Below, piece by piece: positions 1 to 64,000 of a DNA stretch of 64,000 nucleotides (within the stretch, counting starts at the first letter, position 1; every line of letters begins with the position of its first letter). The notes under the pieces were generated by a model that saw nothing but the letters and a program-made list of their open reading frames with translations, ran no database searches and was not told the DNA's origin. The stretch comes from Candidatus Jettenia sp. (GTDB lineage: Bacteria > Planctomycetota > Brocadiia > Brocadiales > Brocadiaceae). The position numbers were made by a program, and so were the translations under genes. The stretch is from assembly GCA_021650895.1 (NCBI GenBank), contig CP091278.1, positions 62,001-126,000 of the forward strand, given 5' to 3'.

Positions 1-2
1 GT

Positions 3-200
3 ATACTAAGGCAAATAGCTATGGACTTGTTGTACCGGGTTGGTGGACTTAGCGGAACTGAGATAGGAGAAATGATGGGGGTAGACTATAGTACGGTGAG
101 CCAGGGGAGAAAACGATTACGAGAAAAACTGAAAAACGATAACCATATTGCTCAGATTATCAAAAGGGTCGAGGTTGATTTGTCAACAATAAAGATTTGA
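3..200 (+). CDS. C-terminal fragment of a REP-associated (RAYT/IS200-like) transposase
   Basis: An open frame enters from the left edge and stops with TGA at 198-200, giving 65 residues. It carries a helix-turn-helix of the DnaA-C-terminal type (GLSGTEIGEMMGVDYSTVS, then a basic GRKRLREKLK helix). In REP-associated tyrosine transposases this kind of helix-turn-helix follows the Y1 HUH nuclease domain, which would lie outside the window. RAYTs are known to act on REP/BIME palindromes. A composite palindromic repeat begins 10 bases after the stop and many relatives of it fill the intergenic spaces of this window, which supports the assignment. The catalytic domain is not visible, so a plain DnaA-like regulator tail cannot be excluded. 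Confidence 0.65.
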   Translation: MLRQIAMDLLYRVGGLSGTEIGEMMGVDYSTVSQGRKRLREKLKNDNHIAQIIKRVEVDLSTIKI

Positions 201-203
201 CCC

Positions 204-306
204 CATTTCTGGCAAGGCTTTAGCCTTGCTTCCCCGCTGGAATGTACCTGAGTAAGAGCAACCCTAAAGGGCTACCTACGGAATTGGAATTCCTATACAT
301 TAAGAA
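204..306. repeat. BIME-like composite palindromic repeat
   Basis: Palindrome GGCAAGGCTTTAGCCTTGC at 211-229 is followed about 45 bases later by a second module (AGCAACCCTAAAGGGCTACC) and the tail GGAATTCCTATACATTA. The same two modules, in one order or its reverse complement, recur at about 4983-5080, 22790-22900, 23690-23792, 28508-28600, 28917-28990, 36340-36440, 38828-38935, 38995-39064 and 39712-39808. It sits directly behind the RAYT-like fragment. Confidence 0.75.
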
Positions 307-340
307 TAATTTTTTTACTTTTTTTTAAAAGGAGTTAAGT

Positions 341-778
341 TTGTGCAATAGCAAAATTATCCTACTCGTTGAAGATAACCCCGACGATGTAAACCTTACC
401 TTACGTGCGCTCAAGAAGCACAATATCATGAATGAAGTGGTCGTAGTCAATGATGGGGTTAAAGCATTAGATTATTTTTTTGGTACAGGTGACTATGCAG
501 ACCGCGACACGAGTGTTTTACCGGAAGTTGTCCTGCTCGATTTGAAACTACCCAAGGTAAACGGACTTGAAGTATTGCAGCGTTTGCGTACTGACGATAG
601 GACACGGTTGCTTCCTGTAGTTGTTCTTACCTCCTCCAACGAGGAACGGGACCTTGTTGATAGTTACCGGTTTGGTGCCAACAGTTACGTTCAAAAACCG
701 GTAGAATTCAACCAATTTACAGAAGCAATACGGCAATTAGGAATGTATTGGCTTCTCTTAAACAAATCTCCAAAATAG
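341..778 (+). CDS. Response regulator, receiver domain only (Rcp1-like)
   Basis: A 145-residue single receiver domain that would take a phosphoryl group from a histidine kinase and act by protein-protein contact, since no output domain follows. Visible receiver residues are the acidic pair E11/D12 (VEDNPDD), phosphoacceptor D67 (LLDLKLP), T97 (VVLTSS) and K119 (VQKP). The insertion between beta2 and beta3 (FFGTGDYADRDT) is typical of the Rcp1/phytochrome-response-regulator subgroup. The start is TTG at 341, preceded by an AAAGGAG ribosome-binding site; no better ATG is upstream. The next gene begins one base after the stop, so they may be co-transcribed, though no functional link is evident. 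Its kinase is not identified. Confidence 0.9.
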   Translation: MCNSKIILLVEDNPDDVNLTLRALKKHNIMNEVVVVNDGVKALDYFFGTGDYADRDTSVLPEVVLLDLKLPKVNGLEVLQRLRTDDRTRLLPVVVLTSSNEERDLVDSYRFGANSYVQKPVEFNQFTEAIRQLGMYWLLLNKSPK

Positions 779-779
779 A

Positions 780-1568
780 ATGAATGAGATAAAGAAAGAA
801 ATTCAAGCCAGATTACAACGACTTGCGCAAGAAGAGGGGGTGTGCATCTTCTACGCTTGTGAGTCGGGAAGCAGGGCCTGGGGCTTCCCTTCCGCTAATA
901 GTGATTACGATGTACGTTTTTTGTACATTCACCCGAAAAATTGGTATCTCTCTATTGATGAAAAACGAGATGTGATCGAACGACCCGTCAACGATTTGAT
1001 AGACCTCAGTGGTTGGTATATCAGAAAGGCCCTTAGACTTTTCCGAAAGTCAAATCCACCTTTGTTGGAGTGGTTAAATTCGCCTATAATTTATCAGCAT
1101 CGGCATGATATTGTAGATAAGATTAAGGCCTTGATGCCGGAGTATTATTCTCCAAAATCGTGCCTCTATCATTATCTCCATATGGCAGAAGGCAACTTTA
1201 GAGAATATCTCAAAGGCGAAATTGTATGGGTGAAGAAATATTTTTATGCTCTACGTCCGATATTGGCTTGTAAGTGGATCGAAGCAGGTTGTGGGGTTGT
1301 TCCCATGGAGTTTGAAGTTTTGGTTGACCGTATTATAACATCAAGGGAGTTAAAGGAAGCCATAAGAGGATTGTTGGAGCGTAAAAAAGAGGGACAAGAA
1401 CTGGACAAGGGTCCAAAAATACCTCCTATAAGCGAGTTTATTGAGACAGAACTTGAAAGGTTGTTAGGTAAAAAGCCCGATGGGAACAGTTTTAGACCCA
1501 ATACTGAAAAGCTGGATGAGTTATTTCACTGGTCATTAGAAGCCGCCTGGGCAAAAACTGCCGGCTGA
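780..1568 (+). CDS. RlaP/YcgL-type nucleotidyltransferase
   Basis: A 262-residue protein of the DNA polymerase beta-like nucleotidyltransferase superfamily, RlaP family (PF10127 type). The N-terminal half has the signature GSRAWGF (about residues 31-37) and SDYDVRF, which supply the glycine-serine turn and the metal-binding aspartates. LLEWLNSP further on is also characteristic. Members are proposed to act in RNA repair or nucleotide transfer, but substrates are mostly unproven. ATG at 780 follows the preceding stop by one base. The next nucleotidyltransferase-fold gene begins 160 bases downstream, so two such enzymes sit side by side. The family assignment is firm; the biological role is not. 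Confidence 0.85.
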   Translation: MNEIKKEIQARLQRLAQEEGVCIFYACESGSRAWGFPSANSDYDVRFLYIHPKNWYLSIDEKRDVIERPVNDLIDLSGWYIRKALRLFRKSNPPLLEWLNSPIIYQHRHDIVDKIKALMPEYYSPKSCLYHYLHMAEGNFREYLKGEIVWVKKYFYALRPILACKWIEAGCGVVPMEFEVLVDRIITSRELKEAIRGLLERKKEGQELDKGPKIPPISEFIETELERLLGKKPDGNSFRPNTEKLDELFHWSLEAAWAKTAG

Positions 1569-1728
1569 CATTCATCTGTCCTGATAATGACCAATTGTTA
1601 CCATTTGAGCAATGATAACATACAGTAAAAGTTATAATTGCATTCACGGGTAACCTGTTACTCTGTGCCCTGTTTGTTCGTTAAGGTATGGTATTTCCAG
1701 AGTTGTATAAAGGGTAAAAGGATTTTTC

Positions 1729-2274
1729 TTGATTGATGAGCTTGATGTTTTGAGAATAGTTGTAAAAAGATTGGAGTCGGCTGGTATACCTTATATGATC
1801 ACTGGTTCGATAGCGGCCAATTTTTATACAACGCCAAGAATGACCAGGGATATCGATATTGTTATGGAAGTTGAAGAAAAAGATACCGAGATATTATTCT
1901 CCTTATTTTTTCATGATTTCTATGTAAATAAGGATTCTATAAAAAACGCAATTCGCACGAAGCAAATATTCAACATTATCCATAATGAAGGAATTGTTAA
2001 GGTCGATTTTATAATCAGGAAAGATTCAAATTACCGTAAGATCGAATTCAAACGCAGGAGAAGTATGGTTTTCGAGGGATTGAATATTCATATTACTTCA
2101 CCAGAAGATCTTATACTATCAAAACTTTTCTGGGCAAAAGAAAGTTTATCAGAAATGCAGATCAGGGATGTGAGGAATCTTTTAAAAACGGTACACAATC
2201 TGGATATCAATTATATTGAGAAATGGGTAAGAGAATTAGGACTTGAAGAGGTATATAACGAGGTAAAGAAATGA
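1729..2274 (+). CDS. Nucleotidyltransferase, AbiEii/DUF6036-like
   Basis: A 181-residue protein with a minimal nucleotidyltransferase core: ITGSIAANFY (about residues 25-34) followed by R-MTRDIDIVME, whose DID gives two metal ligands, and a third acidic position in VDFII near residue 94. The motif TSPEDLILSKLFW is typical of AbiEii/AbiGii-like and DUF6036-type proteins. Some relatives are toxins of two-gene systems; others are uncharacterised. The start is TTG at 1729 with AAAAGGA upstream. The stop overlaps the following small gene by four bases (ATGA), the arrangement expected for two proteins made in fixed proportion. A toxin-antitoxin role is inference only. Confidence 0.75.
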   Translation: MIDELDVLRIVVKRLESAGIPYMITGSIAANFYTTPRMTRDIDIVMEVEEKDTEILFSLFFHDFYVNKDSIKNAIRTKQIFNIIHNEGIVKVDFIIRKDSNYRKIEFKRRRSMVFEGLNIHITSPEDLILSKLFWAKESLSEMQIRDVRNLLKTVHNLDINYIEKWVRELGLEEVYNEVKK

Positions 2275-2513
2275 CTGATACAGATCTTCTCATCGAATCC
2301 CGTTTTTTAGAAATGATGATGAAAAAAAGTGGACAGGAGAGATTGAAAATGGGATTTTCCATGTTTGATATGGCACGGAAGCAAGTTGTGGCATCAATAA
2401 AGATGGCTAATCCACAGAGTAGCAAAAAGGATATAAAGAGAGAATTGTTTCTTCGTTTTTATGGACAAGATTTTTCTCCTGAAGAGCAAAAGAAAATTTT
2501 GAGTCAATTATGA
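2271..2513 (+). CDS. Small partner protein of the nucleotidyltransferase
   Basis: An 80-residue, highly charged protein with no signal peptide or membrane segment and no family I can name with certainty. Its start overlaps the stop of the nucleotidyltransferase by four bases (ATGA), implying translational coupling. The sequence looks all-helical, with a methionine-rich N-terminal helix (RFLEMMMKKS) and a C-terminal motif LFLRFYGQDFSPEEQKKIL of a kind I associate with small hypothetical proteins paired with nucleotidyltransferases. It may be an antitoxin-like or accessory subunit; this is inferred from gene order and size alone. Confidence 0.65.
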   Translation: MTDTDLLIESRFLEMMMKKSGQERLKMGFSMFDMARKQVVASIKMANPQSSKKDIKRELFLRFYGQDFSPEEQKKILSQL

Positions 2514-2563
2514 TCAAAATAGACAGAGGATTTAAAACAGGCCTTCGACGACTTTAGCGACGT

Positions 2564-2591
2564 GTAGTGGCAAGGCGCGCCTTGCCACTAC
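2564..2591. repeat. Perfect 28-bp palindrome
   Basis: GTAGTGGCAAGGCG followed directly by its reverse complement, lying immediately before the first MITE-like element. The surrounding spacer (2514-2925) otherwise holds only that element and AT-rich sequence; no coding sequence is supported there. Confidence 0.8.
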
Positions 2592-2778
2592 TACACTGTC
2601 AATATAATTCATGATAATACGATTTGTATCGGTTCAACTGTATGGGGCTGTGTCATTGCGAGGGGTATTTTCCCGAAGCAATCTCTTTTGAAACATCCAG
2701 GGGATTGCTTCGGACAATACCCTCGCAATGACACATACGAGAGAGTCTATTATAATAAATTAAGTTGACAGTATACTA
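2589..2778. mobile_element. MITE family 1, copy A
   Basis: About 190 bp bounded by inverted ends related to TAGTACACTGTCAA / TTGACAGTGTACTA (here slightly diverged: TACTACACTGTCAA and TTGACAGTATACTA). The interior is a large imperfect hairpin: GTGTCATTGCGAGGGGTATT on the left is mirrored by AATACCCTCGCAATGACAC on the right. There is no coding capacity. Near-identical copies lie at 23857-24046 and 39877-40066. In this copy the inner hairpin is inverted relative to the outer ends when compared with copy B. Confidence 0.8.
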
Positions 2779-2925
2779 CGTAGTTTGTTTGAAATTCCTA
2801 TACATCAAGTTACAAGATTGAACCCGCTAAGAGTGATGTAAAGAGAGAATTGTCTCCTGTTGTTATGTATCATTGTACTGACAAACACTTTTTAAAATAA
2901 AGAAAATAGTGCTGGATGATTGTAT

Positions 2926-3408
2926 ATGTCTACTGAAAAAATAAAACTTTGCCCAAAATGCGAATCAGAGTATTATGCGCATATTTCAGTATGCGCTGAT
3001 TGCGGCATCCCTTTGGTAATGCCCGAAGAGATCGAAAAAGAGAGAAATAAGAAATCAGACATTTCTGCGCCTCTCCACGAGGAATTGGTTACCATCAGAG
3101 AAGAGGGGAAAGAAGGCATCCGGGAGTTATCGGATTTACTTTCAAGAAACGGCATTTTTTGTAAAATTGTATTAGCCCCTGGTTGCAGTACGGGGAAGTG
3201 TGGATGCCGATATCTTCTTTTGATACCAAAAAAAGATGTGCCTGCCGCACACGGCTGTATTGAGGAGTTCTATACGCAAAAGTATCCTGAAATCAAAACT
3301 TCCCAGGAATGGGAATCACAGGGAAGATGCCCTGCTTGCGGTTACTGTGTAGGTCCCGACACGAGAGAATGTCCTGATTGCGGACTATTGTTCATTATTG
3401 AAAAGTGA
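2926..3408 (+). CDS. Double zinc-ribbon protein, DUF2007-like centre
   Basis: A 160-residue cytoplasmic protein with a zinc ribbon at each end: CPKC...CADCG (C9, C12, C23, C26) near the start and CPACGYC...CPDCG near the stop. The middle (RELSDLLSRNGIFCKIV, then YLLLIPKKDVPAA) resembles the DUF2007 fold, a small domain often linked to signalling or trafficking proteins. It contains a further cysteine cluster, CSTGKCGC. The ATG at 2926 is preferred to the in-frame TTG at 2920 because the only GGA-like ribosome-binding element (2914) is nine bases from the ATG. It stands alone between two spacers. Its function is unknown; metal binding is inferred. Confidence 0.7.
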   Translation: MSTEKIKLCPKCESEYYAHISVCADCGIPLVMPEEIEKERNKKSDISAPLHEELVTIREEGKEGIRELSDLLSRNGIFCKIVLAPGCSTGKCGCRYLLLIPKKDVPAAHGCIEEFYTQKYPEIKTSQEWESQGRCPACGYCVGPDTRECPDCGLLFIIEK

Positions 3409-3552
3409 TCGCTCATTTGAATTGCGTGAGTCTGGCCCTCTGTTGCTCTATCTACGCCAGGCAATTCCGATGGTAAACACGAAGCCGCCTTAGAGTTTCT
3501 TGTTTCGGGCTTAATCTGATCCGGGAGTACAAAAAATGGAGGGAAAATACCT

Positions 3553-3789
3553 ATGAGTAAACAAATGCCTATGACTATTGAATTAGAACCGGGTACGTAT
3601 CAGTGGTGCTCGTGTGGGAATACGAAAAAAGAGCCGTTCTGTGATGGCTCACACGAAGGAACGGATAAAGCGCCGTTTAATTTTAAAATTATACTGAAAA
3701 GAAAATATATAATTTGCAATTGCTACCTGACAAAAAATCCACCATTTTGTGATGGCATATGTCGCCGTATCAAAATTGATAAAGCGTGA
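3553..3789 (+). CDS. Tandem CDGSH iron-sulfur domain protein
   Basis: A 78-residue protein with two CDGSH (mitoNEET-type) 2Fe-2S motifs. The first is canonical: C19-x-C21 ... PFCDGSH with ligands C30 and H34. The second reads C55-x-C57 ... PFCDGIC, so the histidine ligand is replaced by C70, which predicts all-cysteine coordination of that cluster. Double-CDGSH proteins are common in bacteria and are thought to serve electron transfer or cluster handling. ATG at 3553 follows a strong GGAGGG site. It is monocistronic between spacers. The histidine-to-cysteine change is directly encoded (TGT) and not a frameshift, because the reading frame continues sensibly to the stop. Confidence 0.92.
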   Translation: MSKQMPMTIELEPGTYQWCSCGNTKKEPFCDGSHEGTDKAPFNFKIILKRKYIICNCYLTKNPPFCDGICRRIKIDKA

Positions 3790-3884
3790 AATGTAATAGG
3801 GTATTTTGTGTTTCAAGCGGAAAATATAATTGACAAATTCATGAAAATCGGTGAACTCGATACCTATAGATAGCTTTATGAGAA

Positions 3885-4286
3885 TTATGGTATATCCTCA
3901 TTGCTCTCGGCAAGGCTAAAGCCTTGCCCTACATCGACTCCATAGTTGTTCTCGTGGTTTTTCATGATCTCTATTGCCACACCCATTTCAACATTACCCG
4001 CTATATAAGATACCGTGCCTGTATGGTCCGGACAGTAGCAGAAACCACCGGGGATAGGCCACTCAATACAGGGACAGCGTGGATCAATCCTGGGGTCGAA
4101 ATTGATGTAACACCAGGTCGGTTTTACTGTAGCCCCAAGACCTATACTATGTACAATGTGTTGAAAACTCTTTTCCGTGGTGTGATCGTTTTTCTGCACA
4201 TGCAATGATTCTGCGTATAGACAGGCAGCTACCGTAATTATCAGACACAGGAGAATACCTAAAAGGATGAGAGGTCTTCTGCTCAT
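3885..4286 (-). CDS. Small cysteine-rich lipoprotein with repeat-derived C-terminus
   Basis: A 133-residue predicted lipoprotein: hydrophobic residues 5-21 end in a VAAC lipobox (C22). The mature part has a compact cysteine-rich segment (TWCYINFD, then PRCPCIEWP and GFCYCPDHTG) that I cannot assign to a family. Its start is two bases after the stop of the CBS-domain gene, so the two form an operon. The last ~17 residues (from GVDVGQGFSLAE) are encoded by a copy of the intergenic palindrome (GGCAAGGCTAAAGCCTTGCC at 3909-3928), so the original C-terminus appears to have been replaced or extended by repeat insertion. The export prediction is good; the function is unknown. Confidence 0.7.
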   Translation of the reverse strand: MSRRPLILLGILLCLIITVAACLYAESLHVQKNDHTTEKSFQHIVHSIGLGATVKPTWCYINFDPRIDPRCPCIEWPIPGGFCYCPDHTGTVSYIAGNVEMGVAIEIMKNHENNYGVDVGQGFSLAESNEDIP

Positions 4287-4288
4287 TT

Positions 4289-4885
4289 TTAACTATAAAT
4301 TTTATCAAAGGTACTACGCAGCGATTGGATGGATTTTTCTGCGGCTTCCAACCGTTTTCGCAAACCCAGAATTGCCTTTTCACTAACAAAGGCATTGCTG
4401 CCATAATTTAAGGCACCTACAACATGAAGGATATCGAGGGTACTGACAATGCCAACGACACGTCCACCATCCTGGATAATAAGCCTATGGATTTTTTTAT
4501 TATACATAATTTTTGCGAGGCGGTCTATCGTATCGGTGGCCTCTGCCGCAATAACATGGGGTGTCATGATATCTTTTACCGTAGCTTTTCCAAAATCTTT
4601 TTCCTTAGTTACCATATTGAAGGCCTTTGTTTGTCTTCCATTGGTATCGGTATAAAACGATTTTTTGCTGCCGAGATCTTGTTTTTTCGTTTTTTCTTTT
4701 GTATATCCAAGAATATCAGTTTTTGACACAACCCCTATAGGATTTTCCTTTCTATCAACGACAGGTACCCCATTAACACGATAGTCGGTAAGGACTTTTA
4801 TCAGATCACGGATAGACGTTTCCGGATAAACACATACTACCTTTGCTGTCATTAAATCTTTTGCCAAGAGTTTGTATGTAGCCAT
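4289..4885 (-). CDS. CBS-domain pair protein
   Basis: A 198-residue cytoplasmic protein made of two CBS domains: residues ~6-60 (DLMTAKVVCVYPETSI, VVDRKENPIGVVSKTDIL) and ~98-155 (VKDIMTPHVIAAEATDTI, RVVGIVSTLDIL). A C-terminal helix predicted to be coiled-coil follows (RKRLEAAEKSIQSL). Tandem CBS domains usually bind adenosine nucleotides and regulate a partner; no catalytic domain is attached. Two start codons are possible. The inner ATG (4883-4885) is chosen because the GAGGAGG site is eight bases from it but only about two from the outer ATG at 4889-4891. It is followed at two bases by the lipoprotein gene. Confidence 0.88.
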   Translation of the reverse strand: MATYKLLAKDLMTAKVVCVYPETSIRDLIKVLTDYRVNGVPVVDRKENPIGVVSKTDILGYTKEKTKKQDLGSKKSFYTDTNGRQTKAFNMVTKEKDFGKATVKDIMTPHVIAAEATDTIDRLAKIMYNKKIHRLIIQDGGRVVGIVSTLDILHVVGALNYGSNAFVSEKAILGLRKRLEAAEKSIQSLRSTFDKIYS

Positions 4886-4982
4886 AGTCATTTCCTCCTC
4901 AAATAAAAATGCCAGAAAGACGGCGTTTCAGAGTAATGAAAAATAGATAAAATCACAGAATTTGCAGGCTCATAGAGTTTCA

Positions 4983-5080
4983 TGTATAGGAATTTCGATT
5001 CTGTAGGGCAACCTTTTAGAGTTGCTATCCCGGTGCAGGTGTTCAGGCTGGGAAGCAAGGCTAAAGCCTTGCCCTACATT
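4983..5080. repeat. BIME-like composite palindromic repeat
   Basis: Starts with the common edge TGTATAGGAATTTCGATTCT, then GTAGGGCAACCTTTTAGAG (module 1) and GCAAGGCTAAAGCCTTGC (module 2) closing with CCTAC. The outer GTAGGG/CCCTAC pair makes the whole unit an inverted repeat. It lies 20 bases past the 3' end of the transglutaminase-like lipoprotein gene, so it could also help end that transcript. Confidence 0.8.
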
Positions 5081-5100
5081 TTACCTATATGTAATGCTTT

Positions 5101-5973
5101 TTACTTAAATCTATTATCTACTTTTTTACATACTCTTTGCAATAGGATATACGTATTTTTAAATGATTTTTTATCATCTGGATGGCGAGAAAGATACTCA
5201 TTCAGACATCGAAGTGCATCTTCATAGTTCTTCTTCGCAAGGTAATTGTCTAAAAGCAAGATGACGGTACGATTATCATGAGGATTACACCGCAGTGCTT
5301 GTTGACAGTATTTCATGGATTCTTCATATTTCATATTGCTATTAGCATTGTAAGCCTTATACAGAAATAACTCTGAAATAAGTTCTTCATCCCTCATTAT
5401 TTTCTTTTGGGGATGGTACTTGTCTGCATGCTTGACGATACCGTCGCTATGAGTATGCTCAAAGTAGTATGTTTGTTCATGGGATACTAACACATTGTAT
5501 ATATGCCCAGGAATAAAGACATTTTTAATATCCACATCAAAGTGCCGGCAGAGAATGGTAAACTGTATTGCGTAAGAAAGGCAGTTTCCTACTTTAAGAT
5601 TAAGAGTATCTCTGAAATTGTAGCAATCGTTGTATATCCCTTCATAGGTATTTTCTCTTAACCAGTTAAATAGTATCTTTGCCTTTATGAGAGGATCGTT
5701 TTCTTTATGGATATCCGTTTCTTGATGAATACGGGAGATGAGAAGATCGATTTTCGCCAGGTATCCTTGCATCCTCTTACCACTGTTCACACCAGAAGCA
5801 ATAAGGCATGCCTGCTCAAATGGTATATCTAGCCGGCCATCTTCTATATCAGAGAGCAAAGATGCTTCCAGGTCGCCAGAATATTTTTTATCAGCGTTTT
5901 GTACTGACTGGCAACCAGTGAGGCATAGTAATAGTATGATACAAAATCGTTTTATGAACAAGGAATGGCTCAT
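5101..5973 (-). CDS. Lipoprotein with transglutaminase-like and TPR domains
   Basis: A 290-residue predicted lipoprotein: signal sequence with lipobox LTGC, lipidated C21. Residues ~95-180 form a transglutaminase-like cysteine-protease fold, with C131 in VGNCLSYA as likely nucleophile, H157 in PGHIYN and an acidic or histidine-rich strand YYFEHTHSD completing the site. Residues ~200-285 contain TPR-type repeats (YEESMKYCQQALRCNPHD, then YEDALRCLNEYLSRHPDD). The arrangement resembles SirB1-type proteins. The start lies three bases after the stop of a receiver-only response regulator, so the two are probably co-transcribed. Whether it is a peptidase, a transglutaminase or a non-catalytic scaffold cannot be told from sequence. 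Confidence 0.8.
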   Translation of the reverse strand: MSHSLFIKRFCIILLLCLTGCQSVQNADKKYSGDLEASLLSDIEDGRLDIPFEQACLIASGVNSGKRMQGYLAKIDLLISRIHQETDIHKENDPLIKAKILFNWLRENTYEGIYNDCYNFRDTLNLKVGNCLSYAIQFTILCRHFDVDIKNVFIPGHIYNVLVSHEQTYYFEHTHSDGIVKHADKYHPQKKIMRDEELISELFLYKAYNANSNMKYEESMKYCQQALRCNPHDNRTVILLLDNYLAKKNYEDALRCLNEYLSRHPDDKKSFKNTYILLQRVCKKVDNRFK

Positions 5974-5976
5974 CAG

Positions 5977-6354
5977 CTACCTTAACCTGGACTTTATCTC
6001 ATCAAGTAATCTTTCCTGGGTAAATGGTTTTTCCAAAAATGTTAAATTTGGATCTATTTCAAATATGGTTTTGTATGAACGTGGTGAGAAACTGCTGGCG
6101 ATAATGACAGGGATAGCAGCGCCTATAGGATTTGACTTTAACTGTTTCAGAAAGGTATCACCCGTCATTTGATCAAGGAGTAAATCCAAAATGATAAGGT
6201 CTGGCTTCTCTTCCTTTATCTTTTCAAATGCTTGTTTTCCATCGAGGGCTCTCATGATGGTATAATCGGTGCCTTCAAGCATCATCGTATAAAAAAAGAA
6301 AAATTCATTCTCATCCTCTATGATGAGTATTTTTTTACCCACATTGAACTCCAT
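5977..6354 (-). CDS. Response regulator, receiver domain only
   Basis: A 125-residue single receiver domain: acidic pocket E13/D14 (IIEDENE), phosphoacceptor D57 (LIILDLLLD), S87/S88 in place of the usual Thr/Ser and K109 (LEKPF). An unusual FFFF run (18-21) lies in helix 1. There is no output domain. It is the first gene of a two-gene minus-strand unit with the transglutaminase-like lipoprotein. That is an odd pairing, because one partner is cytoplasmic and the other is exported. Its kinase is unidentified. The spacer to treZ (6355-6642) shows no convincing gene. Confidence 0.88.
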   Translation of the reverse strand: MEFNVGKKILIIEDENEFFFFYTMMLEGTDYTIMRALDGKQAFEKIKEEKPDLIILDLLLDQMTGDTFLKQLKSNPIGAAIPVIIASSFSPRSYKTIFEIDPNLTFLEKPFTQERLLDEIKSRLR

Positions 6355-6642
6355 TTTGCTTATGATCCATTTTCTATGGGAATTTCAATTATCTTATAAT
6401 TCCTGGAGAAAAGAATTGAAGTAAGGATAAAAGGGACGTAAGATGATTTTAATGAGTGGTAAATAACCCGAACCGTAAAAGTTTAAGAATAACATCTCCT
6501 GCCCTGGTCAAAAGGATACCATCAAATGAATGCATAAAGCAAGAGATTTTCAGGTTACTCCATAAACAGGTTTCCTTTTTTATTTCTCCGGTAAATTGTA
6601 TTGTGAAAGGGTTATTGGCAGGGGAAAGAAAGGCGTAACACG

Positions 6643-8469
6643 ATGAGAATTGGAATACATCGTTCAGGAAATAAAGGTTATGAATTTACCGTCTGGGGCC
6701 CTTTTCTGAAAACGGTATCATTAAAAATGGTTTCTCCGTATCAGAAAAATATTCCCATGGAAAAGGACCAGAGAGGATACTGGAAGACAATGGTTGAAGA
6801 AGTGACCCAAAATATTTCTTATTATTACCGTCTTGATGATGAAAGGGATAGACCCGATCCGGCTTCTCACTTTCAGCCGGAAGGGGTACATGGTCCTTCC
6901 CAGGTTATCGATCATTCTTTTAACTGGCAAGATGAACACTGGCGTGGGATTGATCCCGTTGAGATGATAATGTATGAAGTCCATGTGGGAACATTTACAC
7001 CAGAGGGAACCTTCGATGCAGTAATCCAGCGCCTTGATGACCTGCGGGATCTGGGGGTAAATGCCCTGGAAATAATGCCAATCGCACAATTTCCTGGTGA
7101 AAGAAATTGGGGATATGATGGGGTTTATCCCTATGCAGTTCAGAACTCATACGGAGGCCCGGAAGGACTTAAACGGCTTGTGAATGAGTGCCATAAAAAA
7201 GGAATCTCAGTTATCCTTGATGTTGTTTACAATCACATGGGGCCTGAGGGAAATTATCTCAGGGAATACGGTCCTTACTTTACCGATAAGTATAAAACGC
7301 CCTGGGGAGATGCGATAAATTTTGATGATGCATATTCTAATGAGGTAAGAAATTTTTTTATAGAAAATGCCCTTCACTGGTTCAGACATTATCACATAGA
7401 TGCCCTTCGTCTGGATGCAGTTCATGCCATTTTCGACAGAGAAGCAAAGCACTTTCTTCACGAGCTTTCAGAAAGGGTTGAAGGATTCTCACTCCAGGCG
7501 GGAAGAAGATTCTATCTTATAGCGGAAAGTGATCTGAACGATTCCCGTGTTGTAGTATCAAGGGAACTTGGGGGACATGGTATGGACGGAGTGTGGTGTG
7601 ATGATTTTCATCACTCACTCCACACCCTTCTTACTGGAGAAAACCAGGGATATTACCTCGATTTTGGGAAGATTGAGCACCTCGTGAAATCTGTAAGGGA
7701 GGGGTTCGTCTATTCAGGAGAATATTCGGAGTTCAGGAAGAGGAATCACGGTAATTCATCAAAGAATGTGCCTGCAATGCACATAGCAGTCTTCTCGCAA
7801 AACCACGACCAGGTAGGGAACAGGATGCTTGGTGAAAGACTCAGCGCCCTTGTGCCGTATGAAGCTCTTAAACTTGCGGCAGGAATGGTTCTTCTTTCAC
7901 CGTATATTCCCCTTCTCTTTATGGGCGAAGAATATGGAGAGAGTTCACCATTCCTTTACTTTGTAAGCCATTGCGATCCTGCCCTTGTTGAAGCGGTGAG
8001 GAAAGGGAGGAAAGAGGAATTCGGTGATTTCAAATGGAAGGGAGAACCGCCTGACCCGCAAAGCAGAGAGACATTTCTGAAATCAAAACTGCATTGGGAA
8101 AAGAGAACCGAAGGCAGTGGGAAGGTTTTATTGGACTTTTATAAGCATGTAATAATGTTACGGAGGACAGTTCCGGCTCTTTCATATCTTGATAAAAAAA
8201 ATCTTGCTGTAGATGGTGTTGAAGAGGATAAGATTATCTCTATGCGGAGATGGAAAGATTCAAGTCATGTATTTCTCATTTTCAATTTTAACAGTATTGA
8301 TGTAAAGTTTACATCCGTATTTCCCAAAGGAACATGGATTAAGATACTGGATTCTTCAGAAAAGATGTGGAATGGGCCTGGTTCATTGCTCACAAAAGGA
8401 CTCAATCCTGAGCAGGAAATAATTATAAAGGGGCATAGTTTGGTTCTGTATAGAAGCGAAAATCTCTGA
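6643..8469 (+). CDS. treZ: Malto-oligosyltrehalose trehalohydrolase
   Basis: A 608-residue GH13 enzyme that releases trehalose from maltooligosyl-trehalose made by TreY. An N-terminal CBM48-like beta domain (residues ~10-90, YEFTVWGPFLKTVSLKM) is followed by the (beta/alpha)8 barrel. Catalytic positions are D258 (ALRLDAVHAI, nucleophile), E295 (LIAESDLND, acid/base) and D389 (SQNHDQVGNRMLG). Family signatures are EVHVGTFTPEGTF and the ERNWGYDGV loop. The length matches the family. ATG at 6643 is preceded by AAAGAAAGGCG, a modest ribosome-binding site. It is the first gene of the six-gene glucan cluster, while its partner treY is the last, 11 kb away. Confidence 0.93.
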   Translation: MRIGIHRSGNKGYEFTVWGPFLKTVSLKMVSPYQKNIPMEKDQRGYWKTMVEEVTQNISYYYRLDDERDRPDPASHFQPEGVHGPSQVIDHSFNWQDEHWRGIDPVEMIMYEVHVGTFTPEGTFDAVIQRLDDLRDLGVNALEIMPIAQFPGERNWGYDGVYPYAVQNSYGGPEGLKRLVNECHKKGISVILDVVYNHMGPEGNYLREYGPYFTDKYKTPWGDAINFDDAYSNEVRNFFIENALHWFRHYHIDALRLDAVHAIFDREAKHFLHELSERVEGFSLQAGRRFYLIAESDLNDSRVVVSRELGGHGMDGVWCDDFHHSLHTLLTGENQGYYLDFGKIEHLVKSVREGFVYSGEYSEFRKRNHGNSSKNVPAMHIAVFSQNHDQVGNRMLGERLSALVPYEALKLAAGMVLLSPYIPLLFMGEEYGESSPFLYFVSHCDPALVEAVRKGRKEEFGDFKWKGEPPDPQSRETFLKSKLHWEKRTEGSGKVLLDFYKHVIMLRRTVPALSYLDKKNLAVDGVEEDKIISMRRWKDSSHVFLIFNFNSIDVKFTSVFPKGTWIKILDSSEKMWNGPGSLLTKGLNPEQEIIIKGHSLVLYRSENL

Positions 8470-8967
8470 TAGTGAAATTATGGCAAAAAGCATCTGTTCT
8501 TCGAAAATGTATGAACGAACTTTCCTGGAAATAGTATTGGTGGGATTCGGCGTAAAAACCAACGTATTAACCCACTCCTACCCCAATTGTAGAGACGAAA
8601 GATTTTGCGTCTCTCCAGGGGAATGAACCCACCCCTAACCCCTCCCAAGAGGGGAATAAAAAAGTCCCCTCTCGGGAGGGGATTGAGGGGTGGGTAAAAA
8701 AGAACAGTCGTTGGATTTTGCCTTTTACAACCTAACCTAATGTAACGTATAGGAATTTCAATGTTTTGTTGTAGGGGCAGGTTTAAAACCTGCCCCTACA
8801 CCGGTGTTATAAAAAGTCGCCGAAGGCCTAATTTAATGTATAGGAATTTCAATTCCGTGGGGGCAAGGCTAAAGCCTCGCCCTACAGTATGATCTATGTA
8901 ACTACAGAGTGAGAGAACAATGACCAGGAGTGTTTTTCTTTAAGTTACTTATACATGGTAAATCCTT
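8470..8967. repeat. Intergenic repeat cluster between treZ and glgE
   Basis: No gene. From left to right: GTAGAGACGAAAGATTTTGCG/TCTCT palindromic element (about 8589-8618); opposed G/C-rich arms of the ACCCACCCCTAACCCCTCC family (about 8622-8697); an exact 29-bp palindrome-type module GTAGGGGCAGGTTTAAAACC... (8771-8799); and half a BIME-like composite with GCAAGGCTAAAGCCTCGCCC (about 8865-8885). Each recurs elsewhere in the window. Confidence 0.75.
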
Positions 8968-10950
8968 ATGCAAATTGATGGAAGAAGAGTTATTATTGAA
9001 AATATAAAACCAGAGATAGCATGCGGCTGCTTTTCTGTTAAGAGAATTATTGGGGAAAAGGTAGTTGTTACAGCGGATGTTTTCTCTGATGGTCACGATG
9101 CTGTATGGGCAAATGTCTTATACCGGGGGCCTGAAGATAATGCATGGAGAGATATTCCCATGCAGTTTAAGGAAAATGACCGATGGGAAGGGAAGTTTGT
9201 TGTTGAAAAGGCAGGAATGTATTTCTATACCATTGAAGGCGGTATTGATTATTTCAAAACCTGGCAGAACGATCTTAAAAAGAAATTTGATGCTCATCAG
9301 GATATAAAAATTGATATTTCCTCAGGGATGCAATATATTGAAGGGGCATCAAAAAGAGCTTCAGAAGATGATAAAAAAAAGCTATGGGGATATATTGATT
9401 TTTTAGAAAGAGAAGAAAACAAGGAAAAGATCGTTTCCGTTATCCTGACCAAAGAACTTACAGACCTGATGCATACCTATAAGGACAGGAGATTTGTTAC
9501 AAACTACAGAAATGTGTTGACGATTGTGGTCGACAGATCAAAAGCCCTTTTTAGTACCTGGTATGAACGATTCCCAAGATCATGTTCTTCAGAACCTAAT
9601 ACCCATGGAACATTGAAAGATTGTGAAACCATTCTGCCGGAAATAGCCGAAATGGGATTTGATGTCTTCTATTTGCCGCCTATTCATCCGATAGGAAAAA
9701 CAAATCGTAAAGGTAAGAATAATTCCACGATAACTGACGTTAACGACGTAGGAAGCCCGTGGGCAATAGGGTCTCATGAAGGCGGTCATAAATCTATTCA
9801 TCCACAGCTTGGAACTATCGAAGATTTTGAGAGTTTGGTACATAAAGCTAAAGATCATGGTATAGAAATTGCGATGGATTTAGCATTCCAATGTTCACCC
9901 GATCACCCTTATGTTAAGGAGCATCCGGAGTGGTTTAAATGGCGACCTGATGGTTCGGTACAACATGCTGAGAACCCACCGAAGAAATACGAGGATGTAT
10001 TGCCTTTAAACTTTGAGACGGAGCATTGGCTCCCGTTATGGGAGGAGTTGAGGAGTATTGTGATTTTCTGGATAGAAAAAGGCATCTCCATATTCAGGGT
10101 TGATAATCCCCATACGAAACCGTTTGCTTTCTGGGAGTGGCTAATAAAAGAGATAAAGAACAGGCACCCTCATGTTCTATTCCTTTCCGAAGCATTTACA
10201 AGGCCAAAGGTTATGTATTATCTTGCCAAACTTGGATTTACACAATCTTACACCTACTTTACCTGGAGGAATACAAAGAAAGAACTTATCCAATATAGTA
10301 CAGAACTTACCCAAACAGAGGTCAGGGAGTATTTCAGGCCTAACTTCTGGCCCAATACACCCGATATTCTGCCTGAATATCTCCAATATGGAGGCACGCC
10401 AGCTTTTATGATACGGCTTGTTCTTGCTGCGACGTTATCATCAAGCTACGGTATTTTTGGTCCCGCTTTTGATCTCTGTGTTCATGAGGCAATTCCCGGA
10501 AAGGAAGAGTACCTTAACTCAGAGAAATATGAGATACGATACTGGTATTGGGATAAACCAGGAAATCTTAAAGATTTTATTGCACGGGTTAATCGTATAC
10601 GGAGGGAAAATTCTGCTCTTCAGACCATCTCGAATTTACAGTTTTGTGAAATAGACAATGATTACCTTCTCTCGTATGAGAAGGCAACAGAAGACCTTTC
10701 CAATATACTCCTGATTGTGGTAAATCTTGATGCCTATCACACACAATCTGGGTTTGTAAAGGTTCCTATAGACAAGTTTGGCATAGAGAAGAGCCAGCCA
10801 TACCTGGTGCATGATCTGTTGAGTGACGATACCTATATATGGCAGGGTGAAAGGAACTATGTAGAGCTTAATCCTGGCACTCTTCCTGCCCGTATATTCA
10901 AGATAAGGAAGAGATTAAGAAAAGAGATTGACTTTGATTATTTCATGTGA
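8968..10950 (+). CDS. glgE: Alpha-1,4-glucan:maltose-1-phosphate maltosyltransferase
   Basis: A 660-residue GH13_3 enzyme that extends alpha-1,4-glucan with maltosyl units from maltose-1-phosphate. The N-terminal domain (1-~110, beta-rich, YTIEGGIDYFKTWQ) is characteristic of GlgE. The catalytic residues are D379 (FRVDNPHTKP, nucleophile), E408 (FLSEAFTRP, acid/base) and D466 (NFWPNTPDILPEY). The spacing matches the well-studied Streptomyces enzyme (D394/E423/D480). ATG at 8968 was taken as the longest start; an upstream ribosome-binding site is weak. The following treS-maltokinase fusion makes the donor substrate and begins 13 bases after the stop. Confidence 0.95.
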   Translation: MQIDGRRVIIENIKPEIACGCFSVKRIIGEKVVVTADVFSDGHDAVWANVLYRGPEDNAWRDIPMQFKENDRWEGKFVVEKAGMYFYTIEGGIDYFKTWQNDLKKKFDAHQDIKIDISSGMQYIEGASKRASEDDKKKLWGYIDFLEREENKEKIVSVILTKELTDLMHTYKDRRFVTNYRNVLTIVVDRSKALFSTWYERFPRSCSSEPNTHGTLKDCETILPEIAEMGFDVFYLPPIHPIGKTNRKGKNNSTITDVNDVGSPWAIGSHEGGHKSIHPQLGTIEDFESLVHKAKDHGIEIAMDLAFQCSPDHPYVKEHPEWFKWRPDGSVQHAENPPKKYEDVLPLNFETEHWLPLWEELRSIVIFWIEKGISIFRVDNPHTKPFAFWEWLIKEIKNRHPHVLFLSEAFTRPKVMYYLAKLGFTQSYTYFTWRNTKKELIQYSTELTQTEVREYFRPNFWPNTPDILPEYLQYGGTPAFMIRLVLAATLSSSYGIFGPAFDLCVHEAIPGKEEYLNSEKYEIRYWYWDKPGNLKDFIARVNRIRRENSALQTISNLQFCEIDNDYLLSYEKATEDLSNILLIVVNLDAYHTQSGFVKVPIDKFGIEKSQPYLVHDLLSDDTYIWQGERNYVELNPGTLPARIFKIRKRLRKEIDFDYFM

Positions 10951-10962
10951 GGAGACTCGTTG

Positions 10963-13900
10963 ATGAACCAGAAAGAAATATATTTCGAAGACGATCCTTT
11001 TTGGTATAAAGATGCCATCATATATGAGCTTCATATAAAGGCTTTTTACGACTCCAATAGTGATGGAATCGGGGACTTTGGAGGTCTTACGGAAAAGTTG
11101 GATTACCTGGAAAATCTTGGTATAACCGCTCTATGGCTTCTTCCCTTTTATCCGTCTCCCCTTAAGGATGATGGGTATGATATAGCAAATTACTTCGGCG
11201 TTCATCCTGACTATGGTTTATTAAGAGAATTTAAAGAATTTATCAAAGAAGCCCACCGGCGGGGCATAAGGGTTATTACGGAGCTTGTCCTCAACCATAC
11301 CTCAGAACAGCACTCATGGTTTCAAATGGCGAGGAAGGCGAAACAGAGTTCAACTCTGTGGAATTTTTATGTTTGGAACGATACCTCAGAAAAATATAAC
11401 GATGCAAGGATAATATTCAAGGATTTTGAACACTCGAATTGGGCTTGGGATCCGGTGGCGAAAGCTTACTATTGGCATCGCTTTTATTCACATCAGCCTG
11501 ATTTAAATTATGATAACCCTCATGTGCAGAAAAAAATGCTCAGGGTTATTGATTATTGGTTGGATATGGGTGTTGACGGATTGCGTTTAGATGCTGTTCC
11601 TTATCTTTTTGAAAGAGAGGGAACCAATTGTGAAAATTTGTCAGAAACTCATCAATTTCTGAAAAAGCTCAGGGCGCATGTTGACAGTAATTTCAGAAAT
11701 AAAATGCTCCTTGCTGAAGCAAACCAGTGGCCAGAGGACGCTGTGGCCTATTTTGGGAATGGGGACGAGTGCCATATGTCCTTTCATTTCCCTCTGATGC
11801 CCAGGCAATTTATGGCCCTCTGGATGGAAGATAGATTTCCCTTAATTGACATCCTTGAACAGACCCCATCAATACCAGAGATGTGCCAATGGGCGCTCTT
11901 TCTAAGAAATCACGATGAACTTACCCTTGAGATGGTAAGTGATGAAGAAAGAGATTATATGTACAGGGTGTATGCAAGAGATCCGATTGCAAGGATAAAC
12001 CTCGGTATTCGGCGTCGTCTTGCTCCGCTGCTCGGAAACAACAGGAGGAAGATGGAGCTTATGAATATTCTTTTGTTTTCCCTTCCCGGAACTCCTATTA
12101 TTTACTATGGAGATGAGATCGGAATGGGAGATAACTACCATCTTGGTGACAGGAATGGTGTAAGAACGCCCATGCAGTGGAATATAGACAGAAATGCTGG
12201 TTTTTCGAGAGCAAATCCTCAAAAACTGTATCTGCCGATCATTATGGACCCGGAGTATCACTACGAGGCTGTCAATGTAGAGAGTCAGGAGAAGAATCAA
12301 GCGTCTTTTCTCTGGTGGATGAAAAGAGTTATAGCCATGAGGAAGCGTTTTAAGGCATTTGGAAGGGGAAATATTGAGTTCTTATTTCCCGATAATCCAA
12401 AAGTATTTGCATTTCTGCGCCGATATCAGGAGGAGAATATTCTTGTGGTAGTAAATCTCTCACGGTTTTCTCAGTTGGTAGAACTTGATTTATCAAAATT
12501 TTCGGGGTATTTCCTCAAAGATGCATTCAGTGGCAATAAATTTCCTAAAATAAAGGATTCTCCCTATATCCTTACCCTTGGCCGTCATGATTATTACTGG
12601 TTTGTGGTGCAAAAAGAAGAGGAAGGCGTGAAGTTTAAAAAGATCCGAACTATTCCGGAGTTACAGGTAAGCGGAAGCTGGGAAACGGTCTTTAAAGGAA
12701 AGACAAAAGAAAAGTTAGAAAGAGAGTATTTGGCTTCTTATCTGGCGGGATGCCGATGGTTTGGTGGTAAATCAGAAGAGATACAGGAGATTAAAATTAT
12801 CGAGGATATTCCGATTCGGGAAAATACCTATGCTACACAGATTCTCTTGCTTGAAGTGAGATATACCGCACGGTTATCTGATACCTATCTTTTACCGCTT
12901 TCTTTTTCATCCGGAGACAAGGCAGAAAGCATTGTCGTGGAAAATTTTTCTGCAGTAGTCGCTCACATTAAAGGTGAAAATTTTGAAGGAATTATCTATG
13001 ATAGTATCTATGATGAAGAGTTCCGGAAACATCTTCTTTCGATATTTGCAAGGAGACTTACTATTCGCGGGCTTCAGGGTCAGCTTATCAGCTATACCGG
13101 AAAGGCTTTTAAAAAGTATAAACTCAAAGAGCTCTTTTTAGAAAAACCCCAGGTTCTTAAAGCAGAACAGAGTAATTCATCTCTTCTTTACGGTAAATCG
13201 CTCTTTTTAAAACTTTACCGGCGACTCGATGAAGGCATAAATCCCGAACTGGAAATTGGAAAGTTCCTTACCGAGAAGGTTCCTTTTACCCATGTCCCAC
13301 CATTCGCAGGGGCAATAGAGTATAGAAGACAAGGTTCCGAGCCAATGGTTATTGGCATGCTTCAGGCATTTGTTCCTCACGAGGGAGATGCATGGACATA
13401 CACGCTTGATTGGGTGGAAAGATATTTTGACAAGGTTCTTGCGAAAAGGACTGAAATTCAGGAAATACCAAAAGTACCGATGTCTTTTTTAGAGATTGCT
13501 TTTCAAAACATACCCGTACCTCTTCAGGAGCTGATGGAAGGTGTGAGCCTTCAGATGATATCACTCCTGGGAAAAAGAACCGCTGAGCTTCACGTATCGC
13601 TTTCTTCTGAGAGAGAAGATCCGGATTTTACGCCTGAACCCTTTTCAGTTCTTTATCAACGATCTCTTTATCAATCCATGCAGGCCCTTACAAAAAGAGT
13701 TTTTGGGCTTCTGAGAAGAACTATAAAAAATTTGCCAGACCACATAAAAGTGTCTGCCAATGAGATCTTAAATTCCGAAAAAAAGATAATGGAACGCTTC
13801 GGCACCCTCTTAAAACTCAAAATGCCAGCAATGAAAATAAGAGTCCATGGTGATTATCACTTGGGGCAAGTTCTCTATACAGGAAATGATTTTATTATCA

Positions 13901-14292
13901 TCGATTTTGAAGGAGAACCCGAAAGGCCTTTAAGTGAAAGAAGATTAAAGAAATCATCATTAGTAGACGTGGCTGGTATGATACGGTCCTTTCATTATGC
14001 AACGCATAGCGCCCTTATGAAACACTCATCCATAAGACGGGAAGATATTCCTGTACTGGAGCCCTGGGCAGATTTGTGGTACCGGTATGTTGGAGGCGCC
14101 TTTTTAAAATCATACTACGATACTGTAGAAAATACCTCTTTTATCCCAAAGGATAAAGAAGTGTTTGGTGTCTTGCTAAGGGCCTTCCTTTTGGAGAAGG
14201 CAGTGTATGAACTCGGATATGAATTAAATAATCGTCCTGAATGGGTAATTATTCCCCTGAGAGGAATAAAACATCTGCTGGAGATACAATAA
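10963..14292 (+). CDS. treS: Trehalose synthase/maltokinase fusion
   Basis: A 1109-residue bifunctional protein. Residues 1-~555 are a GH13_16 trehalose synthase (trehalose to maltose): D210 ([12 protein letters not shown]), E252 ([10 protein letters not shown]) and D318 ([11 protein letters not shown]). Residues ~575-1109 are a maltokinase (Mak/Pep2) with the N-cap [10 protein letters not shown], catalytic HGDYHLGQV (D964) and metal-binding DFEGEP (D981); it makes maltose-1-phosphate from maltose and ATP. In mycobacteria these are separate subunits of one complex; fusions are known in other bacteria. ATG at 10963 is preferred over the adjacent TTG at 10960 because of spacing from GAGGAG. The stop overlaps the glgB start (TAATG). 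Confidence 0.95.
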
Positions 14293-16241
14293 TGCCGGAT
14301 AAAAAACGAAATGAAACAGGAGTATATAATACAAGCCTTCTTACCGATCACGATATCTATCTCTTCAAAGAAGGAAGTCATTTTAAGCTGTATGATAAAT
14401 TAGGCTCTCATAGTACCGTTGTAAATGGGATTAAGGGTACTTATTTCGCTGTATGGGCTCCAAATGCGCAAAAGGTTTTGGTTATAGGAGATTTTAATCA
14501 ATGGAATAAAGAGACCCATCCTTTAAAGGTGCGGGCTGATGGCTCTGGTATATGGGAGGGATTCATCCCGGGTATTGGAAGCGGAAGCGCTTATAAATAC
14601 CATATAATCTCCCGGTATAATAATTATAAAGTGGATAAAGGCGACCCCTATGCCTTTCGATGGGAAGTTTCTCCCAAAACCGCTTCGTTGGTATGGGATT
14701 TGGATTATGAATGGGGCGACAATGAGTGGATGAAAACAAGGCATAAATGCAATGCCCTCGATGCACCCTTTGCTGTATATGAAGTCCATTTTGGTTCATG
14801 GAGAAGGGTGCCTGAAGAAGGAAATAGATTCCTCACCTACAGAGAAATGGCACATTACCTTGCCGATTATGTAAAAGAGACGGGTTTTACCCATGTTGAA
14901 TTTTTACCAATTATGGAACATCCCTTTTATGGGTCCTGGGGATACCAGACGGTTGGGTATTTTGCGCCTACAAGCAGGTATGGAACTCCTCAGGATTTTA
15001 TGTATTTAATCGATCATCTTCATCAGAACGGGATAGGTATTATTCTTGATTGGGTACCTTCTCATTTTCCAAGCGATGAACATGGACTTGTCTACTTTGA
15101 CGGCACATATCTTTATGAGCACTCAGACCCCAAGAAGGGATTTCATCCGGAATGGAATAGTTATATTTTTAATCATGGAAGGTACGAGGTGCAATCTTTC
15201 CTTATTAGCAGTGCCCTCCTCTGGCTTGATAAATATCATATTGACGGCCTCAGGGTAGATGCTGTGGCCTCAATGCTCTATCTTGATTATGCAAGAAGAG
15301 ACGGTGAATGGATACCAAACAAGTATGGAGGAAAGGAGAATCTTGAGGCAATAACCTTCATAAAGAAATTTAACGAGGCAGTCTACAAAGCCCATCCCGA
15401 TACCCAGACGATAGCAGAGGAATCAACAGCATGGCCTATGGTATCAAAACCTACCTATATTGGTGGTCTTGGATTTGGCATGAAATGGAATATGGGATGG
15501 ATGCACGATACCCTCAAATATACCTCAAAAGACCCTATTTACCGGAAGTATTATCACGACCAGCTTACCTTTAGTATATGGTATGCCTTTGCGGAGAATT
15601 TTGTTCTGCCTTTGTCACATGATGAAGTGGTTTATGGGAAAGGCGCTCTTATAGGAAAGATGCCAGGCGATGAATGGCAAAAGTCTGCAAATCTTAAGCT
15701 CTTATTCGGATATATGTATGGACATCCCGGCAAGAAACTCCTTTTTATGGGGGGAGAATTTGCTCAATGGAAGGAATGGAATCATGAGGAAAGTTTGGAA
15801 TGGCATGCTCTCCAATATCCTTCTCATCTGGAAGTACAAAGGTGGGTTAAAGACCTGAACGCCTTTTACCGGAGTGAGCCGGCAATGCATGAACTGGATT
15901 TTGATATCCATGGATTTGAATGGATAGATTTTCATGATTGGGAGCATAGCAATGTAAGTTTTATAAGAAAGGGCAGGGATGCGGATGATATTGTCCTCGT
16001 TGTCTGTAATTTTACCCCGGTTCCCTGGTACAATTACCGGATTGGAGTTCCCCAGGGCGGTTTCTGGAAAGAGGCGATAAACAGTGATGCAAAGATATAT
16101 GGAGGTAGTGGGCATGGAAATTTTGGAGGTGTCGAAGCTGCCCCCATACCTGCACACGGAAGATACCATTCCCTTTCTCTCACTTTGCCGCCTTTGGGTA
16201 TTGTTTTTTTTAAAAGCGAAGGCGAGAAGAAACGCAGGTAA
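14292..16241 (+). CDS. glgB: 1,4-alpha-glucan branching enzyme
   Basis: A 649-residue GH13_9 branching enzyme. Residues ~25-130 form the CBM48 domain ([20 protein letters not shown]). The catalytic barrel has D323 ([12 protein letters not shown]), the AEES glutamates (376/377) and D444 ([11 protein letters not shown]). The C-terminal beta domain ends near [14 protein letters not shown]-like strands. It lacks the long N1 extension of the E. coli type, as in many bacteria. ATG at 14292 overlaps the treS stop by one base, so it is translationally coupled. An upstream in-frame ATG at 14241 lies inside treS and is not needed. It branches the linear glucan produced by GlgE. Confidence 0.95.
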
Positions 16242-17069
16242 TTACTCACTATTACCATGAGTTGTTAATCCCCCTTTTCTAAGCTTATCTTTACCCACAA
16301 GTTAGGTAGAGAGCGAAGGTAGAAGCAAGGTAAACCACGAAGTACACGAAGAAAGAAGGGCGTAGAGGCGCAGGATATTGCGTCTCTACTGATATTGAAT
16401 GGATAAAAAGCAGATAGAGAAAATACCAAAAACTGTAATCATTGAGTTTTCAGAAAGAACCGTCCGGCAATGCATGCATTACAACAGAAGCGAAGTATAT
16501 GATGGTATCAACCCACCCCTAAATCCCCTCCCAAGAGGGGACTTTTATACTCCCCTCTTGAGAGGAGGTTGGGGGTGTGTTTATTCCCCTCTTGGGAGGG
16601 GTTAGGGGTGGGTTCATTTCCCTGTAGAGACATAACATCTTGCGTCTCTACAATTGGATTAGGGGTGTGTTGCTTCCTCTCGGGAGGGGATCGATCATAA
16701 AAAGAATTTGTTGAGACAGGATGAACAGAATTATTATTTTTATCTTGTTCATCCTGTCTCAAAAAAACAAATAATGAAAGAGATCAGGAGATATGTTCCG
16801 GGATCAACAAAATTCTTTGGCTTTCTACACATAAGAAAAACTTCATTTTTATTGAGATTTGGGACTCTCTTATTCTTCATGTACTTTATGTTCTTTGTGG
16901 TGTTTAAAGGTGTGGGTAAGGATAAGTTAGAAAGGGGGGCGAGGGATTTCCCCCTTTTTTAAAGGGGGATCAAGGGGGATTACCTCCCTCTTGTCCTTGT
17001 TTCAGTATCTAAATGGTGGATTCAGCGAAGCGAATCCACCATAGCATCTTATAAGGAGCGAATCAGACC
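16242..17069. repeat. Intergenic repeat cluster between glgB and the GH57 gene
   Basis: No convincing gene. Contents: a GAGGCGCAGGATATTGCGTCTC-like palindrome (about 16363-16390); a dense set of opposed ACCCACCCCTAAATCCCCTCC arms at about 16509-16690; a GTAGAGACATAACATCTTGC palindrome-like element (about 16623-16652); inverted copies of a CAGGATGAACAGAA/TTGTTCATCCTGTC pair (about 16716-16760); and CCCCCTTTTTTAAAGGGGGA (about 16951-16971). A short ATG frame at 16399 runs into repeat sequence and is not credited. Confidence 0.65.
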
Positions 17070-19508
17070 GTGGATAGATACATTTGTGTGCATGGACATT
17101 TTTATCAACCGCCAAGAGAAAACCCGTGGCTTGAGGCTATAGAGATACAGGACTCAGCGTATCCCTATCATGATTGGAATGAAAGGGTAAATGCCGAGTG
17201 CTATGCCCCTAATACCGCATCACGGGTAAGGGATGGAGACGGGCGTATACTCGATATTGTTAATAACTATGCCAAAATAAGTTTTAACTTTGGACCAACG
17301 GTTCTCTCATGGATGAAGGCATATTCTCCGGAAATTTATCAGGCCATACTGGATGCCGACCGTCTGAGCATGGAGTATCGGTCTGGCCATGGAAATGCGC
17401 TTGCACAGGCATACAATCACGTAATAATGCCTCTTGCTAATAGCCGTGACAAGCGTACCCAAATTATATGGGGAATAAAAGACTTTGAGCACAGGTTCAA
17501 TCGATTCCCTGAAGGGATGTGGCTTCCGGAGACAGCGGTGAATATGGAAACCCTTGAGCTTCTTGCTGAATTTGGAATAAAATTTACTATTCTTGCGCCT
17601 CATCAGGCAGCAAGGGTGAAGAATGATACAGGAAAATGGGAAGATGTCAGCGGGGGAAGGATTGATCCGACCATGGCTTATCGTTGCAGATTGCTGTCAG
17701 GCAGTATCATAAATATCTTTTTTTACGATGGTCCTATATCGCATGCCGTAGCTTTTGAAAAACTCCTGCATAGGGGAGAAAATTTTGCAATCCGGCTTTT
17801 AGGCGGTTTTTCTGATCTCAGACAATGGCCTCAGATATTAAATATTGCTACGGATGGGGAAACGTACGGGCATCATCATAGATTTGGTGAAATGGCCCTT
17901 GCATTTGCCCTTAATTATATAGAGACAAAAAATTTAGCAAAATTAACCAATTACGGCGAATATCTCGAAAAATATCCGCCGACTCATGAGGTGGAAATTA
18001 TTGAAAATACCTCATGGAGTTGTGCTCGCGGAATAGAACGATGGAGAAGCAACTGTGGTTGTAATTCCGGAGGACATCCCGGATGGAGCCAGGAGTGGCG
18101 GGCGCCACTGCGTGATTCGATGGATTGGCTGAGAGGACAGTTAGAGTTACGGTATGAAAATAGCGGAAAGGAATATTTGACCAGCCCATGGGAAGCCAGG
18201 AATGAATATATCGAGGTTATTCTTAACCGTTCTGAGAAAAACAGGAACAGGTTTTTTGAAAGACATGCCGTAAGAAATCTCAATGATGATGAAAAGACAC
18301 TGGTGCTCAAACTCCTTGAGATCCAGAGACATGGGATGTTGATGTACACAAGCTGTGGATGGTTTTTTGATGAAATTTCAGGTATCGAAACCATACAAGT
18401 CATCCAGTATGCAGGCAGGGCCATCCAATTATCAGATGACATATTTCATGATGGCCTTAAAAATACCTTTTTGGAAAAACTTGCTGCAGCAAAGAGTAAC
18501 ATACCAGAATATAAGAACGGAGCGTACCTGTATGAGAAATTTGTTGAGCCAGTCGTAATAGACCTCAAGAAAGTCGGTGTGCATTATGCCATCAGTTCGC
18601 TTTTTGAGGACTATCCTGAAAACACGAGGATTTATTGTTATACGGTTACCAAAGGAGATTATAAGAGGATACAAGCAGGCAGATTTAAACTTGCTGTTGG
18701 CTGTATTCGTCTTATATCAGAGATAACGGGAGAAGGGGAATATATAATTTTCGGTGTTATACACCTTGGCGATCATGTTTTTCATGGGGGTGGGCACACC
18801 TTTGTTGGAGATGAGGCGTATCAATACATGAAGGAAGAAATAATTGCAGCATTTGAGAGAGGGGCATTTGCAAATATCATAAGGCTGATGGATAAATATT
18901 TTGGCATGCATAATTACTCCCTCAGAGAGTTATTCAAAGATGGTCAGCGTAAAATCCTGAACCTTATCATGAGCGCGACATTAGAAGAGTTTGAAACATC
19001 TTATCGTACGATGTATGAGAACAACAGTATTCTCATGGGGTTTTTAAAAGACACCGGAATGCCCGTGCCAAGGGTGTTTTATACGGCTGCAGAATTTACC
19101 CTTAACCATGATCTAAAAAAGGCGTTTGAAGAAAGACTGGATGCCGATAGGATACGGAGTATTGTTCATGAAATAAAGCGATGGAATGTGACGGTAGATT
19201 CTTCTGCCCTTGAATTCATAGTTCGTTGCAAGATTGAAAAGTTAATGGATGAATTATATAAGAATACACCGGATATATCCTTACTTCGGAAGATGGAGAA
19301 AAAGCTGCAGATACTTATCTTGCTACCCTTTGAGGTAAACCTCTGGTATGTACAGAATATTTATTACAAAATGGCAAAAACAGTCTACAGAGATTTCCTT
19401 CTCAGGACAAAATTTGATGAGAGGGATAAATCCTGCTGGGTGGAGGAGTTTAGGAAGATTGGACAAATCTTGTCTTTTAATACCGATATCGTGTTGCCGA
19501 AAGACTAG
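17070..19508 (+). CDS. GH57-family glycoside hydrolase with DUF3536
   Basis: An 812-residue protein of the GH57 superfamily, DUF3536-containing subgroup. GH57 signatures are visible: HGHFYQPP (residues 8-15, region 1), EGMWLPETAVN (near 150, region 2) and NIATDGETYGHHHRFG (near 260), with the likely catalytic aspartate. The region from ~450 to 790 is the DUF3536-type helical domain. GH57 enzymes are retaining alpha-glucanases, branching enzymes or 4-alpha-glucanotransferases; the exact activity of the DUF3536 subgroup is not established. The start is GTG at 17070, nine bases after AAGGAG. The position between glgB and treY implies a role in trimming or rearranging the same alpha-glucan. Confidence 0.85.
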   Translation: MDRYICVHGHFYQPPRENPWLEAIEIQDSAYPYHDWNERVNAECYAPNTASRVRDGDGRILDIVNNYAKISFNFGPTVLSWMKAYSPEIYQAILDADRLSMEYRSGHGNALAQAYNHVIMPLANSRDKRTQIIWGIKDFEHRFNRFPEGMWLPETAVNMETLELLAEFGIKFTILAPHQAARVKNDTGKWEDVSGGRIDPTMAYRCRLLSGSIINIFFYDGPISHAVAFEKLLHRGENFAIRLLGGFSDLRQWPQILNIATDGETYGHHHRFGEMALAFALNYIETKNLAKLTNYGEYLEKYPPTHEVEIIENTSWSCARGIERWRSNCGCNSGGHPGWSQEWRAPLRDSMDWLRGQLELRYENSGKEYLTSPWEARNEYIEVILNRSEKNRNRFFERHAVRNLNDDEKTLVLKLLEIQRHGMLMYTSCGWFFDEISGIETIQVIQYAGRAIQLSDDIFHDGLKNTFLEKLAAAKSNIPEYKNGAYLYEKFVEPVVIDLKKVGVHYAISSLFEDYPENTRIYCYTVTKGDYKRIQAGRFKLAVGCIRLISEITGEGEYIIFGVIHLGDHVFHGGGHTFVGDEAYQYMKEEIIAAFERGAFANIIRLMDKYFGMHNYSLRELFKDGQRKILNLIMSATLEEFETSYRTMYENNSILMGFLKDTGMPVPRVFYTAAEFTLNHDLKKAFEERLDADRIRSIVHEIKRWNVTVDSSALEFIVRCKIEKLMDELYKNTPDISLLRKMEKKLQILILLPFEVNLWYVQNIYYKMAKTVYRDFLLRTKFDERDKSCWVEEFRKIGQILSFNTDIVLPKD

Positions 19509-19547
19509 CGAGGCGAAGCCTCATATCGATAAAAATATTCTTGTAAC

Positions 19548-19622
19548 CTTGTAGTTTTTTGAAAAACAACCCCATAGGAATGAAACGTTTATAGAATTTT
19601 CGCAACCCTTATTAAAAATTTG
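19548..19622. repeat. Small dispersed repeat before treY
   Basis: GTTTTTTGAAAAACAACCCC followed by ATAGGAATGAAACGTTTATA is the reverse complement of sequence at about 28060-28110 and partly at 28318-28362. It is a further short dispersed family, distinct from the BIME-like one. The purine-rich stretch AAAGGTAAAGGTG follows, and treY begins about 60 bases later. Confidence 0.5.
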
Positions 19623-19680
19623 ACTCAAAGGTAAAGGTGAATTGTTGCTAAAGATTTTTAAGGTTTACGAGGAATAATGT

Positions 19681-22656
19681 ATGGAAACAGAAGGATTTTC
19701 TGCAATAAGAATACCCAGTGCTACCTATAGACTCCAGTTCAATGTACATTTCAAATTTACGGATGCCAGAAACATTATCTCTTACCTTCACGATCTCGGT
19801 ATCAGTGATATATATGCATCTCCTTATTTTAAGGCAAAAGAGGGCAGTCTCCATGGCTATGATATTGTTGATCATAATACCCTGAATCCAGAAGTTGGTA
19901 CCGAGGAGGAATACAACGGGATGATACAGGAACTCTGGAAATACGGGATGGGACAGATGCTTGACATCGTTCCAAATCATATGTGCATTGCCAGTAAGGA
20001 AAATATCTGGTGGATGGACATTCTTGAGAATGGCCCAAGTTCTCACTATGCAGATTTTTTCGATATACGTTGGGAGCCAGTAAAGAGAGAATTAAAAAAT
20101 AAGATACTTCTTCCTATTTTAGGCGACCAGTATGGAAAGATTCTTGAGGAACAGGAATTAAAACTCGCCTTTGAGACAGGTGCCTTCTTTATTTATTATT
20201 ACGATCATAAGCTTCCGGTAATGCCGAATACCTATAGAGAGATATTGCAATACCGCATCAATGAGCTGAAAAAACAGCTCTCTTCTGAAAATCCCCATTT
20301 TGTTGAACTCTTAAGTATTATTACTGCACTGAATCACCTGCCGCTTTATACCGAAAAGAACCCGGAAAAGATTGCTGAAAAGTACCGTGAAAAGGAGATT
20401 ATCAAGAGACGTCTCTGGGATCTCTATAGTGAGAGTCCTGAGGTTAAGGGATTTTTAGATGAAAATGTGAGGTTGTTTAATGGGATTAAAGGTGAGCCGA
20501 AAAGTTTTGATCTTCTCGATGATCTTCTAAATAAACAGGTATACAGACTCTCGCATTGGAGCGTGGCTACTGATGAGATAAATTACAGGAGATTTTTTGA
20601 CATTAATGACCTCGCAGCAATCAAGGTAGAAAATCCTGCTGTCTTTAGGGAAACACATAGATTGGTATTTAGACTCATAAAGGAAGGTAAGGTCACCGGC
20701 CTGAGGGTAGATCACCCCGATGGATTGTACAATCCTTTATTATATTTTCAGATGTTGCAGAGGCGTTGTTTTCTTTACACAAAGCTTGGCTCTATGAAAA
20801 ATGTTGAAGAAACCCCTGATGCAGAGGCAGCCATTTTAAAACAGTACGATGAACTATTGTTGTCGAATCCACAGGCAAAGCCCTTTTTTATTATTAGCGA
20901 GAAAATCCTTATTAAAGGAGAAAAGATGCCTGAAGATTGGCCTGTTTTTAGCACAACAGGCTATGTTTTTTTAATATCCCTCAATGGTATTTTTGTTGAA
21001 ACAGCGAACGCAAAGGCATTCGATACCCTCTACTCCAGAATCACGAAATCAAAAGGTAACTTTCAGGATATTGTGTATGAAAAAAAGAAGTTCATCATGG
21101 AGGTGTTTATGTCCAGCGAAGTAAATACCCTGGGCCATTTTTTGGACGAAATATCAGAAAAGAACAGGCATACCCGGGATTTTACCTTAAATAGTCTTAC
21201 CAGTATTATAAAAGAAACGATTGCTTTTTTCCCTGTATACAGAACCTATATAACGACACCGGAGGTAACTGAGAGAGATACCCGATATATAGAGCTTGCG
21301 ATAGCAAAGGCAAAGAGAAAGAATCCGATTATTAACGAATCGATCTATGATTTTCTTAAAGAAATTCTTATGCTCAAATATTTTAAAAATCTTGAAAACG
21401 ATGCTAAAAGGGAATGGGTTGATTTTGTGATGAGGTTTCAGCAGATCACAGGACCTGTTATGGCAAAAGGGCTTGAGGATACTGCCCTGTATGTTTATAA
21501 TCGCCTTGTCTCCCTCAATGAGGTAGGTGGGAACCCGGACAGATTTGGCACACCTTTAGAGACCTTTCACGGGCAGAATATAGAGACAAGTAAGCTTTGG
21601 CCCAATGCCCTTATTGCTACCTCTACTCACGATTCAAAGCGCAGTGAAGATGTAAGGGGAAGGATTAATGTCCTTTCAGAGATTCCTGATGAATGGAGAG
21701 AGTGCTTGATACGATGGAGGCGGCTCAATAAAAAAAAGATGGCTATCTCCGAAACTCAAATGGTACCGGATTCGAATGAAGAATACCTTCTGTACCAAAC
21801 CCTTCTTGGTGCATGGCCTGTTGAGCACATGAATACGTCCGAGTACGAGATATTTATGAAACGGATTAAGGATTATACTTTAAAGGCATTACGGGAGGCA
21901 AAGGTCAATACAAGCTGGAAGAATCCCAACGTAACGTATGAGAATGCCGTAATGGATTTTATAGAAGCTATCCTGAAGGATGTCCGTGGTAATCTTTTTC
22001 TTAAAGATTTTCAACTGTTTCAGAAGAAGATTTCCCATTACGGTATGTACAATTCCCTCTCACAAACGCTGCTGAAGATGACTTCCCCTGGTATTCCTGA
22101 CTTCTATAATGGTACTGAAATATGGGATTTTAGTCTTGTTGACCCCGACAATCGAAGGCCCGTTGATTATAGTGTAAGGATGAACATACTCGAGGAATTG
22201 AAAAAGCAAGAATCAGAAATTTCTTTAGAGAAACTTGCAAGAGAATTAACGGTGAAGAGAGAAAATGGAAAAATAAAACTGTATGTAATATATAAAGCTT
22301 TAAACTACCGGAAAGAACAGAGAGAACTATTTGAAAGAGGGGAATACATCCCGATGACAGTAACAGGAGAGAAGAGTTACAATGTTTGTGCCTTCGCAAG
22401 ACGGTTTGAATCCAAAAATATTATCACCGTTGCCCCAAGATTTTTTACAAAACTTATTCCGCAAGTGGAGATGTTTCCATTTGGGAATGAGGTATGGAAA
22501 GATACTTGCATCGTAATACCTTTTGCTGAAACTGGGGCAAAATATCGTAATATTTTTACCGGGGAGATAGTAGCAGCAAAAGAACAACAGGGAACAATCC
22601 TCCCGCTTTCTGAAGTTTTTACCAATTTTCCCGTGGCGCTCATGGAAGGGGTATAG
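19681..22656 (+). CDS. treY: Malto-oligosyltrehalose synthase
   Basis: A 991-residue GH13_26 enzyme that isomerises the reducing-end alpha-1,4 bond of maltooligosaccharides to the alpha,alpha-1,1 bond of trehalose. Diagnostic segments are SATYRLQFN at the start, SPYFKAKEGSLHGYD, IVPNHM, D344 (GLRVDHPDGL), E407 (FIISEKILIKGE), KGLEDTALYVYNRL and D651 (STHDSKRSEDVR). The long insertions in the barrel and the ~990-residue length are family-typical. ATG at 19681 has only a weak purine-rich element (GAGGAATA) upstream. Together with TreZ it forms the TreYZ route from glucan to trehalose. The protein continues normally to its stop at 22656. Confidence 0.94.
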   Translation: METEGFSAIRIPSATYRLQFNVHFKFTDARNIISYLHDLGISDIYASPYFKAKEGSLHGYDIVDHNTLNPEVGTEEEYNGMIQELWKYGMGQMLDIVPNHMCIASKENIWWMDILENGPSSHYADFFDIRWEPVKRELKNKILLPILGDQYGKILEEQELKLAFETGAFFIYYYDHKLPVMPNTYREILQYRINELKKQLSSENPHFVELLSIITALNHLPLYTEKNPEKIAEKYREKEIIKRRLWDLYSESPEVKGFLDENVRLFNGIKGEPKSFDLLDDLLNKQVYRLSHWSVATDEINYRRFFDINDLAAIKVENPAVFRETHRLVFRLIKEGKVTGLRVDHPDGLYNPLLYFQMLQRRCFLYTKLGSMKNVEETPDAEAAILKQYDELLLSNPQAKPFFIISEKILIKGEKMPEDWPVFSTTGYVFLISLNGIFVETANAKAFDTLYSRITKSKGNFQDIVYEKKKFIMEVFMSSEVNTLGHFLDEISEKNRHTRDFTLNSLTSIIKETIAFFPVYRTYITTPEVTERDTRYIELAIAKAKRKNPIINESIYDFLKEILMLKYFKNLENDAKREWVDFVMRFQQITGPVMAKGLEDTALYVYNRLVSLNEVGGNPDRFGTPLETFHGQNIETSKLWPNALIATSTHDSKRSEDVRGRINVLSEIPDEWRECLIRWRRLNKKKMAISETQMVPDSNEEYLLYQTLLGAWPVEHMNTSEYEIFMKRIKDYTLKALREAKVNTSWKNPNVTYENAVMDFIEAILKDVRGNLFLKDFQLFQKKISHYGMYNSLSQTLLKMTSPGIPDFYNGTEIWDFSLVDPDNRRPVDYSVRMNILEELKKQESEISLEKLARELTVKRENGKIKLYVIYKALNYRKEQRELFERGEYIPMTVTGEKSYNVCAFARRFESKNIITVAPRFFTKLIPQVEMFPFGNEVWKDTCIVIPFAETGAKYRNIFTGEIVAAKEQQGTILPLSEVFTNFPVALMEGV

Positions 22657-24129
22657 ATTGGTACTTTTGGCGCGAAAATATTCCTCACTCAGACATTCTC
22701 CTGCAAGGGGCGAGGGAACTTTGGGGTTATCGGAAAACTCCTGAAAATTACTGCATATTAAATTAGGCCTTCGGCGACTTTTATTTTTAATCAAAAACGT
22801 AGGGCAAGGCTTTAGCCTTGCTTCCCCGCCTAAATATGTGCACGGGGATAGCAACCCTGAAGGGTTGCCCTACAGAATTGAAATTCCTATACGTTACATT
22901 AGGTTTTAAAAGGCAAAACTCAACGACTGTTCTTTTTTACCCACCCCTCAATCCCCTCCCGAGAGGGGACTTTTTGATTCCCCTCTTGGGAGCTTATCTT
23001 TACCCACAAGTCAGAGAGGTAAATTTGAGTATTGCGATAAGATGAAACAGGGTGGCACGGACAAACCATGTCCCCGTGCGTTTTGAACGGGGATATGGTT
23101 TGTCCGTGGTGTTCGAATACGCCCGTGGATAGGGAATATACCACACTGACAAACAGGGTTTGTCAGTGCCACCCAGGAATAGGCTTACAGAGAATAAAAA
23201 TTTCTCTAGAGATGCCCCCGACGAGACATCCCTTCATGGTATTCTAAAGATGTGGGTAATGATAAGTTTTAGAAAAGAGGGAAAGAAGGTAGGATTTTCT
23301 CTTGAGAAAAGTTTGCCTGATCAAACATATCAAACATATCAAACATTTCCCCCTTTTCTGAAGGGAGACTATGCATTTTCCCCTTTTCTAAAGCTAATCA
23401 AACATATCAAATATTTCCTCCTTTCTAAAGCATTCACCTTCTCCCCCTTTTCTAAAGGGGGATTAAGGGGGATTATGTTATTCTTCACCGTTTCCACATT
23501 TTAGCTTGATGCATACGGGAATGAACCCACCCCTAACCCCTCCCAAGAGGGGAATCAAAAAAGTCCCCCTCTCGGGAGGGGATTGAGGGTGGGTAAATCG
23601 GGAGGAGACCCTTAGTCCTATTCTGGAAGGGCAGAGGAGTAAGTAAAAAGAAAAGTCGTTGGGTTTTGTCTTTTACAACCTAACCTAATGTATAGGAATT
23701 TCAATTCTGTAGGGCAACCCTTCAGGGTTGCTCTCCCCATGTATATTCATGCGGGGAAGCAAGGCTAAAGCCTTGCCCTGCGTTTTGATTAAAAACAAAA
23801 GTCGCCTGCCTTATCCAAAAGATTGATACCGACATAGGCCAAGTAAGGAAAGAAACTAGTACAGTGTCAATATAATTCATGATAATATGGTTTGTATCGG
23901 TTCAACTGCATGGGGCTGTGTCATTGCGAGGGTATTGTCCGAAGCAATCTCCTGGATATTTCAAAAGAGATTGCTTCGGGAAAATACCCCTCGCAATGAC
24001 ACATACGAGAGAGTCTATTATGGTAAATTAAGTTGACAGTGTACTACATAGTTAGTTTGAAATTCCTATACATCAAGTAGGGGCAGGTTTAAAACCTGCC
24101 CCTACAACAAACATTGAAATTCCTAACCG
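22657..24129. repeat. Intergenic repeat block after treY (copy 1 of a ~1 kb duplication)
   Basis: No gene is supported. From 22992 to 24046 the sequence closely matches 39080-40066. It includes a GGTGGCACGGACAAACCATG hairpin with its complement (about 23050-23120), a CACTGACAAACAGGGTTTG hairpin (about 23145-23170), CCCCCTTTTCTAAAGGGGG arms (about 23340-23475), opposed CCCACCCCTAACCCCTCCC arms (about 23525-23598), a BIME-like composite (23688-23792), the MITE (23857-24046) and a GTAGGGGCAGGTTTAAAACC palindrome (24077-24105). An additional BIME composite lies at 22795-22890. Confidence 0.8.
23857..24046. mobile_element. MITE family 1, copy B
   Basis: A 190-bp element with ends TAGTACAGTGTCAA and TTGACAGTGTACTA and an internal ~65-bp hairpin (GAGGGTATTGTCCGAAGC against GCTTCGGGAAAATACCCCTC). 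The left flank (GACATAGGCCAAGTAAGGAA) is shared with copy C; the right flank (TTTGAAATTCCTATACATCA) is shared with copy A. No coding capacity. Confidence 0.85.
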
Positions 24130-25374
24130 TTACATCGAATTACTTTTGCCCATGCGTCTTATACGCTTGTTTGATGATGGGGCGTTATCAGAGGGTAGTT
24201 TCCTGAGTGCATTATTGATAATGCCATAGCGAACGAGAGAACGGGCATATTTCACATCAGTGTTTGACCTGTCATAATAGCTGATATGCACAAAACCATT
24301 GGTATCAACCTTGAGAGAGGTACACTCACCTACTCGTCCGGCACTATCCACAATCTTCTTTGTCCACAGACCAGAGGTATTATTAGCATATTTAAGATTC
24401 CGGTTTGTCCGGTCATAATAACTGATATGGACATTATCAAATGCGTCAACTGCCAGAGAGGTGTACAGACCGACGGATACTCCGGAATAAGCATCTACTG
24501 TTTTACTAATCCACGGACCATCCATATTATTGGCATACATAAGCCGCTCATTACTGACATCATAATAGCTGATATGCACACTATCAAATGAATCTATGCC
24601 TATGGAAGAATATTGCCCTACATTTGCATCATAGGTACCTCTATCTACTATTTCAGTAGACCATGCAGCATTCTCATAGAGGGCATGCTTGAGATCACCG
24701 TTGGTAAGATTGTAATAACTGATATGCACGTTATCCATGGAATCGATCGCCAGAGAAGTAAAAAGGCCTACGTCATCGATACTATCAACGGTTGTTATTG
24801 TCCATGAGGCAGGATTCAGAGGCGTACTGGTAGAGGCACATTTGAGATTCCTATTGGTAGCATCGTAATAGCTGATGTATACCTTCCCCGTTGAGTCTAA
24901 TGCTATAGAAGTATATAAACCAATATTGCCCGTACTATCCACCGTAGAGATGGACCACGAACTGGCTGTATCATTGGTAGCAAATTTAAGATTACCATTC
25001 ATTTGATCATAATAACTTACGTACATTTTAGTGTTCGATTTTTTCATTGCCATAGCGGTATATTTGCCTACCAATCCTGCGCTCTCTATTGTTTTCTTTG
25101 ACCATGATCCGGAAGATGTGTTATATACGTATTTAAGGTCTCTGCTAGTAGCATTATAATAGTTGATATATGCCTTATTGGTAGTACTCAATCCCAGAGA
25201 GGTGAAAGGTCCTTCAGAGTAGCTGCCTCCCATGCCGGCAATATACCAGGTATTCCGTGATAAGTTACTGTCAAGACGGGATACAGAGACATCATACCCT
25301 CCATTGTGAGAGGGATCATAAGCGCCAGGAGTAGTAGGGAGGTCTGTCGTTGCATCAGAGGTATATCCTGTCAC
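24130..25374 (-). CDS. C-terminal part of the SBBP propeller protein (frame-shifted)
   Basis: 414 codons from a GTG (25372-25374) that overlaps the stop of the upstream part by four bases (GTGA). The first ~30 residues complete the seventh SBBP repeat (TSDATTDLPTTPGAYDPSHN). The rest consists of about eight repeats of ~45 residues with the core VHISYYDxTNxxLKYA, a second propeller-like blade type. The C-terminus is basic (SNKRIRRMGKSNS). It has no signal peptide of its own, and homology clearly continues across the junction. It is therefore most likely the second half of one exported protein, separated by a one-base deletion, unless re-initiation at the GTG makes it separately. Confidence 0.75.
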   Translation of the reverse strand: MTGYTSDATTDLPTTPGAYDPSHNGGYDVSVSRLDSNLSRNTWYIAGMGGSYSEGPFTSLGLSTTNKAYINYYNATSRDLKYVYNTSSGSWSKKTIESAGLVGKYTAMAMKKSNTKMYVSYYDQMNGNLKFATNDTASSWSISTVDSTGNIGLYTSIALDSTGKVYISYYDATNRNLKCASTSTPLNPASWTITTVDSIDDVGLFTSLAIDSMDNVHISYYNLTNGDLKHALYENAAWSTEIVDRGTYDANVGQYSSIGIDSFDSVHISYYDVSNERLMYANNMDGPWISKTVDAYSGVSVGLYTSLAVDAFDNVHISYYDRTNRNLKYANNTSGLWTKKIVDSAGRVGECTSLKVDTNGFVHISYYDRSNTDVKYARSLVRYGIINNALRKLPSDNAPSSNKRIRRMGKSNSM

Positions 25375-27770
25375 ATAGACGTTTCCCCCGTATCTATGGT
25401 AAGGGAATTACCATAATCAGTAGTAGCCCCACCCAGAAAAGTAGATGCCAGAAGGTTGGTCAGACCACTGTTGAATTTCGATACAAAGGTATCATATCCA
25501 CCATTGTGAGAGGTATCATAAGCGCCACCCGTAGTAGGGAGGTCTGTCGCTGCATTAGCGGTACTCCCTGTCACATAGACGTTTCCCTCCGTATCTATGG
25601 CAAGGGAATTACCATAATCAGTAGTAGCCCCACCCAGAAAAGTAGATGCCAGAAGGTTGGTCAGACCACTGTTGAATTTCGATACAAAGGCATCAAACCC
25701 ACCATTGTGAGAGGGATCATAAGCGCCACTCGTAGTAGGGAGGTAGGTTGTTGCATCAGAGGTATCCCCTATCACATAGACGTTTCCCTCCGTATCTATG
25801 GCAAGGGAATTACCATAATCAGTAGTAGCCCCACCCAGAAAAGTAGATGCCAGAAGGCTGGTCAGACCACTGTTGAATTTCGATACAAAGGCATCATATC
25901 CACCATTGTGAGAGGTATCATAAGCGCCACTCGTAGTAGGGAGGTCTGTCGCTGCGTCATGGGTATATCCCGCCACATAGACTTTGCCCACCGTATCTAT
26001 GGCAAGAGAACTACCATAATCAGTACCAGCTCCACCCAGAAAAGTAGATGCCAGAAGGCTGGTCAGACCACTGTTGAATTTCGATACAAAGACATCAGAG
26101 AAACCATTGTGAGAGGGATCGTAAGCGCCACTCGTAGTGGGGAGGTCTGTCGCTGCGTCATTGGTACGTCCTGTCACATAGACGTTTCCCTCCGTATCTA
26201 TGGCAAGGGAATAACCATAATCATCACTAGCCCCACCCAGAAACGTGGATGCCAGAAGACTGGTCAGGCCACTGTTGAATTTCGATACAAAGACATCAGA
26301 GAAACCATTGTGAGAGGGATCATAAGCGCCAGGAGTAATAGGGAGGTCGGTTGTTGCATCAAAGGTATATCCTGTCACATAGATATCTCCCTCCATGTCT
26401 ATGGCAAGGGAATAACCATAATCATCACTAGCCCCACCCAGAAAAGTAGATGCCAGAAGACTGGTCAGGCCACTGTTGAATTTCGATACAAAGGCATCAA
26501 ACCCACCATTGTGAGAGGTATCATAAGTGCTACCCGTAGTAGGGAGGTCTGTTGTTGCATCAAGGGTATATCCTGTCACATAGACATTTCCCCCCGTATC
26601 TATGGCAAGGGAATAACCATAATCACTACCAGATCCACCAAGAAACGTGGATGCCAGGAGGGGGTCGATGATGAGGTCCTTTGATGTATCGTATGATGCT
26701 ACCGTAAAGCCATAAACGAGGTGAGACGTTGAAGGGTCAGGAGTTGTAAGTTGAGAGGTTTTTTCTTCTTTATGCTGACTCCTGGCTTCTGTCTCCTGAA
26801 CACTATATTCCACTGCCACATCAACCATCTTCCCACCAATCTCCTGAAAGGCTACCGGTTTGGTAAATGACACCTTCCCTAACTCTGTCTCTACCTCAAG
26901 CTCTCCGTGGTCGTTAATGTATAACCCCCCTTGATCCCCCTTTAGAAAAGGGGGAAAATTCCCTTGATCCACCTCTTGTAAAAGAGGAGAATGTCCTTTG
27001 TACTCCCTTTGTGAAGAAGGAACAGTGAAGCCCCCCTTTTCTAAAGGGGGGTTGGGGGGATTAGGAAGTTTCACCCCACTCAACCTTACCTGAATCTGCC
27101 TCGGATCAGCACCTGGTTTCACACAAAAGAGCTTCTCCACATTATCCCCATACGCCTTCAGTCTTAGCTCTATCCCCTCGTATACCTCTCCGAGGTTTAC
27201 CTCTCCATAGGTCGCAATACCGCTCCTCCACTTCGATGGATCATTGCCCTTAAAATAACTCACCTTTGTCTCCGACTCGTCTTCTCCTCTTATCCCCATA
27301 ATCCTCCCATCAACAAGCTCCTCTTTCAATATCAGTCCTTTTTTACAAGACGTATTTTGGAGACTGGTATCGACAGACATGAGCACAGGTGATACAGAAT
27401 GCAGGGTATTCTGATACTCAGGTAACCGGCAGCGTGCATAGTGATTGATGTACCTTGCAGGATAGGATGCTCTCTCTATTCTTTTCATGCCATCATCTTC
27501 TCTCCCCCCTGACTGAGGTAATGAATAGATGATTTCACCGGTTTTCGTCACAAACACCGTCCCACCGAAGGTATGTGCATAGAAACTTATCCTTGTATCT
27601 GTCTGTCCTTCATTGATGATAAAAGGCAACTGAAGCCTTTGTGTCTTTCGGGTAAATTCCTCCTGAGTCAATTTCCTTGCTGTATCTTCCCCGGATACAT
27701 GGCCTCCCGTTAAAGACAGTGCAAATAAAAGAACTACAGACAATCCAAAAAACTTCACGCTCCTTTTCAT
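25371..27770 (-). CDS. Exported SBBP beta-propeller repeat protein, N-terminal part
   Basis: 799 residues from ATG 27768-27770, chosen over the ATG 27 codons upstream because GGAGGGGG lies six bases before it and a signal peptide (KRSVKFFGLSVVLLFALSLT) begins there. Residues ~35-330 form the conserved N-terminal domain of such proteins (LPFIINEGQTDTRISFYA, GEVYEGIELRLKAYG). From ~395 there are seven SBBP repeats of ~69 residues with the core STFLGGxxxDYGxSLAIDT and GNVYVTGYT. The frame ends within the seventh repeat: C5 at 25385-25389 stands where the first repeat has C6 (26590-26595). A block of intergenic repeat DNA is embedded in-frame at about 26924-27066. Confidence 0.85.
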   Translation of the reverse strand: MKRSVKFFGLSVVLLFALSLTGGHVSGEDTARKLTQEEFTRKTQRLQLPFIINEGQTDTRISFYAHTFGGTVFVTKTGEIIYSLPQSGGREDDGMKRIERASYPARYINHYARCRLPEYQNTLHSVSPVLMSVDTSLQNTSCKKGLILKEELVDGRIMGIRGEDESETKVSYFKGNDPSKWRSGIATYGEVNLGEVYEGIELRLKAYGDNVEKLFCVKPGADPRQIQVRLSGVKLPNPPNPPLEKGGFTVPSSQREYKGHSPLLQEVDQGNFPPFLKGDQGGLYINDHGELEVETELGKVSFTKPVAFQEIGGKMVDVAVEYSVQETEARSQHKEEKTSQLTTPDPSTSHLVYGFTVASYDTSKDLIIDPLLASTFLGGSGSDYGYSLAIDTGGNVYVTGYTLDATTDLPTTGSTYDTSHNGGFDAFVSKFNSGLTSLLASTFLGGASDDYGYSLAIDMEGDIYVTGYTFDATTDLPITPGAYDPSHNGFSDVFVSKFNSGLTSLLASTFLGGASDDYGYSLAIDTEGNVYVTGRTNDAATDLPTTSGAYDPSHNGFSDVFVSKFNSGLTSLLASTFLGGAGTDYGSSLAIDTVGKVYVAGYTHDAATDLPTTSGAYDTSHNGGYDAFVSKFNSGLTSLLASTFLGGATTDYGNSLAIDTEGNVYVIGDTSDATTYLPTTSGAYDPSHNGGFDAFVSKFNSGLTNLLASTFLGGATTDYGNSLAIDTEGNVYVTGSTANAATDLPTTGGAYDTSHNGGYDTFVSKFNSGLTNLLASTFLGGATTDYGNSLTIDTGETSM
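26924..27066. repeat. Intergenic repeat inserted in-frame in a coding sequence
   Basis: Two copies of the CCCCCTTTTCTAAAGGGGG-type inverted module (about 26925-26955 and 27030-27055) plus a related CTCTTGTAAAAGAGGAG module between them. This is the same family seen in spacers at about 16938-16982, 23441-23475 and 39460-39495. In the protein it yields a low-complexity insert containing NPPNPPLEKGGF and NFPPFLKGDQGGL, just before the segment that leads into the propeller. Confidence 0.8.
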
Positions 27771-29266
27771 ACAAATCCCCCTCCAAAAAGTTATTTGAAA
27801 ATTCACGTACTGGAAGACATTTCCAGCTTCTGCTGGTCTTCGCTGGTTCAATCATCCACGATTGAACTGAAGCGGTTAGCAGAGATACATCGTAGAGACA
27901 GATTTCAAACCTATCAATAACTTTATGAGAATTATGGTAACACCTTCGTTTTTTGAAAAGATACCGTGAACAGCTCCGTTGGGAGCGAAATGTTTATAGA
28001 CAAATCATTCTGCCACAATCAAGCTCCATCGAAGCGGCATGGTGTTTCTGTGTTAAGTTTTTCTATAAACATTTCACCCCTATGGGGTTATTTTTCAAAA
28101 AACTACAGGGTTACGAGCTCAAAAGACTACCGTGTTACGAGTTATGGTATATCTTGGTTTACTATTTAGGAATTTCAAGTACGTAGGGCAAGGCTTTAGC
28201 CTTGCCGCCCCCGCTTAAGCAGTATTTGGGGTGGCACGGACAAACTTGTTTGTCCGTGTTTAACCTGAGAGATGCGGTTATAGTCACAAGTTAAGATTTA
28301 TTTTACTTCTTAAGGTAACGCTTATGCCCCTATGGGGTTATTTTTCAAAAACCTATAGTAATCCAAAAATGAAACCGAACACAATGAGCCAGGATTTGAT
28401 TCCATAGAGCACGGACAAACCCTGTCCCTGTTCAAGACATACAGGGACAGGGTTTGTCCGTGCTACCCTATTATGATAATGTCCGGTTTCATCCTTTGAA
28501 TACTATAAAGAGTACGTAGGGTAACCCTTTCGGGTTGCTACCCCCGTATATGTTCAGACAGGGGGAAGCAAGGCTAAAGCCTTGCCCTACATCGATTCTG
28601 TTTTTTCATGAGGGGAGATATAATATTTTACGTCTCTCCTGTCAAAGGTATAACTGCAATATTTTTTATTAGATGAAACAAACGGTCAAATTATGTATCA
28701 AATTATTCTATTTCATAAAAAAATCAAGAAGATTTTTACTTTTTAAGCTACAATTTATTATGAATAGGAATTTCATGTTTATTGTAGGGGAGAAGTACCT
28801 GCTGCTATAGTGATCAACGGTTGAAACCAGACAGCATATGGCGGAGACGAAGTTTTGTAAACCGCATGCTCTCCGGTATGGTGATCAATATTTACCATGG
28901 AAACACTCGCAGAGTCGATGTAGGGCGAGGCTTTAGCCTTGCCAAGCAACCCTAAAGGGTTGCCCTACGGAATTGAAATTTCTCAATGTTAAACACAGAG
29001 ACACACGATGTTGCAATGGTACAGACGCACGATGTTGCAATTGTAGAGACGCAAGATGTTGCATCTTTACCTAATCCCGTAGTCCCGTAGGGATGTCATG
29101 ATTATAGAAAAAGCTTTATTACGCACTATGAGTAACCTATCTATCACGAAAAGAATTTACCTAATTTGACTTGACTTTAGCTTAGCTGAATATATAATCT
29201 TTAGCGAATTTTACAAAGATTCATTTTTACCATTTTTATAAAAACTTTTTCGTGGAGATGTATAAA
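27771..29266. repeat. Intergenic repeat block upstream of the SBBP protein gene
   Basis: No gene is supported. Contents: an element with inverted ends GAAATGTTTATAGA/TCTATAAACATTTC (about 27979-28075); BIME-like composites at 28180-28215, 28508-28600 and 28917-28990; GGTGGCACGGACAAACTTG hairpin (about 28231-28258); a MITE of family 2 (28369-28492); and three tandem copies of a GAGACGCAAGATGTTGCA-like unit (about 28990-29070). The stretch 28917-29071 is an inverted copy of 38938-39064. Confidence 0.75.
28369..28492. mobile_element. MITE family 2, copy 1
   Basis: 124 bp with ends ATGAAACCGAACACAAT and ATAATGTCCGGTTTCAT. The interior is a hairpin GCACGGACAAACCCTGTCCC against GGGACAGGGTTTGTCCGTGC. 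The second copy is at 51307-51421 with the same ends and a shortened inner hairpin. No coding capacity. Confidence 0.75.
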
Positions 29267-29434
29267 ATGATTTTAGATGTAAATTATTCTACAGATAGTC
29301 AGCGAAAGAAAATTGAACGGCTCGCATTTATTAAAGAGCGATACAAAAAACTCGTGCTTGATCCGAGAAGAGAAATTGAATTTGAAATAGAAAGGGCATT
29401 GGACGATGAAGACGGTGATATCGACGCTATGTAA
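29267..29434 (+). CDS. Small charged hypothetical protein
   Basis: 55 residues from ATG 29267, nine bases after GGAG (29254-29257). GTG at 29252 and ATG at 29258 are in frame but overlap or crowd that site. The protein is strongly charged and helical (STDSQRKKIERLAFIKERYK), with an acidic C-terminus (ALDDEDGDID). No family is recognised, and there is no signal or membrane segment. Codon use and the clear ribosome-binding site support translation. It stands alone between a repeat block and a convergent ribD. Confidence 0.55.
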   Translation: MILDVNYSTDSQRKKIERLAFIKERYKKLVLDPRREIEFEIERALDDEDGDIDAM

Positions 29435-29623
29435 TTATTAATTGAATACTCTACCTATTATTTATTCCTCTATGTTACTTCCTAAGTATCTTCGAATATA
29501 AATTTCCAGTTACAATCTTCACAAAAATATACATGAATCAATAGTATGTTACGGTAAATGTACTATCGATATTTTTTATGAAATTTGGACCTGGAATATT
29601 CCCTATCAGTTTTTCTGATTAAA

Positions 29624-29658
29624 CTATCTGTCTGCATAAAAACTATGCAGACAGATAG
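29624..29658. terminator. Perfect 15-bp hairpin between convergent genes
   Basis: CTATCTGTCTGCATA, five-base loop, then its exact complement. It lies between the small plus-strand gene and the 3' end of ribD. On the minus strand the stem is followed by GTTTAATC, a short imperfect T stretch, so it is a plausible but not ideal terminator for the ribD transcript. The remainder of the 29435-29778 spacer shows nothing else. Confidence 0.5.
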
Positions 29659-29778
29659 GAAAACGGGTATCTCTTTAGTAATTTCGCGCCACTTAATCCG
29701 CTCTGCTCCTCATTCCAGAATCACAGGATAGAATGGATGAAATAAAGCGATTCACCATTTCATCTTTTCAGACAGTCT

Positions 29779-30921
29779 CTAAGGTTTTTTATCGGCCTGC
29801 ACCTTACCTTGCCGGTGTTTGTATTTCAAAAAACCTTCAATAACAACATCATCTGAGAATCTTTTTATCGTTATTTCGTTAACTTTTACCGATTCAGCTA
29901 TAGCATCAATACCTTTTCCAAGTACAGGGGAATTTGCGCCCTGACCTCCAATAATAATCGGAGCGATAAAAACAATAACCTTATCGGCAAGGCAATCCTC
30001 GAGTACTGCAGTAATGACTCTGCTGCCACCCTCCACTAAAATATTTGTCATTTTCATCTCACCAAGCTGCTGGAAGAGTTCCTTTAAGTCTACCCGACCG
30101 CTCATAGTGTTTGTTTGAATAACAACACACCCCAACTGCCTGAGTTTCTTAATACGCTCGGGCAATGCGTTCCTGCTCACAGCAACTATTATTTCACTTT
30201 CATGAATTGTCTTTAAAAGACGGGAATTTAAGGGCAATGAGGCGTTACTATCGATGATAATTCTCTTCGGATTCCTTCCTTCCTCAAGGCGGCAGGTCAG
30301 GAGAGGGTCATCGCGCAATATGGTGTTAATTCCAACTAAAATCCCATCTACCTGCCCACGGATCTTATGTGCATATACCCGTGATTCTTCGCACGTAATC
30401 CATTTTGAGTCTCCTGTATGAGTAGCAATCTTTCCATCGAGTGACATTGCCCACTTTACTATCACATAAGGCAATCCTTGTTGCATTAATTTAAAAAAAG
30501 AGGCGTTCAATTTCATTGCCTGGAATTCCATAACCCCCAGCTTAATCTCAATCCCTGCCTCCTTTAATTTTCGTATTCCTTTACCTGATGTAATAGGGTT
30601 AGGATCGATAATTGCAGTTATCACCTTCCCGATACCTGCCTTAACAATGGCATCAACACATGGCGCCGTCTTACCATAATGCGCGCAGGGTTCCATGGAA
30701 ACATAGAGTGTTGCCCCCTTGCAGTTTGCTCCTCCCTCATGAATTGCATGCACTTCTGCATGTGCCCCTCCAAAGATCTGGTGATACCCTGTTCCGATAA
30801 TCTCGTTATTTTTTACAAGTACAGCGCCTACCATGGGATTAGGCTCTACTTTTCCCCTTCCCTTTTCTGCCAATTCCAGCGCAAGCATCATATATTTTTC
30901 ATCAGTATTTACTGTAGTCAT
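29779..30921 (-). CDS. ribD: Bifunctional riboflavin biosynthesis deaminase/reductase
   Basis: A 380-residue enzyme for the second and third steps of riboflavin synthesis: deamination of the pyrimidine intermediate, then NADPH reduction of its ribosyl group. The N-terminal cytidine-deaminase-like domain (1-~145) has zinc ligands H54, C79 and C88 with catalytic E56 (HAEVHAI; MEPCAHYGKTAPC). The C-terminal reductase domain (~150-370) has VKWAMSLDGKIAT, RVYAHKIRGQVDGILVG and ILVEGGSRV. Length and domain order are normal. It follows aroA on the same strand with an 11-base gap, so the two are likely co-transcribed. Other riboflavin genes are not in the window. Confidence 0.96.
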   Translation of the reverse strand: MTTVNTDEKYMMLALELAEKGRGKVEPNPMVGAVLVKNNEIIGTGYHQIFGGAHAEVHAIHEGGANCKGATLYVSMEPCAHYGKTAPCVDAIVKAGIGKVITAIIDPNPITSGKGIRKLKEAGIEIKLGVMEFQAMKLNASFFKLMQQGLPYVIVKWAMSLDGKIATHTGDSKWITCEESRVYAHKIRGQVDGILVGINTILRDDPLLTCRLEEGRNPKRIIIDSNASLPLNSRLLKTIHESEIIVAVSRNALPERIKKLRQLGCVVIQTNTMSGRVDLKELFQQLGEMKMTNILVEGGSRVITAVLEDCLADKVIVFIAPIIIGGQGANSPVLGKGIDAIAESVKVNEITIKRFSDDVVIEGFLKYKHRQGKVQADKKP

Positions 30922-30932
30922 AACGCAGCAAA

Positions 30933-32201
30933 CTATGGCCGTAACTCCTCTAATCTCCGGAAGTAATCAGGAAATGTCTTGGATACGCACTCCGGGTGTT
31001 TTATAGATATTCCCTGTGCGCGCAGCCCAATCAGTGCAAAGCTCATAGCCATGCGATGGTCATCGTAGGTTTCTATTTCTGCCGGTTTAGGCAGAGATGG
31101 TTCAATCTCAAAACCATCCTCATATTCTACTGCTGAAATCCCCATTCGGCGCAATTCATTCACGACAGCAGAAATACGGTCCGTTTCTTTTATACGCATA
31201 TTTTTAACATTCCGTACTCGCGTTTTACCGCGGGCGAATACCGCTACGGATGCCAAAGTCTGCACCACATCTGGCATATCCCCCATATCGACGTCTACTC
31301 CCTGCAGCGTATCTCCCTGCACCTCAATCCAATCAGCATGCATCGTGACCTTACAACCCATTTCCTTCAGGACATCTACAAAGTGAACATCTCCCTGCAG
31401 GGAATTACTTCCGATTCCTTCAACTCTAACCTTTCCACCGGTAATTGCCGCAGCAGCAAAAAAGTAAGAAGCGGCTGATGCATCTGCCTCCACCTCGTAA
31501 TGCATAGCACGATAACGTTGCCCGGATTTGACGAAGAATATTCTATAGTTATCGTTGCTAACGTTTACCCCAAACTGACGCATTAATGCAAGAGTCATAT
31601 CTACATAACGCTTCGAGACCAGGCTACCTTCCACTTCTATAACTATATCCTTCTGAGCATAAGGAGCTGTCATTAATAAGGCGCTAAAGTATTGGCTGCT
31701 TAAATCTCCCTTTACAACAGCCGATCCACCGGATAATCCTTTTCCTCCGACGAGTACCGGCGGACAACCATTATGGTATTTCGAGCTAACATCTGCCCCA
31801 AGCTGTCTTAAACCATCAAGTAAATCCTGTATAGGCCTTTGCCTCATACGCGAAACACCATCTATCTCATAAACACCTTTTCCCAGGGTTAGCATAGCAG
31901 TTAAAAATCTCATCGCCGTCCCTGCATTTCCAATAAACAAATTTGCCTGCTTTACTGGAATAGTTCCGCTCTTACCGTATACCATAAACCTATTAACATT
32001 TTGCTCTTCTTTAACGGGTATTCCCAGGGTATTTAAACTAGATGCCATGTATTTAGTATCATCACTAAAAAGGGCATGAGAAATTGTAGATTGTCCGTCA
32101 GCCAGTGCCGCCGTAATAAGGGCGCGATTTGTATAACTCTTTGAGCCTGGAGCCTTAACTACTGCATTGACTTTTTCTTTTATTGGTTTTATTTCGATCA
32201 C
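30933..32201 (-). CDS. aroA: 3-phosphoshikimate 1-carboxyvinyltransferase (EPSP synthase)
   Basis: A 422-residue enzyme that joins phosphoenolpyruvate to shikimate-3-phosphate in aromatic amino acid synthesis. Seen are the N-terminal PGSKSYTNRALI, GNAGTAMRFLTA (PEP-binding loop), RMRQRPIQDLLDGL, the catalytic RIKETDRI segment and DDHRMAMSFAL near the end. GNAGTAMRF carries alanine after the first glycine pair as in glyphosate-sensitive or -tolerant variants alike, so class is not assigned. It is the first gene of the aroA-ribD pair. The upstream spacer to the histidine kinase gene (32202-32425) has no evident feature. Confidence 0.96.
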   Translation of the reverse strand: MIEIKPIKEKVNAVVKAPGSKSYTNRALITAALADGQSTISHALFSDDTKYMASSLNTLGIPVKEEQNVNRFMVYGKSGTIPVKQANLFIGNAGTAMRFLTAMLTLGKGVYEIDGVSRMRQRPIQDLLDGLRQLGADVSSKYHNGCPPVLVGGKGLSGGSAVVKGDLSSQYFSALLMTAPYAQKDIVIEVEGSLVSKRYVDMTLALMRQFGVNVSNDNYRIFFVKSGQRYRAMHYEVEADASAASYFFAAAAITGGKVRVEGIGSNSLQGDVHFVDVLKEMGCKVTMHADWIEVQGDTLQGVDVDMGDMPDVVQTLASVAVFARGKTRVRNVKNMRIKETDRISAVVNELRRMGISAVEYEDGFEIEPSLPKPAEIETYDDHRMAMSFALIGLRAQGISIKHPECVSKTFPDYFRRLEELRP

Positions 32202-32425
32202 TTTATAGCTTACCTATGAAAAATTTCCATACTATGAGATTTCACCAGCACTATTTTGAGGACATGAAAATCTGTTCATCAATACACCCAAACGGTCCTA
32301 AAGTCCCTCATAAGCCTTAACCTATTCCTGATAAGAAATTTAAAACGAATATATTTTAGTTTATTTGAAACAACTATGCAATAGTATCGTGGGTGTGATT
32401 TTAACGAAGAAATGAGGAAGATCTG

Positions 32426-33844
32426 CTATGTCGGTTTGAATGCTGGCAGAACTATAATAACTTTGGTAAATACCCCTTCAACACTATCAATGATAAGCCT
32501 ACCCTCATGGTCCTTGATAATACTGTAACTGATGCTTAATCCTAAGCCAGTTCCTTTACTCCGGGGCTTTGTGGTATAAAACGGTTCTACTACTCTATCT
32601 CGTATCATGGCAGGTATACCCGTGCCATGATCATAGAAGGTAATCTTTACCGCCGGACGGTTATCTATCGTTGTTTCTTCCCCGATAATCTCAAGGATTT
32701 TATTATCATGCGCCTCTGGATATTTTTGGTTTAAGGCATATCGCGCATTACTGATAGCATTCAAAAAAACTTGTTGTATCTGCTGAGGGTGTGCAATGAT
32801 TTGGGGCAATTTTGGAGAAAAGTCTAACTTTATTGTAATACCCTCTTTTCGTAATTGTGCCTTTATCAGGACAAACGTATTCGCCACTATCTCGCGGATG
32901 CTAACGATGCTCTTTTTCTCCTTTGAATCGCCAAATCTTGCAAAAGAAAGAAGACTGCTGGTTATGTTCGCTATACGGTTAGCCTCTTTGATAATCCGGC
33001 CGGCAATATCCCTTTCCTTACTTCCTTCGCTACTTTTATTAAATAGTATCTGGGCACAGTTAATAACACCGGTTATAGGGTTATTGATCTCGTGGGCTAC
33101 ACCCGCTGCCAATTCACCTAATGATGCCAGATGTCTGGACCGTTCAGCCTCTCTTTGCAAGGTTATCTTTTCCGTAATATCCAGAAATGCGCCTAAGATG
33201 CCAAGAACATTACCCTTCTCATCTTTTATCGGGGTTCTCACCATACGGACAATCAATTCCTGCCCATCTATGATATATTTCTCTTCTCTATCATCTGTTT
33301 GCCCTGATTCTATAACCCGCTTATCCTCGGTTCTATATTTCTCGGCAAGTTCTTTGGGGAAAAAATCATAATCGGTCTTTCCTGTGATCTCGTCAGGCCT
33401 GATATGGAGATCTCTGGCTAAATTCTCGTTACAAGACATATATACGAGATTTTTATCTTTAGAAAATATTCTCTGAGGAAGATTTTCAAAGAGGAGCCGA
33501 TATTTACTTTCGCTTGCACGAAGCGTCTTTTTAGCGTGTTTACGCCTGATAATGTTACGGACAATACTCCAAAATCCAACAACGGATCCTTTCCGAATTT
33601 GTGGAATTCCTTTGAATTCTTTCATCAAATAATTATTGGCCTTGTTAAGAATGCATAATTCAAAGATTGAAGATATTTCCTTCTGCTGAACACAATGCAT
33701 TTGCTTCAGTGCAATAGGCTTATCATTAAGGTGAGCGAAGGGGATAAACTGTTTGTATAACCATTCTGCACAAAACCAGTTCTTTTTATGGAAAGCAAAA
33801 ATGGGAATTGTTATAAAGAATTTCGAGACGTGAGATAATAACAT
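32426..33844 (-). CDS. PAS-domain sensor histidine kinase
   Basis: A 472-residue kinase without clear membrane segments. Residues 1-~105 are unassigned (cysteine-containing, with one weakly hydrophobic stretch). ~110-226 is a PAS domain (YRLLFENLPQRIFSKD through LGILGAFLDITE). The HisKA domain has H251 in GVAHEINNPITG. The HATPase domain shows NAISNARYAL, DHGTGIP and GTGLGLSISY. This NtrB-like H-box with INNP is typical of kinases acting on NtrC-type or receiver partners. ATG at 33842-33844 follows AAAGGGGTG by six to seven bases. No cognate regulator is adjacent. Confidence 0.9.
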   Translation of the reverse strand: MLLSHVSKFFITIPIFAFHKKNWFCAEWLYKQFIPFAHLNDKPIALKQMHCVQQKEISSIFELCILNKANNYLMKEFKGIPQIRKGSVVGFWSIVRNIIRRKHAKKTLRASESKYRLLFENLPQRIFSKDKNLVYMSCNENLARDLHIRPDEITGKTDYDFFPKELAEKYRTEDKRVIESGQTDDREEKYIIDGQELIVRMVRTPIKDEKGNVLGILGAFLDITEKITLQREAERSRHLASLGELAAGVAHEINNPITGVINCAQILFNKSSEGSKERDIAGRIIKEANRIANITSSLLSFARFGDSKEKKSIVSIREIVANTFVLIKAQLRKEGITIKLDFSPKLPQIIAHPQQIQQVFLNAISNARYALNQKYPEAHDNKILEIIGEETTIDNRPAVKITFYDHGTGIPAMIRDRVVEPFYTTKPRSKGTGLGLSISYSIIKDHEGRLIIDSVEGVFTKVIIVLPAFKPT

Positions 33845-34401
33845 AGCAGCACCCCTTTATAAAATTTGGCCGTAACAAACACAGCGGCCTATGAAGTGCT
33901 GTATTCGCCCGGCAACCCTGCTACCATATCCTTAATGAAGATTTAGGCCAGTGGCTTTGCGTCCCATCCTTTCGAATGGTTTGCCCTTATCAGGTTTCAA
34001 AAATTAACTTTATAGATACAAACGTTACATTCAGTATTTTTACTGTAATGTTAGCATTTTACATACCAATAAACTATATAACAACTACAAATCGTCAATA
34101 ATACTCAATATTTATCATATTTTTCATCTTAAAATACGTATTTTTGAAGTATGTTCAAAAAATTTTACATGACAAAAATGTATCTTGTAGTACACAAATG
34201 TTCTTTGATACAGAGTATTCAGAGATATATCCATTGTTTTTTCTTTCTCAATTTTATATTATTTGCATAGAGTATTGCCTGATCTCAGATCTGCTTATCA
34301 TAAGCAGAGATAGAAAACTATTGTGCTCACCGATAGCTCATAGTAAAATTATCATGAAAGAACATTATCTTTAGTATTATCTATAATAAAAGGCTTTTAA
34401 A
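33845..34401. other. AT-rich spacer without a credited gene
   Basis: A 557-bp divergent spacer between the PAS kinase and the radical SAM gene. It should contain both promoters. A 76-codon TTG-started frame at 34144-34374 lacks a ribosome-binding site and has no recognisable protein features, so it is not counted as a gene. No palindromic repeat of the dispersed families was found here. Confidence 0.6.
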
Positions 34402-36288
34402 ATGAATTACAAACCCTATGCAATCTCCTGGAATACGACCTATCGATGCAACTTGCGTTGCAGCCATTGTTACCTCGATACCAATGCATTAACCAAGCAA
34501 TCCGCCAATGAGCTTAGCACTCAGGAAGGGTTTAAGCTTATAGATCAAATGGCAGAGCTTAATCCTAACTTGCTGCTAATCCTTACGGGTGGAGAACCAC
34601 TATTAAGGAAGGATATTTATGATCTTGCCTCCTATGCCTCTCAGAAAGGGATGATGATAGTGCTGGGCACGAATGGGAATTTAATTGATGATGATGTTGC
34701 AAAGAGATTGAAACAAAGTGGTGTAACCGGTATTGGTATTAGCCTTGATTCTATAGTGCCTGAAAGACATGACAAATTCAGAGGGATTTCACGTGCATGG
34801 GATGATACCCTCAACGGAATTGAGGCATGCCGCAGGCAAGGCATCGAATTTCAAATACAAACAACCGTCACGAAAGAGAATTTTCATGAGATTGCCAATA
34901 TTATCGAATTCTCATATAATCTTGGCGCCAGGGTATTTAATCTATTCTTTCTGGTCTGTACCGGTAAAGGCCAGGAGTTGACGGATATTACACCGCAGCA
35001 GTACGATCAAGCATTGCACCAGCTTTATAATATACAAAAGAACTATCAGGGGAAAATGATGGTGGGAGCAAAATGCGCACCACACTACCGAAGGATTGTG
35101 TATGAACATGATACCACCTCTCCACTCATCAGGACGTATGCTGGCGGTTGTCCGGCTGCTACTCACTACTGCAGGATCACACCAGAAGGCGATGTTACAC
35201 CGTGTCCTTATATGCCTAATGTTTCCGGAAATGTAAGAGAGAAAAGTTTTGTGGAGATCTGGGAAAATACCCCCGATTTTCAAACTCTGCGAAATACTGA
35301 TCTGAATGGCAGATGCGGTGTCTGTGAGTTTAAGTACATCTGCAAAGGATGCAGGGCAAGGGCGCTTGCAACCTCAGGGAACCAGATGGATGAAGATGGA
35401 TGGTGCAATTATATCCCGGGGAGATATGGCAATACAGCTATCCAATTAGCACCAACTGAAACCTTTGGGGTTGAAGAAAACTTTACCATGAGATGGAGTT
35501 CCGAAGCAAAAAATATCCTGAAACAAATCCCCTCTTTCGGCCGGGGCATGGTCATTAAAAATGTTGAAAGTTATGCAGCAAAGAGTAACCATCATGAAAT
35601 AACCTTAGAAGTAATGAGGGCCTCACGGGAAGAGATGATATCAAAGAAAAGAACTGCATTCCCGACAAAAAGTGAAAGTGAAGCTGGCACTAACACAGAA
35701 GATAAAGACCAGGTACATCAAGATGGTGAAATCCCCTGGGCTGAGGAGGCACGAAAACGTGTTGCAAATGCCCCGGATTTTGTACGGCCAGGTATTTATA
35801 AGCTTATGCAGAAAAAGGCACACCAGCATGGTTATAAAGAAATCACTTCTAAATTCCTTTCCGAAATACGGGATGAATCTATGCAGCTCGCATCAAAACG
35901 TATTAAGAATATCGGATTTGATGAACTAAGGATGGATGCATGGGATAAGGCCAAAGAAAAGTTAAAAAGTGTACACAAAAAAGAGGTTATTGATACTATT
36001 AAGGCATTTCTTGATGAACGTACTATCAGGAATGAGGGTATCATTACTAAATTCCAGGCATATTTGAAGGATTCAGGCACAACAATGCAAAAAGAACCTC
36101 CTTCTTCACCTGTATGGACAGAGGAAGCAAAACAACGTCTGGAGAAGGCGCCTATATTTATCAGAGGCAGGGCAAAAAAAGCAATTGAAGGCTTCGCAAC
36201 CCAGCAAGGTGCTACAATGATTACCTGCGAAATGATTGACCAATACATGAAAGATATCCCTTCTTTTGTTAAAAAGAAATTCAAATAA
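34402..36288 (+). CDS. Radical SAM/SPASM protein with three PCP_red-like modules
   Basis: A 628-residue protein. The radical SAM core (residues ~8-215) has the cluster motif C16-x3-C20-x2-C23 (CNLRCSHCYLD) and GGEPLL. The SPASM-type C-terminal cysteines follow (CPAATHYC, TPCPYMP, CGVCEFKYICKGCRA, near 250-330). From ~362 three modules occur, each starting W-x-EA-(K/R), with P-x-F-x-R and E-I/M-T: ~362-412, ~443-500 and ~570-628. This resembles the PCP_red module known from the light-independent protochlorophyllide reductase B subunit. The N-terminal part is most like NirJ/AhbC/AhbD heme-pathway enzymes, so a tetrapyrrole-modifying role is a reasonable inference. ATG at 34402; ribosome-binding site AAAGGC. 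Confidence 0.8.
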   Translation: MNYKPYAISWNTTYRCNLRCSHCYLDTNALTKQSANELSTQEGFKLIDQMAELNPNLLLILTGGEPLLRKDIYDLASYASQKGMMIVLGTNGNLIDDDVAKRLKQSGVTGIGISLDSIVPERHDKFRGISRAWDDTLNGIEACRRQGIEFQIQTTVTKENFHEIANIIEFSYNLGARVFNLFFLVCTGKGQELTDITPQQYDQALHQLYNIQKNYQGKMMVGAKCAPHYRRIVYEHDTTSPLIRTYAGGCPAATHYCRITPEGDVTPCPYMPNVSGNVREKSFVEIWENTPDFQTLRNTDLNGRCGVCEFKYICKGCRARALATSGNQMDEDGWCNYIPGRYGNTAIQLAPTETFGVEENFTMRWSSEAKNILKQIPSFGRGMVIKNVESYAAKSNHHEITLEVMRASREEMISKKRTAFPTKSESEAGTNTEDKDQVHQDGEIPWAEEARKRVANAPDFVRPGIYKLMQKKAHQHGYKEITSKFLSEIRDESMQLASKRIKNIGFDELRMDAWDKAKEKLKSVHKKEVIDTIKAFLDERTIRNEGIITKFQAYLKDSGTTMQKEPPSSPVWTEEAKQRLEKAPIFIRGRAKKAIEGFATQQGATMITCEMIDQYMKDIPSFVKKKFK

Positions 36289-36339
36289 AAAATAGGACGT
36301 GAGGGCATGAAAATACATGAGGTCTTCGATAGTTTTATG

Positions 36340-36440
36340 ATGTAGGGCAAGGCTTTAGCCTTGCTTCCTCTCGCTTAAACATGTACGGGAGATAGCAACT
36401 CGAAAGGGTTACCCTGAATTAAAAATTCCTATACATCAAA
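36340..36440. repeat. BIME-like composite palindromic repeat
   Basis: GTAGGGCAAGGCTTTAGCC with its complement, then a ~40-base spacer and the second module (GCAACTCGAAAGGGTTACCC), ending with AAAATTCCTATACATCAAAT. It lies between the radical SAM gene and the dCache kinase gene. Confidence 0.8.
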
Positions 36441-36489
36441 TTAGGCTACCTTTCAGCAACAATTCTATAAGCTCATAAAAGAACTTATC

Positions 36490-38556
36490 ATGAATACTAT
36501 AGCGCTCATAAAACATCTCTTGCAAAAATACCGAAACTACGGGAATATCTTTCCCGGGGCTTTCAATAAACTCCATATACTTTCCTGTAAATCGATACGA
36601 ACAAAGATTATTATTTCTTCTATTCTGCTCTCTGTATTTCCTATTTTTATTATGCGGGTATTTATTTATCCCACAGAAAAAAAGGCCTTACAGGATTCCC
36701 TAATACAAAATCTTGAAGGGGTCGGACATAAGCAGTCGGAACTCATTGTACGATGGATCGAGGAAAGGAAGGCAGATGCCAGAATTATAGCAGAAAACCC
36801 GAATGTACCTGGTGTAATCTACAAATCTGAGGGGAGTGAAAATTTTTATAGGCTGCTTCATCATTTAAATACCCTTAGAGAGGCTTATGGTTATAAAGAA
36901 ATCTTCATCTGTGACCGCCACGGAGATTTAAAAATCACTACCTCAACGGGAAAGGTAATCACGAATGTGGCGGGATATGAATTCTTCAAAAATGCCGTAA
37001 ATGGCATCACCTTTGTATCACCCATTGCACCCTCCGTAATTCCCTTAGAGAATGAATACGGAAGATTAGAATTCGGTTTACCTACCCTCTATATCACTAC
37101 GCCGGTAATTTATGAAAATAAGATTATCGGTGTCGTATGCTTACGGGTAGATGTAATGGAAATTAGTAGACTTATGAGAAGTGTCCGGTTAGGAGAAACG
37201 GGAGAAACGTACCTGATTAATAAACATGGGTATATGATCTCTGAATCGAAATTTTTACGGGATCTCAAGGATTTTGGAATAGTCCATCAAAGAACAACCC
37301 TTGAGCTTAAGGTTATTAATCCGACAACAGGAAGGTTTACCCGAAGTGTTGAGGAATGCCTGAAAGGAGGACATGGATACGATGGAGATGGTTATACAGA
37401 CTACCGGGGTATACAGGTATTAGGCTTTTGGCAATGGATTCCTGAACTCAACTGGGGCATTATTGCAGAGATTGATGTAAAGGAAGGTTACGGTCCAGTC
37501 AAGAGATTGCATATGGTTGTTGCTCCCATCATGGTTCTGATAACCATCGTTGTTATCTCCTTTGCCTTCTTTTTTGGGAAGAAAATATCAGATCCTATTC
37601 TTTACCTTACTGAGATAACAAAAAGTATTTCTGAGGGTGATTATAGTAAACGGGTAAAAATTATCTCCCATGATGAAATCGGAGAATTATCGAATTCTTT
37701 TAATAAAATGGCTTGTTTCCTGGAAGAAAAAACACAGATACTTAAGGAATATACCTCCAACCTGGAGAGAACCGTAGAAGAAAGGACAAAAGACTTAATC
37801 ATTACTAACCAGGAACTTGAAAGACAAAGCAGCAATCTGGAGAAGGCATATAAGGAGTTACTTACCCTTGATCAGATGAAGGATAAAATGATACGCGATG
37901 TATCTCACGAACTCAAGTCTCCCGTTGCCCAGGTACAGATGGCAATTGATCTCTGGTCTAAAGAAGTAAAAAAAGAACATATAGACCGCTCAAAAGAAGA
38001 AAAATTCAGTAAAATTATTAACGACAGCCTGCAAAGATTACAAAAGACTATCGGAAGCATTCTTGATCTTTCTGTTTTAGAATCGGGTCGTTTAGTATTT
38101 AAAAAAGAAATTCTTCATCTGAATGAGCTAGCTACTCAAACTATTACCTGTATGAGGCTCCTGGCAGAGAAGAAAGGATTGGCCATAATAGGCCATATCC
38201 CTGATACCGTATCTCCCGTAATTGGAGATAAGGATGAAATCCAGCGAGTAATCACCAATCTTATCGATAACTCTATAAAATATACGGAATGTGGAGAAAT
38301 CCATATTTCTATAGAACAAAAAAATCCTTATGTAGAATTTGCTATTAGGGACACTGGAGTAGGCATCGGATTGCCAAAAGAGCAATTTTCCAGGTTATTT
38401 GAGCGATTCTTCCAAGAACGTCCAAGGATAGATGGAGCAGGTGTAGGCCTTGCAATATGTAAAAACATTATTGAAGCACACAAAGGACAGTTATGGGTGG
38501 AAAGCGATGGACCTGGGAAAGGGTCGACTTTTAAGTTTACTTTGCCAATAGCATGA
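36490..38556 (+). CDS. dCache-HAMP sensor histidine kinase
   Basis: A 688-residue membrane kinase. TM1 is ~residues 40-60 (SSILLSVFPIFIMRVF). The extracytoplasmic dCache sensor spans ~65-335 (VRLGETGETYLINKHGYM; WQWIPELNWGIIAEIDVKEG). TM2 is ~343-363, then HAMP (~364-416) and a coiled coil (ERTVEERTKDLIITNQELER). HisKA has H473 (RDVSHELKSPVAQ). The HATPase domain has NLIDNSIKY, DTGVGIG and GAGVGLAICK. It would sense a small periplasmic ligand. No regulator gene is adjacent. ATG at 36490 has a weak ribosome-binding site. The orphan sensor at 43514-44536 has a similar dCache arrangement. Confidence 0.92.
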   Translation: MNTIALIKHLLQKYRNYGNIFPGAFNKLHILSCKSIRTKIIISSILLSVFPIFIMRVFIYPTEKKALQDSLIQNLEGVGHKQSELIVRWIEERKADARIIAENPNVPGVIYKSEGSENFYRLLHHLNTLREAYGYKEIFICDRHGDLKITTSTGKVITNVAGYEFFKNAVNGITFVSPIAPSVIPLENEYGRLEFGLPTLYITTPVIYENKIIGVVCLRVDVMEISRLMRSVRLGETGETYLINKHGYMISESKFLRDLKDFGIVHQRTTLELKVINPTTGRFTRSVEECLKGGHGYDGDGYTDYRGIQVLGFWQWIPELNWGIIAEIDVKEGYGPVKRLHMVVAPIMVLITIVVISFAFFFGKKISDPILYLTEITKSISEGDYSKRVKIISHDEIGELSNSFNKMACFLEEKTQILKEYTSNLERTVEERTKDLIITNQELERQSSNLEKAYKELLTLDQMKDKMIRDVSHELKSPVAQVQMAIDLWSKEVKKEHIDRSKEEKFSKIINDSLQRLQKTIGSILDLSVLESGRLVFKKEILHLNELATQTITCMRLLAEKKGLAIIGHIPDTVSPVIGDKDEIQRVITNLIDNSIKYTECGEIHISIEQKNPYVEFAIRDTGVGIGLPKEQFSRLFERFFQERPRIDGAGVGLAICKNIIEAHKGQLWVESDGPGKGSTFKFTLPIA

Positions 38557-40201
38557 TATAGCAAATAAGGAAAACTACTTTAATTACGTCTTCAGCAACT
38601 GTATCTGTGATCATACGTAAGGGCGAAGCATTTGGTGTTCAGCATACAAGACTACACAGTACCCTCTGTATGAAACCAAATATACCGCATTCATGGCACT
38701 CAACGCAGATACCCCATGTCACCCTTTGGGGTTGAAGGGCTTTTTTCTGCTTTTTCTATAAACATGACATTCCTGCGGGATTAGGCAGGAAAATTAAATT
38801 AGGCCTTCGGAAACTTTTATCTCTTCGTCAGATGTAGGGCAAGGCTTTAGCCTTGCCTCCCCACCTGAATAACCTACACGAGGATAGCAATCCAAAAGGA
38901 TTGCCCTCCAGAATTGAAATTCCTATACATTAAAATAAAGATGCAAAATCTTGCGTCTCTACAATTGCAACATCGTGTGTCTCTGTGTTTAACGTTGAGA
39001 AATTTCAATTCCGTAGGGCAACCCTTTAGGGTTGCTTGGCAAGGCTAAAGCCTCGCCCTACATCGGCTCTGTTTTTTCATCTTATCATTACCCACAAGTC
39101 AGAGAGGTAAACTTGAGTAGTGCGATAAGACTAAACAGGGTGGCACAGGCAAAAGATTCCCGTACGTCTTGAACGGGGACATGGTTTGTCCGTGGTGTTC
39201 GAATACATCCGTGGATAGGGAGTATACCACACTGACAAACAGAGTTTGTCAGTGCCACCCAGGAATAGGCTTACAGAGAATAAAAATTTCTCGAGAGACA
39301 TCCCCCGACGAGACATCTCTTCATGGTATTCTAAAGATGTGGGTAATGATAAGTTTAAAAAGGAGGGAAAGAAGGAAGGATTTTTTCTTGAGAAAAATTT
39401 GCCTGATCAAAATATCAAATATTTCCCTCTTTTCTAAAGCTGATCAAAAATATCAAACTTCTCCCCCTTTTCTAAAGGGGGATTAGGGGGATTATGTTAT
39501 TCTTCACCGTTTCCACATTTTAGCTTGATGCATACGGGAATGAACCCACCCCTAACCCCTCCCAAGAGGGGAATCAAAAAAGTCCCCTCTCGGGAGGGGA
39601 TTGAGGGGTGGGTAAATCGGGAGGATACCCTTAGTCCCATTCTGGAAGGGCAGAGGAGTAAGTAAAAAAGAAAAGTCGTTGGGTTTTGTCTTTTACAACC
39701 TAACCTAATGTATAGGAATTTCAATTCTGTAGGGCAACCCTTCAGGGTTGCTCTCCCCATGTATATTCATGCAGGGAAGCAAGGCTAAAGCCTTGCCCTA
39801 CGTTTTGATTAAAAACAAAAGTCGCCTGCCTTATCCAAAAGATTGATAGCGACATAGGCCGAGTAAGGAAAGAAACTAGTACATTGTCAACTTAATTTAT
39901 CATAATAGACTCTCTCGTATGTGTCATTGCGAGGGGTATTTTCCCGAAGCAATCTCTTTTGAAATATCCAGAGGATTGCTTCGGACAATACCCTCGCAAT
40001 GACACAGCCCCATGCAGTTGAACCGATGCAAACCGTATTATCATGAATTATATTGACAGTGTACTAGCTAATTGAATCAACGAATTGATACCATTATTCA
40101 AATACTTATGATGCTAAGATCAGATCAGAAGTAACACATTTCACGATTAAGGGAATAGGATAGCTCCCGAAAAACCGTTGCCCTGAACGGTTTGTCCTTT
40201 C
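38557..40201. repeat. Intergenic repeat block (copy 2 of the ~1 kb duplication)
   Basis: No gene is supported. 39080-40066 is the second copy of the block at 22992-24046, in the same orientation, with its MITE reversed. Further contents: BIME composites at about 38828-38935, 38995-39064 and 39712-39808; an AGATGCAAAATCTTGCGTCT palindrome (about 38940-38961); GGACATGGTTTGTCCGTGG and CACTGACAAACAGAGTTTG hairpins (about 39177-39255); and opposed CCCACCCCTAACCCCTCCC arms (about 39543-39614). 38938-39064 is an inverted copy of 28917-29071. Confidence 0.8.
39877..40066. mobile_element. MITE family 1, copy C (reversed)
   Basis: 190 bp with ends TAGTACATTGTCAA and TTGACAGTGTACTA. The whole interior is the reverse complement of copy B, yet the left flank (AGTAAGGAAAGAAAC) is the same as that of copy B. 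The right flank (GCTAATTGAATCAACG) differs. No coding capacity. Confidence 0.85.
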
Positions 40202-41752
40202 TTATTCCCACTCAATAGTACTTGGTGGTTTGGTGCTAATATCATATACAACACGATTGACACCCTTGATCTCATTAATAACCCGATTTGAAATGGTTCC
40301 CAATACCTCATGGGGAATGCGATACCAGTCGGCAGTCATAAAGTCAGTTGTTTCTACAGCGCGAATGGCAATGACATTTTCGTAGCTTCTTTCATCGCCC
40401 ATAACCCCCACGGTACTGAGCGGCAAAAGTACAGCAAAGCACTGTGAGATAGAACGGTAGAGCCCTGCCTTGCGTATTTCTTCGATAACGATTTTATCTG
40501 TATTGCGAAGGATCTCTAAACGGAGTTTTGTTACTTCTCCGATAATCCGGATGGCCAGTCCCGGACCGGGGAAGGGATGACGCCATACCAATTCTTCCGG
40601 CAGGCCAAGTTCCTCTCCTATTTTGCGCACTTCGTCCTTAAATAGAAATCGTAGCGGTTCAACCAGCTCAAACCCTAATTCTGCCGGTAAACCACCGACA
40701 TTGTGATGACTTTTAATGGTTACTGTTGGGCCTCCATGGGCTGGAATACTTTCGATGACATCGGGATAAAGTGTGCCTTGTGCCAGGAATTTCACCCCGG
40801 ATATCCTTTTTGCCTCTTCCTTAAAAATCTCAATGAATTCATGTCCGATAATCTTCCGTTTTTTTTCCGGATCAATTACCCCTTTTAATTTATCTAAAAA
40901 TCTCTCCCGTGCATGAATAACATGCAGATCTACGGTGAAATTATCTTTGAATGTTTTAACAACTTCATCTGCCTCATAATCCCTTAAAAGTCCATTATCG
41001 ACAAAAATGCAGGAGATATGATTTCCGATAGCTTTATGGATAAGCGCTGCCGTTACTGCTGAATCAACCCCGCCCGATAACCCGCATACTACTCTTCCAT
41101 CACCGACCTGGCTACGGATATCCTGTAAGGATTTTTCGATATATGAATCTATCTTCCAGGTACCGGTACAGCCGCAAATTTCATAAAGAAAATTACGGAT
41201 AATTTGGCTTCCCTGCGGAGTATGGGTAACTTCAGGATGGAATTGTACACCATAAAATGCCTTCTTCTTGTGTCTCACCCCTGCATAGGGACAATTGTGA
41301 GTAAACGCAAGAGATTCAAATTCCATGGGCAATTCAACAACCTGGTCTCCATGACTCATCCACACAATGATATTCTTATCAACTGATTTGAATAGTTTGC
41401 TTTGATCGTTAACTACGCATGTCGTTCTTCCATATTCCCGTGAGACGGTAGGTTTTACCGTAGCTTTTAGCATCTGACAGCCCAGTTGCATTCCATAGCA
41501 GATGCCTAAGATAGGTATTCCCAACTCAACAATTTTTTCATCACATTGGGGAGCATTCTTCACATATACACTGGCCGGACCACCAGTAAAGATAATACCC
41601 TTTGGGCTGATCTTTTTGATTTGTTCTGCGGTAATCTTGTGTGAGACTATCTCACTGAAAACGTTATTCTCCCTTACCCGTCGTGCGATAAGTTGAGCAT
41701 ATTGCGAACCAAAATCGAGGATTAAGACTTTTTCATTATTCTCTTCAATCAT
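40202..41752 (-). CDS. guaA: GMP synthase (glutamine-hydrolysing)
   Basis: A 516-residue enzyme that converts XMP to GMP using glutamine and ATP. The class I glutamine amidotransferase domain (~8-195) has nucleophile C85 (GICYGMQLG) and H172/E174 ([10 protein letters not shown]). The ATP-pyrophosphatase domain has the P-loop LSGGVDSAV (225-233). The C-terminal dimerisation domain ends in the universal [14 protein letters not shown] at 41750-41752 follows AGGAAG. It is divergent from the unknown 581-residue gene with only 65 bases between starts, so the two promoters overlap. Confidence 0.97.
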
Positions 41753-41817
41753 GTTATCTTCCTGGATATAATTTTATATGTCATTATTGTAACATACTTA
41801 AGCAAAATTGACAAAAA

Positions 41818-43563
41818 ATGGCAATGAAAAATATTCCTTATAAAGTACCAAAAAATAATAAAGAGATTTTTATTGATCCGTCAATAGATAGTATTCCAAA
41901 TTCAGTCCTGACAAATACGCATAAGATACATACGTATAAGATCAAGATGGCTGGTATTCCATTGAGGGAATTGCGGGATAAAACCCGGGAGGAATTACTA
42001 TACAAGGCTGCTGGTTATACGAGCATGATTACATCTCTTTTCCATAAGAACCAGGCGAGAACGTTCTCTTCTGTGCAGCATAATAACAAGAGGGATGCCT
42101 CATGGCTGGAAGTCCAGGATAAGCTGCATGTCAAAGGACAGGTTTTGGACTATGAATCAATAAAAAATATCCCTATTATACAGACTGGCCATGAGCCTAT
42201 TTTCTATTATCCGGGAGTATGGATAAAGAACCATCTTGCCTATCATGTAGCTGAAAAAGTTGGTGGTATTAGTGTTAATATGATTGTAGACAATGATGCT
42301 TGTAATATGGGCTTTATGCACATACCGGTTTTATCCAATACATCGGCATCTATTCAGAAGGTACTCTTTGTAAGGGATAAATATAAGACGGCGTATGAGG
42401 AGATCAGGTTTGATGATTTTGGAACGATACTTCGATTCAGAGAAGAGGTCTTAAGCCTCTTCAAAAAAAATGCCTCTGATAAGAATAACAACGCAAAAAT
42501 AACTGTCGAACATATGCGGTCTATGTTCGAAAGGTTTATTAATTGTATGGTAGAAAGCTATCAGCAAGGCTGTACTGACATGGTAGGTTTGTTAACATCT
42601 GCACGATGTGCTTTGGAGAAAGATTTTTTTATTCATAATCTGGAAATTCCTGCTTCCTCTATGTGCAGTACGGACGGATTTTATTATTTTTTATTGCATA
42701 TTTTATATGAAGCAGGCCGATTCTCAAAGATATATAATGAGAAGTTAAGTGAATACCGGCGGATTCATAAAATTCGCTCACACGCTAATCCATTGCCGGA
42801 TTTAAAGATTAGCGGAAATTTAATAGAATTACCTTTTTGGATATGGAATACGGGGGGGCAGAGAGGTAAATGCTATGTATTGGATGAGGGAGAATGTATA
42901 AAAGTTACTCAGGGGGGAGATGTTTTGATTACTCTGAGGAGAACCGGAGAGGTTGATAAGAGTCTATCGAGGCTAAGAGCATTATTACATACGGACATTA
43001 AAATACGTCCACGGGCAATTACAACAACAATGTTTTCCCGCTTATTTTTCTCGGATGTATTTATTCATGGAATTGGAGGAGCAAAATACGATACGATTAC
43101 TGATGAAATTATCAAAGAATTTTTTGGGATAGACCCTCCAACCTTTATTACCGTTTCTGCTACCCTGTTTTTACCGTTTGATACCTTTGATTCTGATATT
43201 GGAACCGCACAACGATTGCAGAATGACCTTAGGAATATGACTTATAATCCGGAGCTATACACCTCGAAGGATATACAAAATGATACGGGATTTATGGATA
43301 AAGCCAGGGAAAAGCAAACATTACTAAAAATGGCAGATTGTACTGCAGATGAGAAAAGGCAGCGCTTTAATAAGATTAAAGAATTGAACAAGCTCATGTT
43401 GAATCAAATCCGTGCTGAATTTCATAAGAAGCAGCAAGAGTTAAGCACGGTAAGTGAGAATCTTGCGTATAACGAGGTTGTAAGATTTCGTGAATATCCG
43501 ATTTATATATACCCTATGGAAGTTCTGCAGCAGTACTTTTTACCTGCTTTTTCCGAAGGGTAA
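41818..43563 (+). CDS. Conserved-looking hypothetical protein, 581 residues
   Basis: A cytoplasmic protein without signal or membrane segments. I recognise no family with certainty. Segments that look conserved are PIIQTGHEPIFYYPGVWIKN (about 120-139), IVDNDACNMGF, ELPFWIWNTGGQRGKC and IRPRAITTTMFSRLFFSD followed by FIHGIGGAKYD. The TGHEP/PGVW entry and the late RPRA-HGIGGAKYD motif are distantly reminiscent of BshC-type (bacillithiol ligase) proteins, but I would not assign that function. A coiled-coil stretch (~505-545) lies near the C-terminus. ATG at 41818 lacks a clear ribosome-binding site. Its last 50 bases overlap the 3' end of the convergent dCache gene. Confidence 0.75.
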   Translation: MAMKNIPYKVPKNNKEIFIDPSIDSIPNSVLTNTHKIHTYKIKMAGIPLRELRDKTREELLYKAAGYTSMITSLFHKNQARTFSSVQHNNKRDASWLEVQDKLHVKGQVLDYESIKNIPIIQTGHEPIFYYPGVWIKNHLAYHVAEKVGGISVNMIVDNDACNMGFMHIPVLSNTSASIQKVLFVRDKYKTAYEEIRFDDFGTILRFREEVLSLFKKNASDKNNNAKITVEHMRSMFERFINCMVESYQQGCTDMVGLLTSARCALEKDFFIHNLEIPASSMCSTDGFYYFLLHILYEAGRFSKIYNEKLSEYRRIHKIRSHANPLPDLKISGNLIELPFWIWNTGGQRGKCYVLDEGECIKVTQGGDVLITLRRTGEVDKSLSRLRALLHTDIKIRPRAITTTMFSRLFFSDVFIHGIGGAKYDTITDEIIKEFFGIDPPTFITVSATLFLPFDTFDSDIGTAQRLQNDLRNMTYNPELYTSKDIQNDTGFMDKAREKQTLLKMADCTADEKRQRFNKIKELNKLMLNQIRAEFHKKQQELSTVSENLAYNEVVRFREYPIYIYPMEVLQQYFLPAFSEG

Positions 43564-44536
43564 AATAGAGGTACGTTACGGTGATGATAGTAATTATAGT
43601 CCCAATGATAATCAGGTCTGTTTTTATAGCAAGAACGGAATGAAGGGCTTCTTTCACATCAATTTTTACTAACAATATCCAGTTAACATCTCTGAGATTT
43701 TCAAGCGGTGTGTATGCGCTAATTACAGGGATATTACGATAATCCTTTATGATTTTTATATCGGTATTTCCACGAAAAGCGTCTTGAGTGCCTTCTGTGT
43801 CAATTTCAAGTTTGAGAATAGTATTTTGTGTAAAAAATCTTGATTTTGAGCGTATAAAATTATCATCGCCCACAATATAAATTTCACCTGTTTCACCTAA
43901 TCCGTCTCTTTGGGATAAAAATACATCAATCTTGGAGTAGGGTACTTCAACAATAATAACACCCAGGAGCTTATTGGTAAGATCGAATACAGGAGCGGCT
44001 GCCATGAAGGTAAAATCTTTTGAGTCTTCACACCAGCTTAAATCAGAAAATTTAATATGATTTAATCCCTCTTTAAATACTTCTCCAATAGAAAATGAAC
44101 TGTATTCTCCTGTTTTCAAGTTTGTTCCGATGTGTTCATCCTTTCTAACGCTGAATACAACATTACCATCTATATCCACAAGAAATATGTTATTGTAACC
44201 GTATTGCCTGAGAAAATGCTCCAATAGTGGGCCATAATACATATCTATCTGTCTGTAATTAGAGCTGTCAAAGCCACCATCCTTAAAGGCATTTGAGAAC
44301 CGTGGTAAGCTTTGAATAACTAATGGATTTTTGGAAAGCACATTGACGTCTCCATATCTTTCATAGAAAAAATTTTGAATCTGCATCTTTTTGATTTCCC
44401 GAACGGAGACTAAATGGTTGAGAACTTCATTCCTTAGGGCAGGAACAAGGGTTTTGTATGTTAGCGGACCCATAATGATTAAAAAAACCAAAAGTGCAAT
44501 GCCTGATACGATAATTATTCTATTTATAGGTTTCAA
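43514..44536 (-). CDS. Orphan dCache sensor without output domain
   Basis: A 340-residue membrane protein. TM1 is at residues ~8-30 (IVSGIALLVFLIIMGPL). A dCache extracytoplasmic domain (~35-305) includes FLVDIDGNVVFSVRKDEHIG, GLGETGEIYIVGDD and a closing NWILLVKIDVKEA. TM2 is ~312-330. Only about 12 residues follow (RKKQVKSTAAELP), so there is no HAMP, kinase, cyclase or chemotaxis domain. Its C-terminal 16 codons overlap the convergent upstream gene, so a truncation of an original kinase is possible. Equally, it could be a ligand-sensing partner of another kinase such as the one at 36490-38556, whose sensor has the same motifs. Confidence 0.82.
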   Translation of the reverse strand: MKPINRIIIVSGIALLVFLIIMGPLTYKTLVPALRNEVLNHLVSVREIKKMQIQNFFYERYGDVNVLSKNPLVIQSLPRFSNAFKDGGFDSSNYRQIDMYYGPLLEHFLRQYGYNNIFLVDIDGNVVFSVRKDEHIGTNLKTGEYSSFSIGEVFKEGLNHIKFSDLSWCEDSKDFTFMAAAPVFDLTNKLLGVIIVEVPYSKIDVFLSQRDGLGETGEIYIVGDDNFIRSKSRFFTQNTILKLEIDTEGTQDAFRGNTDIKIIKDYRNIPVISAYTPLENLRDVNWILLVKIDVKEALHSVLAIKTDLIIIGTIITIITVTYLYFTLRKKQVKSTAAELP

Positions 44537-44845
44537 TTTAATAAAGTTACATCTAAGAATTGTTTATATTCTATTAAGGGATAAGTAATACCAAAAATAC
44601 ATATCTTACAAATTAGATTTTGTTTGTCAAGCCTTTTCAAGTTGTGCGGGAATTCAAAATTGTAAGAGTTTAAATATTGATTATTAAGAACTTATGATGT
44701 GAAAATTCTCAAAAAGTCAATTATTGGGTAATCTGTTTTGGCCTGAATAGTATTCATGTCTCTGTATGTCTTGAACAGGGATTGTCTTTTGTCATCCTCT
44801 CACGTGTTTTTTTGTCATTCCCCTGTTTCACATTTGTCATTAAAT
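44537..44845. other. Spacer with no visible feature
   Basis: 309 bp of AT-rich sequence between two minus-strand genes. I see no coding frame, no member of the dispersed repeat families and no convincing terminator. The dCache sensor promoter probably lies in the right-hand gene's absence, i.e. within about 100 bases after 44536. Confidence 0.5.
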
Positions 44846-45751
44846 TTAAGTAATTGATTGATACGTTTGAATAAAAAAGGCTATATCTTTCAAGTCCCCA
44901 CCTAATATTTCAATAGTGAAGTGAGTAATATGATTTTTTTTGAGGATTCTGATTACCTTATCCATATCCATATCATATTCTCTGGAAAAATGTGAGTGTG
45001 TATCGCCATACGGACTTTTAAAGTTCCAATCCAAAGAGGTTTGATTCGTATTTATATGCACTCCAATTACCTGGCATTGTGTACAAATCTCTTCAAGACC
45101 TCTATAGAAATCAAATTTATTGAGAAGAGAAGATGCCCATAAATGACCGGTATCGAGCCAAACTGGACAATTGAGGTATATAAGATGTGCTGGCGTCTGA
45201 TTTCCATTGCCAATACCAGGAAAATCATTTTCTATACAGAGGGTGTATGATGGGTATTTCTCTCTCAGCCGTTCCATGTTTATTTTCACGGTATTTTGAT
45301 AATTTCTGAACTCTTCTGTTTCTAAAAACTTTGGGTCCATGACCCGTGTATCATTGAGCCGATATTTGCTATCTATGGCATCGCGTAATACCTTTCCATA
45401 GTTGTGTGGATCATTTTTAATAGGGTTTTGGGTCATAAAGAAACCGTGAAATAATGCGGTTTTCGTCTGGAGTGATTGCATAACGCATGCGGTATTTTGG
45501 AATCCTGCAAGAATACTATCGAAATCATTATGAGCAAGATTGATGAAATGATTTGAGAATACCGGGGCGTGAACAGTAAATGCAACATCGAGGTCTTTAA
45601 TGGTATCGTATACATCTTTTGTTATCGAATTATGTAATTGTATGCCAAAGGTAAAACCGTGGGATTCAATTACATTGCGGCATCGTTTTATCTTTGCAAG
45701 TATATCTCCATGATAAAAACACATCGTGCTTAGCTCAATTTTTACCCACAT
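44846..45751 (-). CDS. Xylose isomerase-like TIM-barrel protein
   Basis: A 301-residue protein of the sugar phosphate isomerase/epimerase (AP endonuclease 2-like) TIM-barrel superfamily. Strand ends carry likely metal ligands: TVHAPVFSNHFI, TALFHGFF, LCIENDFPG (Glu), WLDTGHLWAS (Asp/His), VIGVHINTN (His) and FTIEILGG (Glu). The spread of H, E, D and H ligands matches the divalent-metal site of the superfamily. Substrates vary too widely to name one. ATG at 45749-45751 begins the protein; no partner gene is close. Confidence 0.8.
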   Translation of the reverse strand: MWVKIELSTMCFYHGDILAKIKRCRNVIESHGFTFGIQLHNSITKDVYDTIKDLDVAFTVHAPVFSNHFINLAHNDFDSILAGFQNTACVMQSLQTKTALFHGFFMTQNPIKNDPHNYGKVLRDAIDSKYRLNDTRVMDPKFLETEEFRNYQNTVKINMERLREKYPSYTLCIENDFPGIGNGNQTPAHLIYLNCPVWLDTGHLWASSLLNKFDFYRGLEEICTQCQVIGVHINTNQTSLDWNFKSPYGDTHSHFSREYDMDMDKVIRILKKNHITHFTIEILGGDLKDIAFFIQTYQSIT

Positions 45752-46002
45752 TGAATTTATATAATCCTTATAGTTATGAATAGTTGACTCATAGCTTTGA
45801 TGCTTGAATTTTGATGAAAATATTATGTATAAAAAATGGGAAAGTCAAGAATTTATTACATAGATAGTTAAGGAAGAGCCATTGTTCCAAGTCATATACT
45901 AACCCTTTACTGTGTTATTTGCGATCACGCTTATGAGAAGAACTTCTCTTTTGGTAAGAGAATCCAGCTTGTTTGTATAACATAAAAATTGGAAAATAGA
46001 AC

Positions 46003-46148
46003 TGTATGTTATTACATACCAGGAAAGCAAAAGTGTATGTTGTTTGGTACGGAACTGTATGTTTTTCAAGACATACGAAGTGGGGTATAAGGGGTATTTT
46101 TAAAGCTATTTGTGATAATTGCGATTATAACTGTATGAATAACATACA
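46003..46148. promoter_or_regulatory. Cluster of GTATG...CATAC inverted repeats upstream of the beta-helix gene
   Basis: Within the 695-bp AT-rich spacer 45752-46446, three inverted repeats of the same sequence occur: GTATG/CATAC at 46004-46019 (six-base spacer), GTATGT/ACATAC at 46057-46076 and GTATG/CATAC at 46133-46147. A lone GTATG lies at 46035. Each is preceded by AACT or AAGT. They could be operator sites for a dimeric regulator, about 300-440 bases before the gene start. A short GAGAAG/CTTCTC hairpin precedes them (45935-45948). The rest of the spacer shows nothing. Confidence 0.4.
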
Positions 46149-46446
46149 AAAATAATGATTAAGAATTTTCTTTTATAAAAGAGAAAAACAACATTAATAA
46201 ATGAAATACACGCATTGTAATAAGTTATATTTTAAATGGTTATGCACAACCTTTCTCAGGATTTTCATAGAAATAATTTTTTGGCAAACACATTGCTAAT
46301 TATAGCAGTGCCATGCGGACCTAAAATTAATTCTTTATAAGTTCTTGTACCTATTTGACGAAAGGAGAAAATAAAAAATATCTTTCATTCGTTGCTTATG
46401 CATCTTGCATAAGGTTTGTAATATAATAATTTAAGAAGGAGGGGAA

Positions 46447-47520
46447 ATGAGAAAGTTGAAGGGTAAATTATGTAAATTTCTTTTCTGTAAACTAGTAGTC
46501 CTGTGTTGCTTGTCAGGTGCTTCATATGCCGGTACAATCCATGTGCCAGAGGATTACTCCACGATTAAGGCTGCGGTAAGTAATGCATCGTCCGGTGATG
46601 TTATCATTATTGCTCCCGGAACCTACCGTGAAAATGGTATCGATATCAATAAAAAGCTTACCATTACTTCTCAGTATTATACAACAAAAGATACCAAGTA
46701 TATAAATCAAACCGTTATCGATGGAGGTAGGTCTACGGTATTTGAAACCGTCAACGGTAAGGGAGTAAATGTAGAGATTAGCGGTCTGAAATTTACCAAT
46801 GCCTCTAAGCCAATCATTGTAAACGATTTAGTCACCATAAAAAATAATATCTTTAGTGATAATGGAGGTGATGCCATTAGTTTTGAATCGGACGGCTACG
46901 GCTATGTTGGCTATAACACGATTGAAAACACGAGTGACGATGGGATTGATGTTGACGGAAGGAAGGGTTACTACACCATCGAACACAATATGATCCTAAA
47001 TAATGAGGATGATGGCATAGAAATCCGTTTGTACAAGTTGTACGATTATTCCGGTCCGACGATAAAATACACCATTAATAACAATATCTTCTCGGGAAAT
47101 GGTGAGGATGGCATTCAATTAATTGATTATTCTGATGTATCGGATAGGGTGTTTTCTATCTTCAATAATGTCATTGTAAACAATGCTATGGCTGGTGTAG
47201 GGTGCATGCCCGATGGAAATACCCGGGAGAATTACGGCGGATCATACATGAAGGAGAGGGTATATCTTTACCATAATACTATTGCAGGCAATGTAGTAGG
47301 TGTTACCGGTACAGATAACATGATTGCCCTGAACAACATTATAGCAAATAATAAGAATGTGGGAATAAAAAGGGCTAAGACGGATTCCGTTGTAGGGTAT
47401 AGTATTTTTTATAACAATGGGGAGCATATAAAAGACTGTATTACCGCTGACGGTATCCGGAGAATGTTAATCCGAAGTATGATTCCAATTACCATCTTTT
47501 GGATGGAAGTCCCTGCATAG
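46447..47520 (+). CDS. Exported right-handed beta-helix protein, N-terminal part
   Basis: 357 residues. A signal peptide (~1-28: FLFCKLVVLCCLSGASYAG) is followed by HVPEDYSTIKAAVSNASSGD, the usual entry to pectate-lyase-like right-handed beta-helices, and by repeated helix rungs (NNIFSDNGGDAISF, YNTIENTSDDGIDV, NNEDDGIEI, NNIIANNKNVGI). The last ~22 residues (GIRRMLIRSM...) do not fit; reading one frame over gives NVNPKYDSNYHLLDGSPCID, the normal ending of such a domain. So the gene is broken near 47455-47463 and the next frame is its continuation. ATG at 46447 follows GAAGGAGGGG. Confidence 0.85.
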   Translation: MRKLKGKLCKFLFCKLVVLCCLSGASYAGTIHVPEDYSTIKAAVSNASSGDVIIIAPGTYRENGIDINKKLTITSQYYTTKDTKYINQTVIDGGRSTVFETVNGKGVNVEISGLKFTNASKPIIVNDLVTIKNNIFSDNGGDAISFESDGYGYVGYNTIENTSDDGIDVDGRKGYYTIEHNMILNNEDDGIEIRLYKLYDYSGPTIKYTINNNIFSGNGEDGIQLIDYSDVSDRVFSIFNNVIVNNAMAGVGCMPDGNTRENYGGSYMKERVYLYHNTIAGNVVGVTGTDNMIALNNIIANNKNVGIKRAKTDSVVGYSIFYNNGEHIKDCITADGIRRMLIRSMIPITIFWMEVPA

Positions 47521-49511
47521 ATAAAGGGACGGCGTATTTTGTATGGCATTCTGATGTTGTTTTAAATATACCATCATCCTCCTATAAGGGATCATCGCCC
47601 GATCTGGGAGCGAAGGAATCGGGAAGTTCAACCGAGCCTCCGAAGAATCAGGCGCCAACAGTAAATGCCGGGAGTCTTGAGGTAATTTACGATCCTACTG
47701 ATCATCTTACTCTTGGTGGACAGGTGAGCGATGATGGATTGCCGGATGGTACCTTAGAGACTCTGTGGAGTATGGTAAGTGGTCCAGGCACAGTGACCTT
47801 TTCTGATCCGAGGGATACAGATGCCACAGCCACCTTCTCCAAGCAAGGTACGTATAAATTAAAGCTAACAGCAAATGATGGTGAGTTAGAGGCAAGTGAT
47901 ACGATAACGGTCAGGTATGTAGAAGATGGTGATGGGGATACGGTTACGATTACAGCGCCGAATACGGTACCATTTGAAACAGAAAAGTATGCATGGCTTG
48001 TAGGAACGGCAAAGAAGGTAAGTGACGCAGATGCATCGGGTGGTACAGCGATTACTGCACCGGAGGGAATGGGAGCTTGGGCGTATGCAGAATACTCCCT
48101 CATAGTTACCGAGGAGAATTATCCATATTATGTTTGGATTCGTGCGAAGGGAAGTGATGATAGCGGCAATTCCCTGTCTGTCTCCTTTAATGGTGATTCT
48201 AAAATAACGGTACCTACTTCTTCCAATGGAACTTATTCCTGGGTTAAATTGCCAAAGAGCCTTTCTACTCCGCCGGGAAACTACCCCTTTGTTATCGGGG
48301 CAGCCGAAGATGGTGTGACATGGGATAAAGTAATCATCACTACGGATCCTTCTTATAATCCCACAGATACAACGGATAAGGATGATGGTGATGTGAAAGA
48401 AATACATGTCGCTATAGAGCGAGGGAACGATGACGTGGAAGAAAGAGATACCAGTGAAGATATGATAATGAATAGTACAGATCTGGAACTGGTTAAGGAT
48501 AGCGATAAGGCACAAAGAATTGGGTTGAGGTTTACCTCTCTGGACATTCCGTCAGGAGCAGTAATTACGAAAGCCTATATCCAATTTACAACTGATCGGC
48601 CAACCTCAGATGCGACGAGTCTTACCATAAATGGTGAGGCCTCAGGCGATGCCGACCCTTTTGTTACCGATAATGGTAATGTCTCTTCCCGGAAGAAAAC
48701 GGCAGCCCATGTTACCTGGAATCCTCCCGCCTGGGATACCGAAGGAGAATCAGGGCAAGATCAGCAAACACCAGACCTTACTTCCATCGTTCAGGAAATA
48801 GTAAATCGGTCCGGCTGGTCTGAAAACAATGCAATGGCATTCATTATTACAGGCACAGGATGGAGAGTGGCAGAGTCTTTCGAAGGTGCAGCAAACCATG
48901 GTGATGTTAGTAAAGCTCCCACATTATATGTCGAATACCAGGGCTCTACTACGGAGGATAGTGCTGATGTTGATGTCCTTGTATCAGACTATAAGGATGA
49001 TGTTGAAGAAATGGAAGATGGTACCATATACTCTAATAGCAGTGACCTCGAACTGGTAGAGGCTGCTACGAATCAAGCTGTTGGACTGAGATTTCATTCT
49101 ATCGGCATTCCACCAGGATCTGTGATTACCAAAGCCTACATACAGTTTACGGTTGATGAAATAACCTCAGATGCGGCGAGTCTTACCTTAAATGGTGAGG
49201 CCTCAGGCGATGCCGATCCTTTTGTTATCGATAATGGTAATGTCTCTTCCCGGAAGAAAACGGCAGCCCGTGTTACCTGGAATCCTCCTGCATGGAATAC
49301 CAAAGGAGAATCAGGGCAAGATCAGCAAACACCGGACATTACTTCCATCGTTCAGGAAATAGTAAATCGACCTGGCTGGTCTGAAAATAATGCAATGGCA
49401 TTCATTATTACAGGTACAGGAAAGAGAGTGGCTGTATCTTATGAATGTGCCAGGAAAACTGATAGTCCTGAGAAAGCTCCTAAATTGCATATTAAGTACG
49501 AGAAAAAGTAA
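47499..49511 (+). CDS. Continuation: PKD and CBM-like domains of the beta-helix protein
   Basis: An open frame that continues the broken beta-helix gene in another frame, overlapping it by 22 bases; its ATG at 47499 is probably internal. Domains: end of the beta-helix (LDGSPCIDKGTAY), a PKD/K319L-like domain (NQAPTVNAGSL to SDTITV, ~55-145), a CBM6/35-like domain (~155-285), then two copies (~300-480, ~490-670) of a ~170-residue domain. That domain has LELV, GLRF, ITKAYIQF, QTPDxTSIVQEIVN and MAFIITGTG, resembling CBM96/DNRLRE-type modules. Close relatives of the PKD and the last domain occur in the giant protein downstream. A strong terminator follows at 49553. Confidence 0.8.
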   Translation: MDGSPCIDKGTAYFVWHSDVVLNIPSSSYKGSSPDLGAKESGSSTEPPKNQAPTVNAGSLEVIYDPTDHLTLGGQVSDDGLPDGTLETLWSMVSGPGTVTFSDPRDTDATATFSKQGTYKLKLTANDGELEASDTITVRYVEDGDGDTVTITAPNTVPFETEKYAWLVGTAKKVSDADASGGTAITAPEGMGAWAYAEYSLIVTEENYPYYVWIRAKGSDDSGNSLSVSFNGDSKITVPTSSNGTYSWVKLPKSLSTPPGNYPFVIGAAEDGVTWDKVIITTDPSYNPTDTTDKDDGDVKEIHVAIERGNDDVEERDTSEDMIMNSTDLELVKDSDKAQRIGLRFTSLDIPSGAVITKAYIQFTTDRPTSDATSLTINGEASGDADPFVTDNGNVSSRKKTAAHVTWNPPAWDTEGESGQDQQTPDLTSIVQEIVNRSGWSENNAMAFIITGTGWRVAESFEGAANHGDVSKAPTLYVEYQGSTTEDSADVDVLVSDYKDDVEEMEDGTIYSNSSDLELVEAATNQAVGLRFHSIGIPPGSVITKAYIQFTVDEITSDAASLTLNGEASGDADPFVIDNGNVSSRKKTAARVTWNPPAWNTKGESGQDQQTPDITSIVQEIVNRPGWSENNAMAFIITGTGKRVAVSYECARKTDSPEKAPKLHIKYEKK

Positions 49512-49552
49512 GTTCTTTTTCCAGAGTTATAGTTCTGTGGAAAATGTAGGGG

Positions 49553-49595
49553 ACAGGCTGGCCTCATCTTTTTAAGATGAGGCTGGTCTGTTTTT
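49553..49595 (+). terminator. Strong intrinsic terminator
   Basis: An 18-bp stem (ACAGGCTGGCCTCATCTT paired with its complement, with a few G-U pairs), a TTT loop and a TTTTT run. It lies 42 bases after the stop of the beta-helix/PKD protein. The rest of 49512-49863 is AT-rich without other features. Confidence 0.9.
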
Positions 49596-49863
49596 ATGAT
49601 TAGAAGGGGCTTGTGAATAAAATAATCAATACATAATTTAGTTGGTAGTTTATCGGTTTTCAAAAAGCTTTATCATTTTTCTTGAAAAAGATATCATTTT
49701 TTGTATAATTTACCGAACCTGTATAAATAAGTTTTAAATTTACAGCACTTCTGATAGCAAATAGGGTAAATTTTGCAGGAATTGGTGTACAAAATAGACA
49801 GGGCTTTAAGAGTGATATTTTTTATTTAAGCCTATTGTATAATGTTTTTGATAAGCGAGTTAT

Positions 49864-49937
<74 letters not shown>

Positions 49938-49980
49938 TTGTTTATTACATAAATATTAAGTTTTTTTCCTTACAGAGTGT

Positions 49981-50055
49981 GGTGAGCGTAGCTCAGATGG
50001 TTAGAGCATTAGACTGTGGCTCTAAGGGTCGCGGGTTCGAATCCCGTCGCTCACC
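49981..50055 (+). tRNA. tRNA-His (GTG)
   Basis: Acceptor GTGAGCG/CGCTCAC, with the extra 5' G (G-1, 49981) opposite discriminator C (50055) that identifies histidine tRNAs. The anticodon loop has GTG at 50016-50018; T-arm is GCGGGTTCGAATCCCGT. The next three bases (50056-50058) read CCA, so the 3' end may be encoded. Confidence 0.96.
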
Positions 50056-50058
50056 CCA

Positions 50059-50502
50059 TTACATACTGATATCAGTCAGGTTTTCTTTGCTGCTTCTCTG
50101 GCATTACATTTACAAGCAAGATAGTTCATAACAAATAGCTTGTATTTGTCATATCTTGCTGCACGGACATCGACATGTTTCAGATGTTGATGAGTATTTT
50201 TTCATTTGTAACCATTTCCAGAGATTCTTTTTACCATATTTATCACAGTCAAGAAACTTAACCACCACCGTATCCCTAGTACTGTCGGACGAAAGGAAGG
50301 GGAAGAGATAGGCCAACCTAAACTATATAGATCCAGTTCCTTACTCTATCCAGAATTCCCATTATCATTAGTCGGTAATAAGCTCTCAGTTTTATTATTA
50401 ATTGCGTTAAGATTGCTTTCCACAATTTTTCTTGATGTATTTGCGTAACAATATATACACAAATGGTTACAAGTGTTATGTAAAGTATGAATGTTAAAAT
50501 TT
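50059..50502. other. Spacer between tRNA-His and the toxin-antitoxin pair
   Basis: About 440 bp, AT-rich. Several minus-strand frames exist but none has coding character or a ribosome-binding site. No dispersed repeat family member was recognised. Confidence 0.5.
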
Positions 50503-50530
50503 GAGGAGTAATAATAGAGGAGTAATAATA
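50503..50530 (+). promoter_or_regulatory. Tandemly duplicated ribosome-binding region
   Basis: GAGGAGTAATAATA occurs twice back to back (50503-50516 and 50517-50530), with the start codon at 50532. Each copy contains a GAGGAG site, so the antitoxin gene has two stacked ribosome-binding elements; only the second is at a usable distance. Confidence 0.6.
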
Positions 50531-50531
50531 A

Positions 50532-50762
50532 ATGAAGGTGTTTGATAGGATTGAGATTAATCCACGAGTATGTAATGGTAAGCCAGTAATTAAAGGCACC
50601 AGGATACCTATATCAGTAATTCTTGAACTGATAGCAGAGGATAAGTCATGGCAAGAAATACTCGATGGTTATCCTGAGTTGACGAAAGGCGATATCCATG
50701 CAGCTTTGTATTATGCAAAGGTATCACTTGATCATAGTGAATTAGAAGAAATCAATGTCTAA
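50532..50762 (+). CDS. DUF433 antitoxin-like protein
   Basis: A 76-residue protein of the DUF433 family (VapB-like antitoxins with a helix-turn-helix). The family signature is clear: RIEINPRVCNGKPVIKGTRI, then ILELIAEDKSWQEILDGYPEL and DIHAALYYAK. It should bind and neutralise the toxin encoded next and repress their shared promoter. Its stop overlaps the toxin start by eight bases, typical of such pairs. Two stacked GAGGAG elements precede the ATG. Confidence 0.92.
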   Translation: MKVFDRIEINPRVCNGKPVIKGTRIPISVILELIAEDKSWQEILDGYPELTKGDIHAALYYAKVSLDHSELEEINV

Positions 50763-51129
50763 GCCGTTAAAATTATACTTAGACCAAATGTTTCATGTGA
50801 ATGTTGCCCAAGCTTTGCGTGAACAAGGATATGATGTATTGCGTGCTTCTGAAACGGGCCAGGCAAGAGCGGACGACTATCAGATTTTAGAAAAGGCAAT
50901 ATCCGAAAATCGTATATTAATTACCCTTGATGAGCATTTTGGAGATTGGGTGGTATTACCACTCAGTAGCCATCCAGGGGTTATTCGAATTAAGGTGAAT
51001 CCAACCACTTCCGGAAAAGTTATTAAATTTCTTTTGCATTTCTTACACAAGAATCATACATCAGAACAATTTAAAGATCATTTAGTTATACTATCAGAAA
51101 AATATGCAAAGTGGATTCTGACCGCATAA
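50755..51129 (+). CDS. DUF5615 PIN-like toxin
   Basis: A 124-residue protein of the DUF5615 PIN-like family, the usual partner of DUF433. Acidic residues expected at the PIN active site are seen: YLDQMFHVNVAQAL (Asp near residue 9), DDYQILEKAI (Asp near 42) and ITLDEHFGDW (Asp near 61 and 66). It would be a metal-dependent ribonuclease, though activity has been tested for few members. The reading frame is intact. The pair sits next to the tRNA genes, a common landing area for accessory DNA, but no other sign of an island is visible. Confidence 0.9.
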   Translation: MSKPLKLYLDQMFHVNVAQALREQGYDVLRASETGQARADDYQILEKAISENRILITLDEHFGDWVVLPLSSHPGVIRIKVNPTTSGKVIKFLLHFLHKNHTSEQFKDHLVILSEKYAKWILTA

Positions 51130-51306
51130 AGCATACCTAATTTAGGGAAAAATCATGAAACCATTTCATACCATTACTATCCCATATAAGGTTGGGTTGA
51201 GGAACAAAACCCAACGGGTATTCTGGCTCCTGTCTCCTGAATTCTGTATTTTGCCTTCCCTTGATAAAGAAGTATGTGTAAAACTTATGGTTATAATATT
51301 CAAGGG

Positions 51307-51421
51307 ATGAAACCGAACAGTATTTTAGATAGGGTGGCACGGACAAACTTGTTTGTCCGTGATGGTGTAATCAAATTATGGTTCATTTTATTTAGTTTTA
51401 TTATAGTATGTTCGGTTTCAT
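51307..51421. mobile_element. MITE family 2, copy 2
   Basis: 115 bp with ends ATGAAACCGAACA and TGTTCGGTTTCAT and a short inner hairpin CACGGACAAAC/GTTTGTCCGTG (about 51339-51361). Same family as 28369-28492. It lies between the toxin gene and the riboswitch, about 300 bases before the latter. Confidence 0.75.
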
Positions 51422-51723
51422 CTATCAGATGCTATAGGTACTTACATCCCCTGGATTTGAATCATAAGGGCTTGCCTGACTCCACCAACCATCCAAAATT
51501 ATCTCCTTTTCGAGTAGTTACTATTCCTCTCCATAATAGTTTTCAAAATTAAAAAACAAAATAAAATTGATTTTTTTGTGTTCTATGATATATTCGTGTA
51601 GACGCAAAATAAATTTTACTTTGTTATACATCATTGTATAGTAATGCTTTAAAATCATATGGATAATTATAGATAAGGAAACTAAAAATATAAAATTTAT
51701 TTAGTTCATTATGAATGCGTAAA

Positions 51724-51848
51724 GTCTTCCGATAAAGGCAAACCCTGAGTAATCAGGGGACGCAAAGGGAAGGGTCTTGTAACCGTGGACAGTGTTCGTG
51801 AACAGTGTCAGTATAAATAACAGACACTTACACTCATAACTGGGACGA
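51724..51848 (+). ncRNA. Cyclic di-GMP-I (GEMM) riboswitch-like aptamer
   Basis: The conserved GEMM core is present: AAAGGCAAACC (51734-51744), a P1b hairpin CCCTGA-GTAA-TCAGGG with a GNRA loop (51743-51758), then GGACGCAAAG (51758-51767). By alignment with the Vc2 aptamer, the position equal to G20 is G (51737), which predicts c-di-GMP rather than cGAMP preference. The downstream arm (AGGGTCTTGTAACC, then GTGGACAG) is only partly canonical, and I could not settle the 3' strand of P1; ends are approximate. An intrinsic terminator follows 13 bases later, and the giant PKD-protein gene starts at 52184. Two promoter-like pairs are visible upstream (TTGATT/TATATT about 51567-51594; TTTACT/TATAGT about 51615-51642). 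Confidence 0.65.
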
Positions 51849-51860
51849 TAAAAATAAGAT

Positions 51861-51913
51861 AGCCTTACTGCCGAAGATATTTCTATAAAATATCTTTGCA
51901 GTAAGGCTTTTTT
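51861..51913 (+). terminator. Intrinsic terminator behind the riboswitch
   Basis: AGCCTTACTGC ... GCAGTAAGGCT outer stem, AAGATATTT/AAATATCTT inner stem, five-base loop, then a six-T run. As it stands between the aptamer and the giant gene it is the natural expression platform. I did not find a clear antiterminator, so whether c-di-GMP turns the gene on or off is open. The leader from here to 52183 contains no other obvious structure. Confidence 0.85.
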
Positions 51914-52183
51914 GTTTTATAGCCAAAAAAATCTATTTTTCGAAAAGTTTTTGTAGAATCCCTTGATTTTAAGCTCTATTCTGGCACTTAAACTTCTAAA
52001 ATCATATATATTTGACTATATGGCTAGCAGGAAGGGATTTTTCATAATAACTGCGTATTAGTTTTAAAATATTTATTGTAACAAAATTATCACAGAACGT
52101 AGATGGAAAGTTAGTGAAAAACAAACCAGTTTGCCTTTATTAACGACCGGGGTATTGTTATCTGATAAATTAGGAGGGGGTAA

Positions 52184-55100
52184 ATGTGCTGTGCGTACTG
52201 GCGTAAAATTCTTTTAATCTACTCAATGCTCTTTGCTGTGCTTATTTCCCTTTTTTCACTCGTAATCAACTCAGCAACATTTGCTCTGGATACCGATGCT
52301 TACGTCAGCCTGGTTCGGTCTGTAGAGACTAGTTATCATAACATCCCAAACCCTGCAGGTCTTGCTTTCTCTCCAAGGGCTAGAACATTCATTATTGTAG
52401 ATGCCCCCAAACCTGCCTCGCCTTCAGCAAAAATTTTCGACAACATGATGATGACTTCTCCTGGTGATTTGGCTAGTTCAGTTCGTGCGCGGATAACAGA
52501 TCCTATTAACATAGCTTTTGATAGCAAGGCCAATCGCTTGCTAATCTATCAGCCGGCTGTCCATAAATTGATCGCCGTAAAGGCGACGGCTGACGGCAAT
52601 CTGGACCCTGCTAAGATTACTAGTTTTGATGCCCGGAAGTTTGGTCTGCGGAGACCTTACGGTATGGCTACTGACCCGGTTAGCGGAGATCTTTTCATTC
52701 TTGATAGTGCTGTGCCGGAAGTTATCCATGTTACGCCAAATACGGATCAGGATTTTGATGATGCATCGATTTCCTATGTATGTTTGGAGCAAATCGGCAT
52801 ATCTGATATTCGGGGCATTGCCTTTAATCCTGTCAATAGCCATCTCTATATCCTGAGTTTTACTGAGCAAAAACTGTACGAATTCACGAATTCAGGAAAA
52901 GTTGTTGCGATACGTGATGTATCAGAATTTAATCTCAAAAACCCGCAAGGTATGATTTTTGCTCCGAGTGGAGACCTGACGGATGATCCATCACAAATGA
53001 ACCTGTATATTGCCGATTGTGGACCTGACAATAAGAGAAGTCAAAAAGCCAATGTGTTGGAACATGCACAGACATATGATGGTAAAGGAAAAGATGGAAA
53101 GCAAATGCAGGGTAAAATTGTTGAATTGTCTCTTACTCAAACACCTGGTGTGGCATCTACAAGCAGCTCTTCCTTGGTGCAGACTATGGATCTCTCTCTA
53201 CTTTCTCCACCCAGCCCGGATCCGGCAGGTATTACCTACCTTTCATCTTCTAATACGCTCCTTGTTTCTGATGGTGAAGTTGATGAAATGCCTATCTTTG
53301 TCGGTGTTAATCTTTTTGAAATGAGCCTGACCGGTAACTTACTGAATACCCTCAGTACAACATCTTTTTCGTTTGAGCCGGCTGGTTTAACGATTAATCC
53401 TGTTAATAGGCATCTCTTCTTTACCGATGATAATGTATGTAAGGTATTTGAATTGGACCCCGGGGCTGACGGACTTTATGATACCTTGGATGATATAGTT
53501 ACTTCTTTCAGTACGTCAGACTTCAGTTGTTTCGACCCTGAGGGGATTGCTTACGATAGCACACAAGGAGCACTTTTTATAGCAGATGGGGTGAGTTCCG
53601 AAATCCATCGGGTTGCGCCGGGAGATAACGGTGTTTTCAATGGTGTGCCACCGACGGGTGATGATCGGGTGACACATTTCGATACGGCGATTCTTGGAGT
53701 GACTGATCCTGAGGGTATTGAGTTTAACCCGGATAACGGTCATTTGTACCTGATCGGTAAGCCTCCAACTGTATTGGCTGAAATAACAACATCAGGTACC
53801 CTCAGGCGAGTGTTTGATGTTTCTGCAGCGAATGCCCGGAAACCCGCTGGCCTTGGCTTAGCTCCCGGCAGTTTAGACCCCAATATGAAGAACGTCTATA
53901 TCGTTGACCGGGGATTTGATAATGATCAAAATCCGAATGAAAATGATGGCAAGGTATATGAAATATCTCTGCCTCCGATTTCACCGGGCAATCAAGTACC
54001 CACGGTTGATGCTGGATCCGACCAGACAATTATCTTACCAGAGAATGCCGTCCTGGATGGCTCTGTTTCTGATGATGGTCTGCCGAATCCTCCCGGTGCA
54101 GTGACCGTTACCTGGAGTAAGATTCGCGGGCAAGGTATTGTTACCTTTGCTAATGCCAATGCTATTGATACGACCGCCAGCTTTCCGGAAGTGGGAACGT
54201 ATGTGCTCCGCCTGACTGTTGATGATGGTGAACTAATCGATAGCGATGATGTAACCATCGTTGTTTTGGGTAGAGGCGATGAAGAATTTGTAGACGTCAG
54301 GGTTGCAGCCAGTACAGATGATGCGGAAGAGAAATCCACAGGCAATGTGGCGCTCACGAGTGCTGATCTCGAAATGGTTCTTGATGGAAACGACCAGACC
54401 GTGGGGTTGCGCTTTAATGGGATCAATATCCCAAAAAATGCCATAATTATTAATGCATATATTCAGTTCAAGGCTGATGAGAGAAACTCGGATGCAACTT
54501 CGCTTTCGATTCAAGGCGAGAATGTTGATAATGCCACGACGTTTACCTCTGTTAGCAGGAATATATCATCCAGGCCGAGGACAATAGCTGCGGTATCATG
54601 GTTTCCTGAGCCATGGACAAAGCTGGGAGAGCTGGGTCTTAATCAGCGGACACCTGATATATCTTCGATTATTCAAGAGATTGTGAACCGGTCAGGTTGG
54701 TCTAGTGGCAACTCATTAGCAGTTATTATTAGCGGGACTGGGAAGCGTGTAGCCGATGCATTTAATGGGGATACAGGCGGGGCGCCCTTACTTCATGCGG
54801 TATACTATTTAGCAGATCACCAGCCACCAATAGTTGATGCAGGACCGGACCAGACGATTGCACTGTCTGGCTATGCTATTTTGGATGGTACGGTATCTGA
54901 TGATGGTCTACCGAGTCCGCCTGGATCAGTGATCACGACCTGGAGTCAAATTAGCGGGACTGGTGAAGTTACTTTTGGCGATATAAATGCCATAGATACA
55001 ACGGCAAGCTTTTCAGAGGCAGGGACGTATGTGCTGCGCTTGACGGCAGACGATGGCGAGTTGATCGAAAGTGATGATATTACCGTTGTTGTTAACGGTG

Positions 55101-58100
55101 CCACCATGGTGAGAGAGATCCGGGTTGCAGCCAGCACAGATGATGCAGAAGAGAGGCCTTCGGGTAGCATGTTACTCTCCAGTACGGACCTTGATCTGGT
55201 ATTTGATAAGTACAATCAGATGATAGGTATACGTTTTAATGGGATTAATATTCCGGAAAATGCTACTATTACAAATGCCTATATTCAGTTTAAGACAGAT
55301 GAGATAACCTCAGAGGCTACTTCGCTAACGATTCAAGGCGAGAATGTTGATAATGCTATGGCGTTTACCTCTTCCATCGGGGATATATCGTCCAGGCCAA
55401 GAACAACAGCTGCGGTGCCGTGGTCTCCTGTGCCGTGGACAACGGTGGGGGAAGTTGGCCCTAATCAACAGACGTCTGATATATCTTCGATTATTCAGGA
55501 GATTATGGATCGACCGGGTTGGTCAAGCGGCAATTCGATAGCAGTTATTTTCACGGGAACTGGTAAGCGCGTAGCGGAGGCATATGATGGGAATCAGGCA
55601 GAAGCGCCATTACTTCATATTGAGTATAGCGTAGCCCAGGTTAATCAATCTCCCACAGTTAATGCAGGGGCAGATCAGACGATTACGTTACCGGATAGTG
55701 CAATCCTGAATGGTACCGTTACCGATGATGGCTTGCCGAATCCGCCTGGAGTAGTAACGATTACCTGGAGTGTGGTCAGTGGTACGGGTACGGTAACCTT
55801 TGCCGATGCGAGTGCTGTAGATACAACGGCGAGCTTCTCAGAGGCCGGTACGTATGTGCTCAGTTTGGCAGCCGATGATGGTGAGTTGAATACGAGCGAT
55901 AAAGTAACCATCGAGGTAATACAGCCTATTGTGAATCAGCCACCAACAGTAGATGCAGGGGTAGATCAATCGATTACGTTACCGGACAGTGTAACACTGG
56001 ATGGAACGGTGACGGATGATGGTTTACCGAGTTCTCCTGGAGTGGTAACGACTACCTGGAGTGTAGTGAGTGGTACAGGCACGGTAACCTTTGCCGATGC
56101 GAATGCCGTAGATACAACGGCAAGCTTCTCAGAGGCTGGAACGTATGTGCTACAACTAACGGCTGATGATGGAGAATTGAGTCCCAGCGATGAGATAACC
56201 ATTGTGGTATCGAACCCCATTGTGAATCAGCCGCCAGAGGTAGATGCAGGGGTAGATCAGGCGATTACGTTGCCGGATAATGCTATCCTGGATGGAACGG
56301 TGACGGATGACGGCTTACCGACGGGCACCCTAACGGCTACCTGGAGTGTGGTCAGTGGTACGGGTACGGTAACCTTCGCTGATGCGAGTGCCGTAGACAC
56401 AACGGCAAGCTTCTCAGAGGCAGGGACGTATGTGCTGAGTCTAACGGCCGATGATGGAGACCTAATTACGAGCGATGAACTCAGTATCGTGGTATCGAAT
56501 CCGATTATAAATCAGCCGCCAGAGGTAGATGCGGGGGTAGATCAAGCGATTACCTTGCCAGATAATGCAGCATTGGATGGAACGGTGACGGATGACGGCT
56601 TACCGACGGGTACCCTAACGGCTACCTGGAGTGTGGTCAGTGGTACGGGTACCGTAACCTTCGGTGATGCGAATGCCGTAGACACAACGGCAAGCTTCTC
56701 AGAGGCCGGTACGTATGTGCTGGGTCTAATGGCTGATGATGGCGCTTTAATGATGAGTGATGAACTCAGTATCGTGGTATCGAATCCGATTATAAATCAG
56801 CCACCTACAGTAGATGCAGGGATAGATCAATCGATTACGTTGCCGGATAATGCAATCCTGGATGGAACCGTTACGGATGACGGCTTACCGACGGGCACCA
56901 TAACGGTTACCTGGAGTGTAGTGAGTGGTACGGGTACGGTAAGCTTCGGTGATGTGAATGCCGTAGATACAACGGCAAGCTTCTCAGAGGCCGGTACGTA
57001 TGTGCTGGGTCTAATGGCTGATGATGGCGCTTTAATGATGAGTGATGAACTCAGTATCGTGGTATCGAATCCGATTATAAATCAGCCACCTACAGTAGAT
57101 GCAGGGATAGATCAATCGATTACGTTGCCGGATAATGCAATCCTGGATGGAACCGTTACGGATGACGGCTTACCGACGGGCACCATAACGGTTACCTGGA
57201 GTGTAGTGAGTGGTACGGGTACGGTAAGCTTCGGTGATGTGAATGCCGTAGATACAACGGCAAGCTTCTCAGAGGCCGGTACGTATGTGCTGGGTCTAAC
57301 GGCCGATGATGGAGACTTAATTACGAGCGATGAACTCAGTATCGTAGTATCAAACCCCATTGTGAATCAGCCGCCAGAGGTAGATGCAGGGGTAGATCAG
57401 GCGATTACCTTACCGGATAATGCAATCCTGGATGGAACGGTGACGGATGACGGCTTACCGACGGGTACCCTAACGGTTACCTGGAGTATGGTGAGTGGTA
57501 CGGGTACGGTAAGCTTCGGTGATGTGAATGCCATAGATACAACGGCGAGCTTCTCAGAGGCCGGTACGTATGTGCTGAGTCTAATGGCTGATGATGGCGC
57601 TTTAATGATGAGTGATGAACTCAGTATCGTGGTATCGAATCCGATTATAAATCAGCCACCTACAGTAGATGCAGGGATAGATCAGACGATTACGTTGCCG
57701 GATAATGCAATCCTGGATGGAACCGTTACGGATGACGGCTTACCGACGGGCACCCTAACGGCTACCTGGAGTGTGGTCAGTGGTACGGGTACGGTAAGCT
57801 TCGGTGATGTGAATGCCGTAGATACAACGGCAAGCTTCTCAGAGGCTGGTACGTATGTGCTGGGTCTAACGGCAGATGATGGCGCTTTAATGACGAGCGA
57901 TGAACTCAGTATCGTAGTATCAAACCCCATAGTGAATCAACCACCAACGGTAGATGCAGGGATAGATCAGACGATTACCTTACCGGATAGTGCAATCCTG
58001 GATGGAACGGTGACGGATGATGGTTTACCGACGGGTACCCTAACGGCTACCTGGAGTGTGGTCAGTGGTACGGGTACCGTAACCTTCGGTGATGCGAATG

Positions 58101-61100
58101 CCATAGACACAACGGCAAGCTTCTCAGAGGCTGGAACGTATGTGCTACAACTAACGGCTGATGATGGAGAATTGAGTCCCAGCGATGAGATAACCATCGT
58201 GGTATCGAACCCCATAGTGAACCAGCCACCTACGGTAGATGCAGGGATAGATCAGACGATTACGTTGCCGGATAATGCAATCCTGGATGGAACGGTGACG
58301 GATGATGGTTTACCGGCGGGTACCCTAACGGCTACCTGGAGTGTGGTCAGTGGTACGGGCACCGTAACCTTCGCTGATGCGAGTGCCGTAGACACAACGG
58401 CAAGCTTCTCAGAGGCCGGTACGTATGTGCTGGGTCTAACGGCAGATGATGGCGCTTTAATGACGAGCGATGAACTCAGTATCGTAGTATCAAACCCCAT
58501 AGTGAATCAACCACCAACGGTAGATGCAGGGATAGATCAGACGATTACCTTACCGGATAGTGCAATCCTGGATGGAACGGTGACGGATGATGGTTTACCG
58601 ACGGGTACCCTAACGGCTACCTGGAGTGTGGTCAGTGGTACGGGCACCGTAACCTTCGCTGATGCGAGTGCCGTAGACACAACGGCAAGCTTCTCAGAGG
58701 CAGGGACGTATGTGCTGAGTCTAACGGCCGATGATGGAGACCTAATTACGAGCGATGAACTCAGTATCGTGGTATCGAATCCGATTATAAATCAGCCGCC
58801 AGAGGTAGATGCGGGGGTAGATCAAGCGATTACCTTGCCAGATAATGCAGCATTGGATGGAACGGTGACGGATGATGGTTTACCGGCGGGTACCCTAACG
58901 GCTACCTGGAGTGTGGTCAGTGGTACGGGCACCGTAACCTTCGCCGATGCGAGTGCCATAGATACAACGGCAAGCTTCTCAGAGGCCGGTACGTATGTGC
59001 TGGGTCTAACGGCAGATGATGGCGCTTTAATGACGAGCGATGAACTCAGTATCGTAGTATCAAACCCCATAGTGAATCAACCACCAACGGTAGATGCAGG
59101 GATAGATCAGACGATTACCTTACCGGATAGTGCAATCCTGGATGGAACGGTGACGGATGATGGTTTACCGACGGGTACCCTAACGGCTACCTGGAGTGTG
59201 GTCAGTGGTACGGGCACCGTAACCTTCGCTGATGCGAGTGCCGTAGACACAACGGCAAGCTTCTCAGAGGCAGGGACGTATGTGCTGAGTCTAACGGCCG
59301 ATGATGGAGACCTAATTACGAGCGATGAACTCAGTATCGTGGTATCGAATCCGATTATAAATCAGCCGCCAGAGGTAGATGCGGGGGTAGATCAAGCGAT
59401 TACCTTACCGGATAATGCTATCCTGGATGGAACGGTTACCGATGATGGTTTACCAAGTTCTCCTGGAGTAGTAACGACTACCTGGAGTGTAGTGAGTGGT
59501 ACAGGCACGGTAACCTTTGCCGATGCGAATGCCGTAGATACAACGGCAAGCTTCTCAGAGGCTGGAACGTATGTGCTACAACTAACGGCTGATGATGGAG
59601 AATTGAGTCCCAGCGATGAGATAACCATTGTGGTATCGAACCCCATTGTGAATCAGCCGCCAGAGGTAGATGCAGGGGTAGATCAGGCGATTACGTTGCC
59701 GGATAATGCTATCCTGGATGGAACGGTGACGGATGATGGTTTACCGAGTTCTCCTGGAGTGGTAACGACTACCTGGAGTGTAGTGAGTGGTACAGGCACG
59801 GTAACCTTCGCCGATGCGAGTGCCATAGATACAACGGCAAGCTTCTCAGAGGCCGGTACGTATGTGCTGGGTCTAACGGCAGATGATGGCGCTTTAATGA
59901 CGAGCGATGAACTCAGTATCGTAGTATCAAACCCCATAGTGAATCAACCACCAACGGTAGATGCAGGGATAGATCAGACGATTACCTTACCGGATAGTGC
60001 AATCCTGGATGGAACGGTGACGGATGATGGTTTACCGACGGGTACCCTAACGACTACCTGGAGTATGGTCAGTGGTACGGGTACGGTAACCTTTGGTGAT
60101 GTGAATGCCGTCGATACAACGGCGAGCTTCTCAGAGGCTGGTACGTATGTGCTGAGTCTAACGGCTGATGATGGCGCTTTAATGATGAGTGATGAACTCA
60201 GTATCGTGGTATCGAATCCGATTATAAATCAGCCACCTACAGTAGATGCAGGGATAGATCAATCGATTACGTTGCCGGATAATGCAATCCTGGATGGAAC
60301 CGTTACGGATGACGGCTTACCGACGGGCACCATAACGGTTACCTGGAGTGTAGTGAGTGGTACGGGTACGGTAAGCTTCGGTGATGTGAATGCCGTAGAT
60401 ACAACGGCAAGCTTCTCAGAGGCCGGTACGTATGTGCTGGGTCTAATGGCTGATGATGGCGCTTTAATGATGAGTGATGAACTCAGTATCGTGGTATCGA
60501 ATCCGATTATAAATCAGCCACCTACAGTAGATGCAGGGATAGATCAATCGATTACGTTGCCGGATAATGCAATCCTGGATGGAACCGTTACGGATGACGG
60601 CTTACCGACGGGCACCATAACGGTTACCTGGAGTGTAGTGAGTGGTACGGGTACGGTAAGCTTCGGTGATGTGAATGCCGTAGATACAACGGCAAGCTTC
60701 TCAGAGGCCGGTACGTATGTGCTGGGTCTAACGGCTGATGATGGAGACTTAATTACGAGCGATGAACTCAGTATCGTAGTATCAAACCCCATTGTGAATC
60801 AGCCGCCAGAGGTAGATGCAGGGGTAGATCAGGCGATTACCTTACCGGATAATGCAGCATTGGATGGAACGGTGACGGATGACGGCTTACCGACGGGTAC
60901 CCTAACGGCTACCTGGAGTGTGGTCAGTGGTACGGGCACCGTAACCTTCGGTGATGCGAATGCCGTAGACACAACGGCAAGCTTCTCAGAGGCCGGTACG
61001 TATGTGCTGGGTCTAATGGCTGATGATGGCGCTTTAATGATGAGTGATGAACTCAGTATCGTGGTATCGAATCCGATTATAAATCAGCCACCTACAGTAG

Positions 61101-64000
61101 ATGCAGGGATAGATCAATCGATTACGTTGCCGGATAATGCAATCCTGGATGGAACCGTTACGGATGACGGCTTACCGACGGGCACCATAACGGTTACCTG
61201 GAGTGTAGTGAGTGGTACGGGTACGGTAAGCTTCGGTGATGTGAATGCCGTAGATACAACGGCAAGCTTCTCAGAGGCCGGTACGTATGTGCTGGGTCTA
61301 ACGGCCGATGATGGAGACTTAATTACGAGCGATGAACTCAGTATCGTAGTATCAAACCCCATTGTGAATCAGCCGCCAGAGGTAGATGCAGGGGTAGATC
61401 AGGCGATTACCTTACCGGATAATGCAATCCTGGATGGAACCGTTACGGATGACGGCTTACCGACGGGCACCATAACGGTTACCTGGAGTGTAGTGAGTGG
61501 TACGGGTACGGTAAGCTTCGGTGATGTGAATGCCGTAGATACAACGGCAAGCTTCTCAGAGGCCGGTACGTATGTGCTGGGTCTAACGGCTGATGATGGA
61601 GACTTAATTACGAGCGATGAACTCAGTATCGTGGTATCGAATCCGATTATAAATCAGCCGCCAGAGGTAGATGCAGGGGTAGATCAGGCGATTACCTTAC
61701 CGGATAATGCAGCATTGGATGGAACGGTGACGGATGACGGCTTACCGACGGGTACCCTAACGGCTACCTGGAGTGTGGTCAGTGGTACGGGCACCGTAAC
61801 CTTCGGTGATGCGAATGCCGTAGACACAACGGCAAGCTTCTCAGAGGCCGGTACGTATGTGCTGGGTCTAATGGCTGATGATGGCGCTTTAATGATGAGT
61901 GATGAACTCAGTATCGTGGTATCGAATCCGATTATAAATCAGCCACCTACAGTAGATGCAGGGATAGATCAATCGATTACGTTGCCGGATAATGCAATCC
62001 TGGATGGAACCGTTACGGATGACGGCTTACCGACGGGCACCATAACGGTTACCTGGAGTGTAGTGAGTGGTACGGGTACGGTAAGCTTCGGTGATGTGAA
62101 TGCCGTAGATACAACGGCAAGCTTCTCAGAGGCCGGTACGTATGTGCTGGGTCTAACGGCCGATGATGGAGACTTAATTACGAGCGATGAACTCAGTATC
62201 GTAGTATCAAACCCCATTGTGAATCAGCCGCCAGAGGTAGATGCAGGGGTAGATCAGGCGATTACCTTACCGGATAATGCAATCCTGGATGGAACGGTGA
62301 CGGATGACGGCTTACCGACGGGTACCCTAACGGTTACCTGGAGTATGGTGAGTGGTACGGGTACGGTAAGCTTCGGTGATGTGAATGCCATAGATACAAC
62401 GGCGAGCTTCTCAGAGGCCGGTACGTATGTGCTGAGTCTAATGGCTGATGATGGCGCTTTAATGATGAGTGATGAACTCAGTATCGTGGTATCGAATCCG
62501 ATTATAAATCAGCCGCCAGAGGTAGATGCAGGGATAGATCAGACGATTACCTTACCGGATAGTGCAATCCTGGATGGAACGGTTACCGATGATGGTTTAC
62601 CGACGGGTACCCTAACGGCTACCTGGAGTGTGGTCAGTGGTACGGGCACCGTAACCTTCGCTGATGCGAGTGCCGTAGACACAACGGCAAGCTTCTCAGA
62701 GGCAGGGACGTATGTGCTGGGTCTAACGGCCGATGATGGAGACCTAATTACGAGCGATGAACTCAGTATCGTGGTATCGAATCCGATTATAAATCAGCCG
62801 CCAGAGGTAGATGCGGGGGTAGATCAAGCGATTACCTTGCCAGATAATGCAGCATTGGATGGAACGGTGACGGATGACGGCTTACCGACGGGCACCCTAA
62901 CGGCTACCTGGAGTGTGGTCAGTGGTACGGGTACCGTAACCTTCGGTGATGCGAATGCCGTAGACACAACGGCAAGCTTCTCAGAGGCCGGTACGTATGT
63001 GCTGGGTCTAATGGCTGATGATGGCGCTTTAATGATGAGTGATGAACTCAGTATCGTGGTATCGAATCCGATTATAAATCAGCCACCTACAGTAGATGCA
63101 GGGATAGATCAGACGATTACGTTGCCGGATAATGCAATCCTGGATGGAACCGTTACGGATGACGGCTTACCGACGGGCACCATAACGACTACCTGGAGTG
63201 TAGTGAGTGGTACGGGTACGGTAAGCTTCGGTGATGTGAATGCCGTAGATACAACGGCAAGCTTCTCAGAGGCCGGTACGTATGTGCTGGGTCTAACGGC
63301 TGATGATGGAGACTTAATTACGAGCGATGAACTCAGTATCGTAGTATCAAACCCCATTGTGAATCAGCCGCCAGAGGTAGATGCAGGGGTAGATCAGGCG
63401 ATTACCTTACCGGATAATGCAGCATTGGATGGAACGGTGACGGATGACGGCTTACCGACGGGTACCCTAACGGTTACCTGGAGTATGGTGAGTGGTACGG
63501 GTACGGTAACCTTTGCCGATGCGAGTGCCATAGATACAACGGCGAGCTTCTCAGAGGCCGGTACGTATGTGCTACAACTAACGGCCGATGATGGAGACCT
63601 AATGACGAGCGATGAACTCAGTATTACGGTATCGAATCCGATTATAAATCAGCCACCTACAGTAGATGCAGGGATAGATCAGACGATTACGTTGCCGGAT
63701 AATGCAATCCTGGATGGAACCGTTACGGATGACGGCTTACCGACGGGCACCCTAACGGCTACCTGGAGTGTGGTCAGTGGTACGGGTACGGTAAGCTTCG
63801 GTGATGTGAATGCCGTAGATACAACGGCAAGCTTCTCAGAGGCTGGTACGTATGTGCTGGGTCTAACGGCAGATGATGGCGCTTTAATGACGAGCGATGA
63901 ACTCAGTATCGTAGTATCAAACCCCATAGTGAATCAACCACCAACGGTAGATGCAGGGATAGATCAGACGATTACCTTACCGGACAGCTGCAATCCTGGA
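52184..64000 (+). CDS. Giant exported PKD-repeat protein (3' end beyond window)
   Basis: One uninterrupted frame of 3939 codons to the window edge, starting at ATG 52184 after TAGGAGGGGG. Order: signal peptide (~1-36, FAVLISLFSLVINSATFA); NHL/SMP-30-like propeller region (~40-600, repeated PAGLAFSP, RGIAFNPVN, EGIAYD, EGIEFNPDNGHLY blades); PKD (~603-697); CBM96/DNRLRE-like domain (~700-870); PKD (~880-973); second CBM-like domain (~975-1150); then from residue 1154 tandem PKD/K319L-like repeats of 95 or 97 residues (VDAGxDQxITLPD, DGTVTDDGLP, SGTGTV, DTTASFSEAGTYVL). It is likely a surface adhesin or matrix protein, with expression probably controlled by the upstream c-di-GMP riboswitch. The frame shifts by one base within the last ~12 bases of the window. 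Confidence 0.88.
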   Translation, partial: MCCAYWRKILLIYSMLFAVLISLFSLVINSATFALDTDAYVSLVRSVETSYHNIPNPAGLAFSPRARTFIIVDAPKPASPSAKIFDNMMMTSPGDLASSVRARITDPINIAFDSKANRLLIYQPAVHKLIAVKATADGNLDPAKITSFDARKFGLRRPYGMATDPVSGDLFILDSAVPEVIHVTPNTDQDFDDASISYVCLEQIGISDIRGIAFNPVNSHLYILSFTEQKLYEFTNSGKVVAIRDVSEFNLKNPQGMIFAPSGDLTDDPSQMNLYIADCGPDNKRSQKANVLEHAQTYDGKGKDGKQMQGKIVELSLTQTPGVASTSSSSLVQTMDLSLLSPPSPDPAGITYLSSSNTLLVSDGEVDEMPIFVGVNLFEMSLTGNLLNTLSTTSFSFEPAGLTINPVNRHLFFTDDNVCKVFELDPGADGLYDTLDDIVTSFSTSDFSCFDPEGIAYDSTQGALFIADGVSSEIHRVAPGDNGVFNGVPPTGDDRVTHFDTAILGVTDPEGIEFNPDNGHLYLIGKPPTVLAEITTSGTLRRVFDVSAANARKPAGLGLAPGSLDPNMKNVYIVDRGFDNDQNPNENDGKVYEISLPPISPGNQVPTVDAGSDQTIILPENAVLDGSVSDDGLPNPPGAVTVTWSKIRGQGIVTFANANAIDTTASFPEVGTYVLRLTVDDGELIDSDDVTIVVLGRGDEEFVDVRVAASTDDAEEKSTGNVALTSADLEMVLDGNDQTVGLRFNGINIPKNAIIINAYIQFKADERNSDATSLSIQGENVDNATTFTSVSRNISSRPRTIAAVSWFPEPWTKLGELGLNQRTPDISSIIQEIVNRSGWSSGNSLAVIISGTGKRVADAFNGDTGGAPLLHAVYYLADHQPPIVDAGPDQTIALSGYAILDGTVSDDGLPSPPGSVITTWSQISGTGEVTFGDINAIDTTASFSEAGTYVLRLTADDGELIESDDITVVVNGATMVREIRVAASTDDAEERPSGSMLLSSTDLDLVFDKYNQMIGIRFNGINIPENATITNAYIQFKTDEITSEATSLTIQGENVDNAMAFTSSIGDISSRPRTTAAVPWSPVPWTTVGEVGPNQQTSDISSIIQEIMDRPGWSSGNSIAVIFTGTGKRVAEAYDGNQAEAPLLHIEYSVAQVNQSPTVNAGADQTITLPDSAILNGTVTDDGLPNPPGVVTITWSVVSGTGTVTFADASAVDTTASFSEAGTYVLSLAADDGELNTSDKVTIEVIQPIVNQPPTVDAGVDQSITLPDSVTLDGTVTDDGLPSSPGVVTTTWSVVSGTGTVTFADANAVDTTASFSEAGTYVLQLTADDGELSPSDEITIVVSNPIVNQPPEVDAGVDQAITLPDNAILDGTVTDDGLPTGTLTATWSVVSGTGTVTFADASAVDTTASFSEAGTYVLSLTADDGDLITSDELSIVVSNPIINQPPEVDAGVDQAITLPDNAALDGTVTDDGLPTGTLTATWSVVSGTGTVTFGDANAVDTTASFSEAGTYVLGLMADDGALMMSDELSIVVSNPIINQPPTVDAGIDQSITLPDNAILDGTVTDDGLPTGTITVTWSVVSGTGTVSFGDVNAVDTTASFSEAGTYVLGLMADDGALMMSDELSIVVSNPIINQPPTVDAGIDQSITLPDNAILDGTVTDDGLPTGTITVTWSVVSGTGTVSFGDVNAVDTTASFSEAGTYVLGLTADDGDLITSDELSIVVSNPIVNQPPEVDAGVDQAITLPDNAILDGTVTDDGLPTGTLTVTWSMVSGTGTVSFGDVNAIDTTASFSEAGTYVLSLMADDGALMMSDELSIVVSNPIINQPPTVDAGIDQTITLPDNAILDGTVTDDGLPTGTLTATWSVVSGTGTVSFGDVNAVDTTASFSEAGTYVLGLTADDGALMTSDELSIVVSNPIVNQPPTVDAGIDQTITLPDSAILDGTVTDDGLPTGTLTATWSVVSGTGTVTFGDANAIDTTASFSEAGTYVLQLTADDGELSPSDEITIVVSNPIVNQPPTVDAGIDQTITLPDNAILDGTVTDDGLPAGTLTATWSVVSGTGTVTFADASAVDTTASFSEAGTYVLGLTADDGALMTSDELSIVVSNPIVNQPPTVDAGIDQTITLPDSAILDGTVTDDGLPTGTLTATWSVVSGTGTVTFADASAVDTTASFSEAGTYVLSLTADDGDLITSDELSIVVSNPIINQPPEVDAGVDQAITLPDNAALDGTVTDDGLPAGTLTATWSVVSGTGTVTFADASAIDTTASFSEAGTYVLGLTADDGALMTSDELSIVVSNPIVNQPPTVDAGIDQTITLPDSAILDGTVTDDGLPTGTLTATWSVVSGTGTVTFADASAVDTTASFSEAGTYVLSLTADDGDLITSDELSIVVSNPIINQPPEVDAGVDQAITLPDNAILDGTVTDDGLPSSPGVVTTTWSVVSGTGTVTFADANAVDTTASFSEAGTYVLQLTADDGELSPSDEITIVVSNPIVNQPPEVDAGVDQAITLPDNAILDGTVTDDGLPSSPGVVTTTWSVVSGTGTVTFADASAIDTTASFSEAGTYVLGLTADDGALMTSDELSIVVSNPIVNQPPTVDAGIDQTITLPDSAILDGTVTDDGLPTGTLTTTWSMVSGTGTVTFGDVNAVDTTASFSEAGTYVLSLTADDGALMMSDELSIVVSNPIINQPPTVDAGIDQSITLPDNAILDGTVTDDGLPTGTITVTWSVVSGTGTVSFGDVNAVDTTASFSEAGTYVLGLMADDGALMMSDELSIVVSNPIINQPPTVDAGIDQSITLPDNAILDGTVTDDGLPTGTITVTWSVVSGTGTVSFGDVNAVDTTASFSEAGTYVLGLTADDGDLITSDELSIVVSNPIVNQPPEVDAGVDQAITLPDNAALDGTVTDDGLPTGTLTATWSVVSGTGTVTFGDANAVDTTASFSEAGTYVLGLMADDGALMMSDELSIVVSNPIINQPPTVDAGIDQSITLPDNAILDGTVTDDGLPTGTITVTWSVVSGTGTVSFGDVNAVDTTASFSEAGTYVLGLTADDGDLITSDELSIVVSNPIVNQPPEVDAGVDQAITLPDNAILDGTVTDDGLPTGTITVTWSVVSGTGTVSFGDVNAVDTTASFSEAGTYVLGLTADDGDLITSDELSIVVSNPIINQPPEVDAGVDQAITLPDNAALDGTVTDDGLPTGTLTATWSVVSGTGTVTFGDANAVDTTASFSEAGTYVLGLMADDGALMMSDELSIVVSNPIINQPPTVDAGIDQSITLPDNAILDGTVTDDGLPTGTITVTWSVVSGTGTVSFGDVNAVDTTASFSEAGTYVLGLTADDGDLITSDELSIVVSNPIVNQPPEVDAGVDQAITLPDNAILDGTVTDDGLPTGTLTVTWSMVSGTGTVSFGDVNAIDTTASFSEAGTYVLSLMADDGALMMSDELSIVVSNPIINQPPEVDAGIDQTITLPDSAILDGTVTDDGLPTGTLTATWSVVSGTGTVTFADASAVDTTASFSEAGTYVLGLTADDGDLITSDELSIVVSNPIINQPPEVDAGVDQAITLPDNAALDGTVTDDGLPTGTLTATWSVVSGTGTVTFGDANAVDTTASFSEAGTYVLGLMADDGALMMSDELSIVVSNPIINQPPTVDAGIDQTITLPDNAILDGTVTDDGLPTGTITTTWSVVSGTGTVSFGDVNAVDTTASFSEAGTYVLGLTADDGDLITSDELSIVVSNPIVNQPPEVDAGVDQAITLPDNAALDGTVTDDGLPTGTLTVTWSMVSGTGTVTFADASAIDTTASFSEAGTYVLQLTADDGDLMTSDELSITVSNPIINQPPTVDAGIDQTITLPDNAILDGTVTDDGLPTGTLTATWSVVSGTGTVSFGDVNAVDTTASFSEAGTYVLGLTADDGALMTSDELSIVVSNPIVNQPPTVDAGIDQTITLPDSCNPG
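55643..64000 (+). repeat. Tandem 285/291-bp PKD repeat array (about 29 full units)
   Basis: Units start with AAT CA(A/G) CC-type codons; the ITLPD codons fall at 55675, 55966 and 56257, then every 285 bp to 59392, with 291-bp steps after 59392 and 59683, then every 285 bp from 59974 to 63964. All steps are multiples of three. The 291-bp units carry SSPGVV or NPPGVV where the 285-bp units carry TGT(L/I). Units fall into a few recurring sequence versions that are shuffled along the array, with long identical stretches between distant units. GC content is visibly higher than in the rest of the window. Confidence 0.92.

Follow-up and report, generated by a model that had tools for sequence, protein, structure and literature searches.

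A dispersed palindromic repeat is predicted, from its reading frame, to have been turned into protein in the DNA analysed here, a stretch of 64,000 nucleotides of Candidatus Jettenia sp. (contig CP091278.1, positions 62,001 to 126,000) that is called the window; this conversion is real and well supported. It is very probable that the palindrome was inserted in an ancestral DUF7948-SBBP gene, that the gene was duplicated, and that the insert is read as a disordered loop; its ends were probably homogenised, and the repeat family is probably mobilised by a DUF559 nuclease.

The host protein of 826 aa has a DUF7948 domain (PF25778) and, after it, SBBP repeats. Another frame on the minus strand, at 24130-25374 and of a similar family, continues where the 826-aa frame stops. 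A frameshift in the window gene near 25371 is possible, because the corresponding parts form one frame in the paralogue L025. An earlier note on this DNA had described two modules, CCCCCTTTAGAAAAGGGGG and CCCCCCTTTTCTAAAGGGGGG, and both lie where it placed them (Table 1), in frame in the SBBP protein and encoding NPPNPPLEKGGF and PPFLKGDQGGL as it had read. Their presence is thus confirmed, but not their separateness, as both are the ends of a single composite element. This element comprises two CCCCCTTT-NNN-AAAGGGGG hairpins face to face, has terminal inverted repeats and, with short flanks, pairs end to end as RNA at -69.8 kcal/mol; no match was found in Rfam. The stretches read contain 26 two-ended elements of 78-441 bp, which end in TAAyCCCC..GGGG(A/G)TTA by way of the search. 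The predicted tryptic peptides of the repeat-derived insert include GHSPLLQEVDQGNFPPFLK and GDQGGLYINDHGELEVETELGK.

Table 1. Host gene, composite element and further repeat copies, with positions in the window
Feature	Position	Strand	Description and basis
DUF7948-SBBP protein gene, 826 aa	25371..27851	minus	Signal-like N-terminus, DUF7948 domain, SBBP repeats; ORF and domain match
Composite palindromic element, 142 bp	26922..27063	minus	In frame, predicted to add ~47 residues (LPNPPNPPLEKGGF..FPPFLKGDQGG); mapped ends, empty homologues, Pfam break 148/149
First terminal hairpin in coding order	27031..27051		CCCCCCTTTTCTAAAGGGGGG on the plus strand; encodes PPLEKG
Second terminal hairpin	26936..26954		CCCCCTTTAGAAAAGGGGG on the plus strand; encodes PPFLKGD
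Element middle	26955..27030		Degenerate palindromic units, number varying among paralogues; alignment of four paralogues
End-module copy outside long frames	16947..16982		Profile of end module
End-module copy outside long frames	23442..23475		Profile of end module
End-module copy outside long frames	39462..39494		Profile of end module

The repeat is dispersed throughout the genome and the family. The whole window has 11 palindrome matches at up to 2 mismatches against 0.33 expected, a count that takes overlapping registers of one copy apart and corresponds to ~6 places. The modules had been said to occur otherwise in spacers, and the other window copies (near 16950, 23443 and 39463) are indeed not inside a long frame that extends on both sides. 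At up to 1 mismatch, the core palindrome CCCCTTTNNNAAAGGGG occurs 203 times in the 3.82-Mb genome and the backwards control pattern twice; two further genomes of the genus contain 199 and 173 copies, and 21 further family members searched contain 3 to 165. A profile of the end module gave 27 matches in 16 clusters over the window together with 400 kb sampled at even intervals, and 15 of these clusters are outside long frames while the remaining one is the window-gene insert. The evenly spaced 400 kb alone has 12 repeat clusters, none in a long frame, and the reversed sequence gave 0 matches to the profile. Exact-palindrome clusters numbered 63 in the stretches read, or 61 after two found via the SBBP search were set aside. 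Supported in-gene clusters are 3 of these 61 (the window gene, a paralogue at 1561845, and 1293936), all in DUF7948-SBBP genes; two more (1105709 and 1275661) are inside frames of ~130 residues that have no other support. Moreover, the loop DNA of four carrier genes matches 25-34 times elsewhere in the 400 kb, whereas core segments of the same genes match 0 times. In samples of genomes G017 and G008, loops match just 0-4 times, and in two G008 genes a core segment matched as well, one per gene. PPFLKGD-type peptides can thus be traced to nucleotide repeats, a check that the earlier note had proposed. Runs of C and G abound in the segment, which could suggest chance low-complexity sequence or an assembly error; the count of 203 to 2 already refutes that reading, four paralogues and a second species carry the insert, and its probability is negligible.

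Homologues free of the insert, for which the same note had called, are in the majority. Loop B, the site of the insertion, has 4-5 residues in 57 of 72 aligned domain rows and is longer in 15; the rows are near-complete domain matches (25 incomplete ones among 97 hit frames were removed), with one gene counted twice, as L035 and L166. All 19 rows titled as other groups or just as a bacterium have a loop B of 5 residues, and they include Nitrospirae, Aquificales, Desulfocapsa, Zixibacteriota, Gemmatimonadota, an archaeon, and others. Distant homologues with the same segment inside a conserved domain, the observation that would have spoken against an inserted repeat, are therefore not seen among these 19. 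In all four genes that carry the repeat at loop B, the Pfam model is broken exactly between positions 148 and 149. An AlphaFold2 model built with 57 sequences (mean pLDDT 74.9) places the insert, at pLDDT <50, between confident strands, so that it is predicted to be disordered; another variable loop, residues 60-99, is likewise below 50. A PDB fold search with the DUF7948 domain gave no significant match. Two further DUF7948 loops vary from ~13 to 190 and from 16 to 116 residues (L039, L033 and L035; genomes G004, G008 and G017), and they contain peptides, such as HSERSEES, RPLRERDRVRG and HKDTKNTKEG, that resemble translated repeats.

DUF7948 occurs at 9 places in the genome, one of them a short fragment, and 5 carry the repeat. 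Four genes (the window gene, L025, L026 and L027) have it at loop B, while the fifth carrier, L030, has it at another loop and in a different phase, read as SPFSKGGPRGI. Duplication after insertion would explain why four paralogues have the insert at the same site. These four share the left junction and the uncommon end variant CCCCCCAACCCCCC, their element middles can be aligned, the frame is open in each, and every length change is of whole codons. The insert is also present in L006 (G002:C3:907803-911702), a decayed relative or orthologue of the window gene, in which the frame is shifted and interrupted by stop codons. Between the window gene and L027, same-residue codons differ at 2 of 30 positions in the insert ends versus 61 of 174 in the flanks (p = 0.001, with the ends chosen after looking), and residues differ at 2 of 32 versus 91 of 266. 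No such synonymous contrast is seen between the window gene and L025 or L026 (p = 0.4 and 1). Near-identical insert ends in diverged genes point to gene conversion or other homogenisation at the DNA level, and we infer that the ends were homogenised with other copies by a process of this kind.

The history of the insert could be read in two other ways. Each paralogue may have received its own copy at a hot site, instead of one insertion followed by duplication. Independent arrivals at loop B do occur elsewhere, with L009 as an example in another phase and L035, L116 and L112 as examples from another repeat family, and insert ends that have diverged so little between the window gene and L027 are compatible with a later arrival; the shared junction, the shared end variant and the alignable middle argue for a single insertion and make parallel ones improbable. 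The segment could also be a functional, selected part of the protein, with the repeats elsewhere as its secondary copies. The open frame in all four genes and the whole-codon length changes would suit selection, but the segment is missing from most homologues and is predicted to be disordered, its synonymous sites are conserved together with its residues, and the ~200 copies are mostly outside genes, which leaves this reading with very little probability.

Loop B has also received other repeats. In L009 (G021, another genus) it holds the same broad palindrome type in another phase, PPLSPFFKGDL, and in L035, L116 and L112 it holds a different palindrome, NPPPLSPSV(R/K)GTGG... A query with most of the L035 insert, starting a few residues inside it and including some core codons, matched at 7-45 places in 8 of 10 genomes, at 1 in G008 and at 0 in G000, and most of the matches listed are in the insert part. 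The L035-type repeat is therefore dispersed across genomes, and loop B has been reached by at least two dispersed families. For a third loop type, DCGVRNAEC..NPKSEFQNPK, a pattern search did not show dispersal, and it is not claimed as a repeat.

Evidence from related genomes suggests that a small nuclease gene accompanies such repeats in their spread. In G001, a genome of the window's genus, the locus corresponding to G000:312458 has a DUF559 frame with a complete element on each side; in G000 this place has an element but no such frame. Of the first 36 bases of the left G001 element, 34 are identical to one end of the window insert. DUF559 is a domain frequent in PD-(D/E)XK, Vsr-like endonucleases, according to the accessible part of the source (PMC12907096). 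Among small DUF559 loci of Brocadiales, on which the hairpin criterion was shaped except for two loci, a C-rich hairpin is found within 250 bp in 18 of 27 and on both sides in 7 of 27, with 9 of 27 having none by the rule used, and long fused frames have it in 0 of 5. The excess of hairpins in near over far segments is clear in this set (p = 8e-12). The criterion was fixed before the next two sets. In other Planctomycetota, 13 of 18 small loci have a hairpin and 10 have it on both sides (long frames 1 of 3); on plasmids of Cyanobacteria, Deinococcus, Photobacterium and Alphaproteobacteria the numbers are 8 of 9 and 4 of 9 (long frame 1 of 1). Near segments have hairpins more often than far segments of the same loci in both sets, at 23/36 versus 4/100 (p = 4e-13) and 12/18 versus 3/51 (p = 7e-7), respectively. 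In a further Brocadiales set, 13 of 18 DUF559 loci have a hairpin, 5 of them on both sides. In three genomes, a perfect hairpin lies within 200 bp of 2 of 186 frames of 100-220 residues, compared with 13 of 25 small DUF559 frames. Hairpin type tracks the DUF559 tree, with 13 changes on 39 labelled rows and none of 300 shuffles as low, in a test from which 13 of 52 rows were omitted because their hairpins were mixed or unclassified, and which does not control for genome relatedness. One Sphingomonas plasmid has a hairpin-DUF559-hairpin unit between sufB and sufC. The small DUF559 genes read in the window genome have flanking hairpins that are related, not identical, to the element.

The DUF559 genes are flanked by the same kind of C-rich hairpin, and the window element is therefore probably a non-autonomous, REPIN-like partner of a DUF559 nuclease. 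A competing view assigns mobilisation to a RAYT-type Y1 transposase or to some other insertion sequence, with DUF559 as a frequent neighbour or as a user of the hairpins as terminators. REP elements go together with RAYTs, and the genome has 12 Y1 matches, including three near-identical copies of 330 aa (G000:C1:61238, 1435354 and 1958366). No CCCCTTT palindrome is near these three genes, and none of the eight Y1 loci read has the palindrome within ~1.5 kb. Terminators do not explain hairpins that stand upstream of DUF559 genes too, as on both sides at 10 of 18 and 4 of 9 independent loci. A Y1 or other insertion-sequence mobiliser is accordingly unlikely, yet it keeps the largest share among the competing readings. 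The evidence supports, but does not prove, the link between DUF559 and the hairpins, which is a more surprising lead than the in-gene palindrome. The wider proposal, for which we would give slightly less than even chances, is that small DUF559 (Vsr-like, PD-(D/E)XK) nucleases and C-rich hairpins together make up a separate mobile system, present in several phyla and parallel to yet distinct from RAYT-REP. The nuclease gene would travel between two hairpins, the hundreds of dispersed palindromes would be its non-autonomous offspring, and disordered DUF7948 loops would be a sink where repeats of at least two families and in several phases become protein.

Comparison with sister species at two loci found neither a target duplication nor a clean empty site for the palindromic element. 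At the first locus the apparent empty site belongs to an outer, different element with TTACTCAAAATA ends, and at the second G001 keeps the elements. A segment of ~720 bp at L089:979-1697 (G000:C1:1280178-1280896) has the ends TTACTCAAAATA..TATTTTGAGTAA and a CCCCTTT palindrome inside; it is missing from G001 and G002, in which the flanks join directly and overlap by 8 bp, and it is a second, unrelated MITE-like element. A larger autonomous transposon was considered between the distant ends at 194420-195678, which enclose just short unremarkable frames.

The preferred reading, a single insertion followed by duplication, can be laid out as a series of proposed steps. A REPIN-like palindromic element would have been inserted in the ancestral DUF7948-SBBP gene, in a stop-free phase and at a surface loop flanked by two beta strands. 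The gene would then have been duplicated, and the insert would be translated as a disordered Pro/Lys/Gly-rich loop that is tolerated. The element family may be mobilised by the small DUF559 (Vsr-like) nuclease, the gene of which is bracketed by like hairpins; cutting or nicking of extruded hairpins by this nuclease would be followed by repair, through which copies would spread.

Several known systems resemble parts of this arrangement. REPIN/RAYT systems have short hairpins in many copies, frequently paired in inverted orientation around a short middle, and a hairpin-flanked RAYT gene. The present elements share the high copy number, the inverted pairs and the small nuclease-type gene bracketed by hairpins. 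By contrast, REP ends have a GTAG/CGTC tag according to the part of the source available (PMC3733652), which is absent from the element ends printed, and the bracketed gene is DUF559 (Vsr-like) and not a Y1 transposase. Similar to MITEs such as QMITE1/2 of Coxiella, described in the accessible text as non-autonomous inverted-repeat elements that are sometimes fused in frame (PMC5896051), the window element has inverted-repeat ends and an in-frame fusion; a parent transposon of known family with its ends was not found, nor was a target duplication at the two loci compared. The small DUF559 proteins have the same domain as Caulobacter VsrA, which is treated as a mismatch-repair-type endonuclease in a text whose available part does not contain 'palindrom' (PMC12907096), in contrast to the hairpin-linked DUF559. 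A literature search for the element sequence, and for DUF559 with palindromes, returned nothing on the topic, and among the listed papers with the word DUF559 none concerned hairpin repeats in its title or abstract opening. If the DUF559 link is true, it would identify what mobilises a common class of hairpin repeats in bacteria and make that mobiliser testable.

The best-documented in-frame palindromes are those of Rickettsia and related bacteria. The window adds a clear example from a free-living lineage of anammox type, for which homologues lack the insert and the structural site of insertion is defined. It also serves as a warning for annotation, as Pro/Lys/Gly-rich stretches such as PPFLKGD and SPFSKGG can be translated repeats instead of conserved domains. 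Rickettsia palindromic elements (RPEs) are, in the accessible parts of the sources, small palindromic elements of 105-146 bp that occur between genes and fused in frame inside genes (PMC2229807), in many unrelated genes and RNA genes (PMC2229807, PMC10969869). The parallel with RPEs that the earlier note had drawn stands for size, palindromy and frame, since the window element of 142 bp falls within the RPE range and its kind is found both between genes and in frame within them. It does not extend to spread, because the supported in-gene copies, 3 of 61 clusters, are all in DUF7948-SBBP proteins. The window element is thus like RPEs in effect and is not filed as an RPE.
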